Part shown: positions 1 to 64,000 of the stretch, in pieces | Layout of the letters: each line of letters starts with the position of its first letter | How positions within the stretch are numbered: position 1 is the first letter of the stretch | NCBI GenBank assembly: GCA_027484685.1 | Contig: JAIXSO010000046.1 | Location: forward strand, 1-64,000 | Length of the DNA: 64,000 bases | Reading direction: 5' to 3' | Source: Bacteroidota bacterium | Lineage (GTDB): Bacteria > Bacteroidota > Bacteroidia > UKL13-3 | Program-made: the position numbers and the translations under genes | Notes under the pieces: model-generated | Database searches by the model: none | The model's input: only the letters and a program-made list of their open reading frames with translations | What the model was told of the DNA's origin: nothing

Positions 1-208
1 ATTCCGTCAAGTGATATTAAAAACCAAGTCCCAAGCCACTTTAAGCACTTTACGTTTTAAATGCTTTGCATTAGGAGCTTGGGTAACAAAACATGCAAGA
101 ATTACCACTTTGAAAATTTATGCAACAGGAGAAAAACGAAGGTGGCTGGATGCTCTTTTTGATACGGTACCTAAAACAACTGCTCCTTATATCTTTTCTA
201 ATGCATAA
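1..208 (+). CDS. Transposase C-terminal fragment (IS1380-like), cut by the window edge
   Basis: An open frame runs in from the left edge and ends at 206-208. The readable 68 residues are basic and include RFKCFALGAWVTKHAR, which resembles the C-terminal end of DDE transposases of the IS1380 type. The catalytic DDE residues would lie to the left of the window and cannot be checked. A hairpin with a T-run follows at 273-307 and could be the terminator or part of the IS end. A decayed clpB fragment lies just beyond, consistent with a rearranged, IS-associated junction. The family assignment rests on remembered resemblance of the tail only. Confidence 0.5.
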   Translation, partial: FRQVILKTKSQATLSTLRFKCFALGAWVTKHARITTLKIYATGEKRRWLDALFDTVPKTTAPYIFSNA

Positions 209-272
209 TTTGGGTTAAATAAGAATGTTAATGCTTGTGTCATATGTTTTTTTTTCCAAAAAACAAAAAATT

Positions 273-307
273 CCCCACACTTTGTAAAAAGTATAGGGAG
301 TTTTTTT
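273..307 (+). terminator. Imperfect hairpin plus T-run after the transposase
   Basis: CCCACACTTT and AAAGTATAGGG form an imperfect stem around a GTAA loop, followed by seven T at 301-307. It lies 65 bases after the transposase stop. It could equally be a terminal repeat of the insertion sequence. Confidence 0.5.
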
Positions 308-431
308 ATGTTCTATGTTGACTGGTTAACAATCTCCTCCAACAAGGAATATGCTTTCAGCATGACTTTTGAATGGTTTTGTTTTTTAGCTCCAACCCAA
401 AAATCATACATCAAAAATCACCATTCAGTTA

Positions 432-730
432 TTATTTATTTTCGAACACAAACTGTTGGCGGTCATCTAGGCTTATTAGTATGTTCGAGTCTTTTTTTAC
501 TTTTCCTGCTAATATTTCTTTAGAAAGTTCGTTAAAAAAAATCTGCGTTGCATTACTCGTTTCAAAGGCCTTGCACCATATTGAGGGTCGTAACCTAATT
601 GGGTTAACCAATCTAATGCTTTATAGGTTATATTTAGCTCTAACTGTTGGTGTAATAATGCTCCTTTTAAGCTTTCAGACTATAGGTTTACTATTTGTCT
701 TACATTATCGCGGTTAAGCGGTATAAACAT
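432..730 (-). pseudogene. clpB: Decayed C-terminal remnant of ClpB chaperone
   Basis: The minus strand encodes the C-terminal 100 or so residues of the ClpB disaggregase in pieces. It reads MFIPLNRDNVRQIVNL, then a TAG stop at 680-682. It continues through GYDPQYGARPLKRVMQR, a hallmark of the ClpB D2 small domain, then shifts frame in an eight-base T-run (533-541 on the plus strand). The new frame ends NELSKEILAGKVKKDSN...VFENK and TAA at 432-434. The first 750 or so residues of a normal ClpB are absent. Both lesions make it non-functional. Upstream, an open frame with a hydrophobic segment (LPFVLWLYFIGAVYISLFV) runs in frame into the remnant and may mark the rearrangement junction. Confidence 0.8.
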
Positions 731-956
731 AATATTATAGTTTTTTTTATAGTAAGACACAAATAAAGAAATATAGACTGCCCCAATAAAATAGAGCCAC
801 AACACAAATGGCAAAAGATTATTTTTTATTTTAATAATATTATTATGAGCTGATGCGTTTAGATATATTCAGCTCGAAATCTATTTTATTGTATATAAAT
901 CATTAGAAAAAAATAACATACATCCATTTTTTTAAAATTATTTTCCAAAAAAAATA
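731..956. other. AT-rich spacer, no gene recognised
   Basis: This stretch lies between the clpB remnant and the proS terminator. On the minus strand a short frame with one hydrophobic segment opens after a TGA at about 861 and continues in frame into the clpB remnant. It has no ATG before the homologous part. Nothing else is supported. Confidence 0.4.
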
Positions 957-1014
957 AACCACCTAGAACAAAGAAGCATAGTTTATAATCTATGTTTTTT
1001 TGTTCTATGTGGTT
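957..1014 (-). terminator. Long hairpin terminator of proS
   Basis: AACCACCTAGAACAAA at 957-972 pairs with TTTGTTCTATGTGGTT ending at 1014, and the inner arms CATAG/CTATG close the loop. On the minus strand the stem is followed by a T-rich tract. It lies 25 bases past the proS stop. Confidence 0.75.
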
Positions 1015-1038
1015 CACCTTTATTTAAGCATTTAAATT

Positions 1039-2523
1039 TTAATAAGCTTTTGCAAATAAAACTCTTTGCGTAGAAGGTTTTCCTGTTAATACACAAACTC
1101 CATCTTCTTGCAAATTATTTAATGGCACACAACGAATGGTAGCTTTGCTTAAGTCTTTAATTTTTTCTTCGGTTTCGCCAGTTCCATCCCAATGAGCGCT
1201 TACAAAACCAGTTTTATTTTCAATGGCATCCATAAATTCATCCCAATTATTTACGGTATGAATATGTGAATTTCTATACTCCAATGCTTTATTATAAATG
1301 CTGTTTTGAATTTCTTCTAATAAATTGCTGATAGTTTCAGGTAAATTTTCTGCACTTATAATTTCTTTGGTTTTGGTATCGCGTCTTGCTAATTCTACAT
1401 TTCCAGCAGCCACATCTCTTGGGCCAATGGCTATGCGCAAAGGCACACCTTTTAACTCATAATCTGCAAATTTATAACCAGGCGACATATTATCTCTATC
1501 GTCTAATTTAACTAAAATGCCTTTGGCTTTTAATGCCGTAAAATATTCACGAGCTTTATCTAAAACCAATGCTTTTTCGTCTTCTTTTTTACCTGTAATT
1601 GGCACAATTACAACTTGTATTGGAGCTAATTTTGGAGGTAAAACCAATCCTTCATCATCGCTATGGCTCATAATTAAAGCACCCATTAAGCGGGTAGAAA
1701 CGCCCCAACTGGTAGCCCAAACGTAATCTTTAACGTTTTCTTTGCTTACAAATTTTACATCAAATGCTTTAGCAAAATTTTGGCCTAAAAAGTGACTGGT
1801 TCCCATTTGTAATGCTTTTCCATCTTGCATCAATCCTTCAATACAAAAAGTTTCATCAGCACCAGCAAAACGTTCGTTTTCGGTTTTTACACCTTTTACC
1901 ACAGGCACCGCCATGATGTTTTCAGCAAAATCAGCATACACTTCAAGCATTTGCTTGGTTTCAGCCAATGCTTCTTCTTTGGTAGCATGTGCGGTGTGTC
2001 CTTCTTGCCATAAAAACTCTGCTGTGCGTAAAAACAAACGTGTGCGCATTTCCCAACGCACCACATTAGCCCATTGATTAATTAAAATAGGTAAATCGCG
2101 GTAGCTTTGAATCCAATCGCGGTAAGTGTTCCAAATAATAGCTTCACTTGTTGGGCGAACTATCAATTCTTCTTCCAATTTTGCTTCTGGGTCAACCATT
2201 AATTTACCTGGTCTATCTGGATCAGTTTTTAAACGATAATGGGTAACAATGGCACATTCTTTAGCAAAACCTTCCGCATTTTTTTCTTCAGCTTCAAATA
2301 AACTTTTGGGCACAAATAATGGAAAATAAGCATTTTGATGACCAGTTTCTTTAAACCTTCTGTCTAATTCAGCTTGCATTTTTTCCCAAATGGCATAACC
2401 ATAAGGTTTAATTACCATGCAGCCTTTTACTGCTGAGTGTTGCGCTAAATCTGCTTGTTCTACTAAATTATTATACCACGCTGAATAGTTTTCGCTGCGT
2501 TTTACTTTTTTAAATTCTGCCAT
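1039..2523 (-). CDS. proS: Prolyl-tRNA synthetase (short archaeal/eukaryal-type form)
   Basis: This class II synthetase charges tRNA-Pro with proline in the cytoplasm. The 494 residues match the short ProRS form that lacks the bacterial editing insertion. The motif 2 region reads [20 protein letters not shown] followed by EGHTAHAT, and [10 protein letters not shown] and the C-terminal anticodon-binding half are present. The motif has Leu where Pro is usual (TRLFLRT rather than TRPFLRT). The frame stays open upstream, but the conserved protein begins at [18 protein letters not shown], so the ATG at 2521-2523 is preferred. The gene stands alone and has a strong terminator at 957-1014. Confidence 0.95.
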
Positions 2524-2602
2524 AATTGTTAATCGAGGCGCGAATGTAATAATGATTTTTGATTTTTGATGGATGATTTGTGATATCAACAGCAACTGTA
2601 AG

Positions 2603-2624
2603 GGGCAGACCTGTTTGTCTGCCC
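2603..2624. repeat. Perfect hairpin GGGCAGAC/GTCTGCCC
   Basis: An 8-bp perfect inverted repeat with a six-base loop, locally GC-rich in AT-rich surroundings. It would lie in the proS leader if transcription starts upstream. It may be a dispersed intergenic repeat rather than a regulatory element. Confidence 0.6.
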
Positions 2625-2731
2625 AAATGTTTAAGGAATACACATTGGTTTACACCATACGTGTTTGACTGTGAATGGAGAAATAATAAAAAAATTATTG
2701 CTTTTTTGTTTGCTTGGTATTGTATAACCGT

Positions 2732-2760
2732 GTAAAGACGTTTAATTAAACATCTCTGCC
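2732..2760. repeat. Copy of dispersed palindromic repeat
   Basis: AAGACGTTTAATTAAAC followed by ATCTCTGCC is a slightly diverged copy of the palindrome found at 33081-33110 and 32365-32384. All three copies have a TTGGTAT-type sequence shortly upstream. Confidence 0.7.
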
Positions 2761-2934
2761 ATGCAAATGGAAAACCATTGGGATTTATAAAAATAATAGA
2801 TATGTTTGAAAATAGAACTTTAATAAAACATCTTCATTTTAATCGATTGGAGAAGGTTGTATTGAAATAGTTAAATAAAATAGGTTGTAATAAGTATAAT
2901 TACCTTTTATATATTAATATGAAATAAAACCAAA

Positions 2935-3291
2935 ATGAAAAGATATTTGATATTTATTTGGGCTGTTTTTTTTGTCACTTTTGGGTGCGAAGAGGAAAGT
3001 CAACTTGAAAAAGTGGTTTTTAATAGGGAAGAATGGCTAAATGGAAACGAAAGAATACGCGGAAAAATGGTGGATAATATAATAAATGATAGCATTCTAA
3101 TTGGCAAATCAAAAGTTGAAGTATTAAACCTATTAGGTGACCAAGGAGATACAGTTGGGAATTTAAGTTATCAAGTTGACTTAGGTTTAAAATCTGGAAT
3201 AATGGGCTTTGGTGGAGCATTGTTGTTTAACTTGAACATTCATTTTGATACTATCCAAAATAAAGTATTTGAGGTAAGGTGCAATGACTAA
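2935..3291 (+). CDS. Small lipoprotein, BamE/SmpA-like fold possible
   Basis: A 118-residue protein with a lipoprotein signal peptide: a hydrophobic stretch ends in FVTFGC, making Cys18 the likely lipidated residue. The mature part contains ILIGKSKVEVLNLLGDQGD followed by a strand-rich segment ending VFEVRCND. This resembles the spacing of small BamE/SmpA-like modules (a glycine-containing helix, then beta strands), but the match is weak. It is not obviously in an operon: the next gene starts 66 bases downstream. No specific function can be assigned. Confidence 0.7.
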   Translation: MKRYLIFIWAVFFVTFGCEEESQLEKVVFNREEWLNGNERIRGKMVDNIINDSILIGKSKVEVLNLLGDQGDTVGNLSYQVDLGLKSGIMGFGGALLFNLNIHFDTIQNKVFEVRCND

Positions 3292-3357
3292 AATAGGACT
3301 TAAATAACTAAACTTAATAAACATAATTAACTAATCAACCCAATCAACCCACCCACC

Positions 3358-3807
3358 ATGCAAATACAAATCCTGAAACAACTTTATAGTTTTGAACTAG
3401 AAAATTTATTGAACGAAATAAACGCTTATTCAAATTCTGAAAACCTTTGGATTATTGATAAAAACATAAAAAACTCAGGTGGGAACTTATGTTTGCATTT
3501 AGTAGGAAATATTAACCATTTTATTGGCTCAGTTATGCTTAAAACCAATTATGTACGCAATAGAGATGATGAATTTGATTCAAAAAACATATCGAAACAA
3601 GAGTTGGCCGAAATGGTAAAAGCTACACAAGCCTTAATTGCAAATGAGTTTGATAAAATAACAGAAGCAGATTTACAAAAAACTTTCCCCTTTGATTTTA
3701 TGGGTGTTAATACTACCGGTTTTTACCTTACTCGTTTTTTGTGTCATTTAAGTTATCATTTAGGTCAAATTAATTACCACAGAAGATTGTTAGACACAAA
3801 TGCGTAA
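3358..3807 (+). CDS. DinB-family protein (DUF1572-like)
   Basis: A 149-residue, mostly helical protein resembling the DinB/YfiT four-helix metal-binding superfamily. Candidate metal ligands are the histidines in CLHLVGNINHF (about residues 45-55) and in LCHLSYHLGQINYH near the C-terminus. Family members include damage-inducible proteins and thiol-dependent transferases, but most are uncharacterised and the substrate here is unknown. Its end overlaps the following membrane-protein gene by eight bases, suggesting co-transcription and translational coupling. Confidence 0.8.
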   Translation: MQIQILKQLYSFELENLLNEINAYSNSENLWIIDKNIKNSGGNLCLHLVGNINHFIGSVMLKTNYVRNRDDEFDSKNISKQELAEMVKATQALIANEFDKITEADLQKTFPFDFMGVNTTGFYLTRFLCHLSYHLGQINYHRRLLDTNA

Positions 3808-4183
3808 ACACCTAATTTTCAATAAAAACTATTTGATAATTACTTTTATCCTGCTAATCATTGAATTGTTTATAGCTTTTTATGTGCACGATAAATTTAT
3901 AAGACCTTATGTTGGTGATTTATTAGTAGTTATATTTATTTATACTTTCTGTAAATCGTTTTTAAAAATTTCTGTTAATCAAGCAATTGCATTTGTGCTG
4001 TCTTTTTCTTTTTTAATTGAAGCGTTGCAATACATTCACTTTATTAATTTATTGGGTTTACAAAATAACTTTTTGGCAAAAATAATTTTAGGAAATTCAT
4101 TTGCCTGGGCCGATTTTTTAGCCTATTTGTCAGGAATGTTATTAGTTTTGCTGATTGAAAAATATTTTTTAAAAAATAAATAG
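3800..4183 (+). CDS. DUF2809-type small membrane protein
   Basis: A 127-residue hydrophobic protein with four predicted membrane helices (about residues 10-30, 37-55, 60-78 and 105-122). The conserved-looking segment is SFLIEALQYIHF...GNSFAWADFLAYLSG. This pattern matches the DUF2809 family of small inner-membrane proteins of unknown function. It starts within the last codons of the DinB-like gene (ATG at 3800) and ends 15 bases before the DUF4403 gene, so the three genes probably form an operon. Confidence 0.75.
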   Translation: MRKHLIFNKNYLIITFILLIIELFIAFYVHDKFIRPYVGDLLVVIFIYTFCKSFLKISVNQAIAFVLSFSFLIEALQYIHFINLLGLQNNFLAKIILGNSFAWADFLAYLSGMLLVLLIEKYFLKNK

Positions 4184-4198
4184 AGTATACAGTTATTT

Positions 4199-5617
4199 AT
4201 GAAAAAAACGATTTTGTATGTAGTAGCCTTGTTTGCTGTGATAATTAATGCTTGTAAAACTCAAAAAATTACTGCACCCAAACCGCCCAATGTGCCAGTA
4301 GTTATACCTCCTAAGCCTACATCCATAATTGGTTTACCAATTCATATTGATGTAGCAGGTTTAGCAGTATCGGTTAATAAAAAATTTCCGTTAGAGGTTT
4401 ATAAAGACGATAAGTTTGAAGACAATGGAAACGATAATTTAAAGCTAACTGTTTTAAAACGAACACCATTTACCGTAAGTACTGCCAATAATGGTTTAAG
4501 TATTACTGCGCCCTTACATATTGATTTTGTGTATAATGTAAAAGTATTTGGTGGTTTTGAAAAACCAATTAGTCAATCGTTAAATTTAACAGTAGTGTTT
4601 AACACTTCGCCTGTAATTGACCGCGATTGGAATTTAAACTTAAACAGTAAAGGCAAAATTTTATGGGACGATTTGCCAGTTATTAACCTAGGGCTAACAA
4701 CCTTAGATTTACCTAAGCTTTTTGGCGCTATTATTCAAGGGCAAGTTAATAAAATGGCTACCAAAATTGACCAAGAAGTGCCTAAAAATGTGGATATTAA
4801 AAAAATGGTTGGCGACTCATGGAAAACCCTAGCAGAACCATTTTTAATTGATTCGGCTTACAAAGCTTGGTTATTATTAAATCCAAAAAATATTTTTATT
4901 ACCCCAATTACCTATACTCCTGACGAAATGCAAATAAAACTTGGCGTATCAAGTATTGTAGAAGTAATATCGGGTTACAAGCCTAAAAACGATTCGTTTA
5001 ACGTAAATTTACCGCCCTTGCGCCAAGTAAGTAGTTTTAGCGATGATGTAAAAATAAACTTAAATGCGGCCATTGCTTTTGATCAAATAAACGAAACACT
5101 TACCAAACAATTTGCCGATAAGCCAATGGTGCTTGAAGGCAGCGAGTATAAAATAAATATAAACGAGGCCAAAGCTTTTCCTTATGGTAGTAAAATAATG
5201 ATAGCCATTGATTTGGATGGTAAAGTACAAAAAGGAAAATTAGGTAAAAACATAAAAGGAATAGTTTATGCTACGGGTGTGCCGGTTTATAACCCCACCA
5301 ATAAATCGATTGAAATTAGGCAATTTGACTTTGATTTAAAAACCCGCGATATTTTAGTTAAAAGTGCAGCTTGGTTAGTTAACTCTAAAAAGTTCAGAGA
5401 AAATATGGAAAAACAAATGGTATTTTCCATAGCCGATCAATTAAACCAAGCCATTAAAACATCTAACGAAGCAATTAATAAACAATGGTCTACATCTATT
5501 GATGTAAATGGTGTAATAAAAAATATTGAACCAGCTAATATTTATATCTTACCTAATTCATTAAACATAAATATAATAACACAAGGAAATTTAAAAGTAG
5601 TAATGAAAGGCTTTTAA
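4199..5617 (+). CDS. DUF4403-family lipoprotein
   Basis: A 472-residue exported protein with a lipoprotein signal (IINAC, Cys19) and a short proline-rich linker (PKPPNVPVVIPPKP). The body follows the layout of DUF4403: an N-terminal strand region with SVNKKFPLEVYKD, a central segment with WKTLAEPFL and AWLLLNPKNI, and a second half repeating the beta-alpha pattern and ending in an amphipathic strand. Such tandem modules resemble lipid-binding (BPI/SYLF-like) folds, but no function is established. It is probably attached to a membrane facing the periplasm. It is the last gene of the small operon starting at 3358. Confidence 0.8.
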   Translation: MKKTILYVVALFAVIINACKTQKITAPKPPNVPVVIPPKPTSIIGLPIHIDVAGLAVSVNKKFPLEVYKDDKFEDNGNDNLKLTVLKRTPFTVSTANNGLSITAPLHIDFVYNVKVFGGFEKPISQSLNLTVVFNTSPVIDRDWNLNLNSKGKILWDDLPVINLGLTTLDLPKLFGAIIQGQVNKMATKIDQEVPKNVDIKKMVGDSWKTLAEPFLIDSAYKAWLLLNPKNIFITPITYTPDEMQIKLGVSSIVEVISGYKPKNDSFNVNLPPLRQVSSFSDDVKINLNAAIAFDQINETLTKQFADKPMVLEGSEYKININEAKAFPYGSKIMIAIDLDGKVQKGKLGKNIKGIVYATGVPVYNPTNKSIEIRQFDFDLKTRDILVKSAAWLVNSKKFRENMEKQMVFSIADQLNQAIKTSNEAINKQWSTSIDVNGVIKNIEPANIYILPNSLNINIITQGNLKVVMKGF

Positions 5618-5744
5618 AACCTTGAAAAATAAAAACAAATAGAAAAATTTTATGTTTTACTTTAAATTAGTTGCAAAGACTTGTTTTGGGTATTACAATA
5701 AATGGTAAAACATAATTAACTTGCAAAAAAAATAAATTTAATAT

Positions 5745-8700
5745 ATGATAAAACAATTACAACAATTTAAACAACTAGTCAGAGCGGTATGCATTGGGCT
5801 GGTTTTTATGGGAGTAAGTAATTTTAGTAAGGTAAATGCACAAGCACTTACTGGCAGTAAAACAATTCCTTCAACTAACTTTCCTACCATTAAATCTGCT
5901 GTGGATAGTTTAAACGCGCAGGGAGTAGGTACAGGTGGGGTTACATTTAATATAACTCCAGGTTATACTGAAACCACCTTGGCTACCATTGCACTTACTG
6001 CAACTGGAACAGTTACTAATCCAATTGTTTTCCAAAAGGATCCATTAACAAGTGGAGCAAATCCTTTGATTACCGCTTATGTTGGTACATTATTGGCATC
6101 GTCAACTACTTCTGTAGATGGAATTTGGAGTTTTACTGGGTCAGACTATGTAACTATAGATGGAATTGATTTATTAGATCCTATTTCTAATACAACACCA
6201 ACCACCACCATGGAATTTGGGTATGGTTTTTTTAAGGCAAGTGCAACCGATGGGGCTAATAATAACACCATTAGAAATTGTACCATTACCTTAAATAGGG
6301 TAAATGGAACTGCGGCAACTGGACCCCGTTGGCAAGGTTCGGTTGGTATAGAACTTTCTGCTTGCACGCCTTTAGCCGTTGGAACTACAATAGTACAAAC
6401 CACAGTGGCAGGGGCAAGTTCTAATAATAAATTTTACAGTAATACTATTCAAAATTGCAATGGGGGCATAGCTTTAGGAGGCGCAGCAGTTGCTGCACCA
6501 TTTACATTGGCTGATTTGAATAATGATGTTGGGGGAAATTCACTAGCAACTGGCAACACAATAATTAATTTTGGTGGAGGCGTGGGAGTAACTCTTGCTT
6601 GCATGGCAGTATGGGCAAGTAATCAATGGAGTTTTAACATTTCATACAATACCATAAATAATAATACAGGAACAGGAGTAAATCATGGCGGGACCAATCG
6701 AGGAATTTTTGCTGCTGCCAATTCCCCTGGGGCTAGTGCTAATATCAATAACAATACAATAACTATTGCTGCTGGTCCTACAGTGGGCGCTAGTAACTGG
6801 AATATTGATATAGAAATGGCGCAGAGTGGTGCTAACGGAAATGTGATTAATGTAAATAATAACAGATTATTAAACTGCACCCATCTTGCAGCCGCTACAA
6901 GTACTGTTCCGTACACAGCAATTTGGTTAAATACTGCAGCCTCTACTGTAAATTGTAACAATAATTATATTTATGGATTTACCTATAACGGTACTCAAAT
7001 ATCTCATTGTATTTTAAGTCAACTTGCTGGTATTGGTACTCTAAATATCAATAACAATATCATTGACTCTACAGTATTGGGTGGAACAGGTGTTGGTACT
7101 CATAATGGTATTGGAATTACTGCTATTCCTACTTTAGTCCAAAATATTAATGGAAACACCATAACCAGAACTTTTTTAAATGCTACTGGAACAGGAACTA
7201 AAACCTTGAATGGTATTAATACGCTAGCAACATCGTTACCCACTACCAATATTAACGATAACCTAATTGACAGTATCAGCAGAAATGGAACCACAGGAGG
7301 AACCACGGTTGGTATTTTACAAACAGGCGGAACTACTGGAACTTCAACAGTAAATGTTAGGAGAAACACAGTAAGAAATATAAGTATAAGTGGAACAGGA
7401 ACAGCAAGCACCCTTAATGGTATTCAATTAAGTACTGGTACTATTATTTGTGATAGCAATACTGTTTTTAATTTATCCTGTTTAAAGGCAACAGGTACAG
7501 GGACTTTGTCTGGAATAAGTGATGCTGCATCACCAACAAATGAAACTTTTTCAAACAATAGAATATATAATCTAACTCATTTTGGAACGGGTGTTGTTAA
7601 TGGATTATTTACCAATACTGTGGCTGGAACACGGCTAGTAACCAATAATCAAGTTTATTCTCTAGTAGGAAATGGTGGAAATATAATTGGTTTAAGCATG
7701 ATCACAAGCTCGCCTACCATTACCCGAAATAGAATTTATAGTTTGCGAAGCAATGGCACAACTACAGGGACTGTTTTTGGCATTTCGTTAACTACACTTG
7801 GTGCGGCAGGGTCGGCTACTATTGCCAATAATTTAATTGACAGTTTGGTGGCACCTAATTATACTGGAACAGCAGATGCTATACGAGGCATTAGTTCAAC
7901 AATTACTACGGCTTTTACCAGCTTAAGAATATATTATAATACAGTAAGATTAAGCGCAACCACAGGAGGTGCAAATTTTTCTTCGGCAGCTTTATTCTTT
8001 ACAGGAGGTACCACAGCATCCACAGCTACGCTTGATTTAAGGAACAATATTTTAATTAATAACTCGATTGCTAACGGAACTGGTAATGCTGTAGCTTTAA
8101 GAAACTCAACCACAGGAATTAGCAATTATGCAAGTACCTCTAATAATAATTTATTTTATGCTGGTGTACCAAGTGCGGCTAATTTAATTTATCATGATGG
8201 TACTAATAGTGACCAGACTATTGCTGCTTTTAAAGCAAGGTTAGCTACTTTTGAACAAGCATCCATTACAGAGAATCCAACTTTTATTAGTTTAAATGGC
8301 GCTTCTCCTGATTATTTGCATTTAGATTTATTAACACCTACACGTTGCGAAAGTGGTGCTGCTAATATTGCTGGCTTTACAACGGATGTTGATAATGTAA
8401 TTCGTCAAGGTAATGCAGGTTACGCTGGCACAGGATCTGCACCTGATATTGGAGCAGATGAAGGTGAGTTTTTAGGTATTCCAATGGTTATTGATTCAGT
8501 AATGGTTGACCAAATTACTGCTGCTGCACCTTTGAATTCAGTTAATCAAAATATTGTGGCAATTAGAGTACATGCTTCCAATAGTTTTAATGCATTGAAT
8601 TTAAGTTCTTTAAAATTAAATACCAATGGAACAACCAATGTAAATGATATACAAAATGCTAGGGTATATTTTACAGGTAACAGTGCTGTTTTTGCTCCAA

Positions 8701-11700
8701 CTAATCAGTACGGTTCAGTTGTAACCGCTCCAAACGGAACGTTTTATGTTTCGGGTTCAAGAGTTTTAAATGCTGGTGTCAACTATTTTTGGGTTACTTA
8801 TGACGTGAAAAGTACTGCAACAACCAATAACTTTATTGACGTTAGGGTTGATAGCTTGGTAATTGGAGGAAATAATACTGCACCTGTAAATGGTGACCCT
8901 ACAGGTTCTAGAAAAATACTAGGACCATTAGCTGGAAATTATAATGTTGGGGTTGGCCAAACTTATCCAACAATCACCTCAGCTGCAGCAGATTTAACAG
9001 CTTTAGGAGTTTCAGGCCCTACAACTTTTATTTTAAAGGATGCATTGTATAACAGCACAACAGGCGAAGTATTCCCGATTGTATTTACTAACTATAACAA
9101 CTCTTCAAGTATTAATACCGTAACTATTCGTCCTGATGTAGGCATTATTTCACGTGTGGAAAGTGCAAACAACATTGCTGCATTTGACTTGAATGGAATT
9201 TCTAATTTAATTATAGATGGCAGACAAGGTGGTGTAGGAGGTTTTACTTCTGGAAATAATTTAACCATTGCTAATACCAATGTAAGTGGACCTGCAATTC
9301 GTTTTATTAATGAGGCTTCTTCAAATCGTATTCTTTATACCGATTTGCGTTCAAATAATATTATTGCACCAGGTACTTTAGGTGCTGGAGTAGTAAATTT
9401 TGGAACTACTACAGGTTTGAATGGAAACGATAATAATATCATTCGCTACTGCGATATTCATGAAGATGGTTTAGGTAACCCAACAATTGGTATTTCATCT
9501 ATTGGTTCTGCAACTACTGTTGCTACTAATAACGATGGTAATATAATTGATAGCTGTAATATTTATAATTTCTTTCATCCAACTATTGCAACTGCTGGTA
9601 TTTATGTGGGTGCAAATAATGGTTCATGGGTAATTAATGCTAATAGATTGTATCAAACCGCTACCATAACTACAACTGGAACTCAAACACATAGAGCAAT
9701 GTGGATTACCCCCAATACTGCTTCATTAACATCAGCAAGTGGTTTTATAATTACTAATAATTTTATTGGTGGTAACTCATCGGCAGGTACCGGTATTTAT
9801 ACCATGGCAGGTACTACTCTTTACCAGTTTATGGGTATGGACATTTCAGTAGGTATTGGAACAGCTACATCAATTCAAAATAATACTATTACCAATATGT
9901 CTATTACTGGAGGATTTACAGGAAATAACGTTTATGGTATAAATATAGCAAACGGAAATGTAAATGTTGGAACCATTACAGGAAACTTAATTGGATCAAC
10001 TACTACTAATGGTGCCATTACATTTACTACTACTGCTACAAATGGATCTATGATTGCATTACGTTCAGGAGCAGGAGGAACTATCAATTTTTCAAACAAT
10101 ATTGTATCAGGTATTGATTTAATTGGTAATGCAACTACTGTATCAACGGGATTTAATGGAATAGCAGGTTCGGGTGGTTCAACTATAATCATTAATAACA
10201 ATACTATTGGAAGTACAACACTTGCAAATAGTATTAATATGGTATCTACCTCTTCAACCTCTGTAAGTGCTTCTGCTTTTAGAGGTATCATTTGTAATAG
10301 CACTGCAATAGGTGTAGTAAACACCATTACCAATAATATTATAGCTAATTTAAATACTAATTATGCTGCTACTGGTTCTCAAGCTACTAGTTTAGTTGGT
10401 ATAGCTGTAACAACAGGTACAAGTACTATTGCTGGTAATATAATAAGAAACTTAACTTCTGCTACGCAAACAACGGCTGGAGGAAGCACAAGTGCCATTG
10501 TTGGATTAGCTTATACATCTGCTACTGCGCCAGCTTTAATTAGCGGTAATAATATTAATAACTTAGTTTTAACTGGTACCTCAACAAGTGCTGCTGTTCA
10601 GTGCGAAGGTTTGTTCTATGGTGGACCAACATCAGGTACTAATATCATTAGAAAAAACAATATTCATAGTTTATCGTTAAATGCGGTTAATCCAGCAGTA
10701 TTTTTAACTGCAATGGATATTGGATCTGGTTTAGTAACCATTTCAAATAATATGATTCGTTTGGGTTATGATTCATTAGGTAACTCTATTACAGCACCAT
10801 GTATTTTTAGAGGTATTTCAAAAAATGTTGCTATTACTAATGTATACTTTAACAGCATTTATATTGGTGGAGCAGGAGTTGGTACAAGTGCTACAAATAC
10901 ATTTGCTTTTCAGCGCACAGCATCAGCTACTTCTGATGATGTAAGAAATAATATTTTCGTAAATGCTAGATCTAACGCATCTACTGGAGGAAAACATTAC
11001 CAAGTATTTTTAATTAATAATACCACCATTACCTTAAATAATAATATTTATTTTGGTGGTGGAACGGGAGCAGTTTTTGGTACATTAAATAACGGTACTT
11101 CAGATGTACTTAATTACACATCAGGTTGGCTTTCATCTGACATAAATAGTGGGGTGGCTGATCCTCACTTTATCAATGCAGGTGGCTCGGCTCAAACAGG
11201 TGATTTGCATATAAGCTCATCGTTGGCAACTCCTATTGAAGCTAACGGTATACTTATTTCAAGTATTACCGATGATATTGATGGCGAGTTAAGAAGTGGT
11301 CTTTCTCCAACAGATATTGGTGCAGATGCAGGAAACTTTATTCCATTAGATATTTTTGCACCAGTAATTAGTGCACCTATAACTAGTAATACATCTTCTA
11401 CAGGTGATAGAATTTTAAATATTAATATTTCTGATGCAACAGGAATTCCAAATACGCTAGGAAACGAGCCTAAAGTTTACTTTAAAAAGTCGTTTTTAGG
11501 AACTTATAACTCTACTAGTGCTGTTAGAACAAGTGGTAGTGCACAAAATGGTCAATGGAGTTTTACCATCGCGGCTTCAACAATGGGTGGTTTATCTATT
11601 GGGGATTCTGTATATTTTTACTTGGTAGCTCAAGATTCTTCATTAGGCAATAATTTATCATCATTGCCTGCTGGTGCTATTGGTAGCAGTGTAAATAGTA

Positions 11701-14700
11701 TAACTACACCACCGGCAACTTTATTTTCATACAGAATTGTACCAGGATTAAGTGGTAATGTTAATGTTGGTAGCGGACAAACCTATACTTCGTTAACAGG
11801 AGTTGGTGGTCTATTTGAAGCAGTAAATAATGGCTCGTTAAACGGAAACTTAACTGCTAATATTACTAGTGATTTATTAGAAGATGGTACCAACGGATTG
11901 AATCAAATAAATGAAACTGGGACTGGTAACTATACTCTATCTATTGTTCCCGATGGAACCACAGAAAGATTAATTGTAGGAAATGTTCAAGGTGCTGGTG
12001 ATTTAGGAGGATTAATAAGACTAAATGGTGCTGACAGGGTAAAAATAGATGGAAGTTTTGGAGGAAGCGGTAGATTTTTGAGATTTAGAAATAGGGCATT
12101 TAATACCACCTTTATCGCTAGCGCAACATTTAGATTTCAAAACGATGCTAAATTGGATACGGTTAGAAACTGTTTTATTGAAGGTTCAGATCAAGCTGTA
12201 GGTACTATCCTTTTTGGCACGACAAATGTAGTCGGAGGCTTTGGTAATGATTCTAACGCAGTTATCAATTGTGTTATTAGAGACACAGTTGGCACCTCTA
12301 ATGTAAATCAGATTCCAAATACTGCACTACAGAGCCAAGGCACTTTAGGCTCATTAAACGATTTCAATACCTTTGCCAATAATGAAATATTTAACCATGG
12401 TTTCGCAGCAGTAAATTTGACTGGCACAACTGCTGGTGATTTTTGGAATATTAGTAATAATATTGTTTATCAGGTAATTGTAAGGCCTACTACTGTTACG
12501 CCAATTATATTTCAAATTGATGGAGGAGTAGGACATACTATTTCGAATAATAGTATTGGTGGATCAAATTCTAGTAGAGGCGGAGCTGCTTTCACCGCGC
12601 CAACTACCTTTACTGCAATTAGGGTAATTTCTTCAACGGTGTCTTCGTTTCCAACAACAATTTCTAACAATACAATTTCTAATATTTCAGCAACTGGTGC
12701 ATTTAACGGTATTCAGGCTACCACAGCATTTGCTGCAGCTACACCGTTGAATATTACTGGCAATACCATCACAGGATTAAGTGGTAACCCAGCATTTGGA
12801 ATGTTAATATCAGGTGGAACAGCAACCATTACAAATAATACATTAGACACTATTGTTACTGGAGGTATTACTGGATCAGGTGGCGGTATTCAGTTTGAAG
12901 GTGGTGCAGGAACATCTGCCTTAATTCAAAACAACAGTATTTCAAATTTTAGAACAACAACTAATGCTACTACCCGAGCTGCTGGTATTTCTGTGAATAC
13001 TTCAACTGCTGGTTTGATAACTATTAACAATAATACCATTCGTAATGTGTCTGGAATAGTTACTGGTACGTCTACGGCTCTATCATCTTTCCGTCTTGGG
13101 GGCATTATTGTTCAATCTGCTCCACCAACAGGCTTGTCTATTACAAATAATACCATTGAAAATATAAGAAGCACTGTTACAGGAACAGCTGCTTATGCAC
13201 CAGTTGGTATTCTTGTAACTTCTACTTCGGCTAATTTTAATATTTCGCGAAATAGAATCAGAAATATTGGAGCGGTTGGAACAGGAACAGGAACAAATGC
13301 CCCTGTCATTCATGGCATTCAATTGGCAGGTTCACCTAATAATGCCTTAGTGGCAAACAATCAAATTAGTTTAGGCGACTCTGCATTAAACCAAAGTATC
13401 ATTATGGGAATTAGTGATTATTCTACAACAGCAAATACATTTGCTTATAACACCGTTTTTATCAATGGGATTACAACTGCTGGAGCAAATAACACCTATG
13501 GGTTCTTTAGAAATGATGTGGCATCTAATGTTAATTTAATTAACAATATTCTTTACAATAAAAGAACAACATTGGGAACGGGTAATAATTATGCTGTGGG
13601 TGCATTGTCTAACTTACTAGTATCAAGTGCCAATATTAATTATAATTTTATGGTTGTAAATGATACCAATAGGCTGATAGAATTGCCAGTAGGTATTGCT
13701 AATGGATGGTCAATATTAAATACATTATACACCACTACTTATAATACCAATTGGGCTGAAAGAACTAGCAACGTGTTGGCTAATAATTTATTTGTTGATA
13801 CACTAATGGGTAATTTAGGAATTGTAACTTCAAATCCTGAGGCTTGGTTTGCTAATGGTAAGGGCGAAAGAATTATTACTGTTTCTGGCGATTATAATAA
13901 CGCCAGTGGTGTGCGTTCAACTACTATTGCAGGTGGTGCTACCGATATTGGTTCGGTTGAATTTACTCCAACTTCTACGCCTCCAATTGCATTTGCCGAT
14001 AAAACTCCAGCAGCTAACGATAGTACTCAATTCTTCTTTGGTAGCCGTATGGTAGCTAAAGCTGTTTGGGGAACCGTTGGTACTTTACCATCAAGTGTTG
14101 CTTTAAGATATTTCTCAGGTGTTAACCCACCTAATACTATCGCAGGTTCTACCTTTATGAATGCTTATTGGAACATGCAAGCTACAGGTGGAAGTGGTTA
14201 TAGCTACAACTTAACTTTAGTTCAGGATTCAGCAGTATTAGGCACTGTAGGTAGTGTTACCGATTTACAAATGGTTAAATATTTAGGAACTGGTACTAAT
14301 TGGAATAGAATTGCTGCAACTACAGTTAATAATGTAACTGGATTTATGAATGCAAATAGCAATAACACACTTGGTATATTTAGTGCTACCAATGGTGCTT
14401 CAAATCCTTTGCCTGTTAAGTTAATTGCATTAACTGCTTCAGCTAAAAATAACAATGTTTTAGTTTCATGGACTACTGCTAGCGAGGAAAACAACAAAGG
14501 TTTTGAAGTAGAAAGTTCAATAGATGGTAAAAACTTTAAATTCTTAGGTTTTGTTAAAGGTGCTGTTAACAGCAATACTTTATCAAACTATAATTTAGTT
14601 GATGCCAATGCTTTTGTGAACAATGCTAGCAACATAATTTACTACAGACTAAAACAATTGGACTTAGACGGTCAATTCACTTATTCAAAAGTGGTTTCAG

Positions 14701-14978
14701 TTAATAATAATGACAATAAAGCTGAAAACGTATTTGAGGTTTTCCCTAATCCATTTAATACTGAGTTTAACATAGTTGTTAACGCTACAGAGGAAGGTAA
14801 TGCTACTGTTGAAACTATTGATTTACAAGGTAAAGTATTAGTAAGTAAAAACTTTAATACTGTTAATGGTTTAAATACTTTGAATATAAATGATTTACCT
14901 AATTTAAATGCAGGTATTTATGTAGTGAAAGTTACAGTTAATGGACAAACGTTTGTTCATAAATTAGTTAAAAACTAA
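5745..14978 (+). CDS. Giant secreted parallel beta-helix protein with T9SS type-A sorting domain
   Basis: A 3077-residue surface or secreted protein. Residues 1 to about 33 are a signal peptide ending near KVNAQA. Three long parallel beta-helix modules follow, starting near residues 37, 1063 and 2002. Each opens with a related segment (the second and third share NVGxGQTYxxxT) and then has many short turns rich in Asn, Thr, Ser and Gly, such as NNNTI and SNNxI. Residues about 912-1055 resemble the BNR-associated N-terminal domain (NYFWVTYDVKSTA). Near 2888 there is a strand domain with VSWTTASEENNKGFEVE, and the last 80 or so residues are a type-A sorting domain (FPNPFNTEF...GIYVVKVTVNGQTFVHKLV). 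The sorting domain predicts export by the T9SS. Beta-helix modules of this type bind or cleave polysaccharides or act as adhesins; no catalytic site was recognised. Confidence 0.9.
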   Translation: MIKQLQQFKQLVRAVCIGLVFMGVSNFSKVNAQALTGSKTIPSTNFPTIKSAVDSLNAQGVGTGGVTFNITPGYTETTLATIALTATGTVTNPIVFQKDPLTSGANPLITAYVGTLLASSTTSVDGIWSFTGSDYVTIDGIDLLDPISNTTPTTTMEFGYGFFKASATDGANNNTIRNCTITLNRVNGTAATGPRWQGSVGIELSACTPLAVGTTIVQTTVAGASSNNKFYSNTIQNCNGGIALGGAAVAAPFTLADLNNDVGGNSLATGNTIINFGGGVGVTLACMAVWASNQWSFNISYNTINNNTGTGVNHGGTNRGIFAAANSPGASANINNNTITIAAGPTVGASNWNIDIEMAQSGANGNVINVNNNRLLNCTHLAAATSTVPYTAIWLNTAASTVNCNNNYIYGFTYNGTQISHCILSQLAGIGTLNINNNIIDSTVLGGTGVGTHNGIGITAIPTLVQNINGNTITRTFLNATGTGTKTLNGINTLATSLPTTNINDNLIDSISRNGTTGGTTVGILQTGGTTGTSTVNVRRNTVRNISISGTGTASTLNGIQLSTGTIICDSNTVFNLSCLKATGTGTLSGISDAASPTNETFSNNRIYNLTHFGTGVVNGLFTNTVAGTRLVTNNQVYSLVGNGGNIIGLSMITSSPTITRNRIYSLRSNGTTTGTVFGISLTTLGAAGSATIANNLIDSLVAPNYTGTADAIRGISSTITTAFTSLRIYYNTVRLSATTGGANFSSAALFFTGGTTASTATLDLRNNILINNSIANGTGNAVALRNSTTGISNYASTSNNNLFYAGVPSAANLIYHDGTNSDQTIAAFKARLATFEQASITENPTFISLNGASPDYLHLDLLTPTRCESGAANIAGFTTDVDNVIRQGNAGYAGTGSAPDIGADEGEFLGIPMVIDSVMVDQITAAAPLNSVNQNIVAIRVHASNSFNALNLSSLKLNTNGTTNVNDIQNARVYFTGNSAVFAPTNQYGSVVTAPNGTFYVSGSRVLNAGVNYFWVTYDVKSTATTNNFIDVRVDSLVIGGNNTAPVNGDPTGSRKILGPLAGNYNVGVGQTYPTITSAAADLTALGVSGPTTFILKDALYNSTTGEVFPIVFTNYNNSSSINTVTIRPDVGIISRVESANNIAAFDLNGISNLIIDGRQGGVGGFTSGNNLTIANTNVSGPAIRFINEASSNRILYTDLRSNNIIAPGTLGAGVVNFGTTTGLNGNDNNIIRYCDIHEDGLGNPTIGISSIGSATTVATNNDGNIIDSCNIYNFFHPTIATAGIYVGANNGSWVINANRLYQTATITTTGTQTHRAMWITPNTASLTSASGFIITNNFIGGNSSAGTGIYTMAGTTLYQFMGMDISVGIGTATSIQNNTITNMSITGGFTGNNVYGINIANGNVNVGTITGNLIGSTTTNGAITFTTTATNGSMIALRSGAGGTINFSNNIVSGIDLIGNATTVSTGFNGIAGSGGSTIIINNNTIGSTTLANSINMVSTSSTSVSASAFRGIICNSTAIGVVNTITNNIIANLNTNYAATGSQATSLVGIAVTTGTSTIAGNIIRNLTSATQTTAGGSTSAIVGLAYTSATAPALISGNNINNLVLTGTSTSAAVQCEGLFYGGPTSGTNIIRKNNIHSLSLNAVNPAVFLTAMDIGSGLVTISNNMIRLGYDSLGNSITAPCIFRGISKNVAITNVYFNSIYIGGAGVGTSATNTFAFQRTASATSDDVRNNIFVNARSNASTGGKHYQVFLINNTTITLNNNIYFGGGTGAVFGTLNNGTSDVLNYTSGWLSSDINSGVADPHFINAGGSAQTGDLHISSSLATPIEANGILISSITDDIDGELRSGLSPTDIGADAGNFIPLDIFAPVISAPITSNTSSTGDRILNINISDATGIPNTLGNEPKVYFKKSFLGTYNSTSAVRTSGSAQNGQWSFTIAASTMGGLSIGDSVYFYLVAQDSSLGNNLSSLPAGAIGSSVNSITTPPATLFSYRIVPGLSGNVNVGSGQTYTSLTGVGGLFEAVNNGSLNGNLTANITSDLLEDGTNGLNQINETGTGNYTLSIVPDGTTERLIVGNVQGAGDLGGLIRLNGADRVKIDGSFGGSGRFLRFRNRAFNTTFIASATFRFQNDAKLDTVRNCFIEGSDQAVGTILFGTTNVVGGFGNDSNAVINCVIRDTVGTSNVNQIPNTALQSQGTLGSLNDFNTFANNEIFNHGFAAVNLTGTTAGDFWNISNNIVYQVIVRPTTVTPIIFQIDGGVGHTISNNSIGGSNSSRGGAAFTAPTTFTAIRVISSTVSSFPTTISNNTISNISATGAFNGIQATTAFAAATPLNITGNTITGLSGNPAFGMLISGGTATITNNTLDTIVTGGITGSGGGIQFEGGAGTSALIQNNSISNFRTTTNATTRAAGISVNTSTAGLITINNNTIRNVSGIVTGTSTALSSFRLGGIIVQSAPPTGLSITNNTIENIRSTVTGTAAYAPVGILVTSTSANFNISRNRIRNIGAVGTGTGTNAPVIHGIQLAGSPNNALVANNQISLGDSALNQSIIMGISDYSTTANTFAYNTVFINGITTAGANNTYGFFRNDVASNVNLINNILYNKRTTLGTGNNYAVGALSNLLVSSANINYNFMVVNDTNRLIELPVGIANGWSILNTLYTTTYNTNWAERTSNVLANNLFVDTLMGNLGIVTSNPEAWFANGKGERIITVSGDYNNASGVRSTTIAGGATDIGSVEFTPTSTPPIAFADKTPAANDSTQFFFGSRMVAKAVWGTVGTLPSSVALRYFSGVNPPNTIAGSTFMNAYWNMQATGGSGYSYNLTLVQDSAVLGTVGSVTDLQMVKYLGTGTNWNRIAATTVNNVTGFMNANSNNTLGIFSATNGASNPLPVKLIALTASAKNNNVLVSWTTASEENNKGFEVESSIDGKNFKFLGFVKGAVNSNTLSNYNLVDANAFVNNASNIIYYRLKQLDLDGQFTYSKVVSVNNNDNKAENVFEVFPNPFNTEFNIVVNATEEGNATVETIDLQGKVLVSKNFNTVNGLNTLNINDLPNLNAGIYVVKVTVNGQTFVHKLVKN

Positions 14979-14996
14979 TTGTAGCTGTAAGCAAAT

Positions 14997-15034
14997 AAAA
15001 AGGGGCTGTTTCAATTGAAATAGCCCCTTTTTTT
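14997..15034. terminator. Strong bidirectional terminator
   Basis: AAAAGGGGCTGTTTC and its complement GAAATAGCCCCTTTT flank an AATT loop, with T-runs on both strands. It sits between the convergent giant gene and nadD and can serve both. Confidence 0.9.
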
Positions 15035-15054
15035 ATGAATAATGCAAAAAAAAA

Positions 15055-15630
15055 TTATTGATAAAGATGGTGTTCATCAATAAACTCTTTAACAACTTTT
15101 GGCACCAAATACCTGATTGATTTACCTGCTTGCAAGGTTTCTCTGATATAAGTAGATGAAATATTGAGTAAAGGAACCTCATACAAACTTATTTTTTTGT
15201 GGTTGGCTAATAATGGGTTTTCATGAAATCCAGCCCTGCGATACACGAATAGCTGATAGTTTTCTAAAATACTTTCGTAGTTTTTCCATAAATGAAAACT
15301 CTGCAGATTATCGCCACCAATAATGGGAGTAAATTGGTGTTCGGGATATTTTTCAGCAAGCGTTGTTAGGGTTAAATAGGTGTAATTAGGTTTGGGCATT
15401 CCAAATTCAATATTGCATGCTTCAAATCGGTTATCATCGGCAATGGCCATTTCTAACATTTTTAAACGCAAATTTTCATCCAATAGTTCATCGTTTACTT
15501 TAAATGGATTTTGCGGACTTACCACAAACCAAATTTTATCCAACTCGGTATATTCTACCATATAATTGGCTATTAATAAATGCCCTGTATGAATGGGATT
15601 AAACGACCCAAATAACAAACCTATTTTCAT
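15055..15630 (-). CDS. nadD: Nicotinate-nucleotide adenylyltransferase
   Basis: This enzyme transfers AMP from ATP to nicotinate mononucleotide, giving deamido-NAD in NAD synthesis. The 191-residue protein has the nucleotidyltransferase signature GSFNPIHTGH at residues 8-17 and the C-terminal ISSTYIRE motif that binds ATP phosphates. The length is normal for NadD. The ATG at 15630 lies three bases after the gmk stop, so it is the last gene of a yicC-gmk-nadD operon and ends at the bidirectional terminator. Confidence 0.95.
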   Translation of the reverse strand: MKIGLLFGSFNPIHTGHLLIANYMVEYTELDKIWFVVSPQNPFKVNDELLDENLRLKMLEMAIADDNRFEACNIEFGMPKPNYTYLTLTTLAEKYPEHQFTPIIGGDNLQSFHLWKNYESILENYQLFVYRRAGFHENPLLANHKKISLYEVPLLNISSTYIRETLQAGKSIRYLVPKVVKEFIDEHHLYQ

Positions 15631-15633
15631 TAT

Positions 15634-16197
15634 CTATTTTGCTATAAAGTCATTTACTAATTGTTCTGCTTTTTGCAATGCTTCAGGTAAATTTTCATTT
15701 ACCAAAACAGTTTCAAATTTGCTTTCATAAGCCAATTCTAAAACAGCTTTTCCAACCCTTACTTGCAAGGTTTCTTCAGTTTCAGTTGAACGTTCTTTTA
15801 ACCTTTGCGCCAAAATTTCCACACTTGGTGGTTTAACAAAAATGGCCAAGGCTTTATTTTCAAAGTGCTTTTTAAGGTTCAATCCGCCTACTACATCTAC
15901 ATCAAAAATCACTACTTTACCTTCAGCCCAAATCCTGTCAATTTCCGACTTTAAAGTACCATAAAAATTACCTCCATACACCTCTTCATATTCTAAAAAC
16001 TCACCATGAACCAGTTTGTTTTTAAAATCTTCGTGAGTTAAAAAATAATAATCTTTACCATGTACCTCATTGGCTCTTTGCGTGCGTGTACAAGCTGATA
16101 CTGAAAAGGCCAATTGCTTATTTACACTTAATAAATGTTTTACAATAGTGGTTTTTCCGCTGCCACTTGGCGCACAAAATATAATTACTTTATTCAT
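15634..16197 (-). CDS. gmk: Guanylate kinase
   Basis: This kinase phosphorylates GMP to GDP with ATP. The 187 residues contain the P-loop APSGSGKTT at 9-17, the GMP-binding segment VSACTRTQRANEVHGKDYYF (about residues 33-52) and GEFLEYEEVYGGNFYGT, as in the family. The gene sits between yicC and nadD on the same strand, three bases from nadD. This order is common in Bacteroidota. Confidence 0.95.
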   Translation of the reverse strand: MNKVIIFCAPSGSGKTTIVKHLLSVNKQLAFSVSACTRTQRANEVHGKDYYFLTHEDFKNKLVHGEFLEYEEVYGGNFYGTLKSEIDRIWAEGKVVIFDVDVVGGLNLKKHFENKALAIFVKPPSVEILAQRLKERSTETEETLQVRVGKAVLELAYESKFETVLVNENLPEALQKAEQLVNDFIAK

Positions 16198-16292
16198 TTA
16201 TTCTTTTTTTGTTTCCCGCAGATTTCGTTGATAACCGCAGAAATCTGTATAATTAATTTCTGTGAAATCTGTGCCATCTGTGGCTGATATAA
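16198..16292. repeat. Short intergenic repeats CGCAGAAATCTG-type
   Basis: Within 95 bases there are three related units: CGCAGATTTCGTTGATAACC, then CGCAGAAATCTGT, then GTGAAATCTGTGCCATCTGT. Such simple repeats lie between genes elsewhere in this window too (for example beside metH). They are inside the yicC-gmk operon and would be transcribed. Confidence 0.45.
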
Positions 16293-17165
16293 TTAGCAAA
16301 TATTATTGATTTGTTCCTTAATTTTCTCTAATTCATCTTTCATTTCTACCACCAATCGCTGCATATTGCTATCGTTGCTTTTGCTACCAATTGTATTGAT
16401 TTCTCTGCCCATTTCTTGAGCTATAAAACCTAATTTTTTACCATTAGTATCTTGTTTTAAAGTTTCTAAAAAGAAAGTACAATGCTCGGTTAACCTCGAT
16501 TTTTCCTCGTTAATATCTAGTTTTTCAATATAATAAATCAACTCTTGTTCAAAACGGTTTTTATCAATCAAATCGGTTTGTAAACTACTTAATTCCTTAG
16601 CAATTTTGGCTCTTACATTTTCTATTCTTGCTGTTTCAAAAGGCGCTAACGCAATCAATTTACCTTGAATACTTTGGCATAAATTAATCAATTCAGTGGC
16701 TAAAATTTCACCTTCGCGTGTTCTAAATTTATTAAACTCAACCAAGGCATTATTAACAGTATTCACAATTATTTTCCAATCATCTTCATTGGTGCCTTCA
16801 TCCTCCTTACTTTGAATAATTCCGGGAAAATCAAAAATTGATTTATAAAGTTGATTACTTGGTATATTAGTTTGTAAAGAAAGGTTGTTTATTTGAGTTA
16901 AATAAAATTGCGCCACATCTTGATTGATGGGCAAATATGAATCGTTGGTGTTTTTGCTTGTGATATTAATACTAATGCTAATGCTGCCTCTTTCTAGCTT
17001 TTTCGATAAATCATTGCGCAGCTCCAACTCCTTATTTTGCAAATTGCGGGGCATACGAATATTAATATCTAAAAACTTACCATTTAAAGCTTTAATATCT
17101 ACTTTGCATAAAAATTGGTCTGTATCGGTTTCAGCTTGCCCAAAACCCGTCATTGATTTTATCAT
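16293..17165 (-). CDS. yicC: YicC/YloC-family endoribonuclease
   Basis: This family of RNA-cleaving stress proteins carries an N-terminal YicC domain and a C-terminal DUF1732 domain. The 290 residues begin with the conserved IKSMTGFG and end with AQEMGREINTIGSKSND plus a long helix, both family hallmarks. A TTG nine bases upstream is in frame, but the conserved start is the ATG at 17163-17165. The gene leads the operon with gmk and nadD. Confidence 0.9.
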   Translation of the reverse strand: MIKSMTGFGQAETDTDQFLCKVDIKALNGKFLDINIRMPRNLQNKELELRNDLSKKLERGSISISINITSKNTNDSYLPINQDVAQFYLTQINNLSLQTNIPSNQLYKSIFDFPGIIQSKEDEGTNEDDWKIIVNTVNNALVEFNKFRTREGEILATELINLCQSIQGKLIALAPFETARIENVRAKIAKELSSLQTDLIDKNRFEQELIYYIEKLDINEEKSRLTEHCTFFLETLKQDTNGKKLGFIAQEMGREINTIGSKSNDSNMQRLVVEMKDELEKIKEQINNIC

Positions 17166-17316
17166 AATTTTCAAAAAAAAGAAAGCGAAAGTAGGTTAAA
17201 TTTGTGAATTATGATTTATGATTTGTGAAGTTCACTATAAGTATTGAATTCATTAGCATCAAGACAAAAATCAAAACTCACTTAATCTTTTAATCATGCA
17301 ATCATTCAATTTAGCT

Positions 17317-17324
17317 TATATTTG
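17317..17324 (+). promoter_or_regulatory. TAnnTTTG -7 element in front of crcB
   Basis: TATATTTG matches the Bacteroidota -7 consensus and ends six bases before the crcB ATG at 17331. If used, the message would be almost leaderless. No clear -33 TTG is seen at the right distance, so the call is tentative. Confidence 0.4.
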
Positions 17325-17330
17325 CCTTTC

Positions 17331-17717
17331 ATGAAATCAATAATTTTTGTAGCCCTTGGAGGTGCTTTGGGAGCGGTTTTACGCTATTTGTTTTCTGTAT
17401 TGTTAAAAGATTACACCCAAGTACAGTTTCCAATTAACACCTTTTTGGTAAATGCCATAGGTTGCTTTTGCATTGGTTTGTGTTATGCTTTATTTTTAAA
17501 TGCTTCGACTCCGCTCAGCAACCCCAATCATTTCGATACCATCAAATTGCTGCTTATAGTTGGCATATTAGGTGGTTTTACTACGTATTCATCATTCGCT
17601 TTTGAAACCATTACCATGTTCAAACAACAACTTTTTAAACAGGCTTTTGCTTATATTTTATTAACCAATTTGGTATGCATTGCTTTTGCTTACTTAGGAT
17701 TTTCAATTAAAAGCTAA
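17331..17717 (+). CDS. crcB: Fluoride ion channel CrcB/Fluc
   Basis: This small membrane protein exports fluoride as a dual-topology dimer. The 128 residues have four hydrophobic helices, the N-terminal GGALGAVLRYLFS motif, FLVNAIGCFCIG in helix 2 and the conserved GGFTTYSSFAFET in helix 3, where the Phe residues line the pore. ATG at 17331 is preferred to an in-frame TTG at 17322, which overlaps the putative -7 element. No fluoride riboswitch was found upstream. Its stop overlaps the rsgA start (TAATG), so the two genes are coupled. Confidence 0.92.
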   Translation: MKSIIFVALGGALGAVLRYLFSVLLKDYTQVQFPINTFLVNAIGCFCIGLCYALFLNASTPLSNPNHFDTIKLLLIVGILGGFTTYSSFAFETITMFKQQLFKQAFAYILLTNLVCIAFAYLGFSIKS

Positions 17718-18640
17718 TGGAAGGAATTGTTGTAAAATCAACGGGAAGTTGGTACGAAGTAATGAAACCCGATTTGCAAATTGTAAATTGTAGGTTAAAA
17801 GGTAAGTTTAGATTGCAAGGTTTAAAACACACCAATCCTGTTACTGTTGGCGATAAAGTAAATTTTGAAATGGAACCCAATAGCGAAAATGGTGTGATTT
17901 TTTCAATTGAAAATCGAAAAAATTATATCATTCGTAAGGCTAGCAATCTTTCAAAACAAACACACATTATAGCCAGTAATATTGACCAAGCTATATTAAT
18001 GGTAACTATTGCTTTTCCTACTACTTCGCTAGGTTTTATTGATCGTTTTTTAGCTACAGCCGAAGCTTACCATATTCCAACTACCATTATTTTTAATAAA
18101 GTAGATTTATGTACGGATATATTGGATGATGTATTGAACGATACCATTCATTTATACCATAATCAAGTTGGGTATAATTACATAAAAACTTCCGTAAATG
18201 ACCAAATAGGGTTAGATGAAGTAAAGGCTTTATTGAAAGATAAAACCACTTTGGTTGCAGGTCATTCGGGTGTGGGGAAATCATCTCTTTTAAACGGAAT
18301 TGAGCCTAACTTAAATTTAAAAACTGGTGAAATTTCAAAGTCGAGTTTTAATGGGCAACATACCACCACTTTTGCACAAATGCATCCATTGAGTTTTGGT
18401 GGATTTATTATTGATACACCTGGAATTAGAGAGTTTGGAGTAGTAGATTTAAACAATGCAGAACTATCGCATTATTTTAAAGAAATGAAACCCTATATTG
18501 GTAAATGTAAATTCAATAATTGCAAACACATGAACGAACCTCAATGCGCGGTTTTAGAAGCCATTGAACAAGGTATTATTCCTGCCGAACGTTATCAAAG
18601 TTACCTCAGCATCATGGCCAACGAAGATGTGTTTAATTAG
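17717..18640 (+). CDS. rsgA: Ribosome small-subunit GTPase A
   Basis: This circularly permuted GTPase acts in late maturation of the 30S subunit. Its 307 residues show an N-terminal OB-fold (about 1-70), then G4 NKVD, then G1 GHSGVGKSSLLN, then G3 DTPGIREFG, the permuted order typical of RsgA/YjeQ. The C-terminal zinc motif contains CKFNNCKHMNEPQC. The ATG overlaps the crcB stop by one base. The ORF that carries the DUF559 cassette begins 11 bases downstream. Confidence 0.95.
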   Translation: MEGIVVKSTGSWYEVMKPDLQIVNCRLKGKFRLQGLKHTNPVTVGDKVNFEMEPNSENGVIFSIENRKNYIIRKASNLSKQTHIIASNIDQAILMVTIAFPTTSLGFIDRFLATAEAYHIPTTIIFNKVDLCTDILDDVLNDTIHLYHNQVGYNYIKTSVNDQIGLDEVKALLKDKTTLVAGHSGVGKSSLLNGIEPNLNLKTGEISKSSFNGQHTTTFAQMHPLSFGGFIIDTPGIREFGVVDLNNAELSHYFKEMKPYIGKCKFNNCKHMNEPQCAVLEAIEQGIIPAERYQSYLSIMANEDVFN

Positions 18641-18651
18641 GGTTGTATGAA

Positions 18652-19548
18652 ATGACTTTTGAAGAATATTTTACCTATTTAAACCAACTTGTAAAAGTTG
18701 AAAATATTCAGAGTGAATCATTTTCTGAAAATTTAGCTATACTATTAAAAGCATTTATTGATTATAAAAATGGTTCTTCTAATATTGAATTCAAAAATTG
18801 CGGGCTGTCAAATTCCCCTCAAAAAGAGGGGTTGTCGCAGACCGGGGAGTTAAAAAAGCCATATAGAGTTATTGCTATTAATGATATTATTTTAACTCAA
18901 AATCCAATTACAGAACTGCCTTTTAACCCTAATTTGAAAGAAAAAGCAAAGCAGTTAAGGCAAGCTAGAAATTTATCGGAAGTATTGTTTTGGAAACAAG
19001 TAACTAAAGGTGGTTTTCATAATATTGACTTTGATAGGCAACGAGTTATTGGTAACTATATAGTCGATTTCTATGTTAAAAGGTTCGGTTTGGTTATTGA
19101 AATTGATGGTTCTAGCCACGATAGTAAAATGGAGTATGATATTGAAAGAGAAGCATTTTTAAAGCAGTTGGGCTTAAAGGTTTTTCGAATTAAAGTAGTT
19201 GATGTTTTTAAACGTTTAACTTATGTAATGCAAGAGTTAGAGGGTTTTTTTATTGAGAATTATGCTGATAATTTTGATGGAAATACATTGATTTTGCCAC
19301 CCCGGTCTTCTACCGATAATTATCGGTACACCCCTCCTTCGGAAGGGAATTTTGTTCCCGAACAATTTTCACAAGAGCAGTTTCATAAAATCGTACCAAA
19401 GCACATATACAATTTTAAAATAGGTAATTTCGATCCAATAATTTATTGGTTTGAGTTAAATAAAAACAAGAGTTTTACTCATGATGATTTTTTACATTTT
19501 CAAAAAATTATTATTGCAATTGAACAAACGAAAAAGATATATAATTAA
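18652..19548 (+). CDS. Unknown host ORF carrying an in-frame DUF559 endonuclease-like domain
   Basis: A 298-residue composite protein. The central part (about residues 85-205) is a DUF559 domain of the very-short-patch-repair-like PD-(D/E)XK group: LRQARNLSEVLFWKQVTKGG, the DRQRVIGNYIVDFYV strand pair with a catalytic-type Asp, then GLVIEIDGSSHD and GLKVFRIKVVDV. The residues on either side (MTFEEYFTYLNQLVKVENIQ and FKIGNFDPIIYWFELN to the end) do not belong to DUF559 and look like the two halves of another, unrecognised protein. Inverted repeats encode the junctions (18811-18850 and 19297-19351). The start at 18652 is chosen over an in-frame TTG at 18643. Whether the fusion is functional is unknown. 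Confidence 0.75.
   Translation: MTFEEYFTYLNQLVKVENIQSESFSENLAILLKAFIDYKNGSSNIEFKNCGLSNSPQKEGLSQTGELKKPYRVIAINDIILTQNPITELPFNPNLKEKAKQLRQARNLSEVLFWKQVTKGGFHNIDFDRQRVIGNYIVDFYVKRFGLVIEIDGSSHDSKMEYDIEREAFLKQLGLKVFRIKVVDVFKRLTYVMQELEGFFIENYADNFDGNTLILPPRSSTDNYRYTPPSEGNFVPEQFSQEQFHKIVPKHIYNFKIGNFDPIIYWFELNKNKSFTHDDFLHFQKIIIAIEQTKKIYN
18811..18850. repeat. Left inverted repeat of the DUF559 cassette
   Basis: AATTCCCCTC-AAAAA-GAGGGG followed by GACCGGGGAG. It matches the reverse complement of 19297-19351 (AATTCCCTTC...GAGGGGT...GACCGGGGTGG) and includes its own small hairpin. Confidence 0.75.
19297..19351. repeat. Right inverted repeat of the DUF559 cassette
   Basis: CCACCCCGGTC...CCCCTCCTTCGGAAGGGAATT is the inverted counterpart of 18811-18850. 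It carries an inner palindrome ACCGATAATTATCGGT at about 19312-19327 that the left copy lacks. Confidence 0.75.
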
Positions 19549-19551
19549 CCC

Positions 19552-19596
19552 ATGCGTATTATTATTCAACGAGTTACAAAAGTTAATATTAAATAA
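19552..19596 (+). pseudogene. Duplicated, truncated 5' end of dtd
   Basis: ATG at 19552 begins MRIIIQRVT, then four further codons and TAA at 19594-19596. The first 24 bases differ from the real dtd start at 20442 by one base (shared part: ATTATTATTCAACGAGTTAC). It is a remnant or duplication, not a gene, and marks the left border of the toxin-antitoxin segment. Confidence 0.8.
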
Positions 19597-19641
19597 ATTA
19601 AAGCATAAAATGTTTTATTCAAAACCACATATATTTATGTT

Positions 19642-19842
19642 ATGACAAAACTATTGGAAAAAGCATTTGAGGAATTAAACAAATTGCCCGAAAATGAGCA
19701 AGATAATTTTGCACAACTCATTATTGAAGATTTGAAATGGGATAATTCTTTTGAAACTTCATCAGATACTTTATTATCTATGGCTAATGAAGCAATTGAA
19801 GAATATAAATCTGGAAATACAAAACCGTTTGAAGAACTATGA
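19642..19842 (+). CDS. Antitoxin of a RelBE/ParDE-type module, partner truncated
   Basis: A 66-residue acidic protein: LLEKAFEELNKLPENEQDNF, then an acidic helix and an ANEAIEEYKSGNTKPFEEL tail. This is the usual layout of short RelB/ParD-like antitoxins whose tail wraps the toxin. The overlapping downstream frame (19839-19925) begins like a RelE-type toxin but stops after 28 codons, so the antitoxin is probably an orphan. It lies in the segment bracketed by the duplicated dtd start. Confidence 0.65.
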   Translation: MTKLLEKAFEELNKLPENEQDNFAQLIIEDLKWDNSFETSSDTLLSMANEAIEEYKSGNTKPFEEL

Positions 19843-19925
19843 AATCTGTAACAACTTTACGTTTCAAAAAATGTTACAGTAAATTACTTGTAATGATGTT
19901 TGTTTTGTTCAAATTAGATTTATAA
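19839..19925 (+). pseudogene. Truncated RelE-like toxin N-terminus
   Basis: ATG overlaps the antitoxin stop. The 28 codons begin MKSVTTLRFKKCYSKLL, the typical opening of RelE/HigB-like toxins found behind this antitoxin type, then diverge and stop at 19923-19925. A full toxin would be roughly 90 residues, so the catalytic part is missing. Confidence 0.55.
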
Positions 19926-19935
19926 ATTTGTTATT

Positions 19936-20151
19936 ATGATTCATACAATTGAAATAGATGACAATACAGAATTGGGTAAAAAAGCCTTATCTATATTAGA
20001 AGATTTGGGAATTACTATTTATGATGAAAAAGTATTGAATCCACACATAAAAAAAGCATTGGATAAAAGTTTACAACAATCGTTAAATGGTAATTTAAGC
20101 AGCAATGCTGAGGTGATTAAACGAACCAAAGAATGGTTGAATTCGAAATAA
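19936..20151 (+). CDS. Putative antitoxin of the following RelE/ParE toxin
   Basis: A 71-residue acidic protein beginning MIHTIEIDDNTELGKKALSI and ending in a helix, EVIKRTKEWLNSK. It is not a close match to a named antitoxin family. Its 19-base overlap with the next gene, its size and its charge are those of a type II antitoxin, so the assignment rests mainly on context. Confidence 0.65.
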   Translation: MIHTIEIDDNTELGKKALSILEDLGITIYDEKVLNPHIKKALDKSLQQSLNGNLSSNAEVIKRTKEWLNSK

Positions 20152-20438
20152 AATGGAATAATAGTGCTGAGGAAAGCCTTAGGCAAATTTTAGAGTTCTA
20201 CTTTATTCAAAATGGTTCAGTCGAATATAGTTTAAAACTTCACGATGAAATAATTGAAGGAATTGACGTTTTAAAAAAGTTTCCTAATGCAGGTAAACAA
20301 ATTAATTACAAAGATATTTATGAATTAGTATTTGACAGGAATTCTGTTTTCTATACAGTTGAACAGAATACCATAATTATCCTTTTAGTTTGGGATAATA
20401 GGCAAAATCCTGAAAAGCTTTCAAAATATTTTAACTAA
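20133..20438 (+). CDS. Type II toxin of the RelE/ParE superfamily
   Basis: A 101-residue protein with the RelE/ParE plan: strand FEIKWNNSAEESLRQIL, a long helix pair, LKKFPNAGKQINY, then strands ELVFDRNSVFYTVEQNTIIILLVWDNRQNP. The VWDNRQNP ending resembles the C-terminal strand of ParE-like toxins. Whether it cleaves mRNA (RelE) or inhibits gyrase (ParE) cannot be told. It overlaps the antitoxin gene by 19 bases and ends three bases before the dtd start. Confidence 0.8.
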   Translation: MVEFEIKWNNSAEESLRQILEFYFIQNGSVEYSLKLHDEIIEGIDVLKKFPNAGKQINYKDIYELVFDRNSVFYTVEQNTIIILLVWDNRQNPEKLSKYFN

Positions 20439-20441
20439 TCC

Positions 20442-20894
20442 ATGCGCATTATTATTCAACGAGTTACTGAAGCACAAGTACATATTGATAACAAACTATT
20501 TTCTGAAATTGGAAATGGATTATTAATTTTATTAGGAATTGAAGATGCCGACACCGAAGAGGATATCAATTGGTTGGCACAAAAAATAGTAAACCTTAGG
20601 GTGTTTAACGATGAAAATGGTGTGATGAATATATCTCTCCTAAATGCCAATGCCGATATTTTACTAGTAAGTCAGTTTACGCTTTTTGCCTCTACTAAAA
20701 AAGGAAATCGCCCATCTTATATCAAAGCTAGCAGGCCAGAATTTGCCATTCCTCTGTATGAAAAAATGATTGCAAAACTGCAAGAACTAATAGGCAAAAA
20801 AATAGCCACAGGAACATTTGGTGCCGATATGCAAATCAGCTTAACCAATAATGGCCCTGTGACAATTATGATTGATAGTAAGTTGAAAGAGTAG
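20442..20894 (+). CDS. dtd: D-aminoacyl-tRNA deacylase
   Basis: This enzyme hydrolyses D-aminoacyl-tRNA and Gly-tRNA-Ala mischarges. The 150 residues contain FTLFASTKKGNRPSYIKAS (the SQxT-region motif is SQFTLFA) and the cross-subunit NNGPVTIMID motif, matching Dtd in length and order. Its first 24 bases are duplicated at 19552, so the toxin-antitoxin segment seems to have been placed exactly at its start while leaving an intact copy. Confidence 0.95.
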   Translation: MRIIIQRVTEAQVHIDNKLFSEIGNGLLILLGIEDADTEEDINWLAQKIVNLRVFNDENGVMNISLLNANADILLVSQFTLFASTKKGNRPSYIKASRPEFAIPLYEKMIAKLQELIGKKIATGTFGADMQISLTNNGPVTIMIDSKLKE

Positions 20895-20902
20895 TTTTTG
20901 GA

Positions 20903-20934
20903 GTAGTTGATGGTTGGCGGTTGTCAGTTGATAG
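20903..20934. repeat. Inverted repeat, left of the small outer-membrane gene
   Basis: GTTGATGGTTGGCGGTTGTC followed by AGTTGATAG. The reverse complement of 21521-21550 matches it at about 26 of 30 positions. Related text occurs at about 45787-45812. Confidence 0.7.
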
Positions 20935-20959
20935 AAGTTCATGATTACTAAATTTCACA

Positions 20960-21445
20960 TTACATACGAAATCTTGATTTTCCATAAGTTAACCTTACAA
21001 TAAAAACGGTTGAATTTAAATTCATTATGTCATTAGAATTCATAACAATGTTTCTTCCTATGTTTATGTCGACTAGTCCTATATAAGTAAGCCCTATTTC
21101 AGGTCTAAACACAAAGGATGAATTATCAAAGTTTGAAAAATAAATAAATTGAGCAGCACCATTTAACAATACATAAGTATAAGCCAAACCTGCTTTTAAT
21201 CCATATATATTCTTTCCTTTTTCATTAAGCAATATTTCAGAGCAAAGGTGCACATTTCTATAAAACATTGCCCCCAGTTCATCGCCTCTTGTGCCATATG
21301 CTAATCCAAGTTCAATAGTCTTATAATTTTGATATTGATATCCTACTATTCCATCAAAACCATCAATTCCTAAACCAAATTGAGCATTTGCTTTAGTTGC
21401 ACAAAAAAGAATGGTAATAATAAGTAACTTTGATAATTGGCTCAA
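20960..21445 (-). CDS. Small outer-membrane beta-barrel-like protein
   Basis: A 161-residue exported protein. The signal peptide SKLLIITILFCATKANAQ is followed by alternating hydrophobic/polar strands rich in Gly and aromatic residues and ending in a strand with terminal FRM, as expected for an eight-strand outer-membrane barrel. The only plausible start is TTG at 21443-21445. No named family was recognised. The gene is alone between inverted repeats (20903-20934 and 21521-21550). Confidence 0.6.
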   Translation of the reverse strand: MSQLSKLLIITILFCATKANAQFGLGIDGFDGIVGYQYQNYKTIELGLAYGTRGDELGAMFYRNVHLCSEILLNEKGKNIYGLKAGLAYTYVLLNGAAQFIYFSNFDNSSFVFRPEIGLTYIGLVDINIGRNIVMNSNDIMNLNSTVFIVRLTYGKSRFRM

Positions 21446-21520
21446 GATTCTATTATTAAATTGTATATTTAAGGTTATTGTTGATTAATTTTGTTGTTAA
21501 TGTTCGTTTTCAAAAATTAC

Positions 21521-21550
21521 CTATCAACTGACAACCAACAACTGTCAACT
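21521..21550. repeat. Inverted repeat, right of the small outer-membrane gene
   Basis: CTATCAACTGACAACCAACA followed by ACTGTCAACT is the inverted partner of 20903-20934. It directly abuts the purQ stop at 21552. Confidence 0.7.
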
Positions 21551-21551
21551 A

Positions 21552-22244
21552 TTAGCTATTAACTAACTGCAACAAACTTTCGAACATCGTGCGTCCGTCA
21601 GTATTGTAAATGTCAGCATCTACCGCGCGTTCAGGGTGTGGCATCATGCCAAACACATTGCGGTTTTTGTTACAAATTCCAGCTATGTTATCTAAAGCGC
21701 CATTAGGATTGGTTTCATCAGAAACGTTTCCATTTTCATCGCAGTATCTAAATAATATTTGGTCGTTGGCTTTTAATTCTTGTAATAATTCATCGTTGCA
21801 ATAAAATCTACCTTCGCCATGCGCAATAGGAATTTTCAAAGCTTTTCCTACTTCGTTTAAGCTAGTAATTTTACTGTTATTGGTTTCGGTTTTTATAAAT
21901 ACATTTTTGCAATTAAACTTTTGATGGTCGTTGTGCAACAATGCGCCTGGTAATAGACCGCTTTCGCATAAAATTTGAAAACCATTACAAACTCCCCAAA
22001 CCAATCCGCCATTATTGGCAAATTCAATTACACTTTGCATAATAGGCGAAAAACGAGCAATTGCACCGCTGCGTAAATAATCGCCATAGCTAAAACCACC
22101 TGGTAAAAATACCAAATCTACATTTTGTAAATCAGTATCTTTATGCCAAAGTTCTACTACTTCTTGGCCAAACATGTTTTGAAATGCCCAAACTGCGTCT
22201 TTATCGCAATTACTTCCCGGAAATATTAATACACCTATTTTCAT
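21552..22244 (-). CDS. purQ: Phosphoribosylformylglycinamidine synthase, glutaminase subunit
   Basis: PurQ supplies ammonia from glutamine to PurL in the fourth step of purine synthesis. The 230 residues show a class I glutamine amidotransferase fold: [19 protein letters not shown], the nucleophile Cys86 in GVCNGFQIL, and [10 protein letters not shown] with the catalytic His and Glu. A separate PurQ implies a separate small PurL and PurS elsewhere. The purL gene is not in this window. thiL lies upstream on the same strand, beyond a 225-base repeat-rich gap. Confidence 0.95.
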
Positions 22245-22311
22245 TCTTATAGCTTTCGGCAGCTGGCTTCTGGCAGCTAGCCATTTGTTTATTTGTTTTT
22301 TTGTGCGGGAT

Positions 22312-22409
22312 CGTCATCCTGATTCCGCCAAAGCGGAAGAAGGAACTTTGTTACACCCTGTAAAGATGCTTTCTCGCTTTGGCGGGATATGCTGTTCCTC
22401 AGCATGACG
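22312..22409. repeat. About 98-bp palindromic MITE-like element
   Basis: CGTCATCCTGATTCCGCCAA at the left end is inverted in the right end, where the reverse complement reads CGTCATGCTGAGGAAC...CCGCCAAAGCG. The two ends form a long imperfect hairpin with CCGCCAAAGCG on both arms. It sits between purQ and thiL. It is a candidate mobile repeat of the widespread CGTCAT type, and another CGTCAT-headed repeat is at 45045. Confidence 0.65.
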
Positions 22410-22430
22410 TTCATGCCTTATTTATTGTCC

Positions 22431-22469
22431 AAGGTTGGTTGCCGATAGCTATCGGTACTCACCAACCTT
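22431..22469. repeat. Hairpin AAGGTTGGT...ACCAACCTT just after thiL
   Basis: AAGGTTGGT pairs with ACCAACCTT, and an inner perfect palindrome CCGATAGCTATCGG lies at 22442-22455. It begins immediately at the thiL stop and may stabilise or end its mRNA, but lacks a T-run. Confidence 0.6.
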
Positions 22470-23504
22470 TTAAAATGCTTTCCAACCTTGAGCTTTTAAC
22501 TCGTGTTTTTGACCGCCTTTGCTAATCATGTTTACACCTTCATCGGGTTTGGTAACATGTCCAATTACGGTAAAATCAGGATGTTTTTCTATTTTTTTAT
22601 AATCGCTTTGTTTAATGGTAAATAACAATTCGTAATCTTCGCCACCGCTTAAAGCAGTTAAAGTTGGATCTAAATCTAACTCGCGCGCCATATTATAAGT
22701 GGTGGCATCAATTGGAATTTTTTCTTCGTAAATGGTAATTCCCATTTTTGATTGATCGGCCAAATGAAAAATTTCAGAAGCCAAACCATCACTCACATCA
22801 ATCATAGCTGTTGGCACAATTTCCAAAGCCTTAAACATATCAATAATATCTTTTCTAGCTTCAGGCTTCAACTGACGTTCCAAAATATAATCGTGTCCAG
22901 CTAAATCAGGCTGCAAATCTGGATTATTAATAAATACACGTTTTTCACGTTCTAATAACTGAAAACCAGCATAAGCACCGCCTAAATCGCCTGTTACACA
23001 AACCAAATCATATTCTTTTGCACCATTTCGGTAAACCACTTCGTTTTCAGCAGCTTCACCAATTACGGTTACACTAATTACCAAACCTTGCTTGCTCGAT
23101 GTGGTGTCGCCACCAATAACATCAATTTTATATTTTTCGCAAGCTAAATTAATGCCTTCGTAAATTTCTTGAATAGCTTCTACACTAAATTTACTGCTAA
23201 TTCCTAACGAAACTGTAATTTGTTTAGGCGTTCCATTCATGGCATAAATATCGCTTGCATTTACGCTTACCGCCTTGTAACCCAAATGTTTTAAAGGAAA
23301 ATAACTTAAATCAAAATGAATTCCTTCTAGCAACATATCGGTTGAAACCAAAGTAACTTTTCCGTTAGTGGGATTAATCACTGCGGCATCATCGCCTACA
23401 CCTTTAAGTGTATTATTCTTTAATTCAATGTGTTGCGTAAGTTGTTTAATTAAGCCAAATTCGCCAATTGTTTCTAATTTTGTTATTTCAGGTTCATTAA
23501 ACAT
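22470..23504 (-). CDS. thiL: Thiamine-phosphate kinase
   Basis: This enzyme phosphorylates thiamine monophosphate to the active cofactor thiamine diphosphate. The 344 residues carry the ThiL/PurM-like landmarks: GVGDDAAVI near residue 36, TDMLLEGIHFD, VIGGDTTSSK, IDVSDGLASEI and the C-terminal GGEDYELLF. The length is close to the usual 320-345. ATG at 23504 lies just downstream of a TTTGCGCCC sequence, and the gene is divergent from crtI. No TPP riboswitch was seen. Confidence 0.95.
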   Translation of the reverse strand: MFNEPEITKLETIGEFGLIKQLTQHIELKNNTLKGVGDDAAVINPTNGKVTLVSTDMLLEGIHFDLSYFPLKHLGYKAVSVNASDIYAMNGTPKQITVSLGISSKFSVEAIQEIYEGINLACEKYKIDVIGGDTTSSKQGLVISVTVIGEAAENEVVYRNGAKEYDLVCVTGDLGGAYAGFQLLEREKRVFINNPDLQPDLAGHDYILERQLKPEARKDIIDMFKALEIVPTAMIDVSDGLASEIFHLADQSKMGITIYEEKIPIDATTYNMARELDLDPTLTALSGGEDYELLFTIKQSDYKKIEKHPDFTVIGHVTKPDEGVNMISKGGQKHELKAQGWKAF

Positions 23505-23563
23505 GGGCGCAAATTACTAAAAATATAATAAGTGAAAGAATAGAAAAAGCTATTTTTTATTTT

Positions 23564-23596
23564 TTTGTAACAATTAAAAACCCAATGTTACATTTG
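23564..23596 (+). promoter_or_regulatory. Bacteroidota-type promoter of crtI
   Basis: The -33 element TTTG is at 23564-23567 and the -7 element TACATTTG at 23589-23596, with a 21-base spacer. The crtI ATG follows 16 bases after the -7 element. Confidence 0.65.
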
Positions 23597-23612
23597 GGGT
23601 TATAAATCAAAG

Positions 23613-25091
23613 ATGAAAATAGTAATAATTGGCTCTGGAATAGCTGGCTTAGCCAGTGCTGTTAGGCTTCAAGCAATGGGCTTTAAAGTAACAGCTTTGG
23701 AAGCCAATGCTTATTTTGGTGGAAAATTAACCGAGTTTACACAGCAAGGCTTTAGGTTTGATGCTGGTCCTTCGCTTTTTACATTGCCTCAGCTTGTGCT
23801 TGAACTGTATGATATTGCAAAGCAAAATAAAAACAATTTTGAATACTTGCAGTTGGAAAAAGCGTGCAATTATTTTTATGAAGATGGAACATGTTTTACA
23901 GCTTACCATCAGCCAGAAAAAATGGCCAATGAACTAAACCAGAAATTAGGAGTAAGCAATCCTAAACCATTTTTTCAATACCTTAAAAATGCGGAATTTA
24001 GGTATAAAACTACCACACCCATTTTTATAGAAAGCAGTTTACATAAGGTAAAAAACTTTTTAAACTTAGCTACGCTTAAAGGCATTTTAAGTATTCCAAA
24101 ACTTAATTTGTTTAACAGCATGAACCATGAAAATGAGCAAATTTTTACCGATAAAAGGTTGGTTCAATACTTTAATAGATTTGCTACTTACAATGGCAGT
24201 AACCCATATCAGTCGCCAGCTTTGCTAAACATGATTCCGCATTTGGAAAGTAATATTGGAACTTTTTTTCCTAAAAATGGCATGCACCAAATTAGCCAAA
24301 GTATTTACCAATTGGCTTTGGGGTTGGGAGTAAAATTTGAGTTTAATAAAAAGGTTTCTGAAATAGTTTTAACTAAAAATAACAAGCAAGTAAAAGGCGT
24401 AAAAGTAGGCGAGGAATTTTATGAAGCAGATATAGTTTTATCTAACATGGATATTTATCCAACTTATAAAAAATTATTATCTCAAGTAAAACATCCTGAA
24501 AAAATTTTGGTGCAGGAAAAGTCTTCGTCAGCTTTAATTTTTTATTGGGGAATTAACAAACAATTTGCCAAGTTAGATTTGCATAACATACTTTTTACCG
24601 AAAATTACCAAGCTGAATTTGACCACATTTTTAGTAAAAAAACCATTTATAGCGACCCAACAATTTACATTAACATTACCTCGAAATACAAGCCAGATGA
24701 TGCACCTGCGGGTTGTGAGAATTGGTTCTTAATGATAAATACACCTAATAACCAAGGGCAAAATTGGGATGAATTAATTGCTGAAGCACGAAAAAATATT
24801 GTATCAAAATTAAATCGTTTATTGAAAACCGATATTGAAAAACACATTGTAACAGAAAATATTATAGATCCACGAAGTATTGAAAGCAAAACCAGCAGCC
24901 ACCTTGGTGCGCTTTATGGCAATGCAAGTAATAATAGGTATGCAGCATTTTTAAGGCATAAAAATTTTAGTTCTAATATAAAAGGATTGTACTTTTGTGG
25001 CGGTTCGGTGCATCCAGGAGGAGGAATTCCTTTGTGTTTAAATTCGGCTAAAATTGCGGCTGGTTTAATTAAGGATGATTATGGAAAGTAA
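23613..25091 (+). CDS. crtI: Phytoene desaturase-family FAD enzyme
   Basis: This FAD-dependent enzyme introduces double bases into phytoene on the way to lycopene. The 492 residues begin with the dinucleotide-binding fold VIIGSGIAGLASAVRL and end with the carotenoid-oxidoreductase signature GLYFCGGSVHPGGGIPLCLN. The length is typical. It opens the carotenoid cluster, with the cruF-like gene, crtZ and the cyclase following on the same strand. It could instead be a related desaturase (CrtD-like, acting on hydroxylated carotenoids), since the family members look alike. Phytoene synthase is not adjacent. Confidence 0.88.
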   Translation: MKIVIIGSGIAGLASAVRLQAMGFKVTALEANAYFGGKLTEFTQQGFRFDAGPSLFTLPQLVLELYDIAKQNKNNFEYLQLEKACNYFYEDGTCFTAYHQPEKMANELNQKLGVSNPKPFFQYLKNAEFRYKTTTPIFIESSLHKVKNFLNLATLKGILSIPKLNLFNSMNHENEQIFTDKRLVQYFNRFATYNGSNPYQSPALLNMIPHLESNIGTFFPKNGMHQISQSIYQLALGLGVKFEFNKKVSEIVLTKNNKQVKGVKVGEEFYEADIVLSNMDIYPTYKKLLSQVKHPEKILVQEKSSSALIFYWGINKQFAKLDLHNILFTENYQAEFDHIFSKKTIYSDPTIYINITSKYKPDDAPAGCENWFLMINTPNNQGQNWDELIAEARKNIVSKLNRLLKTDIEKHIVTENIIDPRSIESKTSSHLGALYGNASNNRYAAFLRHKNFSSNIKGLYFCGGSVHPGGGIPLCLNSAKIAAGLIKDDYGK

Positions 25092-25101
25092 TTGCATAAA
25101 A

Positions 25102-25189
25102 GGTCATGTTGTAAACATCTTCCTTGAATAAGAGTTTGATTGCTAATGGAAAGGTGCTTTTAAACAAGGAGGATTCCTACGGAATGACC
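25102..25189. repeat. Intergenic element with GGTCAT/ATGACC ends
   Basis: GGTCAT at 25102 and ATGACC at 25184-25189 are inverted ends of an 88-base element lying between crtI and the next gene. Inside it, GTAAACATCTTCCTTGAAT matches 32216-32234 (GTAAGCATCTTCCTTGAAT) with one change, and GGATTCCTACGGAATGACC is an imperfect palindrome. This is a copy of a dispersed repeat. Confidence 0.55.
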
Positions 25190-25207
25190 TAATAATTAAA
25201 AAGAAAA

Positions 25208-25852
25208 ATGAAAAAAGAAAATATTGCCATTATAATTTTAGCCATTTTATATACTGTTGGGCTTTTTGGTTCGGCTGTTTTTAAGTTAGATTTATTATCA
25301 CTTTCGCCCATTAATTTAATTATCAGTGCAGTGGTGTTGTTTTATTTTCATCAACCCAAAAATACTTTTTTCTGGATTTGGGCAGTTGGTGTTTTTCAAG
25401 CTGGTTATATTTTAGAACTTTTGGGAGTAACCACGGGTAGAATTTTTGGTCAGTATTTTTATGGAAATAACCTTGGCTTAAAAATGGCCGATGTGCCTGT
25501 AATTATTGGTTTAAATTGGGTAATGCTTTGTTATGTTTCTATGCATGTGGCCGAATTGTTTTTTAATAAAATAGGTAAACAAAATACAGTTAACCCAATC
25601 ATAAAAATTGCTTTAAGTGCATTGCTTATGTTGTGTGTTGATTTTTTAATAGAACATGTGGCTCCGCAATTAGATTTTTGGTACTGGAAAAATGGAAGTA
25701 TTCCTATTCAAAACTACACAGCTTGGTATATTTTTGCTTTTGCTTTTATGTTTGTTTACCAAAAATTGGAGTTGCCATTAACCAATAAAGTTGCACCTTG
25801 GCTGTATGTTTTTCAATTGGTGTTTTTTGCCGGAATGAATTGGTGGTATTAG
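25208..25852 (+). CDS. Carotenoid biosynthesis membrane protein (CruF/DUF422-like)
   Basis: A 214-residue integral membrane protein with about six or seven helices. The central LGLKMADVPVIIGLNWVMLCY and LLMLCVDFLIEHVAPQLDFW match the conserved core of the CruF family, whose members hydrate the psi-end of gamma-carotene or related carotenoids at C-1'. It is shorter than cyanobacterial CruF (about 300 residues) but of the size usual for Bacteroidota homologues. The position between crtI and crtZ supports a carotenoid role. Exact substrate unknown. Confidence 0.78.
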   Translation: MKKENIAIIILAILYTVGLFGSAVFKLDLLSLSPINLIISAVVLFYFHQPKNTFFWIWAVGVFQAGYILELLGVTTGRIFGQYFYGNNLGLKMADVPVIIGLNWVMLCYVSMHVAELFFNKIGKQNTVNPIIKIALSALLMLCVDFLIEHVAPQLDFWYWKNGSIPIQNYTAWYIFAFAFMFVYQKLELPLTNKVAPWLYVFQLVFFAGMNWWY

Positions 25853-25913
25853 ATTTTTCTAAAAACAATTTTCAATTAAAGTGTTTAGTATTATAAAACG
25901 ATTTTAAAAATAT

Positions 25914-26366
25914 ATGTGGTTTAATATTTTAGTAGTATTTGTTACTTTCTGGTTCATGGAGTTTATGGCTTGGTTTACGCATAAGTTTATAATGCATGGT
26001 TTACTTTGGTATTTGCATAAAGACCACCATCAAGTAGAACCAGGTTTTTTCGAAAAAAACGATAGTTTCTTTTTAATATTTGCAGTTCCAAGTGCTTATT
26101 GTTACATGACAGGATTAATGTACAACGATTTTAGATTATACATTGGAATTGGAATATCTTTATATGGTTTAGCTTATTTTATTATTCATGATATCATAAT
26201 CCACCAAAGGTTCAAAATATTTACTCATTGGAATAACCGATATGTAAAAGCCATTCGCAGGGCGCATAAAATCCATCATAAATATTTAGGAAAAGAACAT
26301 GGCGAAAACTTTGGAATGCTTATAGTTCCGCTTAAATATTGGAAAAATCCTAATTCAACCAATTAA
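25914..26366 (+). CDS. crtZ: Beta-carotene hydroxylase
   Basis: This di-iron membrane hydroxylase adds 3-hydroxyl groups to beta-ionone rings, giving zeaxanthin from beta-carotene. All histidine clusters of the fatty-acid-hydroxylase superfamily are visible: H23-x4-H28 (HKFIMH), H35-x2-HH39 (HKDHH), HDIIIH, and the C-terminal HKIHHKYLG. The 150-residue length is normal for Bacteroidota CrtZ. It ends three bases before the lycopene cyclase gene, so the two are surely co-transcribed. Confidence 0.93.
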   Translation: MWFNILVVFVTFWFMEFMAWFTHKFIMHGLLWYLHKDHHQVEPGFFEKNDSFFLIFAVPSAYCYMTGLMYNDFRLYIGIGISLYGLAYFIIHDIIIHQRFKIFTHWNNRYVKAIRRAHKIHHKYLGKEHGENFGMLIVPLKYWKNPNSTN

Positions 26367-26369
26367 ACC

Positions 26370-27056
26370 ATGAGTTTATACGCTTGGTTAATGTTGGCAT
26401 CCTTTGTAGGGCCTTTTGCTTTAAGTTTCGATAAAAAAGTAGCGTTTTACAAATGGTTTAAACCACTTTTTATTGGTATTGGCTTAAATGCTTTGTTATT
26501 TATTTTGTGGGATGGTTGGTTTACCCGAGCAGGTGTTTGGGGCTTTAATAATCAGTATGTTTGGCATTATCGTATTAACGATTTACCTATTGAAGAATGG
26601 AGTTTTTTTATAGTAGTTCCTTTTGCAAGCGTTTTTATTTATGCCTGCCTTAAAGCCTATTTTTCTGATAATTTTTTTAAGCCCTTGGTGAATTACATCA
26701 ACTATTTTTTTATAATAATTTTAGCACTGGCTTGTTTTGTATTTTATTACAAAACTTACACTTTAGTAAACTGTTCTTTAGCGTTAACATTATTGCTTTG
26801 GCATCAGTTTTATTTAAAGAAACCTTATATGGGTTATTTTTGGTTTGCCTACTTGGTGCACTTAATTCCGTTTTTGTTGGTGAATGGCGTATTAACTGGT
26901 GCTGTAACGCCTGAGCCTGTAGTGTTTTATAATGCTACCGAAATTATTGGTTTACGTATAGTTACTATTCCAATTGAAGATACCATTTATGCCTTAACCT
27001 GTTTGTTAATTCCAATAACGGTTATGGAATATTTATTGAATAAAAGTAAAGTTTAA
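26370..27056 (+). CDS. Lycopene cyclase, CrtYcd (heterodimer-derived) type
   Basis: This membrane protein of 228 residues closes the ends of lycopene to form beta-rings. It contains two similar three-helix halves: first SLYAWLMLASFVGPFALSFD, with GVWGFNNQYVWHYRINDLPIEEWSFF carrying the PIEEW-type motif; then PEPVVFYNATEIIGLRIVTIPIEDTIYA, with the second acidic PIED motif. That is the layout of fused CrtYc-CrtYd cyclases. It is the last gene of the crt cluster and converges on the response-regulator gene 13 bases away. Confidence 0.9.
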   Translation: MSLYAWLMLASFVGPFALSFDKKVAFYKWFKPLFIGIGLNALLFILWDGWFTRAGVWGFNNQYVWHYRINDLPIEEWSFFIVVPFASVFIYACLKAYFSDNFFKPLVNYINYFFIIILALACFVFYYKTYTLVNCSLALTLLLWHQFYLKKPYMGYFWFAYLVHLIPFLLVNGVLTGAVTPEPVVFYNATEIIGLRIVTIPIEDTIYALTCLLIPITVMEYLLNKSKV

Positions 27057-27069
27057 TTTTTTAATTTAT

Positions 27070-27462
27070 TTATTGAGCAATCAATATAGATTCTAGTGTT
27101 TCTTGCTTTAAAGGTTTATGTAAAAATCCTTTCACCACATCATATTTACGGGCTTTTTCAAAATCGTTTTTGTCAATAGATGAAGTTAACATTTGAATAG
27201 GAATCTCAAGGTTTTGAATGCTTGCTTCTTCTAAAAACTCCCACCCATCCATCATGGGCATATTAATATCTAAAAATATAATATCAGGTTTTATTGCATT
27301 AGTTTTCAGGTCGTTTAGGGCGGCCTCTGCATTCGAATAATTATAAATTTCTATTGTGTTATCAATATTATGAATAATTTTTCCGTTTAACCAATGCTGC
27401 ATTTTATCATCATCAATCAGGCAGATTTTTTTATAATTCAATATGTTATTACTGTTTTCCAA
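27070..27462 (-). CDS. Single-domain response regulator (CheY-like)
   Basis: A 130-residue receiver domain without an output domain. Conserved residues are D17-D19 (LIDDDKM), the phospho-acceptor D65 in FLDINMP, Ser/Thr in MLTSS and the Lys of FLHKPL near position 115. The protein probably starts with TTG (27462, or 27441), since no ATG precedes the first strand. No kinase is adjacent, so the partner is unknown. Confidence 0.88.
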   Translation of the reverse strand: MENSNNILNYKKICLIDDDKMQHWLNGKIIHNIDNTIEIYNYSNAEAALNDLKTNAIKPDIIFLDINMPMMDGWEFLEEASIQNLEIPIQMLTSSIDKNDFEKARKYDVVKGFLHKPLKQETLESILIAQ

Positions 27463-27785
27463 TGCTAAAGGTTGTTAGTTTTTGTTTTGTGTTTGGCATA
27501 ACAAATTCATTCTAAAATTAAAAAAAACTTTTGGTTTTTTATTGATTTTATATTTCTAAATAAATCAAATTTTCCCAAAGTTGTAAGTCATTTCCCAAAA
27601 TGAAACTTATATATTCTGTTTATCTTCCACAAATCAGTGAGTTACTGATAATAATGGGTGTTTTTAAACAATTACCTAAATATATAGTGCTAATTTGAAG
27701 CCAATATTTTTACTAGGTGCGATACAATACTAAATAACAAAATTTACAAATCTGCTTAAATGAAAAATAGTTAAACATAAATACA
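27463..27785. other. AT-rich spacer without a gene
   Basis: The 323 bases upstream of the response regulator contain no supported ORF, RNA or repeat. They probably include its promoter, which was not identified. Confidence 0.5.
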
Positions 27786-27819
27786 AAAAGCCTCGCTTAA
27801 GTTAATAAGCAAGGCTTTT
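27786..27819 (-). terminator. Hairpin terminator of the PhaE-like gene
   Basis: AAAAGCCTCGCTTA and TAAGCAAGGCTTTT form a 14-bp near-perfect stem with a short loop, flanked by A/T runs. It lies about 30 bases past the stop of the PhaE-like gene. Confidence 0.85.
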
Positions 27820-27850
27820 CTATAAGAAAATTAATTAAAATATTTTACAA

Positions 27851-29158
27851 TTATTTGGTAGCTTTTTTAGCTGCTTTTGGAGCTTCTTCGGCAGTTTCAG
27901 CAGTTAATTTAGCATTTTCTTTTTCTAATGTGCTAATACGTTTTTTCAAATCTTGAATGGTTTTATATAATTCGTCCATTTCTGAGCGATTAATAATGGG
28001 CAATTTATCCATTGCTTTTTCCATTTGCTTTTCAATTTTACCTTTAAGGTTTAATTGTAATGAACTTACTTCGCTCATTAATTTTGAATACTCAGGAGTT
28101 TCAAATAATTGAACAAAGTGTTTATCGTTGGTATTTAACCAGTTTTTGTAAACATCAGCAAATTCTTTTACATCTTCACCATTTCTAATTTTAGCATACA
28201 TGTTTTCAGCTACTTCGTCCATAGCTTTCATACCCGTAGTGTACATCATGTATTGCATTTGGTTATTTTTGGTATTGTAAGCAGTCATCATTTCTACTAA
28301 TTCTTTCATAGTTTCCATGTTAGCCATGCTAGGGTTGCTACCAAAAAGTTTGGTTAATGGAGCCATTGAGGTTTGCATTTGAGCATACATTTGATTGTAA
28401 TTGTTCATCATGCTATCCATAATTGGGTTTGAGTTAAACATATTACTCATGTTGTTTTTCATGTTGTCGTAATTTGTTTTACCATTATCCATCATTTTGT
28501 ACATGTTCTCTTTCATTGATGTCATCATGGTATTATCCATTAAGTTTTTCATCATGTCAGGATTCATGTTAAACATTTTATCCATCATATCTTTGTAAGC
28601 AGTAGTATTAAACATGCTTTTAAACATTTCAGGAGTAAAAGTTTTATCGTTTAAGCTTTTCATCATAGGCATAAAAAACTGAAAAGTTTTCATATACATA
28701 TCTGAATTGTTAAACATGTCGGCAAAATAGTTTTTGGTTTCACCATTATTAAAATTTTTCATCATTTCGTTATAACTATCAGTCATAGCGCTTTTCCATG
28801 AGTTGAAGGCATTCATCATACCATCCATATTCATGTTTTTCATGTCAAAGCCATTATTCATGTTTGGAACCATATTCATGCTCATTTCCATCCATTGCTT
28901 TGCCATTTCATTTTGTTTGTTAAAATAATTGGTAAAAAATTCCATACCATTTTGCATGTTATTGTTTTCGCCATTTAATTGGTTAAACCAACTCATTTGA
29001 CTGTCGTACCATTTTTTAAAGTTTTCAGAATCCATGCTCATATTAGTGCCGTTAGTCATGGTTTGTTGCATAGTTTTAGCAGCATTTGTCATAGTTTCCA
29101 TAGCTTGTTTTTGCATATCAGCCATGGTTTCAAACATGTTTTTTGTGGTGTTTTCCAT
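27851..29158 (-). CDS. PhaE-like / phasin-like protein, very rich in Met and Asn
   Basis: The 435 residues are mostly helical with an extraordinary content of Met and Asn (for example MKNNMSNMFNSNPIMDSMMN). The C-terminal part has RSEMDELYKTIQDLKKRIST before a short Ala/Lys tail, which resembles the conserved end of class III polyhydroxyalkanoate synthase subunit PhaE. Residues about 49-62 (WYDSQMSWFNQLNG) also fit the family. PhaE binds PhaC and stimulates polymerisation on granules. Start: an upstream TTG extends the frame, but MENTTKNMFETM at 29158 is the natural start. A hydratase gene lies divergently next door, and no phaC is in the window. A granule-coating phasin is the alternative. 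Confidence 0.65.
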   Translation of the reverse strand: MENTTKNMFETMADMQKQAMETMTNAAKTMQQTMTNGTNMSMDSENFKKWYDSQMSWFNQLNGENNNMQNGMEFFTNYFNKQNEMAKQWMEMSMNMVPNMNNGFDMKNMNMDGMMNAFNSWKSAMTDSYNEMMKNFNNGETKNYFADMFNNSDMYMKTFQFFMPMMKSLNDKTFTPEMFKSMFNTTAYKDMMDKMFNMNPDMMKNLMDNTMMTSMKENMYKMMDNGKTNYDNMKNNMSNMFNSNPIMDSMMNNYNQMYAQMQTSMAPLTKLFGSNPSMANMETMKELVEMMTAYNTKNNQMQYMMYTTGMKAMDEVAENMYAKIRNGEDVKEFADVYKNWLNTNDKHFVQLFETPEYSKLMSEVSSLQLNLKGKIEKQMEKAMDKLPIINRSEMDELYKTIQDLKKRISTLEKENAKLTAETAEEAPKAAKKATK

Positions 29159-29500
29159 TATTGTAAGTTTTATACTTTTGTGGTTGATTTTTAACAAATT
29201 AGTGTTTCAAATCGGGCGCAAAAGTAGGCTTTTGTAAAAATAAGTCAATCAAAAGGTTTATTATCAAAATATTAAACATTTGTAATCGCTTTACAGTGGC
29301 TTCAATTCATGGTACTTGATTTTTGTCATAATCATTTAAAGGAGGTTAAATTGTTTAAATACTTAATCAACCATTTTGCTTTGTAATTGGTCAAAATATT
29401 AATTGATAGTGTTTAAATATTGTATCATAAAATTCAAAAAAATAAATATCCTTGTAGTAATTTATTAAATGTTTAACAATAAAAACTAATTATTAAAAAA
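29159..29500. other. Divergent promoter region, no gene
   Basis: These 342 AT-rich bases separate the PhaE-like gene from the hydratase gene. They hold the minus-strand promoter at 29219-29248. No ORF or repeat is supported. Confidence 0.55.
29219..29248 (-). promoter_or_regulatory. Promoter of the PhaE-like gene
   Basis: On the minus strand, TTGAC (29248-29244) and the -7 element TACTTTTG (29226-29219) are separated by the canonical distance of about 19 bases after TTG. The element is followed by the GCGCCC seen in other genes here. The leader would be about 55 bases. Confidence 0.7.
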
Positions 29501-29917
29501 ATGGCAGCACCCCAAGTAGGCGATGTGTTTACACACAACATTAAGTTCACGCAAGAACAAGTAAATTTATATGCACAAATAAGTGGCGATACCAATCCGT
29601 TGCATACCGACCCAGAGGCTGGTAAAGCAAGTATTTTTGGTAGAAATATTATTCATGGACATTTTAGTGCAAGTGTATTTACCAAAATTTTTGGTGCATT
29701 GTATTATGCCGAAGGACATATTTATATGAAACAAAACAATACTTTTTTAAAACCCATGTTTGTTGATACCGAATACCAAGCTGTAATTACTGTAAAAGAA
29801 ATTTTTCCTGAAAAAAACCGTGTGTTATACGAAACAAAAGTAGTAGATATAGCTACAGGAGCAGATACTTTGGTAGGAGAGGCTTTATTAATGAATAAGT
29901 TACAATATGTTTGGTAA
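29501..29917 (+). CDS. MaoC-like (R)-specific enoyl-CoA hydratase
   Basis: A 138-residue hot-dog-fold protein. The hydratase-2 catalytic segment is clear: SGDTNPLHTDPEAGKASIFG followed by IIHGHFSA, with Asp and His as the catalytic pair. PhaJ-type members convert trans-enoyl-CoA to (R)-3-hydroxyacyl-CoA, the precursor of polyhydroxyalkanoates. The divergent PhaE-like gene next door supports that role. Other MaoC-like dehydratases cannot be excluded. Confidence 0.82.
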   Translation: MAAPQVGDVFTHNIKFTQEQVNLYAQISGDTNPLHTDPEAGKASIFGRNIIHGHFSASVFTKIFGALYYAEGHIYMKQNNTFLKPMFVDTEYQAVITVKEIFPEKNRVLYETKVVDIATGADTLVGEALLMNKLQYVW

Positions 29918-29977
29918 TTAACCAATCAACAATTAAATAACCAAAACTAATTTTATAATAGTATTTACTATTAAATC

Positions 29978-32095
29978 ATGAAATTAAATTTAAAATCAAT
30001 TTGTGTATTAGCGGGTATTACAGCCAATTTATTTTTTGTAAACTATAACGTAAAAGCTCAGCCAGTGCAAACCTTAACCATTGAAAAACTTTGGCAACTA
30101 GGTCGTGTAAGCGAGCCTCAACTTTCGGCCGATGGAAAAACTGTGCTCTACAGCGTGAGGCATTACGATGTAAAAACCAATAAAAGTACAAATATTTATT
30201 ATTTACTAACTTTAGCCACAGGCCAAAAGAAACAAATAACAACACCAGAGGTAAATGCCTTTAGTGCGCGCTTTACGCCAGATGGTAAAAAAATTAGTTA
30301 TTTATGTACCAAAAGTGGTGATGCACAAATTTGGGAAATGAATATTGATGGAACTGAAATTACCCAATTAAGTTTTGTAAGAGGTGGTGTAAGTGGTTAT
30401 AAATACTCGCCAGCCATGAATAAAATAGCCTATACGGCCGATGTTAAATTGGATAATGAGGTAAAAGATTTATATCCTGATTTAGATAAATGCAATGCCA
30501 GAATTATAGATGGATTATTTTACCGCCATTGGGATAGTTGGCACGATTATGCTTACAGCCATCTTTTTGTAGCTGATTTAACTTATGGTGTAATGGGCGA
30601 TGGAAAAGATTTAATGCAAGATGAAAAATTTGATTGTCCACTTCAACCTCATGGCGATGATGATGAGTTTAACTGGAGTCCTGATGGAACTCGAATAGCC
30701 TATAACAGCCGTAAACAAACAGGAACAGCCGAGGCCATTTCTACCAATAGCGATATTTATTTATATAATTTTTCTACCAAACAAACCATTAATATTTCGG
30801 CAAGTAATAAAGGTTACGATAAAAATCCTCAGTTTACACCTGATGGAAAAAAAATATTTTGGCAAAGCATGGAAGGTGAAGGCAATGAAAGTGATTTGAA
30901 TAGATTAGTTTATTTAAACATTGATTTTATTATTTCGGCTAAAGATAAACCTGTTACCCTTAAACCTTTTTCTGTGTTAACTAGTAGAAATAATTTTGAT
31001 TACCCAATTGAAAATTTTTTAATTAGCAATGATGGAAAAGTAGTTTATTTCACTGCTCCTTATCAAGGCACCAAACAATTATTTGCATATAATTTTGATG
31101 TAAAAAAGGAAACTGAACGCATTAAAATAATAACTGTAGGCGATTGGGATTATGGTGCATTTAGCGTAAATGGAAGTTTAAAATCGGGTAGGGTAGTTAT
31201 TAATAAAATGAGTATTTCAATGCCTGCCGAGTTGTTCGAAATTGATTTGCAAACAGGTAAAGAAAAACAAATTACTTTTACCAATAAAGATGTTTTAAAC
31301 AATGTTGCAATGGGCGAGGTGCGCAAACGCATGGTAAAAACTACCGATAGTGCCGATATGTTGGCTTGGGTAATTTATCCTCCTAATTTTGACCCTAATA
31401 AAAAATACCCAACTTTATTGTATTGCCAAGGTGGTCCACAAAGTGCATTAACACAGTTTTTTAGTTATAGATGGAATTTTGAACTAATGGCCGCAAATGG
31501 TTATATAGTTATAGCACCAAACAGACGCGGAATGCCTGGCCATGGTAGCGATTGGAACAACCAAATTACAGGCGACTATGGCGGACAATGTATGCGCGAT
31601 TATTTAAGTGCAATTGACGATTTATGTAAAGAAAGTTATGTGGATAAAGACAAGCTAGGCGCAGTAGGAGCAAGCTTTGGCGGATTTTCGGTTTATTGGT
31701 TAGCTGGTAATCATAACAAGCGTTTTAAAACTTTTATAGCGCATTGTGGTATGTTTAATATGGAAAGTTGGTATGGCACTACCGAAGAAATGTTTTTTGC
31801 CAACCACGATAACAAAGGTCCGTATTGGAGCCAAACCTCACATCCTAATAACTTTGATGCATCGCCACATAAATTTGTGCAAAATTGGGATGCACCTATG
31901 TTAGTTATTCATAACGAAAAAGATTTTAGAGTGCCACTAGGCCAAGGAATGGAAGCTTTTACTGCAGCTCAAATTAAAGGAATTCCAAGTAGGTTTTTAT
32001 ACTTTCCTGACGAAAACCATTGGGTAACCAAACCTCAAAACAGTGTACTTTGGCAACGAGTTTTCTTTGATTGGTTAGCTAGAAGTTTGAAGTAA
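29978..32095 (+). CDS. S9-family prolyl-oligopeptidase-like peptidase
   Basis: An exported 705-residue serine peptidase. The signal peptide ends near VKAQP. Residues about 30-440 form a WD40/TolB-like propeller (repeated FTPDGKKI and WSPDGTRI strands). The C-terminal alpha/beta-hydrolase domain has the nucleophile Ser near residue 568 in GASFGGFSVYWLAG, Asp near 652 in HNEKDFRVP and His near 684 in DENHWV. This is the layout of the S9C acylaminoacyl-peptidase/dipeptidyl-peptidase group, which trims peptides in the periplasm. It is monocistronic, with a terminator at 32260-32298. Confidence 0.93.
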   Translation: MKLNLKSICVLAGITANLFFVNYNVKAQPVQTLTIEKLWQLGRVSEPQLSADGKTVLYSVRHYDVKTNKSTNIYYLLTLATGQKKQITTPEVNAFSARFTPDGKKISYLCTKSGDAQIWEMNIDGTEITQLSFVRGGVSGYKYSPAMNKIAYTADVKLDNEVKDLYPDLDKCNARIIDGLFYRHWDSWHDYAYSHLFVADLTYGVMGDGKDLMQDEKFDCPLQPHGDDDEFNWSPDGTRIAYNSRKQTGTAEAISTNSDIYLYNFSTKQTINISASNKGYDKNPQFTPDGKKIFWQSMEGEGNESDLNRLVYLNIDFIISAKDKPVTLKPFSVLTSRNNFDYPIENFLISNDGKVVYFTAPYQGTKQLFAYNFDVKKETERIKIITVGDWDYGAFSVNGSLKSGRVVINKMSISMPAELFEIDLQTGKEKQITFTNKDVLNNVAMGEVRKRMVKTTDSADMLAWVIYPPNFDPNKKYPTLLYCQGGPQSALTQFFSYRWNFELMAANGYIVIAPNRRGMPGHGSDWNNQITGDYGGQCMRDYLSAIDDLCKESYVDKDKLGAVGASFGGFSVYWLAGNHNKRFKTFIAHCGMFNMESWYGTTEEMFFANHDNKGPYWSQTSHPNNFDASPHKFVQNWDAPMLVIHNEKDFRVPLGQGMEAFTAAQIKGIPSRFLYFPDENHWVTKPQNSVLWQRVFFDWLARSLK

Positions 32096-32259
32096 TTTTT
32101 AGTTGGTTTATGGTTAATAGACCATAGACGATGGATGAAATGTAGAGATTAGTTGTCATGCAAAGCGTGATAAAAGTTCACAATCAAAACTTCGAACTTC
32201 GCACTTGGTAAAGCTGTAAGCATCTTCCTTGAATTAACTTATTATTCTCCAGTAGTGTT

Positions 32260-32298
32260 AACTTTGTCAAAGTTCTAAACTTTGACAAAGTTTTTTTT
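32260..32298 (+). terminator. Perfect 15-bp hairpin with T-run
   Basis: AACTTTGTCAAAGTT (32260-32274) and AACTTTGACAAAGTT (32278-32292) are perfect complements with a three-base loop. A T8 run continues the right arm. It is the probable terminator of the S9 peptidase, about 165 bases past its stop. Confidence 0.8.
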
Positions 32299-32312
32299 GA
32301 ATCAGCAACAAA

Positions 32313-32384
32313 CGTCATCACGATCTTAGAGCAGCAATTAAGCGAGTTTGGTATTTGGTAGGGAAGTTTAATTAAACGTCTTTA
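32313..32384. repeat. Dispersed composite repeat (CGTCAT ... TTAATTAAACGTC)
   Basis: CGTCATCACGATC...AAGCGAGTTTGGTATTTGGTAGG leads into GTTTAATTAAACGTCTTTAC. The AAGCGAGTTTGG part is also at 45074-45085, and the GGTATTTGGTAG plus palindrome part at 33074-33110. Confidence 0.65.
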
Positions 32385-32540
32385 CAAAGCCAAGTTGCAC
32401 TACAAAGCCAAGCTAGTAAACGTCTTCGCCTTGTTCTTTTTGTTTAAAGAAAATCCTTTATTTGAAGAAAGTGAAATCTGTAATTATTTAACAAAAAGAC
32501 AGATACAAAAAAAGCAATAATATTTTAAGATAAACAAGCC

Positions 32541-33008
32541 ATGATCAAATTTAAGTTGATTCTATTTTTATGTTTGTTGGTATTATTTATATCAAGTGTA
32601 GTGTTATACATACTCAGAATTGACGAGTATTTAGGCATAAATAAATCTACTTTTCATTGTAATAATATAAAACCATCATATAAGTTTTTTTTCAAATGTG
32701 AAAAGAAATTCAAAAAAGAAATTAAGACTAATTTTTTGAAGAATGAAGAATTGTATGAATTGACTAAAATATCGGATGGAGCTATTATTCCTGATGTTTA
32801 TGGCGGTAACGGAGTTTGTGTCGAATACAATGATTCTATCTATCCTGTATTTAAAAGTGGCTTTTTTAAAACTAAACCTTGGAGAAAATACCAAATCATC
32901 GTGGAAATTGTTCACCATTCAGATTCTTTATTAGTATTTAAAAACGAAAGAAGAGAAAGATTTGAAGAGGATAAAGTTTATTATGATTCAATAATAATTA
33001 ATCGGTAA
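32541..33008 (+). CDS. Membrane-anchored protein of unknown function
   Basis: A 155-residue protein with one N-terminal membrane anchor (about residues 5-28, LILFLCLLVLFISSVVLYIL), then a basic, strand-rich soluble part with three Cys. It belongs to no family I recognise. It lies alone among repeats between the S9 peptidase and the giant LamG gene. Confidence 0.6.
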   Translation: MIKFKLILFLCLLVLFISSVVLYILRIDEYLGINKSTFHCNNIKPSYKFFFKCEKKFKKEIKTNFLKNEELYELTKISDGAIIPDVYGGNGVCVEYNDSIYPVFKSGFFKTKPWRKYQIIVEIVHHSDSLLVFKNERRERFEEDKVYYDSIIINR

Positions 33009-33080
33009 ACTGATAGATTGATTCATGCATGTGTATGCGTAAAGTACTTATAGTTAATATTAAATGCGTAATTGGTATTT

Positions 33081-33110
33081 GGTAGAGACGTTTAATTAAA
33101 CGTCTTTACC
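33081..33110. repeat. Best copy of the palindromic repeat
   Basis: GGTAGAGACGTTTAATTAAA and CGTCTTTACC together form a 30-base near-perfect palindrome with core AGACGTTTAATTAAACGTCT. Other copies are at 2732 and 32365. A second small hairpin (AGGCTTCGCTATAGCCT) follows at about 33128-33144. Confidence 0.75.
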
Positions 33111-33185
33111 AGATATACTGGTGCCAGAGGCTTCGCTATAGCCTCACTAGCGGGACGCTAGCGAATGCCTGAAATAAGTTAAACA

Positions 33186-33226
33186 AAAAAGCCCCCCATA
33201 AATTTTACTTTATGGAGGCTGTTAAT
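33186..33226 (-). terminator. Hairpin terminator of the giant LamG gene
   Basis: AAAAGCCCCCCATAAA pairs with TTTATGGAGGCT across a short loop, giving a T-run on the minus strand. It lies 15 bases past the stop. Confidence 0.8.
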
Positions 33227-33240
33227 TTTAATTGATTTGC

Positions 33241-36200
33241 TTATTTAGCTATAACAAGCTTTTGGTTGGCAATTTTGCCTTCGGTAATTACTTGTACAGT
33301 ATAAATTCCGTCTTTCCAATTTTCAATATTAAGCTCAGTATTTGAGGTCAATATATTTTCAGAATAAATTATTCTACCCGTTATATCAAAAATATTGATT
33401 TGAGACTCTTTGCTTAAATTGTTAATAATCAAAATTTTATTTGCAGGATTTGGATACATGCTAAATGAATTGACATTGATATCATTTACACCAATTGTTG
33501 GCTCATTTATAGTAAAATTAATCGAATCTTTGCAACCATTATCATCAGTTGCCACCAATTTATAAGTTTCAGGGCATGCATTGTTAAAGGTGTAAGTTGA
33601 ATCGGTTATGTTTATGATACTCCCAACTGAATTGGTGCTCCAAGTTAATTTTAAAGCAATTGGCAATGTGCCATTGGCTATATTTACCCTTACTTGTTTA
33701 CAACGAATGGTGTCGGTTGGATTCAACACACTATGAGTCAACTGTAAATTACAATTAATAATGTTTACACTAATGCAAACAGAGGTATCAATACAACCAT
33801 TTTGTGTAATTATTACTTTGTAGTTACCTGAAACAGTTGGCGTATAGCTTTGCATATTAGCATTGGCTATTGGCAAATTGGTACTACAATTTATCCATAT
33901 ATAGTTGGCATTAGCAGCAGCAGTTAAAGTATTTCCGGTTTTGGTTACTGTTTTGTTTACTGTTGTTATGTTTAAGTTGTAAACAATAATACTATCACAA
34001 CCTGCTGTATTTGTTAAAGTATCTCGATAAGTACCACTTTGTGTAATTGTTACTCCTTTTATAACATAACTTTTGCAAGCAGAAATGTTTTGAGTAGAGC
34101 CATTTTTTTGAATGGTTAAATTAAGCACCAAAATACTATCGCAACCAGTGGCACTTGCACCAAATAAAGTATCGCGATAAATTCCTGTGTTGGTGTATGT
34201 TTTTCCATTTAAAATAAAGCTGTTACAAGTTGATTGAACAATATTATTAATTGCTGGTCCGCCACTGTTAATAGTTAGGTTTAAAGTTACAATACTGTCG
34301 CAACCAGCAGCATTTATTATGGTATCTTTATATTGTCCGCTTTGGGTGTAAGTATTGCCAAATATGGTTAAACTTCCACAACCAGTGCGTGAAATACTAG
34401 AAGTTGAAGCTTGTCCAACAATTACAGTTAACCTAACAGTACTATCGCAATTACCAGCTACTCCTGTAAATGTTTGTATATACATTCCAGGATTGGTTAT
34501 GTTTAATGAGCCAAAAGTTATTATGCCGCCTGCGCATAGTGATGCACTTTTATTGAAGGTATCATTTGGCAGCACGTTGATGGTTGGAGAAATAGAAGGA
34601 CAACTGCTGCCTGTATTCAAATATTCTGCATAATAATTACCACAGCGGAAAGGAGAATTATAATTTAAGTTTCCACTATTTGTATTATTCACAACCATCA
34701 CACCATTGCGGAAAAGTTTAACGGTATTAAATGTACTGGTAACTGAAACATTTCGTGTTACAGGATTGTAGGTTAATGCTGGTCCTGGTGAACTTGTACC
34801 TTGCACAGTTGGATAAAAATTGTATCGCATTTGTGTACAACCAACACTTTGCACAGCCGATATGGCTTCACCTGCCAATGCTGTAGTTGTTGCACTGGTT
34901 CCATTGGCATTCAATTGTGTAACAAGGGACGATGGTGGCGCTGCAGTTTTTGTTACACGGTATCTGGCTGCATTACTAGTGGCAAAATTAAAAGCAAAAT
35001 TACGACTTGCTCCGGCACATAAAACAGAAGTATCAGGAATATCGGTTAAGCTAGGTAAACGAAACAATGCGCTAACTTCGTCTCGCGCAATTGTCCTAGA
35101 GTATATAGCTATATCATCAAATACCCCTAAGGCTCCTCTATTTATTACGGAATTATCGTGAACATTACCAATGCGGCCAATATTATTTGTTGAAATTCCT
35201 GTGCCCGATAAACGAAGTGTATCATTAACATAAACTTCATAATTACTTCCTCCAGTGCGCACTAACACGATATGGTGAAATACTCCTTGGGTTAATACAT
35301 AAAATGCATTGTCTAGAAAATTATCAGTGGCTGCAATCGGTCTTAATCTAATTTCGGAGCCAACAACTTGTGCAATTAATATAGCTGGTGAATTTGTTCC
35401 TGAAAGTAATACCCGATTTTCCTCAACGCCTATAACCACATTTGGTTTGTACCAAAACGATACAGATGTGTTTGTAAATGCACTCAAACTTATATTTGTG
35501 TTAATAAAGGTAGTTTTGGTATTTATTAATAATGCTGATTGAGATGCAGAGGTTCTGCCAAGGGTGTAGGGCATACTTGTAACTGAGCTTCGTTGAAATT
35601 GTTGTACCGGATTAAAAGGTTCGCGGGCCAATGATTGTTCTTTGTCTTTGGCATTCATTGTCCAAAAGCGAACCAATCCATTATTAAGGTTAGTGCTATT
35701 TTTATTGATTCGTGTATGAAGTTGAATGTTTGCACAACCATTTGAAATACTTATTCCCACCAAAGTATCAGTAGTAGCTGGGGCAAAAGTTAGGCCTGTG
35801 GAATCTACCCCGGCAACTTGTGCATTTTTTAAATAAGTATACTTAGCCGTTGTTGAAGGAGCAAAATCCCATGCTAATCGGGTTTGGTTTCCATTGCATG
35901 TAATCACACTCACTGGTGTATTTACAATTGCAGGCATTTTAAATAACTCGTTTGCTTCGGCATCTGAAATAACCCTATTATAAATGGCTATCTCATCATA
36001 ACCTCCTCTTGCGCCTCTGTTGGTAAGTCCCGGACGACCGTTACCAATTCGCTCGGGTCTCCAAGTTGGTGCACCACTTCCTGATGCTACTAAATTGCCG
36101 TTAATAAAGAGTTTATAGTTTCCAACCCCATCATTGGCATAGGCAATATGTGTATAGGTACCATACACCAAACTTGTTGGTGCAGTGTATATGGCAGTTC

Positions 36201-39200
36201 CCGCAATGTTAAGCACTTGCACTTGGTTATTGATGTTCAATATAACTGGTGCTACACTGCTGACATTGCTATTAGAGATTAAATAACCATCAGTAGTTAC
36301 TTGGTTATTGAATAAAGAAGAATGCCAGAACGAAACCGTGTAAGGTTGATTGTTTTGTAATTCGTTACCCAAATCTGTATTTATCCATTGGTTGTCTTTA
36401 TTTGGTATATTAAGCGCTCCATTTACATCTAGGTTGTTTCTACCTGTTGTGTTAGAACCAAAATCTGTAGTCGATAAGCTAAATTGTGTTATTCCATTTG
36501 TTAAACTTTTTCGGTCGTCAGTATTTTTCATGCTCCAAAAGCGCAGCAAGCCGTTATTCAAGTTTAGGGACTGGCTGTTTACATTTAATCTTACCAAATA
36601 TTCAACTGCATTGCAATTGCGTAATGCCATAACCCTAATGTTTGAGGTATCGGAAAGCATTACTGAATTAATAACTGCATTGCTGGTGTCGGCTATTTTG
36701 TTATTACCTCTCCAAGTTGTGTAGTTAGCACCTGTTGCATTAGAGAATTGAAAATTAACAGAAGCGTTGGAGCCAAGGCAATTGCTTACTGATTTTTGAA
36801 CAGCTAGTAACGAAGTTGTATTATTTAATATTTGTACTTCTTGTAAAGAGAGTTCGCGGTTGTAAATAAATATGTCATCAAAGCCCCCCCCGGTAGCCCC
36901 TTGGTTTTCAAATCCCGGACGGTTGTTTCCAATACGGTCAAAATTAGCAGGCGACAAATCATTACCCTGTGAAACCAATAAACCATTTACATACAAATTG
37001 TAATTTGATCCATTTCTAGTTAATACAATATGATACCATGTATTGTTTACAAAGTTTTGAATTTCGCGCTCTACTCCGGCAAACGTAACAACCCTAAAAC
37101 TATTGCTGTTTACAACTAATATTTGATGACCGATTGGTAAGGTGTTGGTGTTAGATCCAACTAAACACTTATATGTGGCAGATGCAGCGTGTCTGTACCA
37201 TAGTGAAATTGATCCAGTTGTCATTACCGGTATATTGGTACGAATTACCGAAGTAGTATTGGTCATTACCAATGCATTGTTTGCCGCACCTGTTCTGCCA
37301 TTGCCAAAGGCTATGCCTGTACCAATTAAACTCAATGTATCATTACGGGTAATATCTTTTGATAAATCTGATACACCGGCTGTCCAGAAACGAATCAGTC
37401 CGTTTGATGAAACACGTGGTGCAAAAGTATCGTTGATGTTTACATACAAGGAATAATAAGTAGTACAAGTGGCTGAATGTTGAATGGTATCATAGAATAA
37501 ACCCGATGTGGTATATGTTTTATTGTTAAAACTATAGTTTCCACAAGCATTGGCAATAATCGTATCACGCTGTCTGTTTACATTCAGTTTTGTGATAAAT
37601 GATTCAACCATGCAATTATTAAATACCCTAATAGTAATTGATGTATCGGCAATTGTAAGGTTATTAAGAGCACCAGTTAAATTAGTTGACACCAATGTAT
37701 TGTTGCGATACACTTCAAAAAGTGTTTCATTGGTATCGTTTACAGAATATGTGTAGTTTAGATTTTCACCCACACAAAATTTACTAGCTTGCTTCCAATT
37801 TAGTAAACCTGGACGCCTTAAAACCTGTCTTATTTCAGCGGCACTTAAAATTCTGTTGTAAACACGAATATCATCGTAGTGTCCCACACCAGTGTTTTGA
37901 TAGGTAATTCTGCCTCCAATAGCGCTAATATTGCTCGCATTTAATCCAGTAATGGTATATACTTGTTCTCCATTAAGATAAACTGTTGCATTATTTGATG
38001 CATCAAAAGCCATAGATAGATGATACCAAATAAGGTTTTGTAGTGGTGTTGTATGCTTTGTTATTGCAACCGCATTATTAGAAGAATATAATTCACCCAA
38101 TGTATTGATTGCTAAAAAAATGGTATTACTATTATTAGTTCCTGACAGCAACACATTATCAATCATCGAACTATTATTATAGTAGTACCAGAAGCTTATG
38201 GTCGTATTTGATTTAGGAATAGAAGTCTTAAATATCATTGGGTATTGCTGCAATCGAATGGATGCATTTGCGTTTCCTTTTCTGTCGTTTTGATAATCGC
38301 GCCCACTTAAATTAAGAAGATTGTTTCCCCCAATCATATCCACCAACGTGTCTGCTCTATTTAGTGTGTCAGAAATGTTAAGCGTAAAATAGTGTATAAG
38401 GTTATCTGTTCCTTTTATTGCTGTTGAGTTATTTATCGTGAGTGCGAGGTTTATAATGCTATCGCAACCGTTTATTGTTTTCAACGTATCTTTATATGCT
38501 CCACTTCTATAATATCTTTTTGTACCAACTACAAATGAACCACAGGCTGTTTCTGTTAAGTTATTTGTAACCGGATTACTTACCTGATAGGCATATTGAT
38601 AGTTTTCTGTAATGCACTGATTTTCTATACGCACGGCTATCAATGTATCACCTAAAACTGAAGTATTGGCGTATGTTGGTGAATTTGTTCCAACAGCGGA
38701 AGTATTCTTAAACCACTGGTAATTGGCTGCTGTAGCTGAAAAATTAACTGCATGTGATCTGGTGCTGCCAGCACATGTTGGCTGCGATATGTTGAGCCTG
38801 CGCACTTGCCCAAAGTTGTAAATATTTTGAACTTGTGAAGCGTTAAGCTGTATATTATAAATTCTAATCTCATCAAATTTTCCTGTAGCTCCTTGTGTTT
38901 CAAAACCAGGACGGTTGTTACCAATACGATCAAAATTAGAAGTTGCCAAGTTTGTACCGGTGGCTACTTGTGTACCATTTAAATACAAAGTAAAATTTGA
39001 GCCATTTCTGGCTAAAGCTATATGATGCCAAGTATTTGGTGTGAATACAATTCCCGAACCAATAGCCCCACCTGTGTTCGACCATGGGAAGAGTCTATCG
39101 CTATTATTATCTGTTAATAAAAGCGGATGACCTGCAGGTATAGTTCCTGTATTACTGCCTAAAATGATATTATTAGAACCACCATTTTTTTGATAATAAT

Positions 39201-41040
39201 ACCAAAAAGCAATAGATGTATTGCCTGTTGGCAAATTAGTACCCGAACCAATAAAACCGTTACTGCCAGAAATGCGATAGGCAGCATCAGGTGTAGCAAA
39301 ACGATCGGTATCTTTTACTGTGTTGTTAAGTGTTAATAAAAAATTATTAATACGATCCCTATTATTATCTGCATTATCTGCAATCCAATGACGAACCAAG
39401 TTAACATCTATTGTATTTAGGCCGTAAACAATGGTTTTGGTTTGTGCAACACCAACCCCACATGAGGTAACTGGTGCAACACTAATTGTTCCGCCATTTG
39501 CGGCAGGAGTAACTGTAATAATGTTTGTATTAGATGTACCAACCCAACCAGAAGGTAAAGTCCAAACATACGAAGTAGCTCCTGTAACAGCCGCAATACT
39601 ATATGTAATTGATGTTGTATTACAAACGTTGGTTAAACCAGTAATTGGTCCAGCTAAATTACACGCACCTAGTTGTGTAAAATAGGCGTTAGTACCTTGG
39701 TTACCTCCTACAATGACCGAATTTCCATTTTTAGATACTTCAATATCCCAACCCAAATCACCAGATGAAGTGCCAAAACGGGTACTCCAAACGTAATTGC
39801 CAAGAGTGTTTAGCTTACTTACAAAACCATCTGTAGTACCTGCGCTTGTTAGCAAGGATGCGCCAATTCCTATTGGAAACTCCGCTGTGTTTTCAAACTG
39901 ACCAGTAGCGTATACATTTTCATTTGTATCTATGGTCATACCATACAACAAGTCGTTTCCTGTGCCACCCATAGGTTTAACCCAAGTTGCTGTTGCCAAA
40001 TTGGTATCAACTTTAGCAACAAAAATATCTGTACTACCTAAACTAGTAAAGTTTTGTGCAGTACCATTGGGGTTTAAATTACATACATTTGAAAAATGTC
40101 CTGCTATATAGGCTGAACCTTTTCCGTTTAACCTAATATTATTAATTGCATCAGCTCCTGTGCTACCCACTTTTCGTGCCCATAAAAAAGTACCCGAGCC
40201 ATTTAGTTTTGATATAAACGCATCTGTGTTTCCTGAATTTGCCAAGGTTATGGAAGTGCCACTAAACGTTGCTGCTCCTCTGTATGTACCTACAACGTAA
40301 GCATTACCTGAAGCATCAACATCTAAATCATTAATGGCATCATCAACTGTACCACCACCAACACGTTGCACCCATTGAATGCCGTATGAAAAATCATACT
40401 TGGCAATAAAACCATCTAAAGCACCACTTGAAGAAATTAATTGACTTCCACCATACAAATTAAAGTTTACGTTGGCACTTCCTATCGTTCCAACCAAATA
40501 CACATTCGAGTTTAAGTCTGCTTTAATTGCTAATCCACTTTCATCACCCGTGCTTCCAATTCTAAAATTACGAATTAAAGTGCCGGCACCATCAAAATAA
40601 AGCATAAAAATATCAGCATTACCAGCTGATGTTAAATTAAAGGTACCATTTGAAGCAAAAATGGAAGTTGTTCCCTGAAAAAATCCTGTTACGTGAAGTC
40701 CTCCACTGTTATCTAAAAAAATGGCATTTACTTGGTCGCCTTGTGTACCCCCAATTCTTCTTACCCAAGTAAAATCACCAAAAGCATTGTATTTTGCAAT
40801 AAAAGCATCGTATTGCCCTGATGAAGTAATGTTGGCTTGCCCTGCACCAAAATCCATATCAACACTACCAAAAAAGTACCCAGCTATATAAACATTACCG
40901 CTGGCATCTGTTGCAGTTGAAGTAACACGGGCGTTGCCCGAAGCGTTACCAAAGGTGTTTTGCCAATTGGTAATTGGCGTTTGTGCTTGTAATCCATAAA
41001 TGGAACAAAAGCAATAAATTAGTAATAGTATTTTTTTCAT
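33241..41040 (-). CDS. Giant SBBP-repeat/LamG adhesin with T9SS type-A sorting domain
   Basis: A 2599-residue surface protein. The signal peptide is MKKILLLIYCFCSIYGLQAQ; ATG at 41040 is preferred to an upstream in-frame start. Residues about 25-470 carry SBBP-type repeats (DASGNVYIAG, WVRRIGGTQGDQVNAI). A PKD-like domain lies near 475-545. Five LamG/concanavalin-like domains start near residues 547, 880, 1213, 1497 and 1788; each opens with a L(V/I/L)R(H/F)W-type motif and has GNNRPGF-like and YDDI-like motifs, and each is followed by an Ig-like spacer. About 2180-2360 holds several CDSIxxLNLTI repeats (SGxYxDTL). The end (MYPNPANKILIIN...GIYTVQV) is a type-A sorting domain. It probably binds glycans or hosts cell-cell contacts. 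It is divergent from the sensor-kinase gene. Confidence 0.9.
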   Translation of the reverse strand: MKKILLLIYCFCSIYGLQAQTPITNWQNTFGNASGNARVTSTATDASGNVYIAGYFFGSVDMDFGAGQANITSSGQYDAFIAKYNAFGDFTWVRRIGGTQGDQVNAIFLDNSGGLHVTGFFQGTTSIFASNGTFNLTSAGNADIFMLYFDGAGTLIRNFRIGSTGDESGLAIKADLNSNVYLVGTIGSANVNFNLYGGSQLISSSGALDGFIAKYDFSYGIQWVQRVGGGTVDDAINDLDVDASGNAYVVGTYRGAATFSGTSITLANSGNTDAFISKLNGSGTFLWARKVGSTGADAINNIRLNGKGSAYIAGHFSNVCNLNPNGTAQNFTSLGSTDIFVAKVDTNLATATWVKPMGGTGNDLLYGMTIDTNENVYATGQFENTAEFPIGIGASLLTSAGTTDGFVSKLNTLGNYVWSTRFGTSSGDLGWDIEVSKNGNSVIVGGNQGTNAYFTQLGACNLAGPITGLTNVCNTTSITYSIAAVTGATSYVWTLPSGWVGTSNTNIITVTPAANGGTISVAPVTSCGVGVAQTKTIVYGLNTIDVNLVRHWIADNADNNRDRINNFLLTLNNTVKDTDRFATPDAAYRISGSNGFIGSGTNLPTGNTSIAFWYYYQKNGGSNNIILGSNTGTIPAGHPLLLTDNNSDRLFPWSNTGGAIGSGIVFTPNTWHHIALARNGSNFTLYLNGTQVATGTNLATSNFDRIGNNRPGFETQGATGKFDEIRIYNIQLNASQVQNIYNFGQVRRLNISQPTCAGSTRSHAVNFSATAANYQWFKNTSAVGTNSPTYANTSVLGDTLIAVRIENQCITENYQYAYQVSNPVTNNLTETACGSFVVGTKRYYRSGAYKDTLKTINGCDSIINLALTINNSTAIKGTDNLIHYFTLNISDTLNRADTLVDMIGGNNLLNLSGRDYQNDRKGNANASIRLQQYPMIFKTSIPKSNTTISFWYYYNNSSMIDNVLLSGTNNSNTIFLAINTLGELYSSNNAVAITKHTTPLQNLIWYHLSMAFDASNNATVYLNGEQVYTITGLNASNISAIGGRITYQNTGVGHYDDIRVYNRILSAAEIRQVLRRPGLLNWKQASKFCVGENLNYTYSVNDTNETLFEVYRNNTLVSTNLTGALNNLTIADTSITIRVFNNCMVESFITKLNVNRQRDTIIANACGNYSFNNKTYTTSGLFYDTIQHSATCTTYYSLYVNINDTFAPRVSSNGLIRFWTAGVSDLSKDITRNDTLSLIGTGIAFGNGRTGAANNALVMTNTTSVIRTNIPVMTTGSISLWYRHAASATYKCLVGSNTNTLPIGHQILVVNSNSFRVVTFAGVEREIQNFVNNTWYHIVLTRNGSNYNLYVNGLLVSQGNDLSPANFDRIGNNRPGFENQGATGGGFDDIFIYNRELSLQEVQILNNTTSLLAVQKSVSNCLGSNASVNFQFSNATGANYTTWRGNNKIADTSNAVINSVMLSDTSNIRVMALRNCNAVEYLVRLNVNSQSLNLNNGLLRFWSMKNTDDRKSLTNGITQFSLSTTDFGSNTTGRNNLDVNGALNIPNKDNQWINTDLGNELQNNQPYTVSFWHSSLFNNQVTTDGYLISNSNVSSVAPVILNINNQVQVLNIAGTAIYTAPTSLVYGTYTHIAYANDGVGNYKLFINGNLVASGSGAPTWRPERIGNGRPGLTNRGARGGYDEIAIYNRVISDAEANELFKMPAIVNTPVSVITCNGNQTRLAWDFAPSTTAKYTYLKNAQVAGVDSTGLTFAPATTDTLVGISISNGCANIQLHTRINKNSTNLNNGLVRFWTMNAKDKEQSLAREPFNPVQQFQRSSVTSMPYTLGRTSASQSALLINTKTTFINTNISLSAFTNTSVSFWYKPNVVIGVEENRVLLSGTNSPAILIAQVVGSEIRLRPIAATDNFLDNAFYVLTQGVFHHIVLVRTGGSNYEVYVNDTLRLSGTGISTNNIGRIGNVHDNSVINRGALGVFDDIAIYSRTIARDEVSALFRLPSLTDIPDTSVLCAGASRNFAFNFATSNAARYRVTKTAAPPSSLVTQLNANGTSATTTALAGEAISAVQSVGCTQMRYNFYPTVQGTSSPGPALTYNPVTRNVSVTSTFNTVKLFRNGVMVVNNTNSGNLNYNSPFRCGNYYAEYLNTGSSCPSISPTINVLPNDTFNKSASLCAGGIITFGSLNITNPGMYIQTFTGVAGNCDSTVRLTVIVGQASTSSISRTGCGSLTIFGNTYTQSGQYKDTIINAAGCDSIVTLNLTINSGGPAINNIVQSTCNSFILNGKTYTNTGIYRDTLFGASATGCDSILVLNLTIQKNGSTQNISACKSYVIKGVTITQSGTYRDTLTNTAGCDSIIVYNLNITTVNKTVTKTGNTLTAAANANYIWINCSTNLPIANANMQSYTPTVSGNYKVIITQNGCIDTSVCISVNIINCNLQLTHSVLNPTDTIRCKQVRVNIANGTLPIALKLTWSTNSVGSIINITDSTYTFNNACPETYKLVATDDNGCKDSINFTINEPTIGVNDINVNSFSMYPNPANKILIINNLSKESQINIFDITGRIIYSENILTSNTELNIENWKDGIYTVQVITEGKIANQKLVIAK

Positions 41041-41387
41041 TTTGTGATTTGTTTGTCGGATCAAAAATGAAGTAAGGAGGGGGTTAAAATTTTGTAAGTT
41101 TATAAAACCGATTGTTTTTTAAATGAAAAGTATATTTTAGTTGGTGAAGTTTTAATAATACGGTTGTTTTACAGTTATTGTAAATTGAACTTCTAATATT
41201 ATTGTAATATACTTATTGTCAGTTATTTGAAAAAGAGTGCTTTTGTTTAGTTTTTCAGAATGGTGTTTTTTAAATTTTGCTTTATTAACTACATTAGCAA
41301 TTTGATTGGTGTTTTTTAAGGTTTGGTAAAATACCAATCTATATTTTATAGCATTAAACTACATTTGTTAACTATTAAAACTACGAT
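41041..41387. other. Divergent intergenic region, no gene
   Basis: These 347 AT-rich bases separate the LamG adhesin gene from the sensor-kinase gene. A -7 element for the kinase is at 41360-41367. No repeat or ORF is supported. Confidence 0.55.
41360..41367 (+). promoter_or_regulatory. TAnnTTTG -7 element of the sensor kinase
   Basis: TACATTTG ends 20 bases before the proposed TTG start at 41388. This supports that start. No clear -33 element is seen. Confidence 0.45.
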
Positions 41388-44279
41388 TTGAGAGCGTTTG
41401 TAATTATTTTATTATTAATAATGCCTATTTTAATTAAGGCACAGCAGCCTTATTATACAGTATTAAACGATACAAAGGGATTGCCATCAAATAATGTATA
41501 TAATATTTTACAAGATAAAAAAGGGTATATTTGGATAGCAAGCCAAGAGGGCATAAGCCGCTATGATGGGTTTAATTTTAAAACATACAAAAATCCTAAA
41601 CAAACCTCGGCCGCAGGCAGTAATTTAAAAGAAGATTGTTTGGGTAGGATTTGGTATCAAAATTTTGATGGTTACTGTTATTACATTGAAAATGATTCGC
41701 TCCATGCTTTAAAACAAAACAAACCAATTGGCTTTTTTGCTTTTGGAATAACCAATAGTTATTTATTCTTACTTCAAAGTAAAGGTATTGATGTTTATGA
41801 AATTAAAACCTTACATTTAATTAAAACAATACCATTTTTATATGATACTAAGGATTTTAACAACACCACCTGCTTTAATAATAGTTATTACTTTACAGCA
41901 AATAAAATCCTTTATAAAATCACCTCCAATTTAACATTAATAGCTACTAATGCCAAAATTTCAAGCAATGAAAAAAACAATCAAATATATACCACCAATA
42001 AAAATTTGGTGTTAACTGCTCGAGAAAATGAAAACGAACAATTATATTTTATTGAAAAAGATAAGTTGCAACCTGCTTTTAAAATAAGAGGACTACAACT
42101 TATTCAAAATTTACATTTGATTGATAATGACTATTGGGTGTTAGGCCCAAATGGTGCATATGTATTTGGCAAAAATGGAAACAAACACTATTTTAAAAAT
42201 CAAAATATTTCATGTGTAATAAAAGATAGAGATAATAACTATTGGGTATCATCGGTTAATAAAGGTATATTCATTATTCCTTCGCTTCAAACCACATTTG
42301 TTTCTATTGAAAATTATGTACCTAGTTTGTTTGAAAAAACAAAAGAAGGCTATGTACTTTTTACTCAAAATAATGAAGTGGTAGCGTTAAACAACAACTT
42401 TGAACCACGTAAAAAACTATTTATCAATCCTAGTAATTCATCAATATATTATACCTACTACGATTCGAGTTTAGATGTATTATTTACGTCATCGTTGGGC
42501 ACAGGTATTTTCAAGTCAAAGCCATTTGGTTTTATTAAACATGAAGATTTTGCTTTAAAATCAATTGCAAAAATTGATCATAAATATTATGTACAAGCCA
42601 CAAGTGGCTATGCTAATTTGGTTGTTTCTCCAAATGCCAATAGAAATATTCCATCAAAATGGGATGGTTTTTACAATAAAAAACTAAAAGAAGGGAATGG
42701 AGAGGTGGCCAAGTTTATAAGTAGTATTAGGGCCAAAACAGTAGCATATAGTCCAATTGAAAATGCTATTTACTGCGGTTCTAATATTGGTCTTCATAAG
42801 CAAACCATTTATAGTCAAACTGAAATTAAGCAAAACAATCAAAGTGTTTTTGTTTCAAAGCTAATAGCTTTTAAATCGTTTATATTGGCGCTAACCACTA
42901 AAGGCGAGTTAATTACAATTACAAACGATACTTTATTTAATACACTTAATAACCTGCCAAATATTGATATTAAAGAAATAAAAAAAATAAAAGCTTTTGG
43001 CACTAACTTATGTATTTTAGGTAATGATAAATTTATAATTATTGATACAGAAAATTTATATAAAACCATTTATCAATTATCAATACAGCTAAAAACAAGC
43101 GAAATAAATGATTTTATTTTAGAGGAAAATAAACTTCATATTTTAACACATAATAATGTAATAAGTGTAGCCGTAAATGGAATTAATAAATTGGAAGTTA
43201 AGCCCAATTTTGTAATAGAAAATTACCAAATAAATGGAAAGCAATATGCCTTAATAAGCAGGTCGTTATCTTACCAAGAAAACAATATTATTATCAATTA
43301 TGCATTGCTTAATTATGCTCAATTTCAGAACCAAAATATTGCTTACAAAATAAACAACGAAAACTGGGTTAATACCATGCCTAATGTGCGTTCTCTTCAG
43401 TTTGCCTCGCTTTCACCTGGTAATTATACCATTCAGTTTAAAATTAATAATACCGTACTTACTAATGCTGTTGTAAACTTTAAAATTAATAAACCTTTTT
43501 GGTTAGAATGGTGGTTTTTGCTATTAATAATTGCCGTTTTAACTATATCAGGACTAGGATATTATAAATGGCAAATTAGTTTGTTAATAAAAAAGAATAA
43601 ACTAATAACCGAAAAAATGACTTTGGAAAACGAGTTAAATAAATCAAAGTTAACTTCTATCAAGTCGCAAATGAATCCTCATTTTTTTTACAATGCACTT
43701 AATACCATTCAATCGTATATTTTTATTAACGATAAAAAAAATGCAAGCAATTACTTGTCTAAGTTTTCGAAACTAACACGTATGATACTTGAAATGAGCG
43801 AAAAGGATACTATTACCATAGGCGAAGAAATAGAAGCACTAAGCCTCTATCTTGCCTTGGAACAAATGCGTTTTGAAGACGACTTTTACTTCGAAATAAA
43901 AATATGTGTTGATTTAGATAAAGAAATGGATAAAATACCTCCTATGTTGGTGCAGCCTTATGTAGAAAATGCTATTAAACATGGCTTGCTTCATAAAGAA
44001 GGAAAGAAAAATTTATCTATTTTATTTGATTGTATTGAAAATAATCTGATAGTAACTATTAACGATAATGGAGTGGGCCGTAAACGTTCTGAACAGTTGA
44101 ATAAAATAAAAGATAGTAAGCATCAGTCTTTTTCCACCCAAGCTAATAAAAAGCGTTTAGAAATTTTAAACCAAAGTAAAAACAAGCCTGTAGCCGTAAT
44201 TATTACCGATAATTATAACGAAATTGGAAATGCAACAGGAACTACCGTAACACTAACCATACCCTTAAGTTTAAACTAA
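41388..44279 (+). CDS. Propeller-containing LytS/YpdA-type sensor histidine kinase
   Basis: A 963-residue membrane sensor. The signal peptide (AFVIILLLIMPILIKAQQ) is followed by a periplasmic beta-propeller region with the two-component-regulator-propeller opening (GLPSNNVYNILQDKKGYIWI, SRYDGFNF). A Y_Y_Y-like strand domain lies near residue 650, with one membrane helix at about 705-727. The cytoplasmic His_kinase domain has NPHFFYNALNTIQSY with His765, and the ATPase domain has VQPYVENAIKHG and NDNGVGRK. An upstream in-frame TAA at 41376-41378 leaves TTG at 41388 as the start that keeps the signal peptide. The next gene is its LytTR partner. Confidence 0.9.
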   Translation: MRAFVIILLLIMPILIKAQQPYYTVLNDTKGLPSNNVYNILQDKKGYIWIASQEGISRYDGFNFKTYKNPKQTSAAGSNLKEDCLGRIWYQNFDGYCYYIENDSLHALKQNKPIGFFAFGITNSYLFLLQSKGIDVYEIKTLHLIKTIPFLYDTKDFNNTTCFNNSYYFTANKILYKITSNLTLIATNAKISSNEKNNQIYTTNKNLVLTARENENEQLYFIEKDKLQPAFKIRGLQLIQNLHLIDNDYWVLGPNGAYVFGKNGNKHYFKNQNISCVIKDRDNNYWVSSVNKGIFIIPSLQTTFVSIENYVPSLFEKTKEGYVLFTQNNEVVALNNNFEPRKKLFINPSNSSIYYTYYDSSLDVLFTSSLGTGIFKSKPFGFIKHEDFALKSIAKIDHKYYVQATSGYANLVVSPNANRNIPSKWDGFYNKKLKEGNGEVAKFISSIRAKTVAYSPIENAIYCGSNIGLHKQTIYSQTEIKQNNQSVFVSKLIAFKSFILALTTKGELITITNDTLFNTLNNLPNIDIKEIKKIKAFGTNLCILGNDKFIIIDTENLYKTIYQLSIQLKTSEINDFILEENKLHILTHNNVISVAVNGINKLEVKPNFVIENYQINGKQYALISRSLSYQENNIIINYALLNYAQFQNQNIAYKINNENWVNTMPNVRSLQFASLSPGNYTIQFKINNTVLTNAVVNFKINKPFWLEWWFLLLIIAVLTISGLGYYKWQISLLIKKNKLITEKMTLENELNKSKLTSIKSQMNPHFFYNALNTIQSYIFINDKKNASNYLSKFSKLTRMILEMSEKDTITIGEEIEALSLYLALEQMRFEDDFYFEIKICVDLDKEMDKIPPMLVQPYVENAIKHGLLHKEGKKNLSILFDCIENNLIVTINDNGVGRKRSEQLNKIKDSKHQSFSTQANKKRLEILNQSKNKPVAVIITDNYNEIGNATGTTVTLTIPLSLN

Positions 44280-44282
44280 AAC

Positions 44283-45032
44283 ATGTACAAAGCTATAATT
44301 ATAGATGATGAAAAAATGGCTCGCACCTTATTGGAAGGCATGCTTAATGAATATTGTAAAGATATAACCATTGTAGAAAGCTGTAAAGATTTACCAACTG
44401 GTGTAAAAGCAATACGAAAACTCAATCCTGATTTGGTGTTTTTAGACATAGAAATGCCCGGACATAGTGGTTTGGAATTGTTAGAGTTTTTTAACGATGA
44501 GGAAATAAATTTTTCGGTAATTTTTACCACAGCTTATAACCAATATGCCGTTCAAGCATTTAAGTTTTCGGCTATTGATTATTTACTAAAGCCTATTGAA
44601 ATTACTGATTTAGAGACTGCATTGGAACGTTTTAGAAAACAAAATCACAAACAAAATTTTGGTATTTTAAAGGATAATTTATCAAACACTATCCAACAAA
44701 GGAAATTGGCCATTTATACCACAGGGTCCATAAAATTTATTGATATAAACGAAATATTGTTTTTTAAAGCCGATGGTGCATATACACGCATTATTTTAAA
44801 CGATGAAACCGAAATTTTGGCAAGTAAAAGCCTTAAAACGTATGAGGATATTTTAGCTGATACTGCTTTCTTCTTCAGAAGTCATAAATCTTACATAGTT
44901 AATATCAATTATATAACTGAATATGTAAGAAATGATGGGGGATATGCATTGGTAAATAAAGAACACCAAGTATCGGTATCAACCGACAAGTTGGATACAC
45001 TACTAAACTTAATTAGCCGCAAAGGGAAATAG
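44283..45032 (+). CDS. LytTR-family response regulator
   Basis: A 249-residue two-domain DNA-binding regulator. The receiver (1 to about 120) has IDDEKMAR, phospho-acceptor D55 in VFLDIEMPG, TTAY and DYLLKPIE. The LytTR DNA-binding domain (about 140-245) has IKFIDINEILFFKADGAYTR and FFRSHKSYIVNINYI. It starts three bases after the kinase stop, so the two form a LytS-LytR type pair. Its targets are unknown; the divergent adhesin gene upstream of the kinase is a natural candidate by position only. Confidence 0.95.
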   Translation: MYKAIIIDDEKMARTLLEGMLNEYCKDITIVESCKDLPTGVKAIRKLNPDLVFLDIEMPGHSGLELLEFFNDEEINFSVIFTTAYNQYAVQAFKFSAIDYLLKPIEITDLETALERFRKQNHKQNFGILKDNLSNTIQQRKLAIYTTGSIKFIDINEILFFKADGAYTRIILNDETEILASKSLKTYEDILADTAFFFRSHKSYIVNINYITEYVRNDGGYALVNKEHQVSVSTDKLDTLLNLISRKGK

Positions 45033-45044
45033 TTATAAGTAAAA

Positions 45045-45090
45045 CGTCATTGCGAACACAGTGAAGCAATCTCAAGCGAGTTTGGGATTT
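45045..45090. repeat. CGTCATTGCGA-type dispersed repeat
   Basis: CGTCATTGCGAACACAGTGA, then AGCAATCTC, is a copy of a very widespread bacterial intergenic sequence. It continues AAGCGAGTTTGGGATTTG, shared with 32333-32350. Confidence 0.65.
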
Positions 45091-45152
45091 GTAATAAAAC
45101 TTCTATACCTGATACAATGTAGCCTGATACTACCCAATAGCCCCGCATTTAG

Positions 45153-45626
45153 TTATGCTATGTTTGTGCTATAAAAAGTTTGAATTACTTTATCTATATT
45201 AACTTCATCCCAACGCAATAAATTATATTGAATTAACAGAGGCTCATCCTGATTAAGTATTTTTAGAATGTAGTGCCCTTGTGCTTTGGTTTTCTCTCTT
45301 TCTTTTCTTATGAAAGCTGATTTTATTGGTATAGTTATCTTCTTACTTTCGTCTTTATCTTGATATTCTACATATAAATTTTCTGTGTCTGTATAAATTT
45401 TTTGAATGTAAATAACTGCTTTTTTTTGTAAACTAAAGAAAGCCACTAATAATGCTATCAATATTACAATACTTGGCATTGTTAAATTTATTCCACCTAA
45501 AATGAAGAATAGTAAAAGAAATATAATTATTGCAAACCTCGTGTTTACCCAAACTCTCTTACTATAATTTAAGGCTTGTTCAATAGAAAAAACTTGATTT
45601 GCTTTTAAAATACTATCATTCATCAT
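45153..45626 (-). CDS. Membrane protein of unknown function (two helices, PH-like tail)
   Basis: A 157-residue protein with two adjacent membrane helices at about residues 30-48 and 51-68. A soluble C-terminal part of strands and a final helix follows (LYVEYQDKDESKKITIPIKS ... NIDKVIQTFYS). The plan resembles YcxB-like or bacterial PH-domain membrane proteins, but no clear family match is claimed. It is alone between the LytTR regulator and metH. Confidence 0.6.
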   Translation of the reverse strand: MMNDSILKANQVFSIEQALNYSKRVWVNTRFAIIIFLLLFFILGGINLTMPSIVILIALLVAFFSLQKKAVIYIQKIYTDTENLYVEYQDKDESKKITIPIKSAFIRKEREKTKAQGHYILKILNQDEPLLIQYNLLRWDEVNIDKVIQTFYSTNIA

Positions 45627-45816
45627 TTTCTAGCTTCCTTGATTTGTTTTAACATTTTTAGTATATCATTTATGCCCGCACTAACCAATATTTTTTATTC
45701 GATTCAAATAAACTGTTTTTATTTTTTCAATATATAATTATCATAACATAATTAAGTTGTTAACACTATAACCGTCTGAAAGTAATTTCTAACAACTATC
45801 AACTGCCAATAATCAA

Positions 45817-48489
45817 CTAATTATCATACCCCAAATTAGGAGCTAACCATTTTTCAACGTAGTCAATGCTTACGTTTTTGCGTTTGGCATATTCTTCTAC
45901 TTGGTCTTTTTGAATTTTACCAACTGCAAAGTATTTACTTGCCTCGTTGGCAAAATAAAAACCACTTACTGCCGAAGCTGGATACATGGCAAAGTTTTCG
46001 GTTAAAACAATACCAGCATTTTTTTCTGCTTGCAAAATATCAAACAACTTACGTTTTTCGGTATGGTCTGGGCAGGCAGGATAACCTGGCGCAGGACGAA
46101 TGCTGTTGTATTTTTCTCTGATTATTTCATCATCGGTTAATTGCTCATTTGGTGCAAAACCCCAATATTCTTTTCTAACCAATTCGTGCATTTTTTCTGC
46201 AAAAGCCTCAGCTAATCTATCGGCAATGGCTTTAATCATAATGCTATTGTAATCGTCATGGTCTTTTTCGTATGCTTCTACCAAAGGCTCAATTCCAATT
46301 CCGGCAGTTACCGCAAACATGCCTAAATAATCTTTTTTACCACTTTCTTTTGGAGCCACAAAATCAGCCAAACATAAGTAAGGTTGTCCATCGGCCTTTT
46401 CGCCTTGTTGGCGCAAATAGTTGAAAGTTGTTGGTTGTCCGTTGTTAGAAATAATTACATCATCACCATCAGCATTTGCTTCATAAAAACCAATTACTCC
46501 ACGAGCAGTAAGTAGTTTTTCGTTAATTACTTTATCGAGCATTTTGTTGGCATCGTCAAATAATTTTTTGGCTTCTACACCAACTATTTCATCATTAAAA
46601 ATGGCAGGATAACGCCCAACTAATTCCCAAGTTAAAAAGAAAGGAGTCCAATCAATGCGTTGGCGCAATTCTTCTAACGGAAAATTATCAAATACTTTTG
46701 TGCCTAAAAATTTAGGTGCAACAATATTGTCAAAACTAACAGGAATTTTATTGGTTCTTGCTTTTGCTAAATCAACCGAGTTTTTATCTTTTTTACGGTT
46801 TTTATAATCTATTCTAAATTGTTCGTACTCGTCTTTAAATTTCTTTTCCGAAGCTGCTCGTTGGTCTGGACTAATTAAACTTGCCGCCACAGGTACGCTT
46901 TTACTTGCATCTAACACATGCACAACTGGTCCGCTATAAACTGGGTCAATTTTTACGGCTGTATGCGCACGGCTGGTTGTAGCACCTCCAATTAACAAAG
47001 GAATTTTCATTCCTAAACGTTCCATTTCTTTGGCTACATGCACCATTTCATCCAAGCTTGGTGTAATCAATCCACTTAAACCAATTACATCTACATTTTC
47101 TTTAATGGCGGTTTCCAAAATTTTATCGGCAGGAACCATTACCCCAATATCAATTATTTCGTAATTGTTACAAGCCAACACCACACCTACAATGTTTTTA
47201 CCAATATCATGTACATCACCCTTTACAGTTGCCATTAATATACGGCCTTGGTTGGTGGTCATGTTACCATTTTTACGTTTTTCTTCTTCCATATAAGGCA
47301 TTAAAACAGCTACTGCTTTTTTCATTACACGAGCACTTTTTACCACCTGCGGTAAAAACATTTTTCCAGCACCAAACAAATCACCCACAATGTTCATTCC
47401 AGCCATTAAAGGGCCTTCAATCACTTCAAGTGGTTTGTCGTAAATTAACCTTGCCTCTTCGGTATCTGCTTCTACAAACTCAACAATTCCTTTTATTAAT
47501 GCATGACTCAAACGCTCTTGAACCGTTCCTTTACGCCATTCATCATCTACAATACTTTCTTTTCCTTTTCCTTTAACACGTTCTGCTAGTTCCAATAAAC
47601 GTTCGGTGGCATCGTCTCTTCTGTCCAATAAAACATCTTCAACATGTTCTAACAGTTCTTTGTCAATCTCGCTATAAACTTCCAATTGACTTGGGTTTAC
47701 AATGCCCATATCCATTCCGTTATTGATGGCATGAAATAAAAACGCTGAGTGCATGGCTTCACGCACTTTATCATTTCCTCTGAACGAAAAAGAAACATTG
47801 GAAACACCACCGCTCACTTTTGCACCTGGCAAATTTTCTTTAATCCATTTTGTTCCGTTAAAGAAATCGAGTGCATTTTTTCTATGCTCTTCCATGCCAG
47901 TAGCTACTGGAAAAATATTTGGATCAAAAATGATATCACCCGCAGGGAAATGAACTTTTTCAGTTAAAACCCTGTAAGCTCTTTCAGCAATTTCAATTCT
48001 GCGTTCGTAGTTATCCGCTTGTCCTTGTTCGTCAAAAAGCATTACGATTACCGCTGCACCAAAACGTTTTACAATTTTTGCTTGGCGGATAAATTCTTCT
48101 TCGCCACCTTTTAATGAGATAGAGTTTACCACACATTTCCCTTGCACACATTTTAATCCAGTTTCAATTATCTCCCATTTAGAGGAATCAATCATGATAG
48201 GAACACGAGAAATATCTGGTTCAGAGGCAATCAAATTTAAAAAGCGCACCATTGATTCCACACCATCAATCATTCCTTCATCCATATTGATGTCGATAAT
48301 TTGCGCACCGCCTTCTACCTGCTGACGAGCAACAGCTAAGGCTTCTTCAAAATTACCTTCACGAATAAGGCGTAAAAACATCTTAGAACCCGTTACATTG
48401 GTTCTTTCTCCCACATTTACAAAATTGGTATCTTTAGTAATTACCAATGGCTCCAAGCCCGAAAGGCGTAATGTATAATCTTTGTTCAT
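45817..48489 (-). CDS. metH: Methionine synthase, folate/B12/activation part of split MetH
   Basis: This 890-residue protein carries the three C-terminal modules of cobalamin-dependent methionine synthase. The pterin-binding domain has [18 protein letters not shown]. The B12-binding domain has [20 protein letters not shown], supplying the axial His, with [13 protein letters not shown]. The reactivation domain ends in [18 protein letters not shown] and binds SAM. It works with the homocysteine domain encoded at 49092-50096. Splitting MetH this way is known in Bacteroidota. Both halves are minus-strand and share the SAM riboswitch upstream, but a nuclease cassette lies between them. Confidence 0.95.
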
Positions 48490-48504
48490 TTATTTTTTTG
48501 CTTC

Positions 48505-48605
48505 TTTAACCACAGAGTTCACTGAGTTTTTAACACAGAGAACACGGAGTTCTTTTTTCTTTAAGCACAAAGTTCACTGTGGTATTTTTCACAGAGAGCA
48601 CTGAG
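48505..48605. repeat. Inner repeat block, metH2 side of the GxxExxY cassette
   Basis: TTTAACCACAGAG (48505-48517) opens a run of related units (TTCACTGAG, ACACAGAGAACACGGAG, TTCACTGTGG, CACAGAGAGCACTGAG). The outer 13 bases are repeated in inverted form at 49084-49096. The block lies 15 bases upstream of the second metH start. Confidence 0.75.
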
Positions 48606-48627
48606 TTTAAATAATCTAATTCTTTTT

Positions 48628-49002
48628 TTAATTCGCTAGCCTAATTATTCCTTCTTTTAAATATTTAACATTAAAGTTTATCAAAAGTCCAATTTTATAG
48701 TTACCTAACTTTTGATAAGTTAATAATTGAGCCTTATGAACATCATTCAATGCTTCAACGGATTTTATTTCAATTACAACTTTATTTTCAACCAGTAAAT
48801 CAATCCTATAACCAATGTCTAATTTTACTTCTTCGTAAATTAGTGGCATTGGTTTTTCTTTTTCTACAAATAATCCTTCATATTTTGTTAAACGATAATA
48901 CAAACATTCTTTATAAGCTGATTCTAATAAACCAGGGCCTAAAGTTTTGTGAACTTCAATAGAAGCTCCAATTATTTTACTTGTAATTTCATTTATCTCC
49001 AT
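48628..49002 (-). CDS. GxxExxY-family PD-(D/E)XK nuclease-like protein
   Basis: A 124-residue protein with the family signature GLLESAYKECLYYRL (G-x2-E-x2-Y) and, downstream, YRIDLLVENKVVIEIKSVEA: a D...E-x-K arrangement like the catalytic core of PD-(D/E)XK nucleases. It closes with YKIGLLINFNVKYLKEGIIR. The biological role of the family is unknown. ATG at 49002 is preferred to an in-frame TTG at 49023. The gene sits between the two metH halves, on the same strand, with inverted repeat blocks on both sides. This suggests a mobile cassette. Confidence 0.85.
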   Translation of the reverse strand: MEINEITSKIIGASIEVHKTLGPGLLESAYKECLYYRLTKYEGLFVEKEKPMPLIYEEVKLDIGYRIDLLVENKVVIEIKSVEALNDVHKAQLLTYQKLGNYKIGLLINFNVKYLKEGIIRLAN

Positions 49003-49029
49003 ATTCTCAGTTAACTCTTTCAAAAAAAT

Positions 49030-49096
49030 TTAACGTCCTCTGTTTAAATCTCTCCGTGACCTCAGTGAAAATATCTTTGTGTTCTCTGTGGTTAAA
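49030..49096. repeat. Inverted repeat block, metH1 side of the GxxExxY cassette
   Basis: GTCCTCTGTTTAAATCTCTC ... CCTCAGTGA ... GTTCTCTGTGGTTAAA. The last 13 bases are the inverse of 48505-48517. The metH1 stop codon (TAA on the minus strand, 49092-49094) lies inside this repeat. Confidence 0.75.
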
Positions 49097-50096
49097 TTCC
49101 TGAAACAGAATGCAACTCCCTTGGGCTGTAATTCGCAGCCATTTCTGCAATAGCTTTAATATGATCAGGAGTAGTTCCGCAACAGCCGCCTAGAATATTT
49201 ACCAATCCTTCTTTGCAAAATTCTTCTACTTGTTTTGCCATAGCTGCTGGACTTTCATCGTATTGACCAAATTCGTTTGGCAATCCAGCATTTGGATATG
49301 CGCTAACATAAAATGGAGAATGTGTTGCCATTACTTGTAAATACGGACGTAAAGCACTTGCGCCTAATGCACAATTTAAGCCTATACTCATTAAAGGTGC
49401 ATGTTGCATACTTATTAAAAATGCCTCTGTTGTTTGACCTGATAATGTTCTTCCAGATGCATCGGTGATTGTTCCTGAAATCATAACGGGATAATGTTTT
49501 CCAAGTTCTTCAAAAACTTCATCAACGGCATATAATGCAGCCTTTGCATTTAAAGTATCAAAAATGGTTTCAATCAATAATATATCTACACCACCTTCAA
49601 TTAATTTGATAGCTTGTTGTTTATATGCCTTTACTAATTCGTCAAAAGTGGTTGCTCTGTAACCTGGGTCGTTTACATCCGGACTAATAGATAAAGTTCT
49701 GTTAGTTGGTCCCATTGCACCAGCCACAAACCTAGGTTTATTAGGTTCTTTGGCAGTCATTTCATCAGCTACTTCTTTGGCAATTTTTGCTGAATAGTAA
49801 TTGATATCATCTACCAAATGCTCTAAATGATAATCTGCTTGCGCAATGGTGGTACCACTAAAAGTATTGGTTTCAACAATATCAGCACCTGCCTCAAAAT
49901 ACAAACGGTGAATGCCTTTTATAATTTCAGGACGGGTAATTGAAAGTAAATCGTTGTTTCCCTTTAACGGATGTGCATGATTTGCCAAAGCCTCATTTCT
50001 AAAATCAGCTTCTTCCAATTTATGTCGTTGAATCATGGTACCCATTGCACCATCCAAAATCACAATTTTTTTCTTAAGTATATCGTATATGTTCAT
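49092..50096 (-). CDS. metH: Methionine synthase, homocysteine-binding part of split MetH
   Basis: A 334-residue homocysteine S-methyltransferase domain: [20 protein letters not shown] at the start, ETNTFSGT, and the zinc site with GLNCALGA (first Cys) and [11 protein letters not shown] (two Cys). It takes the methyl group from methylcobalamin held by the protein at 45817-48489. ATG at 50096 is chosen over TTG at 50102. The stop codon overlaps the cassette repeat. A SAM-I riboswitch precedes it. Confidence 0.95.
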
Positions 50097-50503
50097 TTTC
50101 AATTTGCCTTTAGCTACTAGCTTCTGGCTACTAGCAATTTTAGTTTAAAAAATACAAAAGCTTTGCCAGTGGCTAAAAGCCAGCTGCCAGTTGCTAATAA
50201 TTATCCAGTAAACTTTTTCCGATTAGGTGTTTGATAGCAGCTCGTAACCGAGGCATTCATTCACTTATCAGTTCTCTCTTTTGGAGATAGGTATTGGCAC
50301 TCTGCTACTTGGGGTAGTTTTGCCAAGACATCATAGGGCCTATTCCCTCCGTCTTTCTGGATAAGTGGTGCAAATATAAAAAAATGTAAGATTTAAAAAA
50401 TTAAAAGATTTAAAAATTACAAAGTTGAAAGGTTGCAAAGTTATTGAATCAATAAACTTATTATTTCATTTCGAATTTTTGTCAATTTGAACTTCGCACT
50501 TGC
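50097..50503. other. metH leader and spacer
   Basis: The 407 bases between metH and corA contain the SAM riboswitch (50262-50367). Closer to metH are two inverted-type short repeats around AGCTTCTGGC (about 50115-50200), similar to 22257-22280. Beyond the riboswitch lies an AT-rich stretch with AAGTTGAAAGGTTGCAAAGT. No ORF is supported. Confidence 0.6.
50262..50367 (-). ncRNA. SAM-I riboswitch (S-box) of metH
   Basis: On the minus strand the aptamer reads CACTTATC (P1 5' arm), then AGACGGAGGGAATAGGCCCT, ATGATGTCTTGGCAAAAC, GTGCCAATACC and a final hairpin, closing with GATAAGTG (P1 3' arm). These match the conserved SAM-I core (GGAGGGA, GGCCC, ATGA, GGCAA, GTGCCAA). The distance to the metH start is about 165 bases, with a small CTCG-GTTA-CGAG hairpin between. 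Binding of SAM should lower metH expression when SAM is plentiful. Confidence 0.93.
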
Positions 50504-51448
50504 TTAAATCCAGCCTTTTTTCTTAAAGGTAAGTAGCACTGCACCCGATGAAACAATCATAGCAATAATACAAATAAAAAATCCTAATGGCTGATTGGCT
50601 CCTGGTATATTGCTAAAGTTCATACCAAACATACCCGATATAAGTGTAGGTGGTAAAAATGCTATTGAAAATACTGTGAAACGCTTTAACACTTTATTTT
50701 GCTCCAAGTTAATTAAACCGGTTAAGGTATTTTGTAAAAACTCAAGGCGCTCAAAGTTAAAGGCACTATATTCTATTAGGGATTGAATATCCTTTAAAAT
50801 TATTCTTAACCTAACTTTTCTGTCTTCTGGGAAAAGGCTGCTTTTCAATAAATTAGAAAGTACGCGTTGTTTATCAATCATGCTTTCTCTGAGCATCATA
50901 GTACTTTCTTGTAAATCAGTAATATCTAATAGGAACTCACTATTGGTATTTCTATCGGTACTTAAAGTGCGGCTAAATACAGTTATTTCGTTTGATACTC
51001 TTTCAATTAAATCGGCTTCTAAATCAATGCGTGTTTCTTGCAAACTCATCAATACATCAAAACCGGAGTTAAACATTTCGCTATTAGCTTTCATTTTGCG
51101 CACTACATCGGCAAAGGTTGAAAGGTCAGCCTGCCGAAAGGTGTAAAGCACACTATCTTTTATAATAAACGAAACAGCATGTTTTTCGTATTGTCCATTT
51201 TCTAAACGCAAAAAATTGCTGTTAGCGGTAATTTCATTATTACGTTCAAAATACCTCGAACTACTTTCAATTTCAGCTATTTCTTGAGGCGTTTGTATGC
51301 TTATACTGGTTTTACTTTCTATCCATTCCTCTTCTTCACTAGTAGGCGCCTGCATATCAACCCACATAATATTTGTAAGTGAGTCTAAACGTTTAATATC
51401 GTTATCTTTTAATATTTTTTCATCTTGCTTATAAAAAATACGAATCAT
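50504..51448 (-). CDS. corA: CorA-family magnesium/divalent cation channel
   Basis: A 314-residue protein with the CorA layout: a large acidic cytoplasmic domain, a long stalk helix and two C-terminal membrane helices. The signature GMFGMNFSN follows the first helix (TVFSIAFLPPTLIS), and the second helix is FICIIAMIVSSGAVLL. It ends in the usual basic tail (FKKKGWI). It transports Mg2+ or related ions across the inner membrane. ATG at 51448 is preferred to TTG at 51457. Confidence 0.92.
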   Translation of the reverse strand: MIRIFYKQDEKILKDNDIKRLDSLTNIMWVDMQAPTSEEEEWIESKTSISIQTPQEIAEIESSSRYFERNNEITANSNFLRLENGQYEKHAVSFIIKDSVLYTFRQADLSTFADVVRKMKANSEMFNSGFDVLMSLQETRIDLEADLIERVSNEITVFSRTLSTDRNTNSEFLLDITDLQESTMMLRESMIDKQRVLSNLLKSSLFPEDRKVRLRIILKDIQSLIEYSAFNFERLEFLQNTLTGLINLEQNKVLKRFTVFSIAFLPPTLISGMFGMNFSNIPGANQPLGFFICIIAMIVSSGAVLLTFKKKGWI

Positions 51449-51548
51449 GGCGGGCAAGATAAAACTTTTAGTAAAATGTATTACATTATTTAATTATAAA
51501 ATAATTTTAGAAATGTAACCCAACAAAATGCAGTGTAGTAAAATTTAT

Positions 51549-54500
51549 TTACCTTATAATAGTAATATTTCCACGTTTGGTGTAGGCAGAATCGTCAAAG
51601 CCGGTATAGGTAACTATGTAAAAGTACACATCATTTTGAACTGAGTTATTATTTATGTCGCCTTTCCAACGGTCTTTTTTATTATTGGTTTCATAAACTT
51701 GTTGACCCCAACGGTTAAATATTTTTAAATTATAAGTTTTGACGAATGAGTTTGCTATGTATAAATCATCATTTAAGTTGTCTCCATTAGCTGTAATTGC
51801 ATTTGGTGGATATGCATTTGGCTGTTGATAAAGAAAAACTTGATTTGATTTACTTTGTGCCAACGGCCTATTAGGAATACCATCAGGTGGAGCTTCGGTA
51901 GCTTTTACATAGTAATAATAAGCGCCTTCATCAGTATCAAAGTTTTTATCGTTATAATTATTTGATTTTTGATTGGTGATTGAACTATAACCTTTCGTTA
52001 CATAGCGCCTTAAAATTTCATAATTATCAACTCCTTGAGCCCAACCATTATAATTATTCCAATCTAGTTCATGGTTTAAGTAAGTTGAAATTCCTTTTAA
52101 AAATATTGAACAAGCTATTTTGCCTTGTGGGCCAATATTATCGCAGGTATCGTACATAACCAAATGGTAGCAATACGATTGTTTGTTAATATCAACATCT
52201 TTATCGGAGAATTGCGTATCAGTAACATTTTCAAATGTTTCAATTTTACTGAAGTTTACTCCATTGTCAGTAGACTTATATAAGAAGTATTTAGCAAAAT
52301 CTTTTTCAGTACTTCTAAACCACGATATACCTATGTAATCGTTGGTATCAACAGTTACAGTAAATAAACTTTGCTGTTGAGGTATATAATTAATTTGTTC
52401 AAAAGTAGTTATGGTATCGCTTGGTGGTCCCGAAACGCCGCATTTATTAACTCCAATCATGTAATAACAGTAGTTAATTTGTTTGTTACTAGGTGAATTT
52501 TTGTCTAAAAAATACCTTTGTGTCTTATCTCTTATAGTATCAATTACTACAAAATTTTTATTGTCAATACCTCTATAAACTAAGAAATAGTTAAATAAAT
52601 TTGCAGGTGTAGTATCTCCATAATACACATAAGTTTGGTTATCGCTGCTCAGTGTCATACAAAGCATATCGGTTGAATTTATTGGATCTAACGGTAATAC
52701 CTTTAACCAAATACGCTTGCTACTTAGGTTGCTAATTGGGCAGCTTAAATCTTGTACGTCAATATCTATTGGAATGTATTTCAAATTGTATGCTTCGCAA
52801 GATGGAGTCCAACACAATTCAGTTTTTACGCTATCATTTCCATAAACAATTTTGTTTACTATTGGAACAGGGCTAACAGCACCATTAGTAAAAATAGTTG
52901 AATTGACCTTCATAACCAACGAATCACCAATATCTTGGGCTTTGATAAAAAAGCATTTGTTTGAATTTACGGTGAATTCAATGGTATCTTGAGTAATATT
53001 GGCTAGTAAACTATCATTTTTTGAAATAGCAGGAACACTAGCAATAGTACTAACAAATTTTGATGAAATTCCTTCCGAATCGCATTCATTTACACTAGCA
53101 ATTTTATAGGTATAATTAATGGTTCTATTATTGGGCGAATTGTTATCTGTAAATTGATTTACTATTTTCCCAAACTCACCTAACAATACATAATTGCTAT
53201 CGTTTATGCCTCTGTAAATTCTATAACTTTTTAAATAAGGCGATGAATTGGTATCACTCCAGTTTAGTTGAGTTTTGTTATCTAATAAACCTAAACACTC
53301 AAAAATAGGAGGGGGCATGGTTTTCATTGGCAAAATTCTAACCACAATTTCTCTTTTTGAAGTGCGAGGAAAAGGGCAACCATTATCTTTTACCTCTGAT
53401 GTAAATGTTACTGAACCTACTTTTGATAACTCGCAACTTGTTTGCCAACAAAATCTATTTACAATGTTTCTGTAGCCTTCTACATATTTATCTACCACTG
53501 GTTGAGTAGTAAAGGTAGAGGTAAAAAAAGGCGATGTAATATTCATAAACAACGAATCTCCTGGCGAACTTAAGTCGCTAGAATTAATATTGAAACAGAT
53601 AGAATTAGGAATTTGTACTTCATAAAAAGTACGTTGAATGGTTGAGCCAGTATCGCTGTAATTAATAATAGGTGGTGGATTTGGGGTGCATGCCACTACG
53701 TTAAACTGCAGTTCTAAACGCACTTCACCTATTTTTACTCCATTCCTATATTCTTCTACTTTTATGGCTGCTACATAATTTCCAACACTATTTGGCGTAA
53801 CTGATATTTCACCTGTTTGTCTATTTATTGAAAGTGAGGGATTACCCATAATGGCATTGGTAGCACTAAAACCTGTTATCCAATTTATTGGCGTATAGGG
53901 ACCAGGTGAATTTAAATAAACATTTGGTGCTCCATTAGGATCATTTTTATTTAGAGTTCCATTTAATGGGTCAACTAACGAATAAACCAAAGAGTCTTTG
54001 TCTGCATCAGTAAAGTTAAAATTATAGTTAAATGGCACTCCAACACACATTAATGTTACTGGGTTGTTGGTATATTTTGGTGTTGAATTATTAAAATTTC
54101 TTGATGGAATTTCAGCATAAAATGCGGTACTAGCATCTCCTGGAGTTACAATATTATTGATAATACTGTTTCTACAGCATCTTTCCCAACTTATGTAATA
54201 TCCACCTGCAAAAGTTAAACTTGCAAAACTAACTGTAGCTGTATAAAAACCTTCGTCAGTACATTCTATTGTGCTTCCACCACATTTAGGATTTATAAAT
54301 TGTAATTTTTGAGAGCTAACAAATGGTAAAATAAAATAAGTAGCAAGGCTGTTATTATTCTTTTGGTAAACACCAATTCTAATATTGGGCTTGTTAAAAT
54401 CAGCCTGTCCATTTCGGCAATCTCTTAATACACGTAATGAAATTTGGTAATTATTTCCACTTATCCACTGAACATCGAAAGCCCCGCCAACTATATGAGT

Positions 54501-54557
54501 AGCGAAGGTAATTAGGCTTGTAAGTATAAACGCAGATATGAATAGTACTTTTTTCAA
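51549..54557 (-). CDS. Large surface protein with T9SS type-B (gliding-motility-associated) C-terminus
   Basis: About 1002 residues. The signal peptide KKVLFISAFILTSLITFATH is followed by HIVGGAFDVQW, a typical opening of Bacteroidota surface proteins. Repeated strand domains follow, with FN3-like segments (about residues 440-560, 640-760 and 780-860). The last 80 or so residues are a type-B sorting domain: AYPPNAITANGDNLNDDLYI, FNRWGQQVYE and a terminal TIIR. Type-B clients are attached at the surface with the help of PorP/SprF proteins, one of which is encoded at 61752. The only reasonable starts are TTG at 54557 or 54569; 54557 gives the cleaner signal peptide. Confidence 0.88.
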   Translation of the reverse strand: MKKVLFISAFILTSLITFATHIVGGAFDVQWISGNNYQISLRVLRDCRNGQADFNKPNIRIGVYQKNNNSLATYFILPFVSSQKLQFINPKCGGSTIECTDEGFYTATVSFASLTFAGGYYISWERCCRNSIINNIVTPGDASTAFYAEIPSRNFNNSTPKYTNNPVTLMCVGVPFNYNFNFTDADKDSLVYSLVDPLNGTLNKNDPNGAPNVYLNSPGPYTPINWITGFSATNAIMGNPSLSINRQTGEISVTPNSVGNYVAAIKVEEYRNGVKIGEVRLELQFNVVACTPNPPPIINYSDTGSTIQRTFYEVQIPNSICFNINSSDLSSPGDSLFMNITSPFFTSTFTTQPVVDKYVEGYRNIVNRFCWQTSCELSKVGSVTFTSEVKDNGCPFPRTSKREIVVRILPMKTMPPPIFECLGLLDNKTQLNWSDTNSSPYLKSYRIYRGINDSNYVLLGEFGKIVNQFTDNNSPNNRTINYTYKIASVNECDSEGISSKFVSTIASVPAISKNDSLLANITQDTIEFTVNSNKCFFIKAQDIGDSLVMKVNSTIFTNGAVSPVPIVNKIVYGNDSVKTELCWTPSCEAYNLKYIPIDIDVQDLSCPISNLSSKRIWLKVLPLDPINSTDMLCMTLSSDNQTYVYYGDTTPANLFNYFLVYRGIDNKNFVVIDTIRDKTQRYFLDKNSPSNKQINYCYYMIGVNKCGVSGPPSDTITTFEQINYIPQQQSLFTVTVDTNDYIGISWFRSTEKDFAKYFLYKSTDNGVNFSKIETFENVTDTQFSDKDVDINKQSYCYHLVMYDTCDNIGPQGKIACSIFLKGISTYLNHELDWNNYNGWAQGVDNYEILRRYVTKGYSSITNQKSNNYNDKNFDTDEGAYYYYVKATEAPPDGIPNRPLAQSKSNQVFLYQQPNAYPPNAITANGDNLNDDLYIANSFVKTYNLKIFNRWGQQVYETNNKKDRWKGDINNNSVQNDVYFYIVTYTGFDDSAYTKRGNITIIR

Positions 54558-54634
54558 AATTAAGTGCAATATAGTTTAAATTTTAACTATTTTACGGATC
54601 TATTAATCATTACAACTTTTTGACAAATATTGTT

Positions 54635-55351
54635 TTACAAGGTGTTAACAAAATAGTTGTTTTTTAGTGTAGGTAACACATTGGCAGTATTAAATTGTAA
54701 GCAATATTTAATATCATCAGTATTTAAATGCTTTAATTCAAAACGTTTGGCATGAGATGATTTCCTAACCAATGCCTCTAAATTATTTTTATTTTGTTCA
54801 AATAAAAGTTGTGCACTTAAAGCGCTATCGCAATCTATTTTAAAGTTAAACCCAATTTTATGTACCACTACTCCTGCAAATAATGTATCCTCTAAATTAA
54901 ACTTATTTTTCCAACCTGCACATAATAAAACCACATCTTCGTTTATAGAATTTAACCAATTACATAAAGTATCAATATTTAAAAAAGCACCAATTGCTAT
55001 TTGAGCAGCACCATTTTCTTCAGCATATTTAATGGCTTTAGTTCCATTGGTGGTTGCTAAGGCTATACTTTTTCCCGCTAATAAAGGGTTTTCAAATTCA
55101 AAAGGTGAGTTTCCTAAGTCAAAACCTTCAACTTTTACAGCATCTTTTTCGGCAGCAATAACAAAGTTAAACTCTTTAAATAGTTTACATTCTTCAGCGC
55201 TTGCAAGTGTTAAAATTTTTTCAACTCCAGTTTTAAATCCAACGCACATACTACTTGTGGCTCTTAAAATATCAATCACTACTACAGCTTTTCCTTTTAC
55301 ATTATAATAGGGTAACAATGCAGGACTCACTACCACTTCTAAATTTCTCAT
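54635..55351 (-). CDS. comB: 2-phosphosulfolactate phosphatase-like protein (ComB)
   Basis: The 238 residues match the ComB family: VVIDILRATSSM near residue 25, AAEKDAVKVEGFDLGNSP, and ALATTNGTKAI. The archetype removes phosphate from 2-phosphosulfolactate in coenzyme M synthesis. Bacteroidota do not make coenzyme M, so here it may act in sulfolactate metabolism or on another phosphoester. It is divergent from metK. Confidence 0.85.
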   Translation of the reverse strand: MRNLEVVVSPALLPYYNVKGKAVVVIDILRATSSMCVGFKTGVEKILTLASAEECKLFKEFNFVIAAEKDAVKVEGFDLGNSPFEFENPLLAGKSIALATTNGTKAIKYAEENGAAQIAIGAFLNIDTLCNWLNSINEDVVLLCAGWKNKFNLEDTLFAGVVVHKIGFNFKIDCDSALSAQLLFEQNKNNLEALVRKSSHAKRFELKHLNTDDIKYCLQFNTANVLPTLKNNYFVNTL

Positions 55352-55463
55352 TACATTAATTGTTTACTCCAAATAAAAGAAAAATTTAGCATATAATGTT
55401 TTAATAAAATTGACACAAATCCATTTAAATTTATATTTTGTAATAAAGAAAAAAGACATAAAA

Positions 55464-55496
55464 TTGCGCTTCTTAAAATAATAGAGAATATATTTG
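55464..55496 (+). promoter_or_regulatory. Likely promoter of metK
   Basis: TTG at 55464-55466 and TATATTTG at 55489-55496 with a 22-base spacer fit the Bacteroidota -33/-7 pattern. About 60 bases of leader precede the ATG. No SAM riboswitch is present in this leader. Confidence 0.5.
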
Positions 55497-55556
55497 GATT
55501 TTTTACCAATAACTTATTATCTATAAAAATTTAAAAGCAAAATATTTAAATAAAAA

Positions 55557-56810
55557 ATGGCATATCTATTTACATCAGAGTCTGTATCAGAAGGACATCC
55601 AGACAAAGTAGCCGATCAAATCTCTGACGCGCTAATTGACAATTTTTTAGCTTTCGATCCTGAATCGAAAGTGGCTTGTGAAACATTAGTTACTACTGGG
55701 CAAGTTATTCTTGCAGGTGAAGTAAAATCAAAAGCTTATTTAGATGTACAAGAAATAGCCCGTGGCGTTATCCGCAAAATTGGTTATACCAAATCTGAGT
55801 ACATGTTCGAAGCAAATTCATGCGGTATTTTATCAGCTATTCATGAGCAATCGGCCGATATTAACCAAGGAGTTGATAAAAAGAAAAAAGAAGAACAAGG
55901 TGCTGGTGACCAAGGTATGATGTTTGGTTATGCAACCAACGAAACTGCTAATCATATGCCTTTAGCATTAGATTTAGCGCATGCTATTTTAATTGAATTA
56001 GCTGCTTTACGTAGAGAAAACAAAGCAATTAAATATTTACGCCCAGATGCAAAAAGCCAAGTTACTTTAGAATATAACGATAACAATGAGCCTGTGCGTA
56101 TTGATGCAATTGTGGTTTCAACTCAACACGATGATTTTGATACAGAAGCTAAAATGTTAGCTAAAATCAAAAAAGACATTGTTGATATATTGATTCCTCG
56201 TGTTAAAAAGAACTATCCTAAATACGCTCATTTATTCAACAATAAAATCAATTACCATATTAACCCTACTGGTAAATTCGTAATTGGTGGTCCACATGGC
56301 GATACTGGTTTAACAGGTCGTAAAATCATTGTTGATACTTACGGTGGAAAAGGTGCGCATGGAGGAGGAGCTTTCTCTGGTAAAGATCCTAGTAAAGTTG
56401 ATAGAAGTGCTGCTTACGCAACTCGTCATATTGCTAAAAACCTAGTTGCTGCTGGTGTTTGTAGCGAAGTTTTAGTTCAAGTTTCTTACGCAATTGGAGT
56501 AGCTAAACCTATGGGTATTTTTATTGATACCTATGGTACTTCAAATGTTAAAATGACTGATGGCGAAATTGCTAAAGTAGTTGAAAAAACATTTGATATG
56601 ACTCCTTACGGAATTGAAACTCGTTTAAAATTACGTAATCCTATTTATAGTGAAACAGCTGCTTATGGTCACATGGGTAGAAAAAATGAAGTTGTAACTA
56701 AAGTATTTACTAGTCCTGATGGTAAAAAAGTAACCAAGAAAGTAGAATTATTTACTTGGGAAAAATTAGACTATGTAGAAAAAGTAAAAAAAGCTTTCAA
56801 AATCAAATAA
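55557..56810 (+). CDS. metK: S-adenosylmethionine synthetase
   Basis: This enzyme makes SAM from methionine and ATP. The 417 residues carry the family signatures: [15 protein letters not shown] near the start, [12 protein letters not shown], and [20 protein letters not shown]. The length is that of the slightly longer Bacteroidota form. SAM is the ligand of the riboswitch that controls metH about 5 kb away, so the two genes are linked functionally. It ends at a strong terminator. Confidence 0.97.
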
Positions 56811-56831
56811 GCTTAATTTTTCAATTAATTG

Positions 56832-56863
56832 AAAGGCTGTCCTATTTTAGGACAGCCTTTTTT
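56832..56863 (+). terminator. Strong terminator of metK
   Basis: AAAGGCTGTCCTA and TAGGACAGCCTTT form a perfect 13-bp stem with a short loop, followed by T-runs. Confidence 0.92.
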
Positions 56864-56950
56864 ATTTAACTAAATGTAACGTAATAAATAGTATGGGATA
56901 ATAATATACTAAAATAATAAGATGCTCTTAGAATATAGTTTTTGTATAAA

Positions 56951-56964
56951 CCTCTAGCTAGAGG
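56951..56964. repeat. Perfect palindrome CCTCTAGCTAGAGG
   Basis: A 14-bp perfect palindrome in the gap between the metK and gldN terminators. It could be a protein-binding site or a chance repeat. Confidence 0.4.
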
Positions 56965-56970
56965 CATAAA

Positions 56971-57003
56971 AAAGCCCCTACAAAATAAATTGTAGAGGCT
57001 TTT
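56971..57003 (-). terminator. Terminator of the gld operon
   Basis: AAAGCCCCTACAA and TTGTAGAGGCTTT pair around a short AT loop, giving a T-run on the minus strand. It lies 16 bases past the gldN stop. Confidence 0.9.
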
Positions 57004-57018
57004 CGTATAGTATTTTGA

Positions 57019-57879
57019 TTAGTATTCCCACATATCATGTTCTTTTTCAAACAATTCTTGTTTAATACGTTCTCCTTCTAAAATGGCAGCCACACCGTTA
57101 TCTTTAAACTCTGCTCTGTCTTTTATATACAAATCTTGTTCGTTAGATTGTTTGATAATATAGCTTGAAAACATTCTTGCCTCAAACCAATCATCAAAGG
57201 TAATTCTAGCTGCATCATTCTGACGGTTGAATACTTCGTAATTGATAAATAAATGTCTTAAATCCATTTCAGTAACTGCCACATTCGGGTCAGCTTCTCT
57301 TGCATGGTATTTTAAAACACATAAATCTTGTTCGCCTAATTCTACTCCACCAATAATTGGTTTAAATTGGGGAGCAATAGAAATAATTCTTACAAAATAA
57401 GTACTTAACTTTTTGTCAAAAATCCAATCTTCCACTATTCTGTAACGCTTAATTCTTTCTACCGGTTTAAAAGTATTTATAACGGTATCCATAATAGTGT
57501 TATCAGGATTAGCTGGATCAGGATTTTCCACATAAGAAGTATCAACAGTGAATTTCAATAAATCCTCTAAAGTATAGGCACTACTCAATGAGTCATCTCT
57601 GTATGGCACCATTTTACCTTTGATAATTGCATCATATACAATTACACTCAAAGGATTTTTAGGCCATGCCATTACTTGGTTTTGTTTTTCTCTAACATCA
57701 ACCATTCTGATAACTCTTTTCGAGCTCGTTACATCTGCTTCACGCAAATATGGCCAAGCTACAACTTTACGCTCTTTTACTGCTTGACGATTGTAAATAA
57801 AATCGTCATATACGCCTTGTGCTTTTACATTTAAAAACACAGCTAGTAATAAACAAATTGATACTATACTCTTTTTCAT
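57019..57879 (-). CDS. gldN: T9SS ring component GldN/PorN
   Basis: A 286-residue periplasmic protein with signal peptide KKSIVSICLLLAVFLNVKAQ. Family features include YDDFIYNRQAVKERKVVAWP, then SKRVIRMVDVREKQNQV and VEDWIFDKKLSTYFVRII. GldN forms the periplasmic rings with the lipoprotein GldK on the inner face of the outer membrane. The correct start is the ATG at 57879, seven bases after the gldM stop; an earlier in-frame start would overlap gldM. It is the last gene of the gldKLMN operon. Confidence 0.95.
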   Translation of the reverse strand: MKKSIVSICLLLAVFLNVKAQGVYDDFIYNRQAVKERKVVAWPYLREADVTSSKRVIRMVDVREKQNQVMAWPKNPLSVIVYDAIIKGKMVPYRDDSLSSAYTLEDLLKFTVDTSYVENPDPANPDNTIMDTVINTFKPVERIKRYRIVEDWIFDKKLSTYFVRIISIAPQFKPIIGGVELGEQDLCVLKYHAREADPNVAVTEMDLRHLFINYEVFNRQNDAARITFDDWFEARMFSSYIIKQSNEQDLYIKDRAEFKDNGVAAILEGERIKQELFEKEHDMWEY

Positions 57880-57886
57880 AATTTTA

Positions 57887-59434
57887 TTATCTGCAAACTG
57901 CAATTACACCTGTAGGAATTGGAACTAAACCTTGTGGGCCTTGAGCCTTAATATCCAATACATAAACTTTTTCACCTTGTTTTACATTTTGTAACATAGT
58001 TCTCATTCTTTGAGGAACAATACTACCTGTTACTGCTTCAAACTGAGCTGGTCCTGTTCTTGGTTGGTAAATAATTTTAAAGCTTTTTACATCATATTTG
58101 ATACCTTCAAAAGCAAAATCTTTTAATATAGTAAATACAGCATTAGCTCCTTTAATTTTAGCAGCTTCAACTTCACCACTAACATCAATACCACCTAACT
58201 GAGGGGTTGGTTTAGGAATATTTTTTAACCTAAACTCCATTTCACCCATTTTCTTAGTTGTTCCATCGGCATTAACAGAAACTGATATTGTAACTTTTTG
58301 ACCAGGATCAGAAGCAGGAACTAAAATTTCATATTCACCATTTTTGCCGCCTTTTGTTAAACTTCCTGTAGACGCTTTTACTACTAGTTGACTAGCATCA
58401 TAACCAGGTACAGAGATAGCAATCGGATTAGGAATAGCTCTGTATACAACATTCATTTTAGTGGCAGAAACTACCGCAATTGGCTGTGTAACAAAATATT
58501 CACCTTTGAAAGGATAAGATACTTTTTCACCAGTTAATTTAGTTTGTGTAATAACACCTTCGTATTTTTTCAAACCTTGACCACTAGCTGAAGCTTCATA
58601 CATACCAAATCCATTCTCAACTTTTACTGGAGAACCATTAACGGTTAAGTCAAATGTAGAACGTGAGCTATTTGCAGCTAAGAAAATTTTAGCTTCATAT
58701 TTGCTACCAGCACTTACATAAGTACCTTTTGTAGGAATAACCTCTGCTGTAAAATTATCAATAATGAAGTCGGTTGTTTTTAAGTTTTTATTTAACTCGT
58801 CTAAAACTTGAGCTTCTGTATTTTTGATATCATTTTCAATTTTAGTTAACAAAGTAGCCACTGCTGCCATTGGAGAATGTTCAAATAATTCAGATTCCCA
58901 AGTTTGTGTACTTCCTTTTGTAACTTCAGTAATTAAATCACTTTTAACATTGCCTCTAGAAGATTCTGGTAAAGCAGCTAACATATCAACTCTCCATTTG
59001 TTAATTTTTTCTCTTAACTCTTTACCTTTACCTTGAACAATTAAATAGTTTGCATGCTTTTCCATATTAGGCGCATCAACAATTTCTCCATCAGGTTTGC
59101 CATCTTTTCTTCCGCCAGCATTTTTTATAAGCAATTCTTTCAAATCACCTACATATTTTAAAGCTTCCGTGGCAATTTTATCGACATTTTTAGCTGCTGT
59201 TTGTGCATCTGTACCTTTTTTATCAGATTTGTTTTTTTCAACATAATTGTCTATTGAAGCTAAAATTGCTTTATTTTTACTTTCAATATTGTCACCGGCT
59301 TTTTCCATACTCACTTCCACTAAGTGAAAGGCTTTTAATATTTCGGCAGATACGTTTAATGCCAATAGTGCTGTTAACACTAAGTACATCATATTTATCA
59401 TCTTCTGCCTTGGGGATACATTTCCTCCTGCCAT
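57887..59434 (-). CDS. gldM: T9SS/gliding motor subunit GldM/PorM
   Basis: The 515 residues comprise a short cytoplasmic N-terminus with SPRQKM (Arg9), one membrane helix (about 14-34, NMMYLVLTALLALNVSAEIL) and a long periplasmic part of four domains. The first periplasmic domain is helical (to about 215); three Ig-like D2-D4 domains follow, ending QGLVPIPTGVIAVCR. GldM dimers sit inside a GldL pentamer and carry motor motion across the periplasm to GldK/GldN. It lies 64 bases after gldL and seven bases before gldN. Confidence 0.96.
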   Translation of the reverse strand: MAGGNVSPRQKMINMMYLVLTALLALNVSAEILKAFHLVEVSMEKAGDNIESKNKAILASIDNYVEKNKSDKKGTDAQTAAKNVDKIATEALKYVGDLKELLIKNAGGRKDGKPDGEIVDAPNMEKHANYLIVQGKGKELREKINKWRVDMLAALPESSRGNVKSDLITEVTKGSTQTWESELFEHSPMAAVATLLTKIENDIKNTEAQVLDELNKNLKTTDFIIDNFTAEVIPTKGTYVSAGSKYEAKIFLAANSSRSTFDLTVNGSPVKVENGFGMYEASASGQGLKKYEGVITQTKLTGEKVSYPFKGEYFVTQPIAVVSATKMNVVYRAIPNPIAISVPGYDASQLVVKASTGSLTKGGKNGEYEILVPASDPGQKVTISVSVNADGTTKKMGEMEFRLKNIPKPTPQLGGIDVSGEVEAAKIKGANAVFTILKDFAFEGIKYDVKSFKIIYQPRTGPAQFEAVTGSIVPQRMRTMLQNVKQGEKVYVLDIKAQGPQGLVPIPTGVIAVCR

Positions 59435-59498
59435 TATCTTTTCTTTTTATATTTAAAACGTGAAACTAATAATTTTATTATGAAATAAGTAAAAGTTA

Positions 59499-60299
59499 TT
59501 ATGCTTTTACGTTCATTGCTGATAACATGTTACCATAAACATTATTTAATGAAGATAGATTTTTAGATAATTTGTCCATCTCTACTTTAAATGTTTCAGC
59601 TTGCTTGTTAGTTTCGTTTAATGTATTAACAGTTTTTGATAAACCACCTACAAACTCATTGATAGATTTTAAGTGATTGTTTGATTCTGTGATTTCTAAT
59701 TCATAAACTGAATTTAATGAAGCCAAGTTTTTAGTCATTCTTTCAATTTGTGCACCATATTCTTTAGAACCTTCTGAAGCTGAAACTAAACCGTTCATTG
59801 CTTCTACAGCTTTAGAGTATGAAGTATTGATACCTGTTAATGAGTCAGCAGCTTGTTTTACGTTTTTACTGTATGCTTCTGTTGCAGCAGCAGCACTAGA
59901 TAAATCTTTTAAGCCAGTTACATTATCGTTTAATGAACGGAAGCCGTTTCCTAAACTGTTAATTAAATCTGGACCTATTTTAGCATCCTCTAACATTTTA
60001 TCTAATTGTTGAGTTACACCAGCACCACTTTTAGCAGTTGCTTTTTTAGGTTCTTTAGGATCTAAGCCCGATAATTCAGGATAAACTAAAGTCCAATCTG
60101 GTTCTTGGTGAGGTTTTTCAAAAGCAGAAACTAAAAATATTCCAGCTTCAGTTAATAATCCTACGATAAGCATTTCATCAGCACCTTTCCAGTGCGTAAT
60201 TTTGAATAATGCTCCAACGATTACTACCGCTGCTCCAATACCATAAGCCTTGCCCATGAACGACTTAAATCCTTTGCTTTCTAAGAAACTGTTTGCCAT
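59499..60299 (-). CDS. gldL: T9SS/gliding motor stator GldL/PorL
   Basis: A 266-residue inner-membrane protein. Two membrane helices lie at about 16-36 and 43-60, with K33 in the first and E51 in the second. These positions correspond to the conserved Lys and Glu of GldL that are thought to conduct protons. The helices are followed by a long cytoplasmic helical tail (coiled-coil-like, ending LNNVYGNMLSAMNVKA). Five GldL surround a GldM dimer. The gene lies between gldK and gldM with 55- and 64-base gaps. Confidence 0.96.
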   Translation of the reverse strand: MANSFLESKGFKSFMGKAYGIGAAVVIVGALFKITHWKGADEMLIVGLLTEAGIFLVSAFEKPHQEPDWTLVYPELSGLDPKEPKKATAKSGAGVTQQLDKMLEDAKIGPDLINSLGNGFRSLNDNVTGLKDLSSAAAATEAYSKNVKQAADSLTGINTSYSKAVEAMNGLVSASEGSKEYGAQIERMTKNLASLNSVYELEITESNNHLKSINEFVGGLSKTVNTLNETNKQAETFKVEMDKLSKNLSSLNNVYGNMLSAMNVKA

Positions 60300-60354
60300 C
60301 TTTTTTTAAATTTTAATTTGTTAAAGGTTTGTTTTTTTTAGATTTATTTGATTA

Positions 60355-61632
60355 TTACTTTTTGTCTTTGTTTGAACGTCCGATATAGCTCATAACACAA
60401 CGAAAACCTGTGTAAGAGTTGCAGCTATCTTGGTATTCATAAGTTCTTGTACCACATTGTAAGTAATATGCTACATCTTTCCATGAACCACCACGAATAA
60501 CTTTTCTTTTCATAGTTTCTGCTACATCTGGATCATCTTCGTTTACTTCAAATTGGTAATCAGGGTTATTATCATGCGAAAATAAATTGGTATTAGTTTC
60601 GTATGCTGTGCTTGTCCACTCTGCAACATTTCCACTCATATCATATAAACCGAAATCGTTAGGGAAGTAAGAATTTACTCTAATTGGATAGTGACCACCA
60701 TCAGATACATATTCACCTCTTCCTGGTTTGTAATTTGCTAAAGAACAACCTTTAGCATTTTTTACGTAATAGTTACCCCAAGGGTAGTGATTTTGATCTC
60801 TTCCACCACGAGCAGCATATTCCCACTCATACTCAGTTGGTAATCTAAATTCAGTTACAGTAGGCTCATCAAAGTTAGTGTAGAAACTATTTAAATGATT
60901 GGTTCTCCAATAGCAGAATGCGCGAGCTTGATGCCAGCTAATACCTACAGCAGGATAATCATCATATTTTGGATGCCAAAAATATACTTGAGATAATGGC
61001 TCGTTGTACGAATATGTAAAATCTCTGATGAAAACTAAAGTATCAGGATAAATTTTTACAATTTTCTCTTTCTTAAAGTCTGCTCTTGAACGTTTGTAGG
61101 CGTCCTGACGCTTAAGCGCAGCAGCAGCTTTTAAGTCGATATAATTATATTTATATTCTAACTTTCTTACATCTAATTGTTTTTGACGGTAATAGCTTTC
61201 TGCTTCATTGTAATACATATCTTGTAAAGCAGAGATATCAGCGTTTTTATCAATTTTTTTACCATAGTCTAATGCTTGATAAGTATTACCAAATCCATCA
61301 TCTACTTCTTGAGTAAACTCCAATTTGGTTCTCATAAACGAATCTACTACAGCGTAAACAAACTGACGATATTCGTTGTTTGTTATTTCTGTTTCATCCA
61401 TATAAAATGCCGAAACTGAAATTTGTTTGTTTGGCGCAAGCATTGCCATGGGCACATCCTGTTCTGTAGCTCCAATATGAATTGAACCTGTTGGTACATA
61501 AACTGTACCCATTGGTTGTGGATGGAACCACTGTCTACGTCCTGGAACACCAGTCAGTTCGCCATTATTAGAGTTGCACCCTACAAATGCAATTGCTACT
61601 AAGGCTAACAATATCAAGTTTATTCTTTTCAT
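60355..61632 (-). CDS. gldK: T9SS ring lipoprotein GldK/PorK
   Basis: A 425-residue lipoprotein with lipobox AFVGC (Cys19). The body is a formylglycine-generating-enzyme-like (FGE-sulfatase) domain: VYVPTGSIHIGATEQDVP, GISWHQARAFCYWR, RLPTEYEWEYAARGG, YPWGNYY, FGLYDMSGNVAEWTS and VIRGGSWKDVAYYLQCGTR. In GldK this fold is structural rather than catalytic. With GldN it builds the ring attached to the outer membrane. It has its own promoter (61664-61693) and starts the gldKLMN transcript. Confidence 0.96.
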   Translation of the reverse strand: MKRINLILLALVAIAFVGCNSNNGELTGVPGRRQWFHPQPMGTVYVPTGSIHIGATEQDVPMAMLAPNKQISVSAFYMDETEITNNEYRQFVYAVVDSFMRTKLEFTQEVDDGFGNTYQALDYGKKIDKNADISALQDMYYNEAESYYRQKQLDVRKLEYKYNYIDLKAAAALKRQDAYKRSRADFKKEKIVKIYPDTLVFIRDFTYSYNEPLSQVYFWHPKYDDYPAVGISWHQARAFCYWRTNHLNSFYTNFDEPTVTEFRLPTEYEWEYAARGGRDQNHYPWGNYYVKNAKGCSLANYKPGRGEYVSDGGHYPIRVNSYFPNDFGLYDMSGNVAEWTSTAYETNTNLFSHDNNPDYQFEVNEDDPDVAETMKRKVIRGGSWKDVAYYLQCGTRTYEYQDSCNSYTGFRCVMSYIGRSNKDKK

Positions 61633-61663
61633 TTTTTTATCAAAAATTATTAAATCTAAAAGG

Positions 61664-61693
61664 CAAAAATATATTTTCTATTGAAAAATACAA
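61664..61693 (-). promoter_or_regulatory. Promoter of gldKLMN
   Basis: On the minus strand TTG (61693-61691) and TATTTTTG (61671-61664) are separated by exactly 19 bases, the textbook Bacteroidota arrangement. The -7 element is about 31 bases from the gldK ATG. Confidence 0.8.
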
Positions 61694-61751
61694 GTTTATT
61701 AACAATAAAATGTAAATTGTATATTTTTTAAACGTTATTTATTTTTATTTA

Positions 61752-62765
61752 TTATAAAATCCTTGGAGTTTTTATTGGGAAAATTACTGGTGGTGTTCCT
61801 TTTGGAATCTTTAATCCAAAACAATACCTAATTGTTAACTCATGCGAACCGGAGCTATATTTTAAAATATCACTGGTAATTAAATCGTAGCTATACATTA
61901 TTTGCAATGGACTATTAAATCTATATCCTGCTAATATTGATAATTCTTGTGGTGTTCTATATGATAAACCACCAACTAATCTTTGTTGATAAACTCCTAA
62001 AGCATTAAAATCAAAACTGTGCTTTACGGCATCTGTTTTATATAATATATTAGCCTCAATGTCTATATTACCTATATTGTAGGTGCCACCGGTCATAGCA
62101 TAGTAATGTCTATCTTGTCTTGCTTTTCCTTCCCAAGTGCCCGATACATAATCAACTACCGGATTATTTAAGTGAAGTGAAGAAACTCCAAAATAAAAAT
62201 CGTTGAAAATGCTTAATTGAGGCATGGTATAATACAAACCAAAATCTAAATTTAATTTATTTCCTTTTACATCCGCAGGTGGAATCAATTGGTCACCTGG
62301 ATCAATGGCTACTAATTTTGAACCATCTAAACCTTTTTGAACTATACCAACACCAATACCTCCGGCTAATTTAGCTCCATTTGGCAATGGTTGAATGTAT
62401 GATAAACTAAATGTTGGTGCCAAAGTACTAGAAAAACCTAATTGGTCATTCCAAATATTTAAACCTAAGCCAAATCTTCCAAGATTACCATGTATTCCAA
62501 AGTTTTGAGTAGATGGAGAGTTTCCAGCTTCTACAGCTTTGGCACCTGCAACTTCAGGTGTAAAGGCCACACCTCCACCATATCCAACCCATTGAGTTCT
62601 AAATGTTCCATTCACACAAATTTTATCTTGTGTAGAACCTGCAAAACCTGGGTTGTAGAACAATTTATTGTTCATGAACTGAGTGAATTGTGGATCTTGC
62701 TGGGCTTTAGCCTGAAAACCAGCTAGTCCAACAATTAAAAATAGTATAGTAAATTTTATTTTCAT
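61752..62765 (-). CDS. PorP/SprF-family outer-membrane protein
   Basis: The 337 residues have a signal peptide (FTILFLIVGLAGFQAKAQ) followed by the family opening DPQFTQFMNNKLFYNPGFAG. A 14-strand-type outer-membrane barrel follows, with ELTIRYCFGLKIPK near the end. PorP/SprF proteins work with the T9SS and are needed to attach type-B sorting-domain cargo. Its place directly upstream of gldK is conserved in the phylum. ATG at 62765 is preferred to TTG at 62768. Confidence 0.93.
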   Translation of the reverse strand: MKIKFTILFLIVGLAGFQAKAQQDPQFTQFMNNKLFYNPGFAGSTQDKICVNGTFRTQWVGYGGGVAFTPEVAGAKAVEAGNSPSTQNFGIHGNLGRFGLGLNIWNDQLGFSSTLAPTFSLSYIQPLPNGAKLAGGIGVGIVQKGLDGSKLVAIDPGDQLIPPADVKGNKLNLDFGLYYTMPQLSIFNDFYFGVSSLHLNNPVVDYVSGTWEGKARQDRHYYAMTGGTYNIGNIDIEANILYKTDAVKHSFDFNALGVYQQRLVGGLSYRTPQELSILAGYRFNSPLQIMYSYDLITSDILKYSSGSHELTIRYCFGLKIPKGTPPVIFPIKTPRIL

Positions 62766-62813
62766 CAATGGTGATTTTTTTATTTTACAATTTTCAATAA
62801 TAACTAATTAATT

Positions 62814-62821
62814 CAAATATA
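62814..62821 (-). promoter_or_regulatory. -7 element of the porP-like gene
   Basis: TATATTTG on the minus strand, about 48 bases upstream of the ATG. A matching -33 TTG at the right distance was not found. Confidence 0.45.
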
Positions 62822-62892
62822 CAAGCGTTGTTGACTGATTTTATAACGGGAATTTTCTATTTTATGTATAATTTATGTTACATAAAAAATAC

Positions 62893-62925
62893 AAATGCCT
62901 TAAAACTTTTTAGTAATAAGGCATT
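62893..62925 (-). terminator. Hairpin terminator of hemD
   Basis: AAATGCCTTA and TAAGGCATTT are a perfect 10-bp inverted repeat with an AT-rich loop, 30 bases past the hemD stop. Confidence 0.7.
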
Positions 62926-62954
62926 TATATCAAATATTAAGGCGTGTAAAAGTT

Positions 62955-63713
62955 TTATTTTTCTTTATTAATTTCAATAATAAATTTATCGATAGCAGCA
63001 ACCATTGAGGGGGTTTCAGGAGTTGGGGCTTGAATATTAGCTGTTAATTTCTCATCTTTAATAGCTTTGATGGTTGTAGCTCCCCAAGCTGCTATTACGG
63101 TTTTATTTTGAGCAAAGTCTGGAAAATTTTCGAATAATGAACGAATATCGGCTGGACTAAAAAAAGCAATGATATCGTAATTTACATCGCTTAAATCTTG
63201 TAGGTTAGCAGAAACTATGCGGTAAAAATACGCTTCTTTAAAAGCAATTTTACTTTTTTTCATAAACTTTTCAATATCCTGTTTACGCCAATCGCTGCAA
63301 GCAAAAAGGTATTTATCTTTTGAATGGCTTTTAAATAGGGGAAAAAGTTCGGTTTCGGTACCTTTACCAACAAAAACTTTGCGCTTGCGCACTTGAATGT
63401 ATTTTGATAAGTAGTTTGCAATACTTTCGTTCACACAAAAGTACTTCATTTCAATTGGCATTTCAACTTTTAACTCGGCACAAACTCTGAAGAAATTATC
63501 GACAGAGTTTCTAGAGTTTAAAATAATTGCTGTGTAATCTAGAATGTTTATTTTTTGGGCTCTAAACTCTTTTGGAGTTAGTGGCTGTACTTCAATAAAT
63601 GGTCTAAAATCAATTTTTAAGCCATATTTTTTTGCTAATTCAAAATACGGAGATTTCTCTGTTTCTGGCTTAGGCTGGCATACAAGTACACTTTTTACTT
63701 TGGTGTTTTTCAA
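62955..63713 (-). CDS. hemD: Uroporphyrinogen-III synthase
   Basis: This enzyme closes hydroxymethylbilane to uroporphyrinogen III, the branch point to heme and B12. The 252 residues form the two-domain HemD fold, with VKSVLVCQPKPETEKSPYFE at the start, YTAIILNSRNSVDNFF, and the C-terminal IIAFFSPADIRSLFENFPDF followed by VIAAWGATTIKAIKD. HemD sequences vary widely, but these match the Bacteroidota form. The start appears to be TTG at 63713, overlapping the TGA of the upstream DUF4271 gene (TTGA), which implies translational coupling. Confidence 0.9.
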   Translation of the reverse strand: MKNTKVKSVLVCQPKPETEKSPYFELAKKYGLKIDFRPFIEVQPLTPKEFRAQKINILDYTAIILNSRNSVDNFFRVCAELKVEMPIEMKYFCVNESIANYLSKYIQVRKRKVFVGKGTETELFPLFKSHSKDKYLFACSDWRKQDIEKFMKKSKIAFKEAYFYRIVSANLQDLSDVNYDIIAFFSPADIRSLFENFPDFAQNKTVIAAWGATTIKAIKDEKLTANIQAPTPETPSMVAAIDKFIIEINKEK

Positions 63714-64000
63714 CTTAAATAGCTATTTAAAATTTTTATAAAAATTAACCAAGGACTAATTTCTAGGGCGCAAAGATAAATAAATAAGTAAAAAAATGGC
63801 AATGCACCGTTACTTATTTGATTTAATAAATACCTCACTATGCGATAAACGATAGCAGTAAAAAATATTGCAACCATTGAAAAAAAGATAGTTTGTGTTA
63901 ATTGTAAACTAATTATGTAAATATAAAATATTGAAAACACTAACAAAACAAAACTCAAAAAGTTTGCTATTTGTATGGTATTTATAATCATCTTGGTTGA
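63710..64000 (-). CDS. DUF4271-family membrane protein, C-terminal part
   Basis: The frame is open to the right edge of the window, so only about the last 96 residues are seen. They contain two or three hydrophobic helices and FFYLFIYLCALEISPWLIFI, the conserved end of the DUF4271 family. The position just upstream of hemD and the porP/gld genes is the usual one in Bacteroidota. An internal ATG at 63991 exists, but sequence before it remains open, so it is not taken as the start. Confidence 0.8.
   Translation of the reverse strand, partial: STKMIINTIQIANFLSFVLLVFSIFYIYIISLQLTQTIFFSMVAIFFTAIVYRIVRYLLNQISNGALPFFYLFIYLCALEISPWLIFIKILNSYLS

Follow-up and report, generated by a model that had tools for sequence, protein, structure and literature searches.

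The window, i.e. the whole 64,000-nt stretch of DNA analysed here, carries a cobalamin-dependent methionine synthase split into two genes, metH1 and metH2, with a small cassette between them (Table 1). The single SAM riboswitch match lies upstream of metH1, in agreement with the first-pass annotation, which had assigned one riboswitch to the operon. The TAA stop codon of metH1 falls within the upstream arm and the start codon of metH2 is located 15 nt past the downstream arm; both positions had been read correctly from the sequence at first pass. The start codon of the GxxExxY gene given by the ORF finder is TTG at 49023, and ATG at 49002 is equally plausible.

Table 1. Features of the metH operon and its cassette (positions within the window).
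Feature	Position	Strand	Basis or remark
Whole cassette	48505–49096	-	GxxExxY gene between facing repeat arms, between metH1 and metH2
metH1, homocysteine S-methyltransferase half of MetH	49092–50102	-	ORF and profile match
metH2, folate/B12/activation half of MetH	45817–48489	-	ORF and profile match
SAM riboswitch upstream of the operon	50262–50367	-	RF00162, 70 bits
GxxExxY gene, 131 aa from TTG	48628–49023	-	ORF, PF13366/TIGR04256, predicted PD-(D/E)XK Cas4/RecB-like fold
Upstream arm (coding-strand 5' side), TTTAACCACAGAGAACACAAAG...CACTGAGGTCACGGAG	49052–49096	-	Holds the metH1 stop codon
Downstream arm, CACAGAGNN-type units at 48511, 48534, 48566, 48590	48505–48608	+	Inverted relative to the upstream arm
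Gene-free facing pair, type A ~7-nt array (GCTTCTGGCTACTAGC), interval between riboswitch and metH1 start	50106–50194	.	Pattern match

The cassette ends had been described as an inverted 13-mer plus further related units. This 13-mer, TTTAACCACAGAG, is indeed present at 48505–48517 with its reverse complement at 49084–49096, but the arms are facing tandem arrays of a ~9-nt unit (consensus as in Table 1, outermost TTTAACC) and not single 13-mers. They are complementary at 76% over 45 nt (48505–48549 and 49052–49096), further units of this kind lie at 48566 and 48590, and in the predicted fold of the cassette RNA (48495–49100) the outer arms pair with each other (z -5.2 versus 20 shuffles). The double unit CACNGAGNNCACNGAG, with at most one mismatch, occurs 6 times in the organism's own 4.5-Mb genome, 5 of them at the metH cassette, and the control pattern is found 0 times. 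A chance origin of the repeats was dropped because these genome counts, as well as the motif–gene counts given below, are far over the controls. No target-site duplication is evident by eye at the cassette, and the genus provides no empty site for comparison.

The operon carries a second pair of arrays, without a gene and of the kind found with type A four-helix-bundle genes (see below). Traces of two cassette classes are thus present in one metH operon. A further type A array, with three overlapping matches, is located at 22252–22281. A search of the window for four-helix-bundle proteins of type A or B gave no match.

The cassette gene is a clear member of the TIGR04256/PF13366 (PDDEXK_3) family (1.7e-40 and 5.8e-39; 138 bits versus the curated cut-off of 35, and 133.5 versus 22). 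PF13366 is its sole Pfam match at E 0.001, and a plain IS element or transposon was dropped as an identity of the cassette, since the PF13366 gene is alone inside and there is no transposase. The conserved residues E29, D70, E80-x-K82 and Q94xxxY98 (model numbering) are candidate nuclease residues. Five AF2 models were obtained with mean pLDDT of 48–87 (87 for the best one, 48–79 for the other four). The closest structure is Cas4 SSO0001 (4ic1; Z 10.3, 94 residues, rmsd 2.4), followed by BamHI, another Cas4, Hjc and AddAB, all with Z below 8; the best Foldseek E-value is 1.5e-3, with none at or below 1e-3, and the GxxExxY profile matches no solved structure at E 1. The predicted fold supports the PD-(D/E)XK-like core proposed at first pass, and the cassette protein appears to have this RecB-like fold in common with the Cas4/RecB nucleases. 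Cas4 carries four cysteines for an Fe-S cluster. In contrast, the cassette protein is small, possesses a single cysteine and hence no Fe-S cluster site, and no CRISPR genes adjoin it in the window; Cas4 proper was dropped on account of the one cysteine. The dN/dS of the cassette gene of the own genome (G000) against those of G004, G007 and G008 is 0.034–0.046. Judged from these sequence comparisons, the gene is under strong purifying selection.

GxxExxY genes are found at several operon sites. Within the genus their neighbours are sufD-sufS, rplS-valS and nuoE-nuoF (names assigned by eye), and annotation gives fabD-fabG and radA. By simple ORF calling rather than annotation (the same was used for the genus four-helix-bundle loci below), both neighbours lie on the strand of the GxxExxY gene in 52 of 61 loci and both on the opposite strand in 1 of 61; other adjacent gene pairs are on the same strand in 72%. 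GxxExxY was found in no phage record (E 1e-5) and in eight plasmid records. In four of these the arms exceed the 95% shuffle level: one from Gemmatimonadota, two from Bacteroidota and a marginal case from Spirochaetota. The arms of the plasmid genes of Sphingomonas, Fusobacteria, Persicobacter and Prevotella are not over this level.

The association of the arm unit with the GxxExxY family was analysed on 80 loci from named genomes, the top 80 among 301 relatives of the window protein, a choice that favours close relatives; 76 of these loci have both flanks, and 8 of the 80 come from, or resemble, the own family. The motif AACCRCNRAG is found within 250 nt upstream of the gene in 57 of the 76 loci, and 60 have the complement downstream; 47 loci possess both and 70 at least one of them, so that six of the 76 lack such an arm. 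The opposite orientation is rare (reverse upstream in 8 of 76, forward downstream in 12). The reversed motif gave 0 hits and the background expectation is 0.008 per flank. Without the eight own-family loci the motif is found at 62 of 68 loci, compared with 1 of 126 windows taken 1000–1250 nt away. The linkage between repeats and GxxExxY genes suspected at first pass therefore stands at 70 of 76 loci, beyond the own species. The metH cassette belongs to a wider class and is not peculiar to the metH operon.

The unit itself varies. CACAGAG, CGCAAAG and CACAAAG are seen at the above loci, and the more distant GxxExxY subfamilies of the genus have units like CACAGATT, CGCAGATT and ACATAGA (the units of these subfamilies and of the four-helix-bundle loci were read by eye from the flanks; the scores were computed). 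The arm score climbs with protein identity, from 9.4 below 50% through 10.7, 11.9 and 13.4 to 15.0 above 80%, while the same-strand control also climbs, though less, from 9.6 to 12.8 (L038–L040 are excluded from this comparison). For GxxExxY pairs at different sites of one genus the score is 8.0–16.5, mostly near 10. The GxxExxY pair of the own genome, at 73% identity, reaches only 8.5. As far as such comparisons can tell, it is likely that each GxxExxY subfamily has its own repeat unit.

At the metH1-metH2 junction the ten genomes of the genus (the own one included) possess three alternative occupants: the GxxExxY cassette in four, a four-helix-bundle cassette of type A in three and one of type B in three. 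The four GxxExxY cases agree with the earlier view of a discrete cassette whose presence is not vertical. The empty junction expected in sister species was found in none of the ten genomes; six of them hold unrelated four-helix-bundle cassettes instead. The repeat arrays at metH are GCTTCTGGC-like in type A and ATAGACC-like in type B, i.e. at one site the two types have differing units. One copy of type B at metH contains an inner stop.

Across family and class, 28 of 63 junctions are occupied (8 by GxxExxY, 8 by type A, one of these with weak repeats, and 12 by type B), and all 28 cassettes share the strand of metH. The other 35 junctions are short-gapped, fused, contain something else or have metH2 out of reach. 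Short-gap split sites, absent from the genus, do occur in other genera (e.g. with 34 and 24 nt between alignments); metH is fused in six relatives of the class. In G016 a type A cassette follows metH1, and no metH2 comes next within the sequence covered there. Gaps of 409–595 nt without any of the three types were observed at L174 (G060), L191 (G061), L195 (G062), L034 (G013) and L198 (G059).

The arms at metH are themselves subject to change. AACACAAAG, kept in G000, G004 and G007, has been lost from the left arm of G008, whose outer 36 nt are now equal to the genome's own right arm; one arm has evidently been copied from the other. In G004 (L011) the downstream arm carries a tandem duplication of its outer ~54 nt, hence an arm can grow by whole segments.

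The sufD-sufS site, found in nine of the ten genus genomes, demonstrates nested replacement. G001, G002 and G004 carry one GxxExxY subfamily with CACAGATT arms. In G003 and G009 a second subfamily with CGCAAAG arms is nested within CACAGATT outer arms that have been retained; G000 and G007 carry the second subfamily, and the right outer arm is absent. G005 (L211) and G006 (L205) have no gene at this site and possess AGACGTTGC-type REP-like palindromes.

Placed on the host trees of sufD (9 genomes) and metH1 (10 genomes), the three cassette types of the metH site require six changes (minimum 2). The types show no clustering on the host tree, because label shuffles do as well. Each of the two starred clades of the metH1 tree includes all three types, and so does either side of the only branch starred in the sufD tree. 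The two trees disagree on the side to which G009 belongs, which means that recombination between species occurs. Close relatives with different cassettes are separated by a flank dS of 0.15–0.48. Between cassettes of the same type in different clades dS is 0.47–0.49 for GxxExxY, 0.73 for type A and 0.77–0.93 for type B, with 0.75–1.13 for the flanks. Type A pairs with G005 give 0.89–1.19 for the cassette and 0.98–1.28 for the flank; for the type B pair G002/G009 the corresponding values are 0.13 and 0.26–0.37. Taken together, the cassette and flank values indicate that the types are old and their occupancy is young.

The flanks also delimit the exchanged piece. In the cross-clade comparison (clades from the metH1 tree, G005 excluded, G009 being placed elsewhere in the sufD tree), the 80 nt of metH1 before its last 12 codons are 0.865 identical in same-type pairs (6 pairs) and 0.865 in different-type pairs (12 pairs), and the first 60 nt of metH2 are 0.906 identical in both. 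The last 12 codons of metH1 alone follow the cassette type (0.755 for same versus 0.495 for different). The equal flank identities imply that the exchanged piece is the cassette with at most ~36 nt. Recurrent occupation of one conserved site and short exchange tracts are homing-like features, seen here on a poorly resolved tree. In the GxxExxY protein tree (several genus sites represented by a single locus each, the suf site by two) the metH-site proteins require four changes across families and have a single origin in 0% of 200 bootstrap trees; the well-supported branches force two changes only, the bootstrap being unsettled and several rows long. We are confident that cassettes are exchanged at this site and that the arm unit is linked to the GxxExxY gene.

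Repeats without a gene are common. The broad pattern of the GxxExxY unit gives 96 hits in the genus (control 2), 74 of which have no PF13366 gene within 1 kb, and in this respect the linkage expected at first pass is not supported. The opposite possibility, that the repeats are equally common far from GxxExxY genes, is not borne out either, as 22 hits are near PF13366 genes versus 0.16 expected. For the type A double unit 178 partly overlapping matches (control 2) are found in the own genome, in which the type A protein has nothing better than a 2.4e-22 match, versus 4.6e-67 in G001. It seems that type A arrays outlast or outnumber their gene. Of the five gene-free type A places inspected, four are facing pairs between genes.

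The best surviving alternative to mobile cassettes, in our opinion unlikely but to be taken seriously, is that the three occupants are old, idiomorph-like standing alleles which are swapped by homologous recombination through metH and are now immobile, with arms whose role as sites of the small protein is regulatory or structural. The old same-type alleles do fit, at the level of sequence, such standing variation: dS of types A and B is near that of the flanks (0.73–1.19 versus 0.87–1.28), both types were seen at metH alone among 30 of the 76 four-helix-bundle loci of the genus, the cassette gene has a low dN/dS, and the discordant position of G009 testifies to recombination between species. 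Homologous exchange through metH should nevertheless drag the flanks along, but in metH1 such drag does not reach further than ~36 nt and in metH2 none is seen. The scattered metH-site GxxExxY proteins, which do not form one clade across families, the nested replacement at sufD-sufS and the dispersal of type A arrays also argue against immobile alleles.

The four-helix-bundle (S23/IVP) cassettes have arms of the same design. In the genus sample (30 loci of 76 matches, 28 usable) the facing arms score 17.4 on average versus 8.8 for shuffles, with 26 of 28 above the 95% level, and exhibit a 7-nt periodicity (0.432 versus 0.267 in the control). The genes form 12 groups with an arm match of 16.6 within and 8.7 between groups. 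However, in 29 of 30 pairs from the same group both loci occupy one site, and thus unit and site are confounded for these groups; the lone different-site pair scores 10.5. An own unit for each four-helix-bundle subfamily, as read from the genus groups, was given up owing to this confounding and to the weak match between sites. The class sample comprises 60 loci, the best 30 each for types A and B from 2 x 395 genomes of the same draw; the arms of 47 of the 60 are over the 95% shuffle level (mean 15.4 versus 8.1). For pairs at different sites the arm score is 8.6, 8.8, 10.0 and 10.6 at protein identities of <40, 40–50, 50–60 and 60–70% (controls 8.8, 9.0, 9.6 and 9.1), and 0, 1, 11 and 22% of the pairs score at least 14. 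It is possible, from these scores, that each four-helix-bundle subfamily has its own unit.

Of the 28 genus four-helix-bundle genes one is antisense to both neighbours and six are opposite to the upstream neighbour. Type B was found in no phage record (E 1e-3); a phage origin of the cassettes is without support, there being 0 phage records, and plasmid records are few. Seven plasmid records of four-helix-bundle genes were found, with arms above shuffles in four. Four of the six annotated plasmid genes are antisense to both neighbours, and with them an always-sense rule for the cassettes fails. A heptamer-armed four-helix-bundle gene is located between cas6 and cas4 on a Pseudanabaena galeata plasmid (L239), and another, antisense, between two ribonucleotide reductase genes on a Nostoc edaphicum plasmid (L240). 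Heptamers of the STRR type were reportedly described in cyanobacteria by Mazel and others in 1990.

The third plasmid case leads to ribosomal RNA. On the Azospirillum lipoferum plasmid AZO_p2 (L241, about 1050–1515) a four-helix-bundle cassette with GACRGAN-like arms is situated inside a 23S rRNA gene, the only one of 244 loci with resemblance to 23S rRNA. According to the available text of PMC4990558, a 23S intervening sequence (IVS) contains GACAGAT heptamers in 2–3 copies by its ORF and has paired ends, one such rRNA element is cut by RNase III in vitro, and the function and origin of 23S intervening sequences are called unclear there. The closeness of the Azospirillum arms to the published GACAGAT forms a bridge from the metH cassette to this known kind of element.

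Short-unit arrays of similar appearance have been published without a named gene. TAACTGA tandem arrays are orphans (PMC4679880), the tandem units GGGAATC of Xanthomonas and GGGGA(C/T)T of Nostoc are given in PMC4692102, and Geobacter has paired TCTCCGTS[Y] and other units (PMC2700814), of which the class 2 unit resembles, in our comparison, the reverse complement of CACGGAG. Like the cassette arms, these arrays are short and tandem and several of them are facing or paired; opposite-strand pairs are described in Geobacter (PMC2700814) and Xanthomonas (PMC4692102). Their roles in Geobacter, Xanthomonas, Nostoc and Beggiatoaceae are discussed as regulatory or structural, and the available text of the three papers (PMC2700814, PMC4692102, PMC4679880) does not link them to S23/four-helix-bundle or GxxExxY genes. 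Thus IVS elements and paired or tandem short-unit arrays are already known, while in the open-access literature we found neither a paper joining such arrays to GxxExxY or four-helix-bundle genes nor a description of the role or repeat arms of the GxxExxY family.

It is improbable, though it would account for several of these observations, that the arrays are MITE- or REP-like repeats moved in trans by an unrelated enzyme, with the genes as passengers caught between two copies. Gene-free arrays do outnumber gene-bearing ones, a palindromic repeat without a gene occupies sufD-sufS in G005 and G006, paired arrays without genes are on record for Geobacter (PMC2700814) and Xanthomonas (PMC4692102, both in the available text), and the arms of four-helix-bundle genes match the protein weakly between sites. 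Random capture, however, does not explain why one unit family goes with GxxExxY genes, nor does it agree with the fixed orientation of the arms (forward upstream in 57 and reverse in 8, reverse downstream in 60 and forward in 12; n = 76) or with the climb of arm similarity with protein identity. REP/RAYT systems and MITEs likewise have inverted short repeats by a gene plus gene-free copies, but the cassette differs in having tandem units and a place between operon genes, and REP/RAYT was dropped since the cassette gene is without a Y1-type (HUH) transposase domain. A module acting at the RNA level, in which each GxxExxY or four-helix-bundle protein binds the hairpin in its own transcript for autoregulation or processing and DNA exchange is incidental, draws on the sense orientation of GxxExxY genes (52 to 1, n = 61), the predicted RNA pairing of the arms and the finding that RNase III cuts an rRNA intervening sequence (PMC4990558, in its available text), but it is very unlikely in view of the antisense position of four of six annotated plasmid four-helix-bundle genes, of dispersed arrays devoid of a gene and of a top structural match, Cas4, which is a DNA nuclease.

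We propose that 48505–49096 is a mobile cassette of the IVS kind, transcribed together with its host operon, and that its Cas4/RecB-like nuclease probably has the arms as its target. For this chain as a whole, built on sequence comparison and a structural model, the chances appear to us to be even, and the same holds for the accompanying proposal that GxxExxY and four-helix-bundle cassettes form one class of repeat-armed elements with the 23S IVS as the known case. The mobile cassette shares with the 23S IVS (PF05635; available text of PMC4990558) the small single-ORF design and complementary ends that would pair in RNA, and four-helix-bundle cassettes of the S23p/IVP kind alternate with it at metH. 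It differs from the IVS in its position between metH1 and metH2 (there is no rRNA match in the window), in its ORF, predicted to be a PD-(D/E)XK protein and not the PF05635 four-helix bundle, and in its ~9-nt unit.

In the proposed mechanism the arms would be the cognate sites of the encoded protein, as the link between gene and arm suggests, and the GxxExxY nuclease would cut at or near arm-like sequence. A copy would then be laid in by short-tract repair and the occupant displaced, so that cassettes replace each other in the operon gap, in line with the exchange seen by comparison. In the transcript the arms are predicted to pair to a hairpin, which could be cut by RNase III as an rRNA IVS is; the message would be split by the insertion and the neighbours not killed. 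As the sequence shows, metH1 takes its stop codon from the upstream arm and the downstream arm terminates short of the metH2 start, and for this reason both neighbours stay readable. That the GxxExxY protein of the cassette acts on its own arms is, taken separately, a tentative assignment from sequence and model. Its cutting cannot be the general engine of exchange, because four-helix-bundle cassettes occupy the same site without a nuclease; the engine may be shared or external.

In the widest form of this proposal, which we put forward with reserve as somewhat short of probable, the cassettes would be single-gene selfish elements, each protein subfamily being addressed to its own unit (~7 nt for the four-helix bundle, ~9 nt for GxxExxY). 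They would compete for the gaps of conserved operons by surgical replacement, leave gene-free arrays and occasionally enter rRNA genes. If such a class is real, many orphan short-unit arrays of bacteria would be its footprints, which offers a possible origin for arrays discussed so far as regulatory or structural sites. The 23S rRNA intervening sequences would be linked to a wider set of operon-embedded cassettes, and the GxxExxY family, of obscure role, would gain a testable substrate in its own arms. If the subfamily indeed predicts the unit, which is supported for GxxExxY and weakly for the four-helix-bundle proteins, the recognition code would be open to direct experiment.
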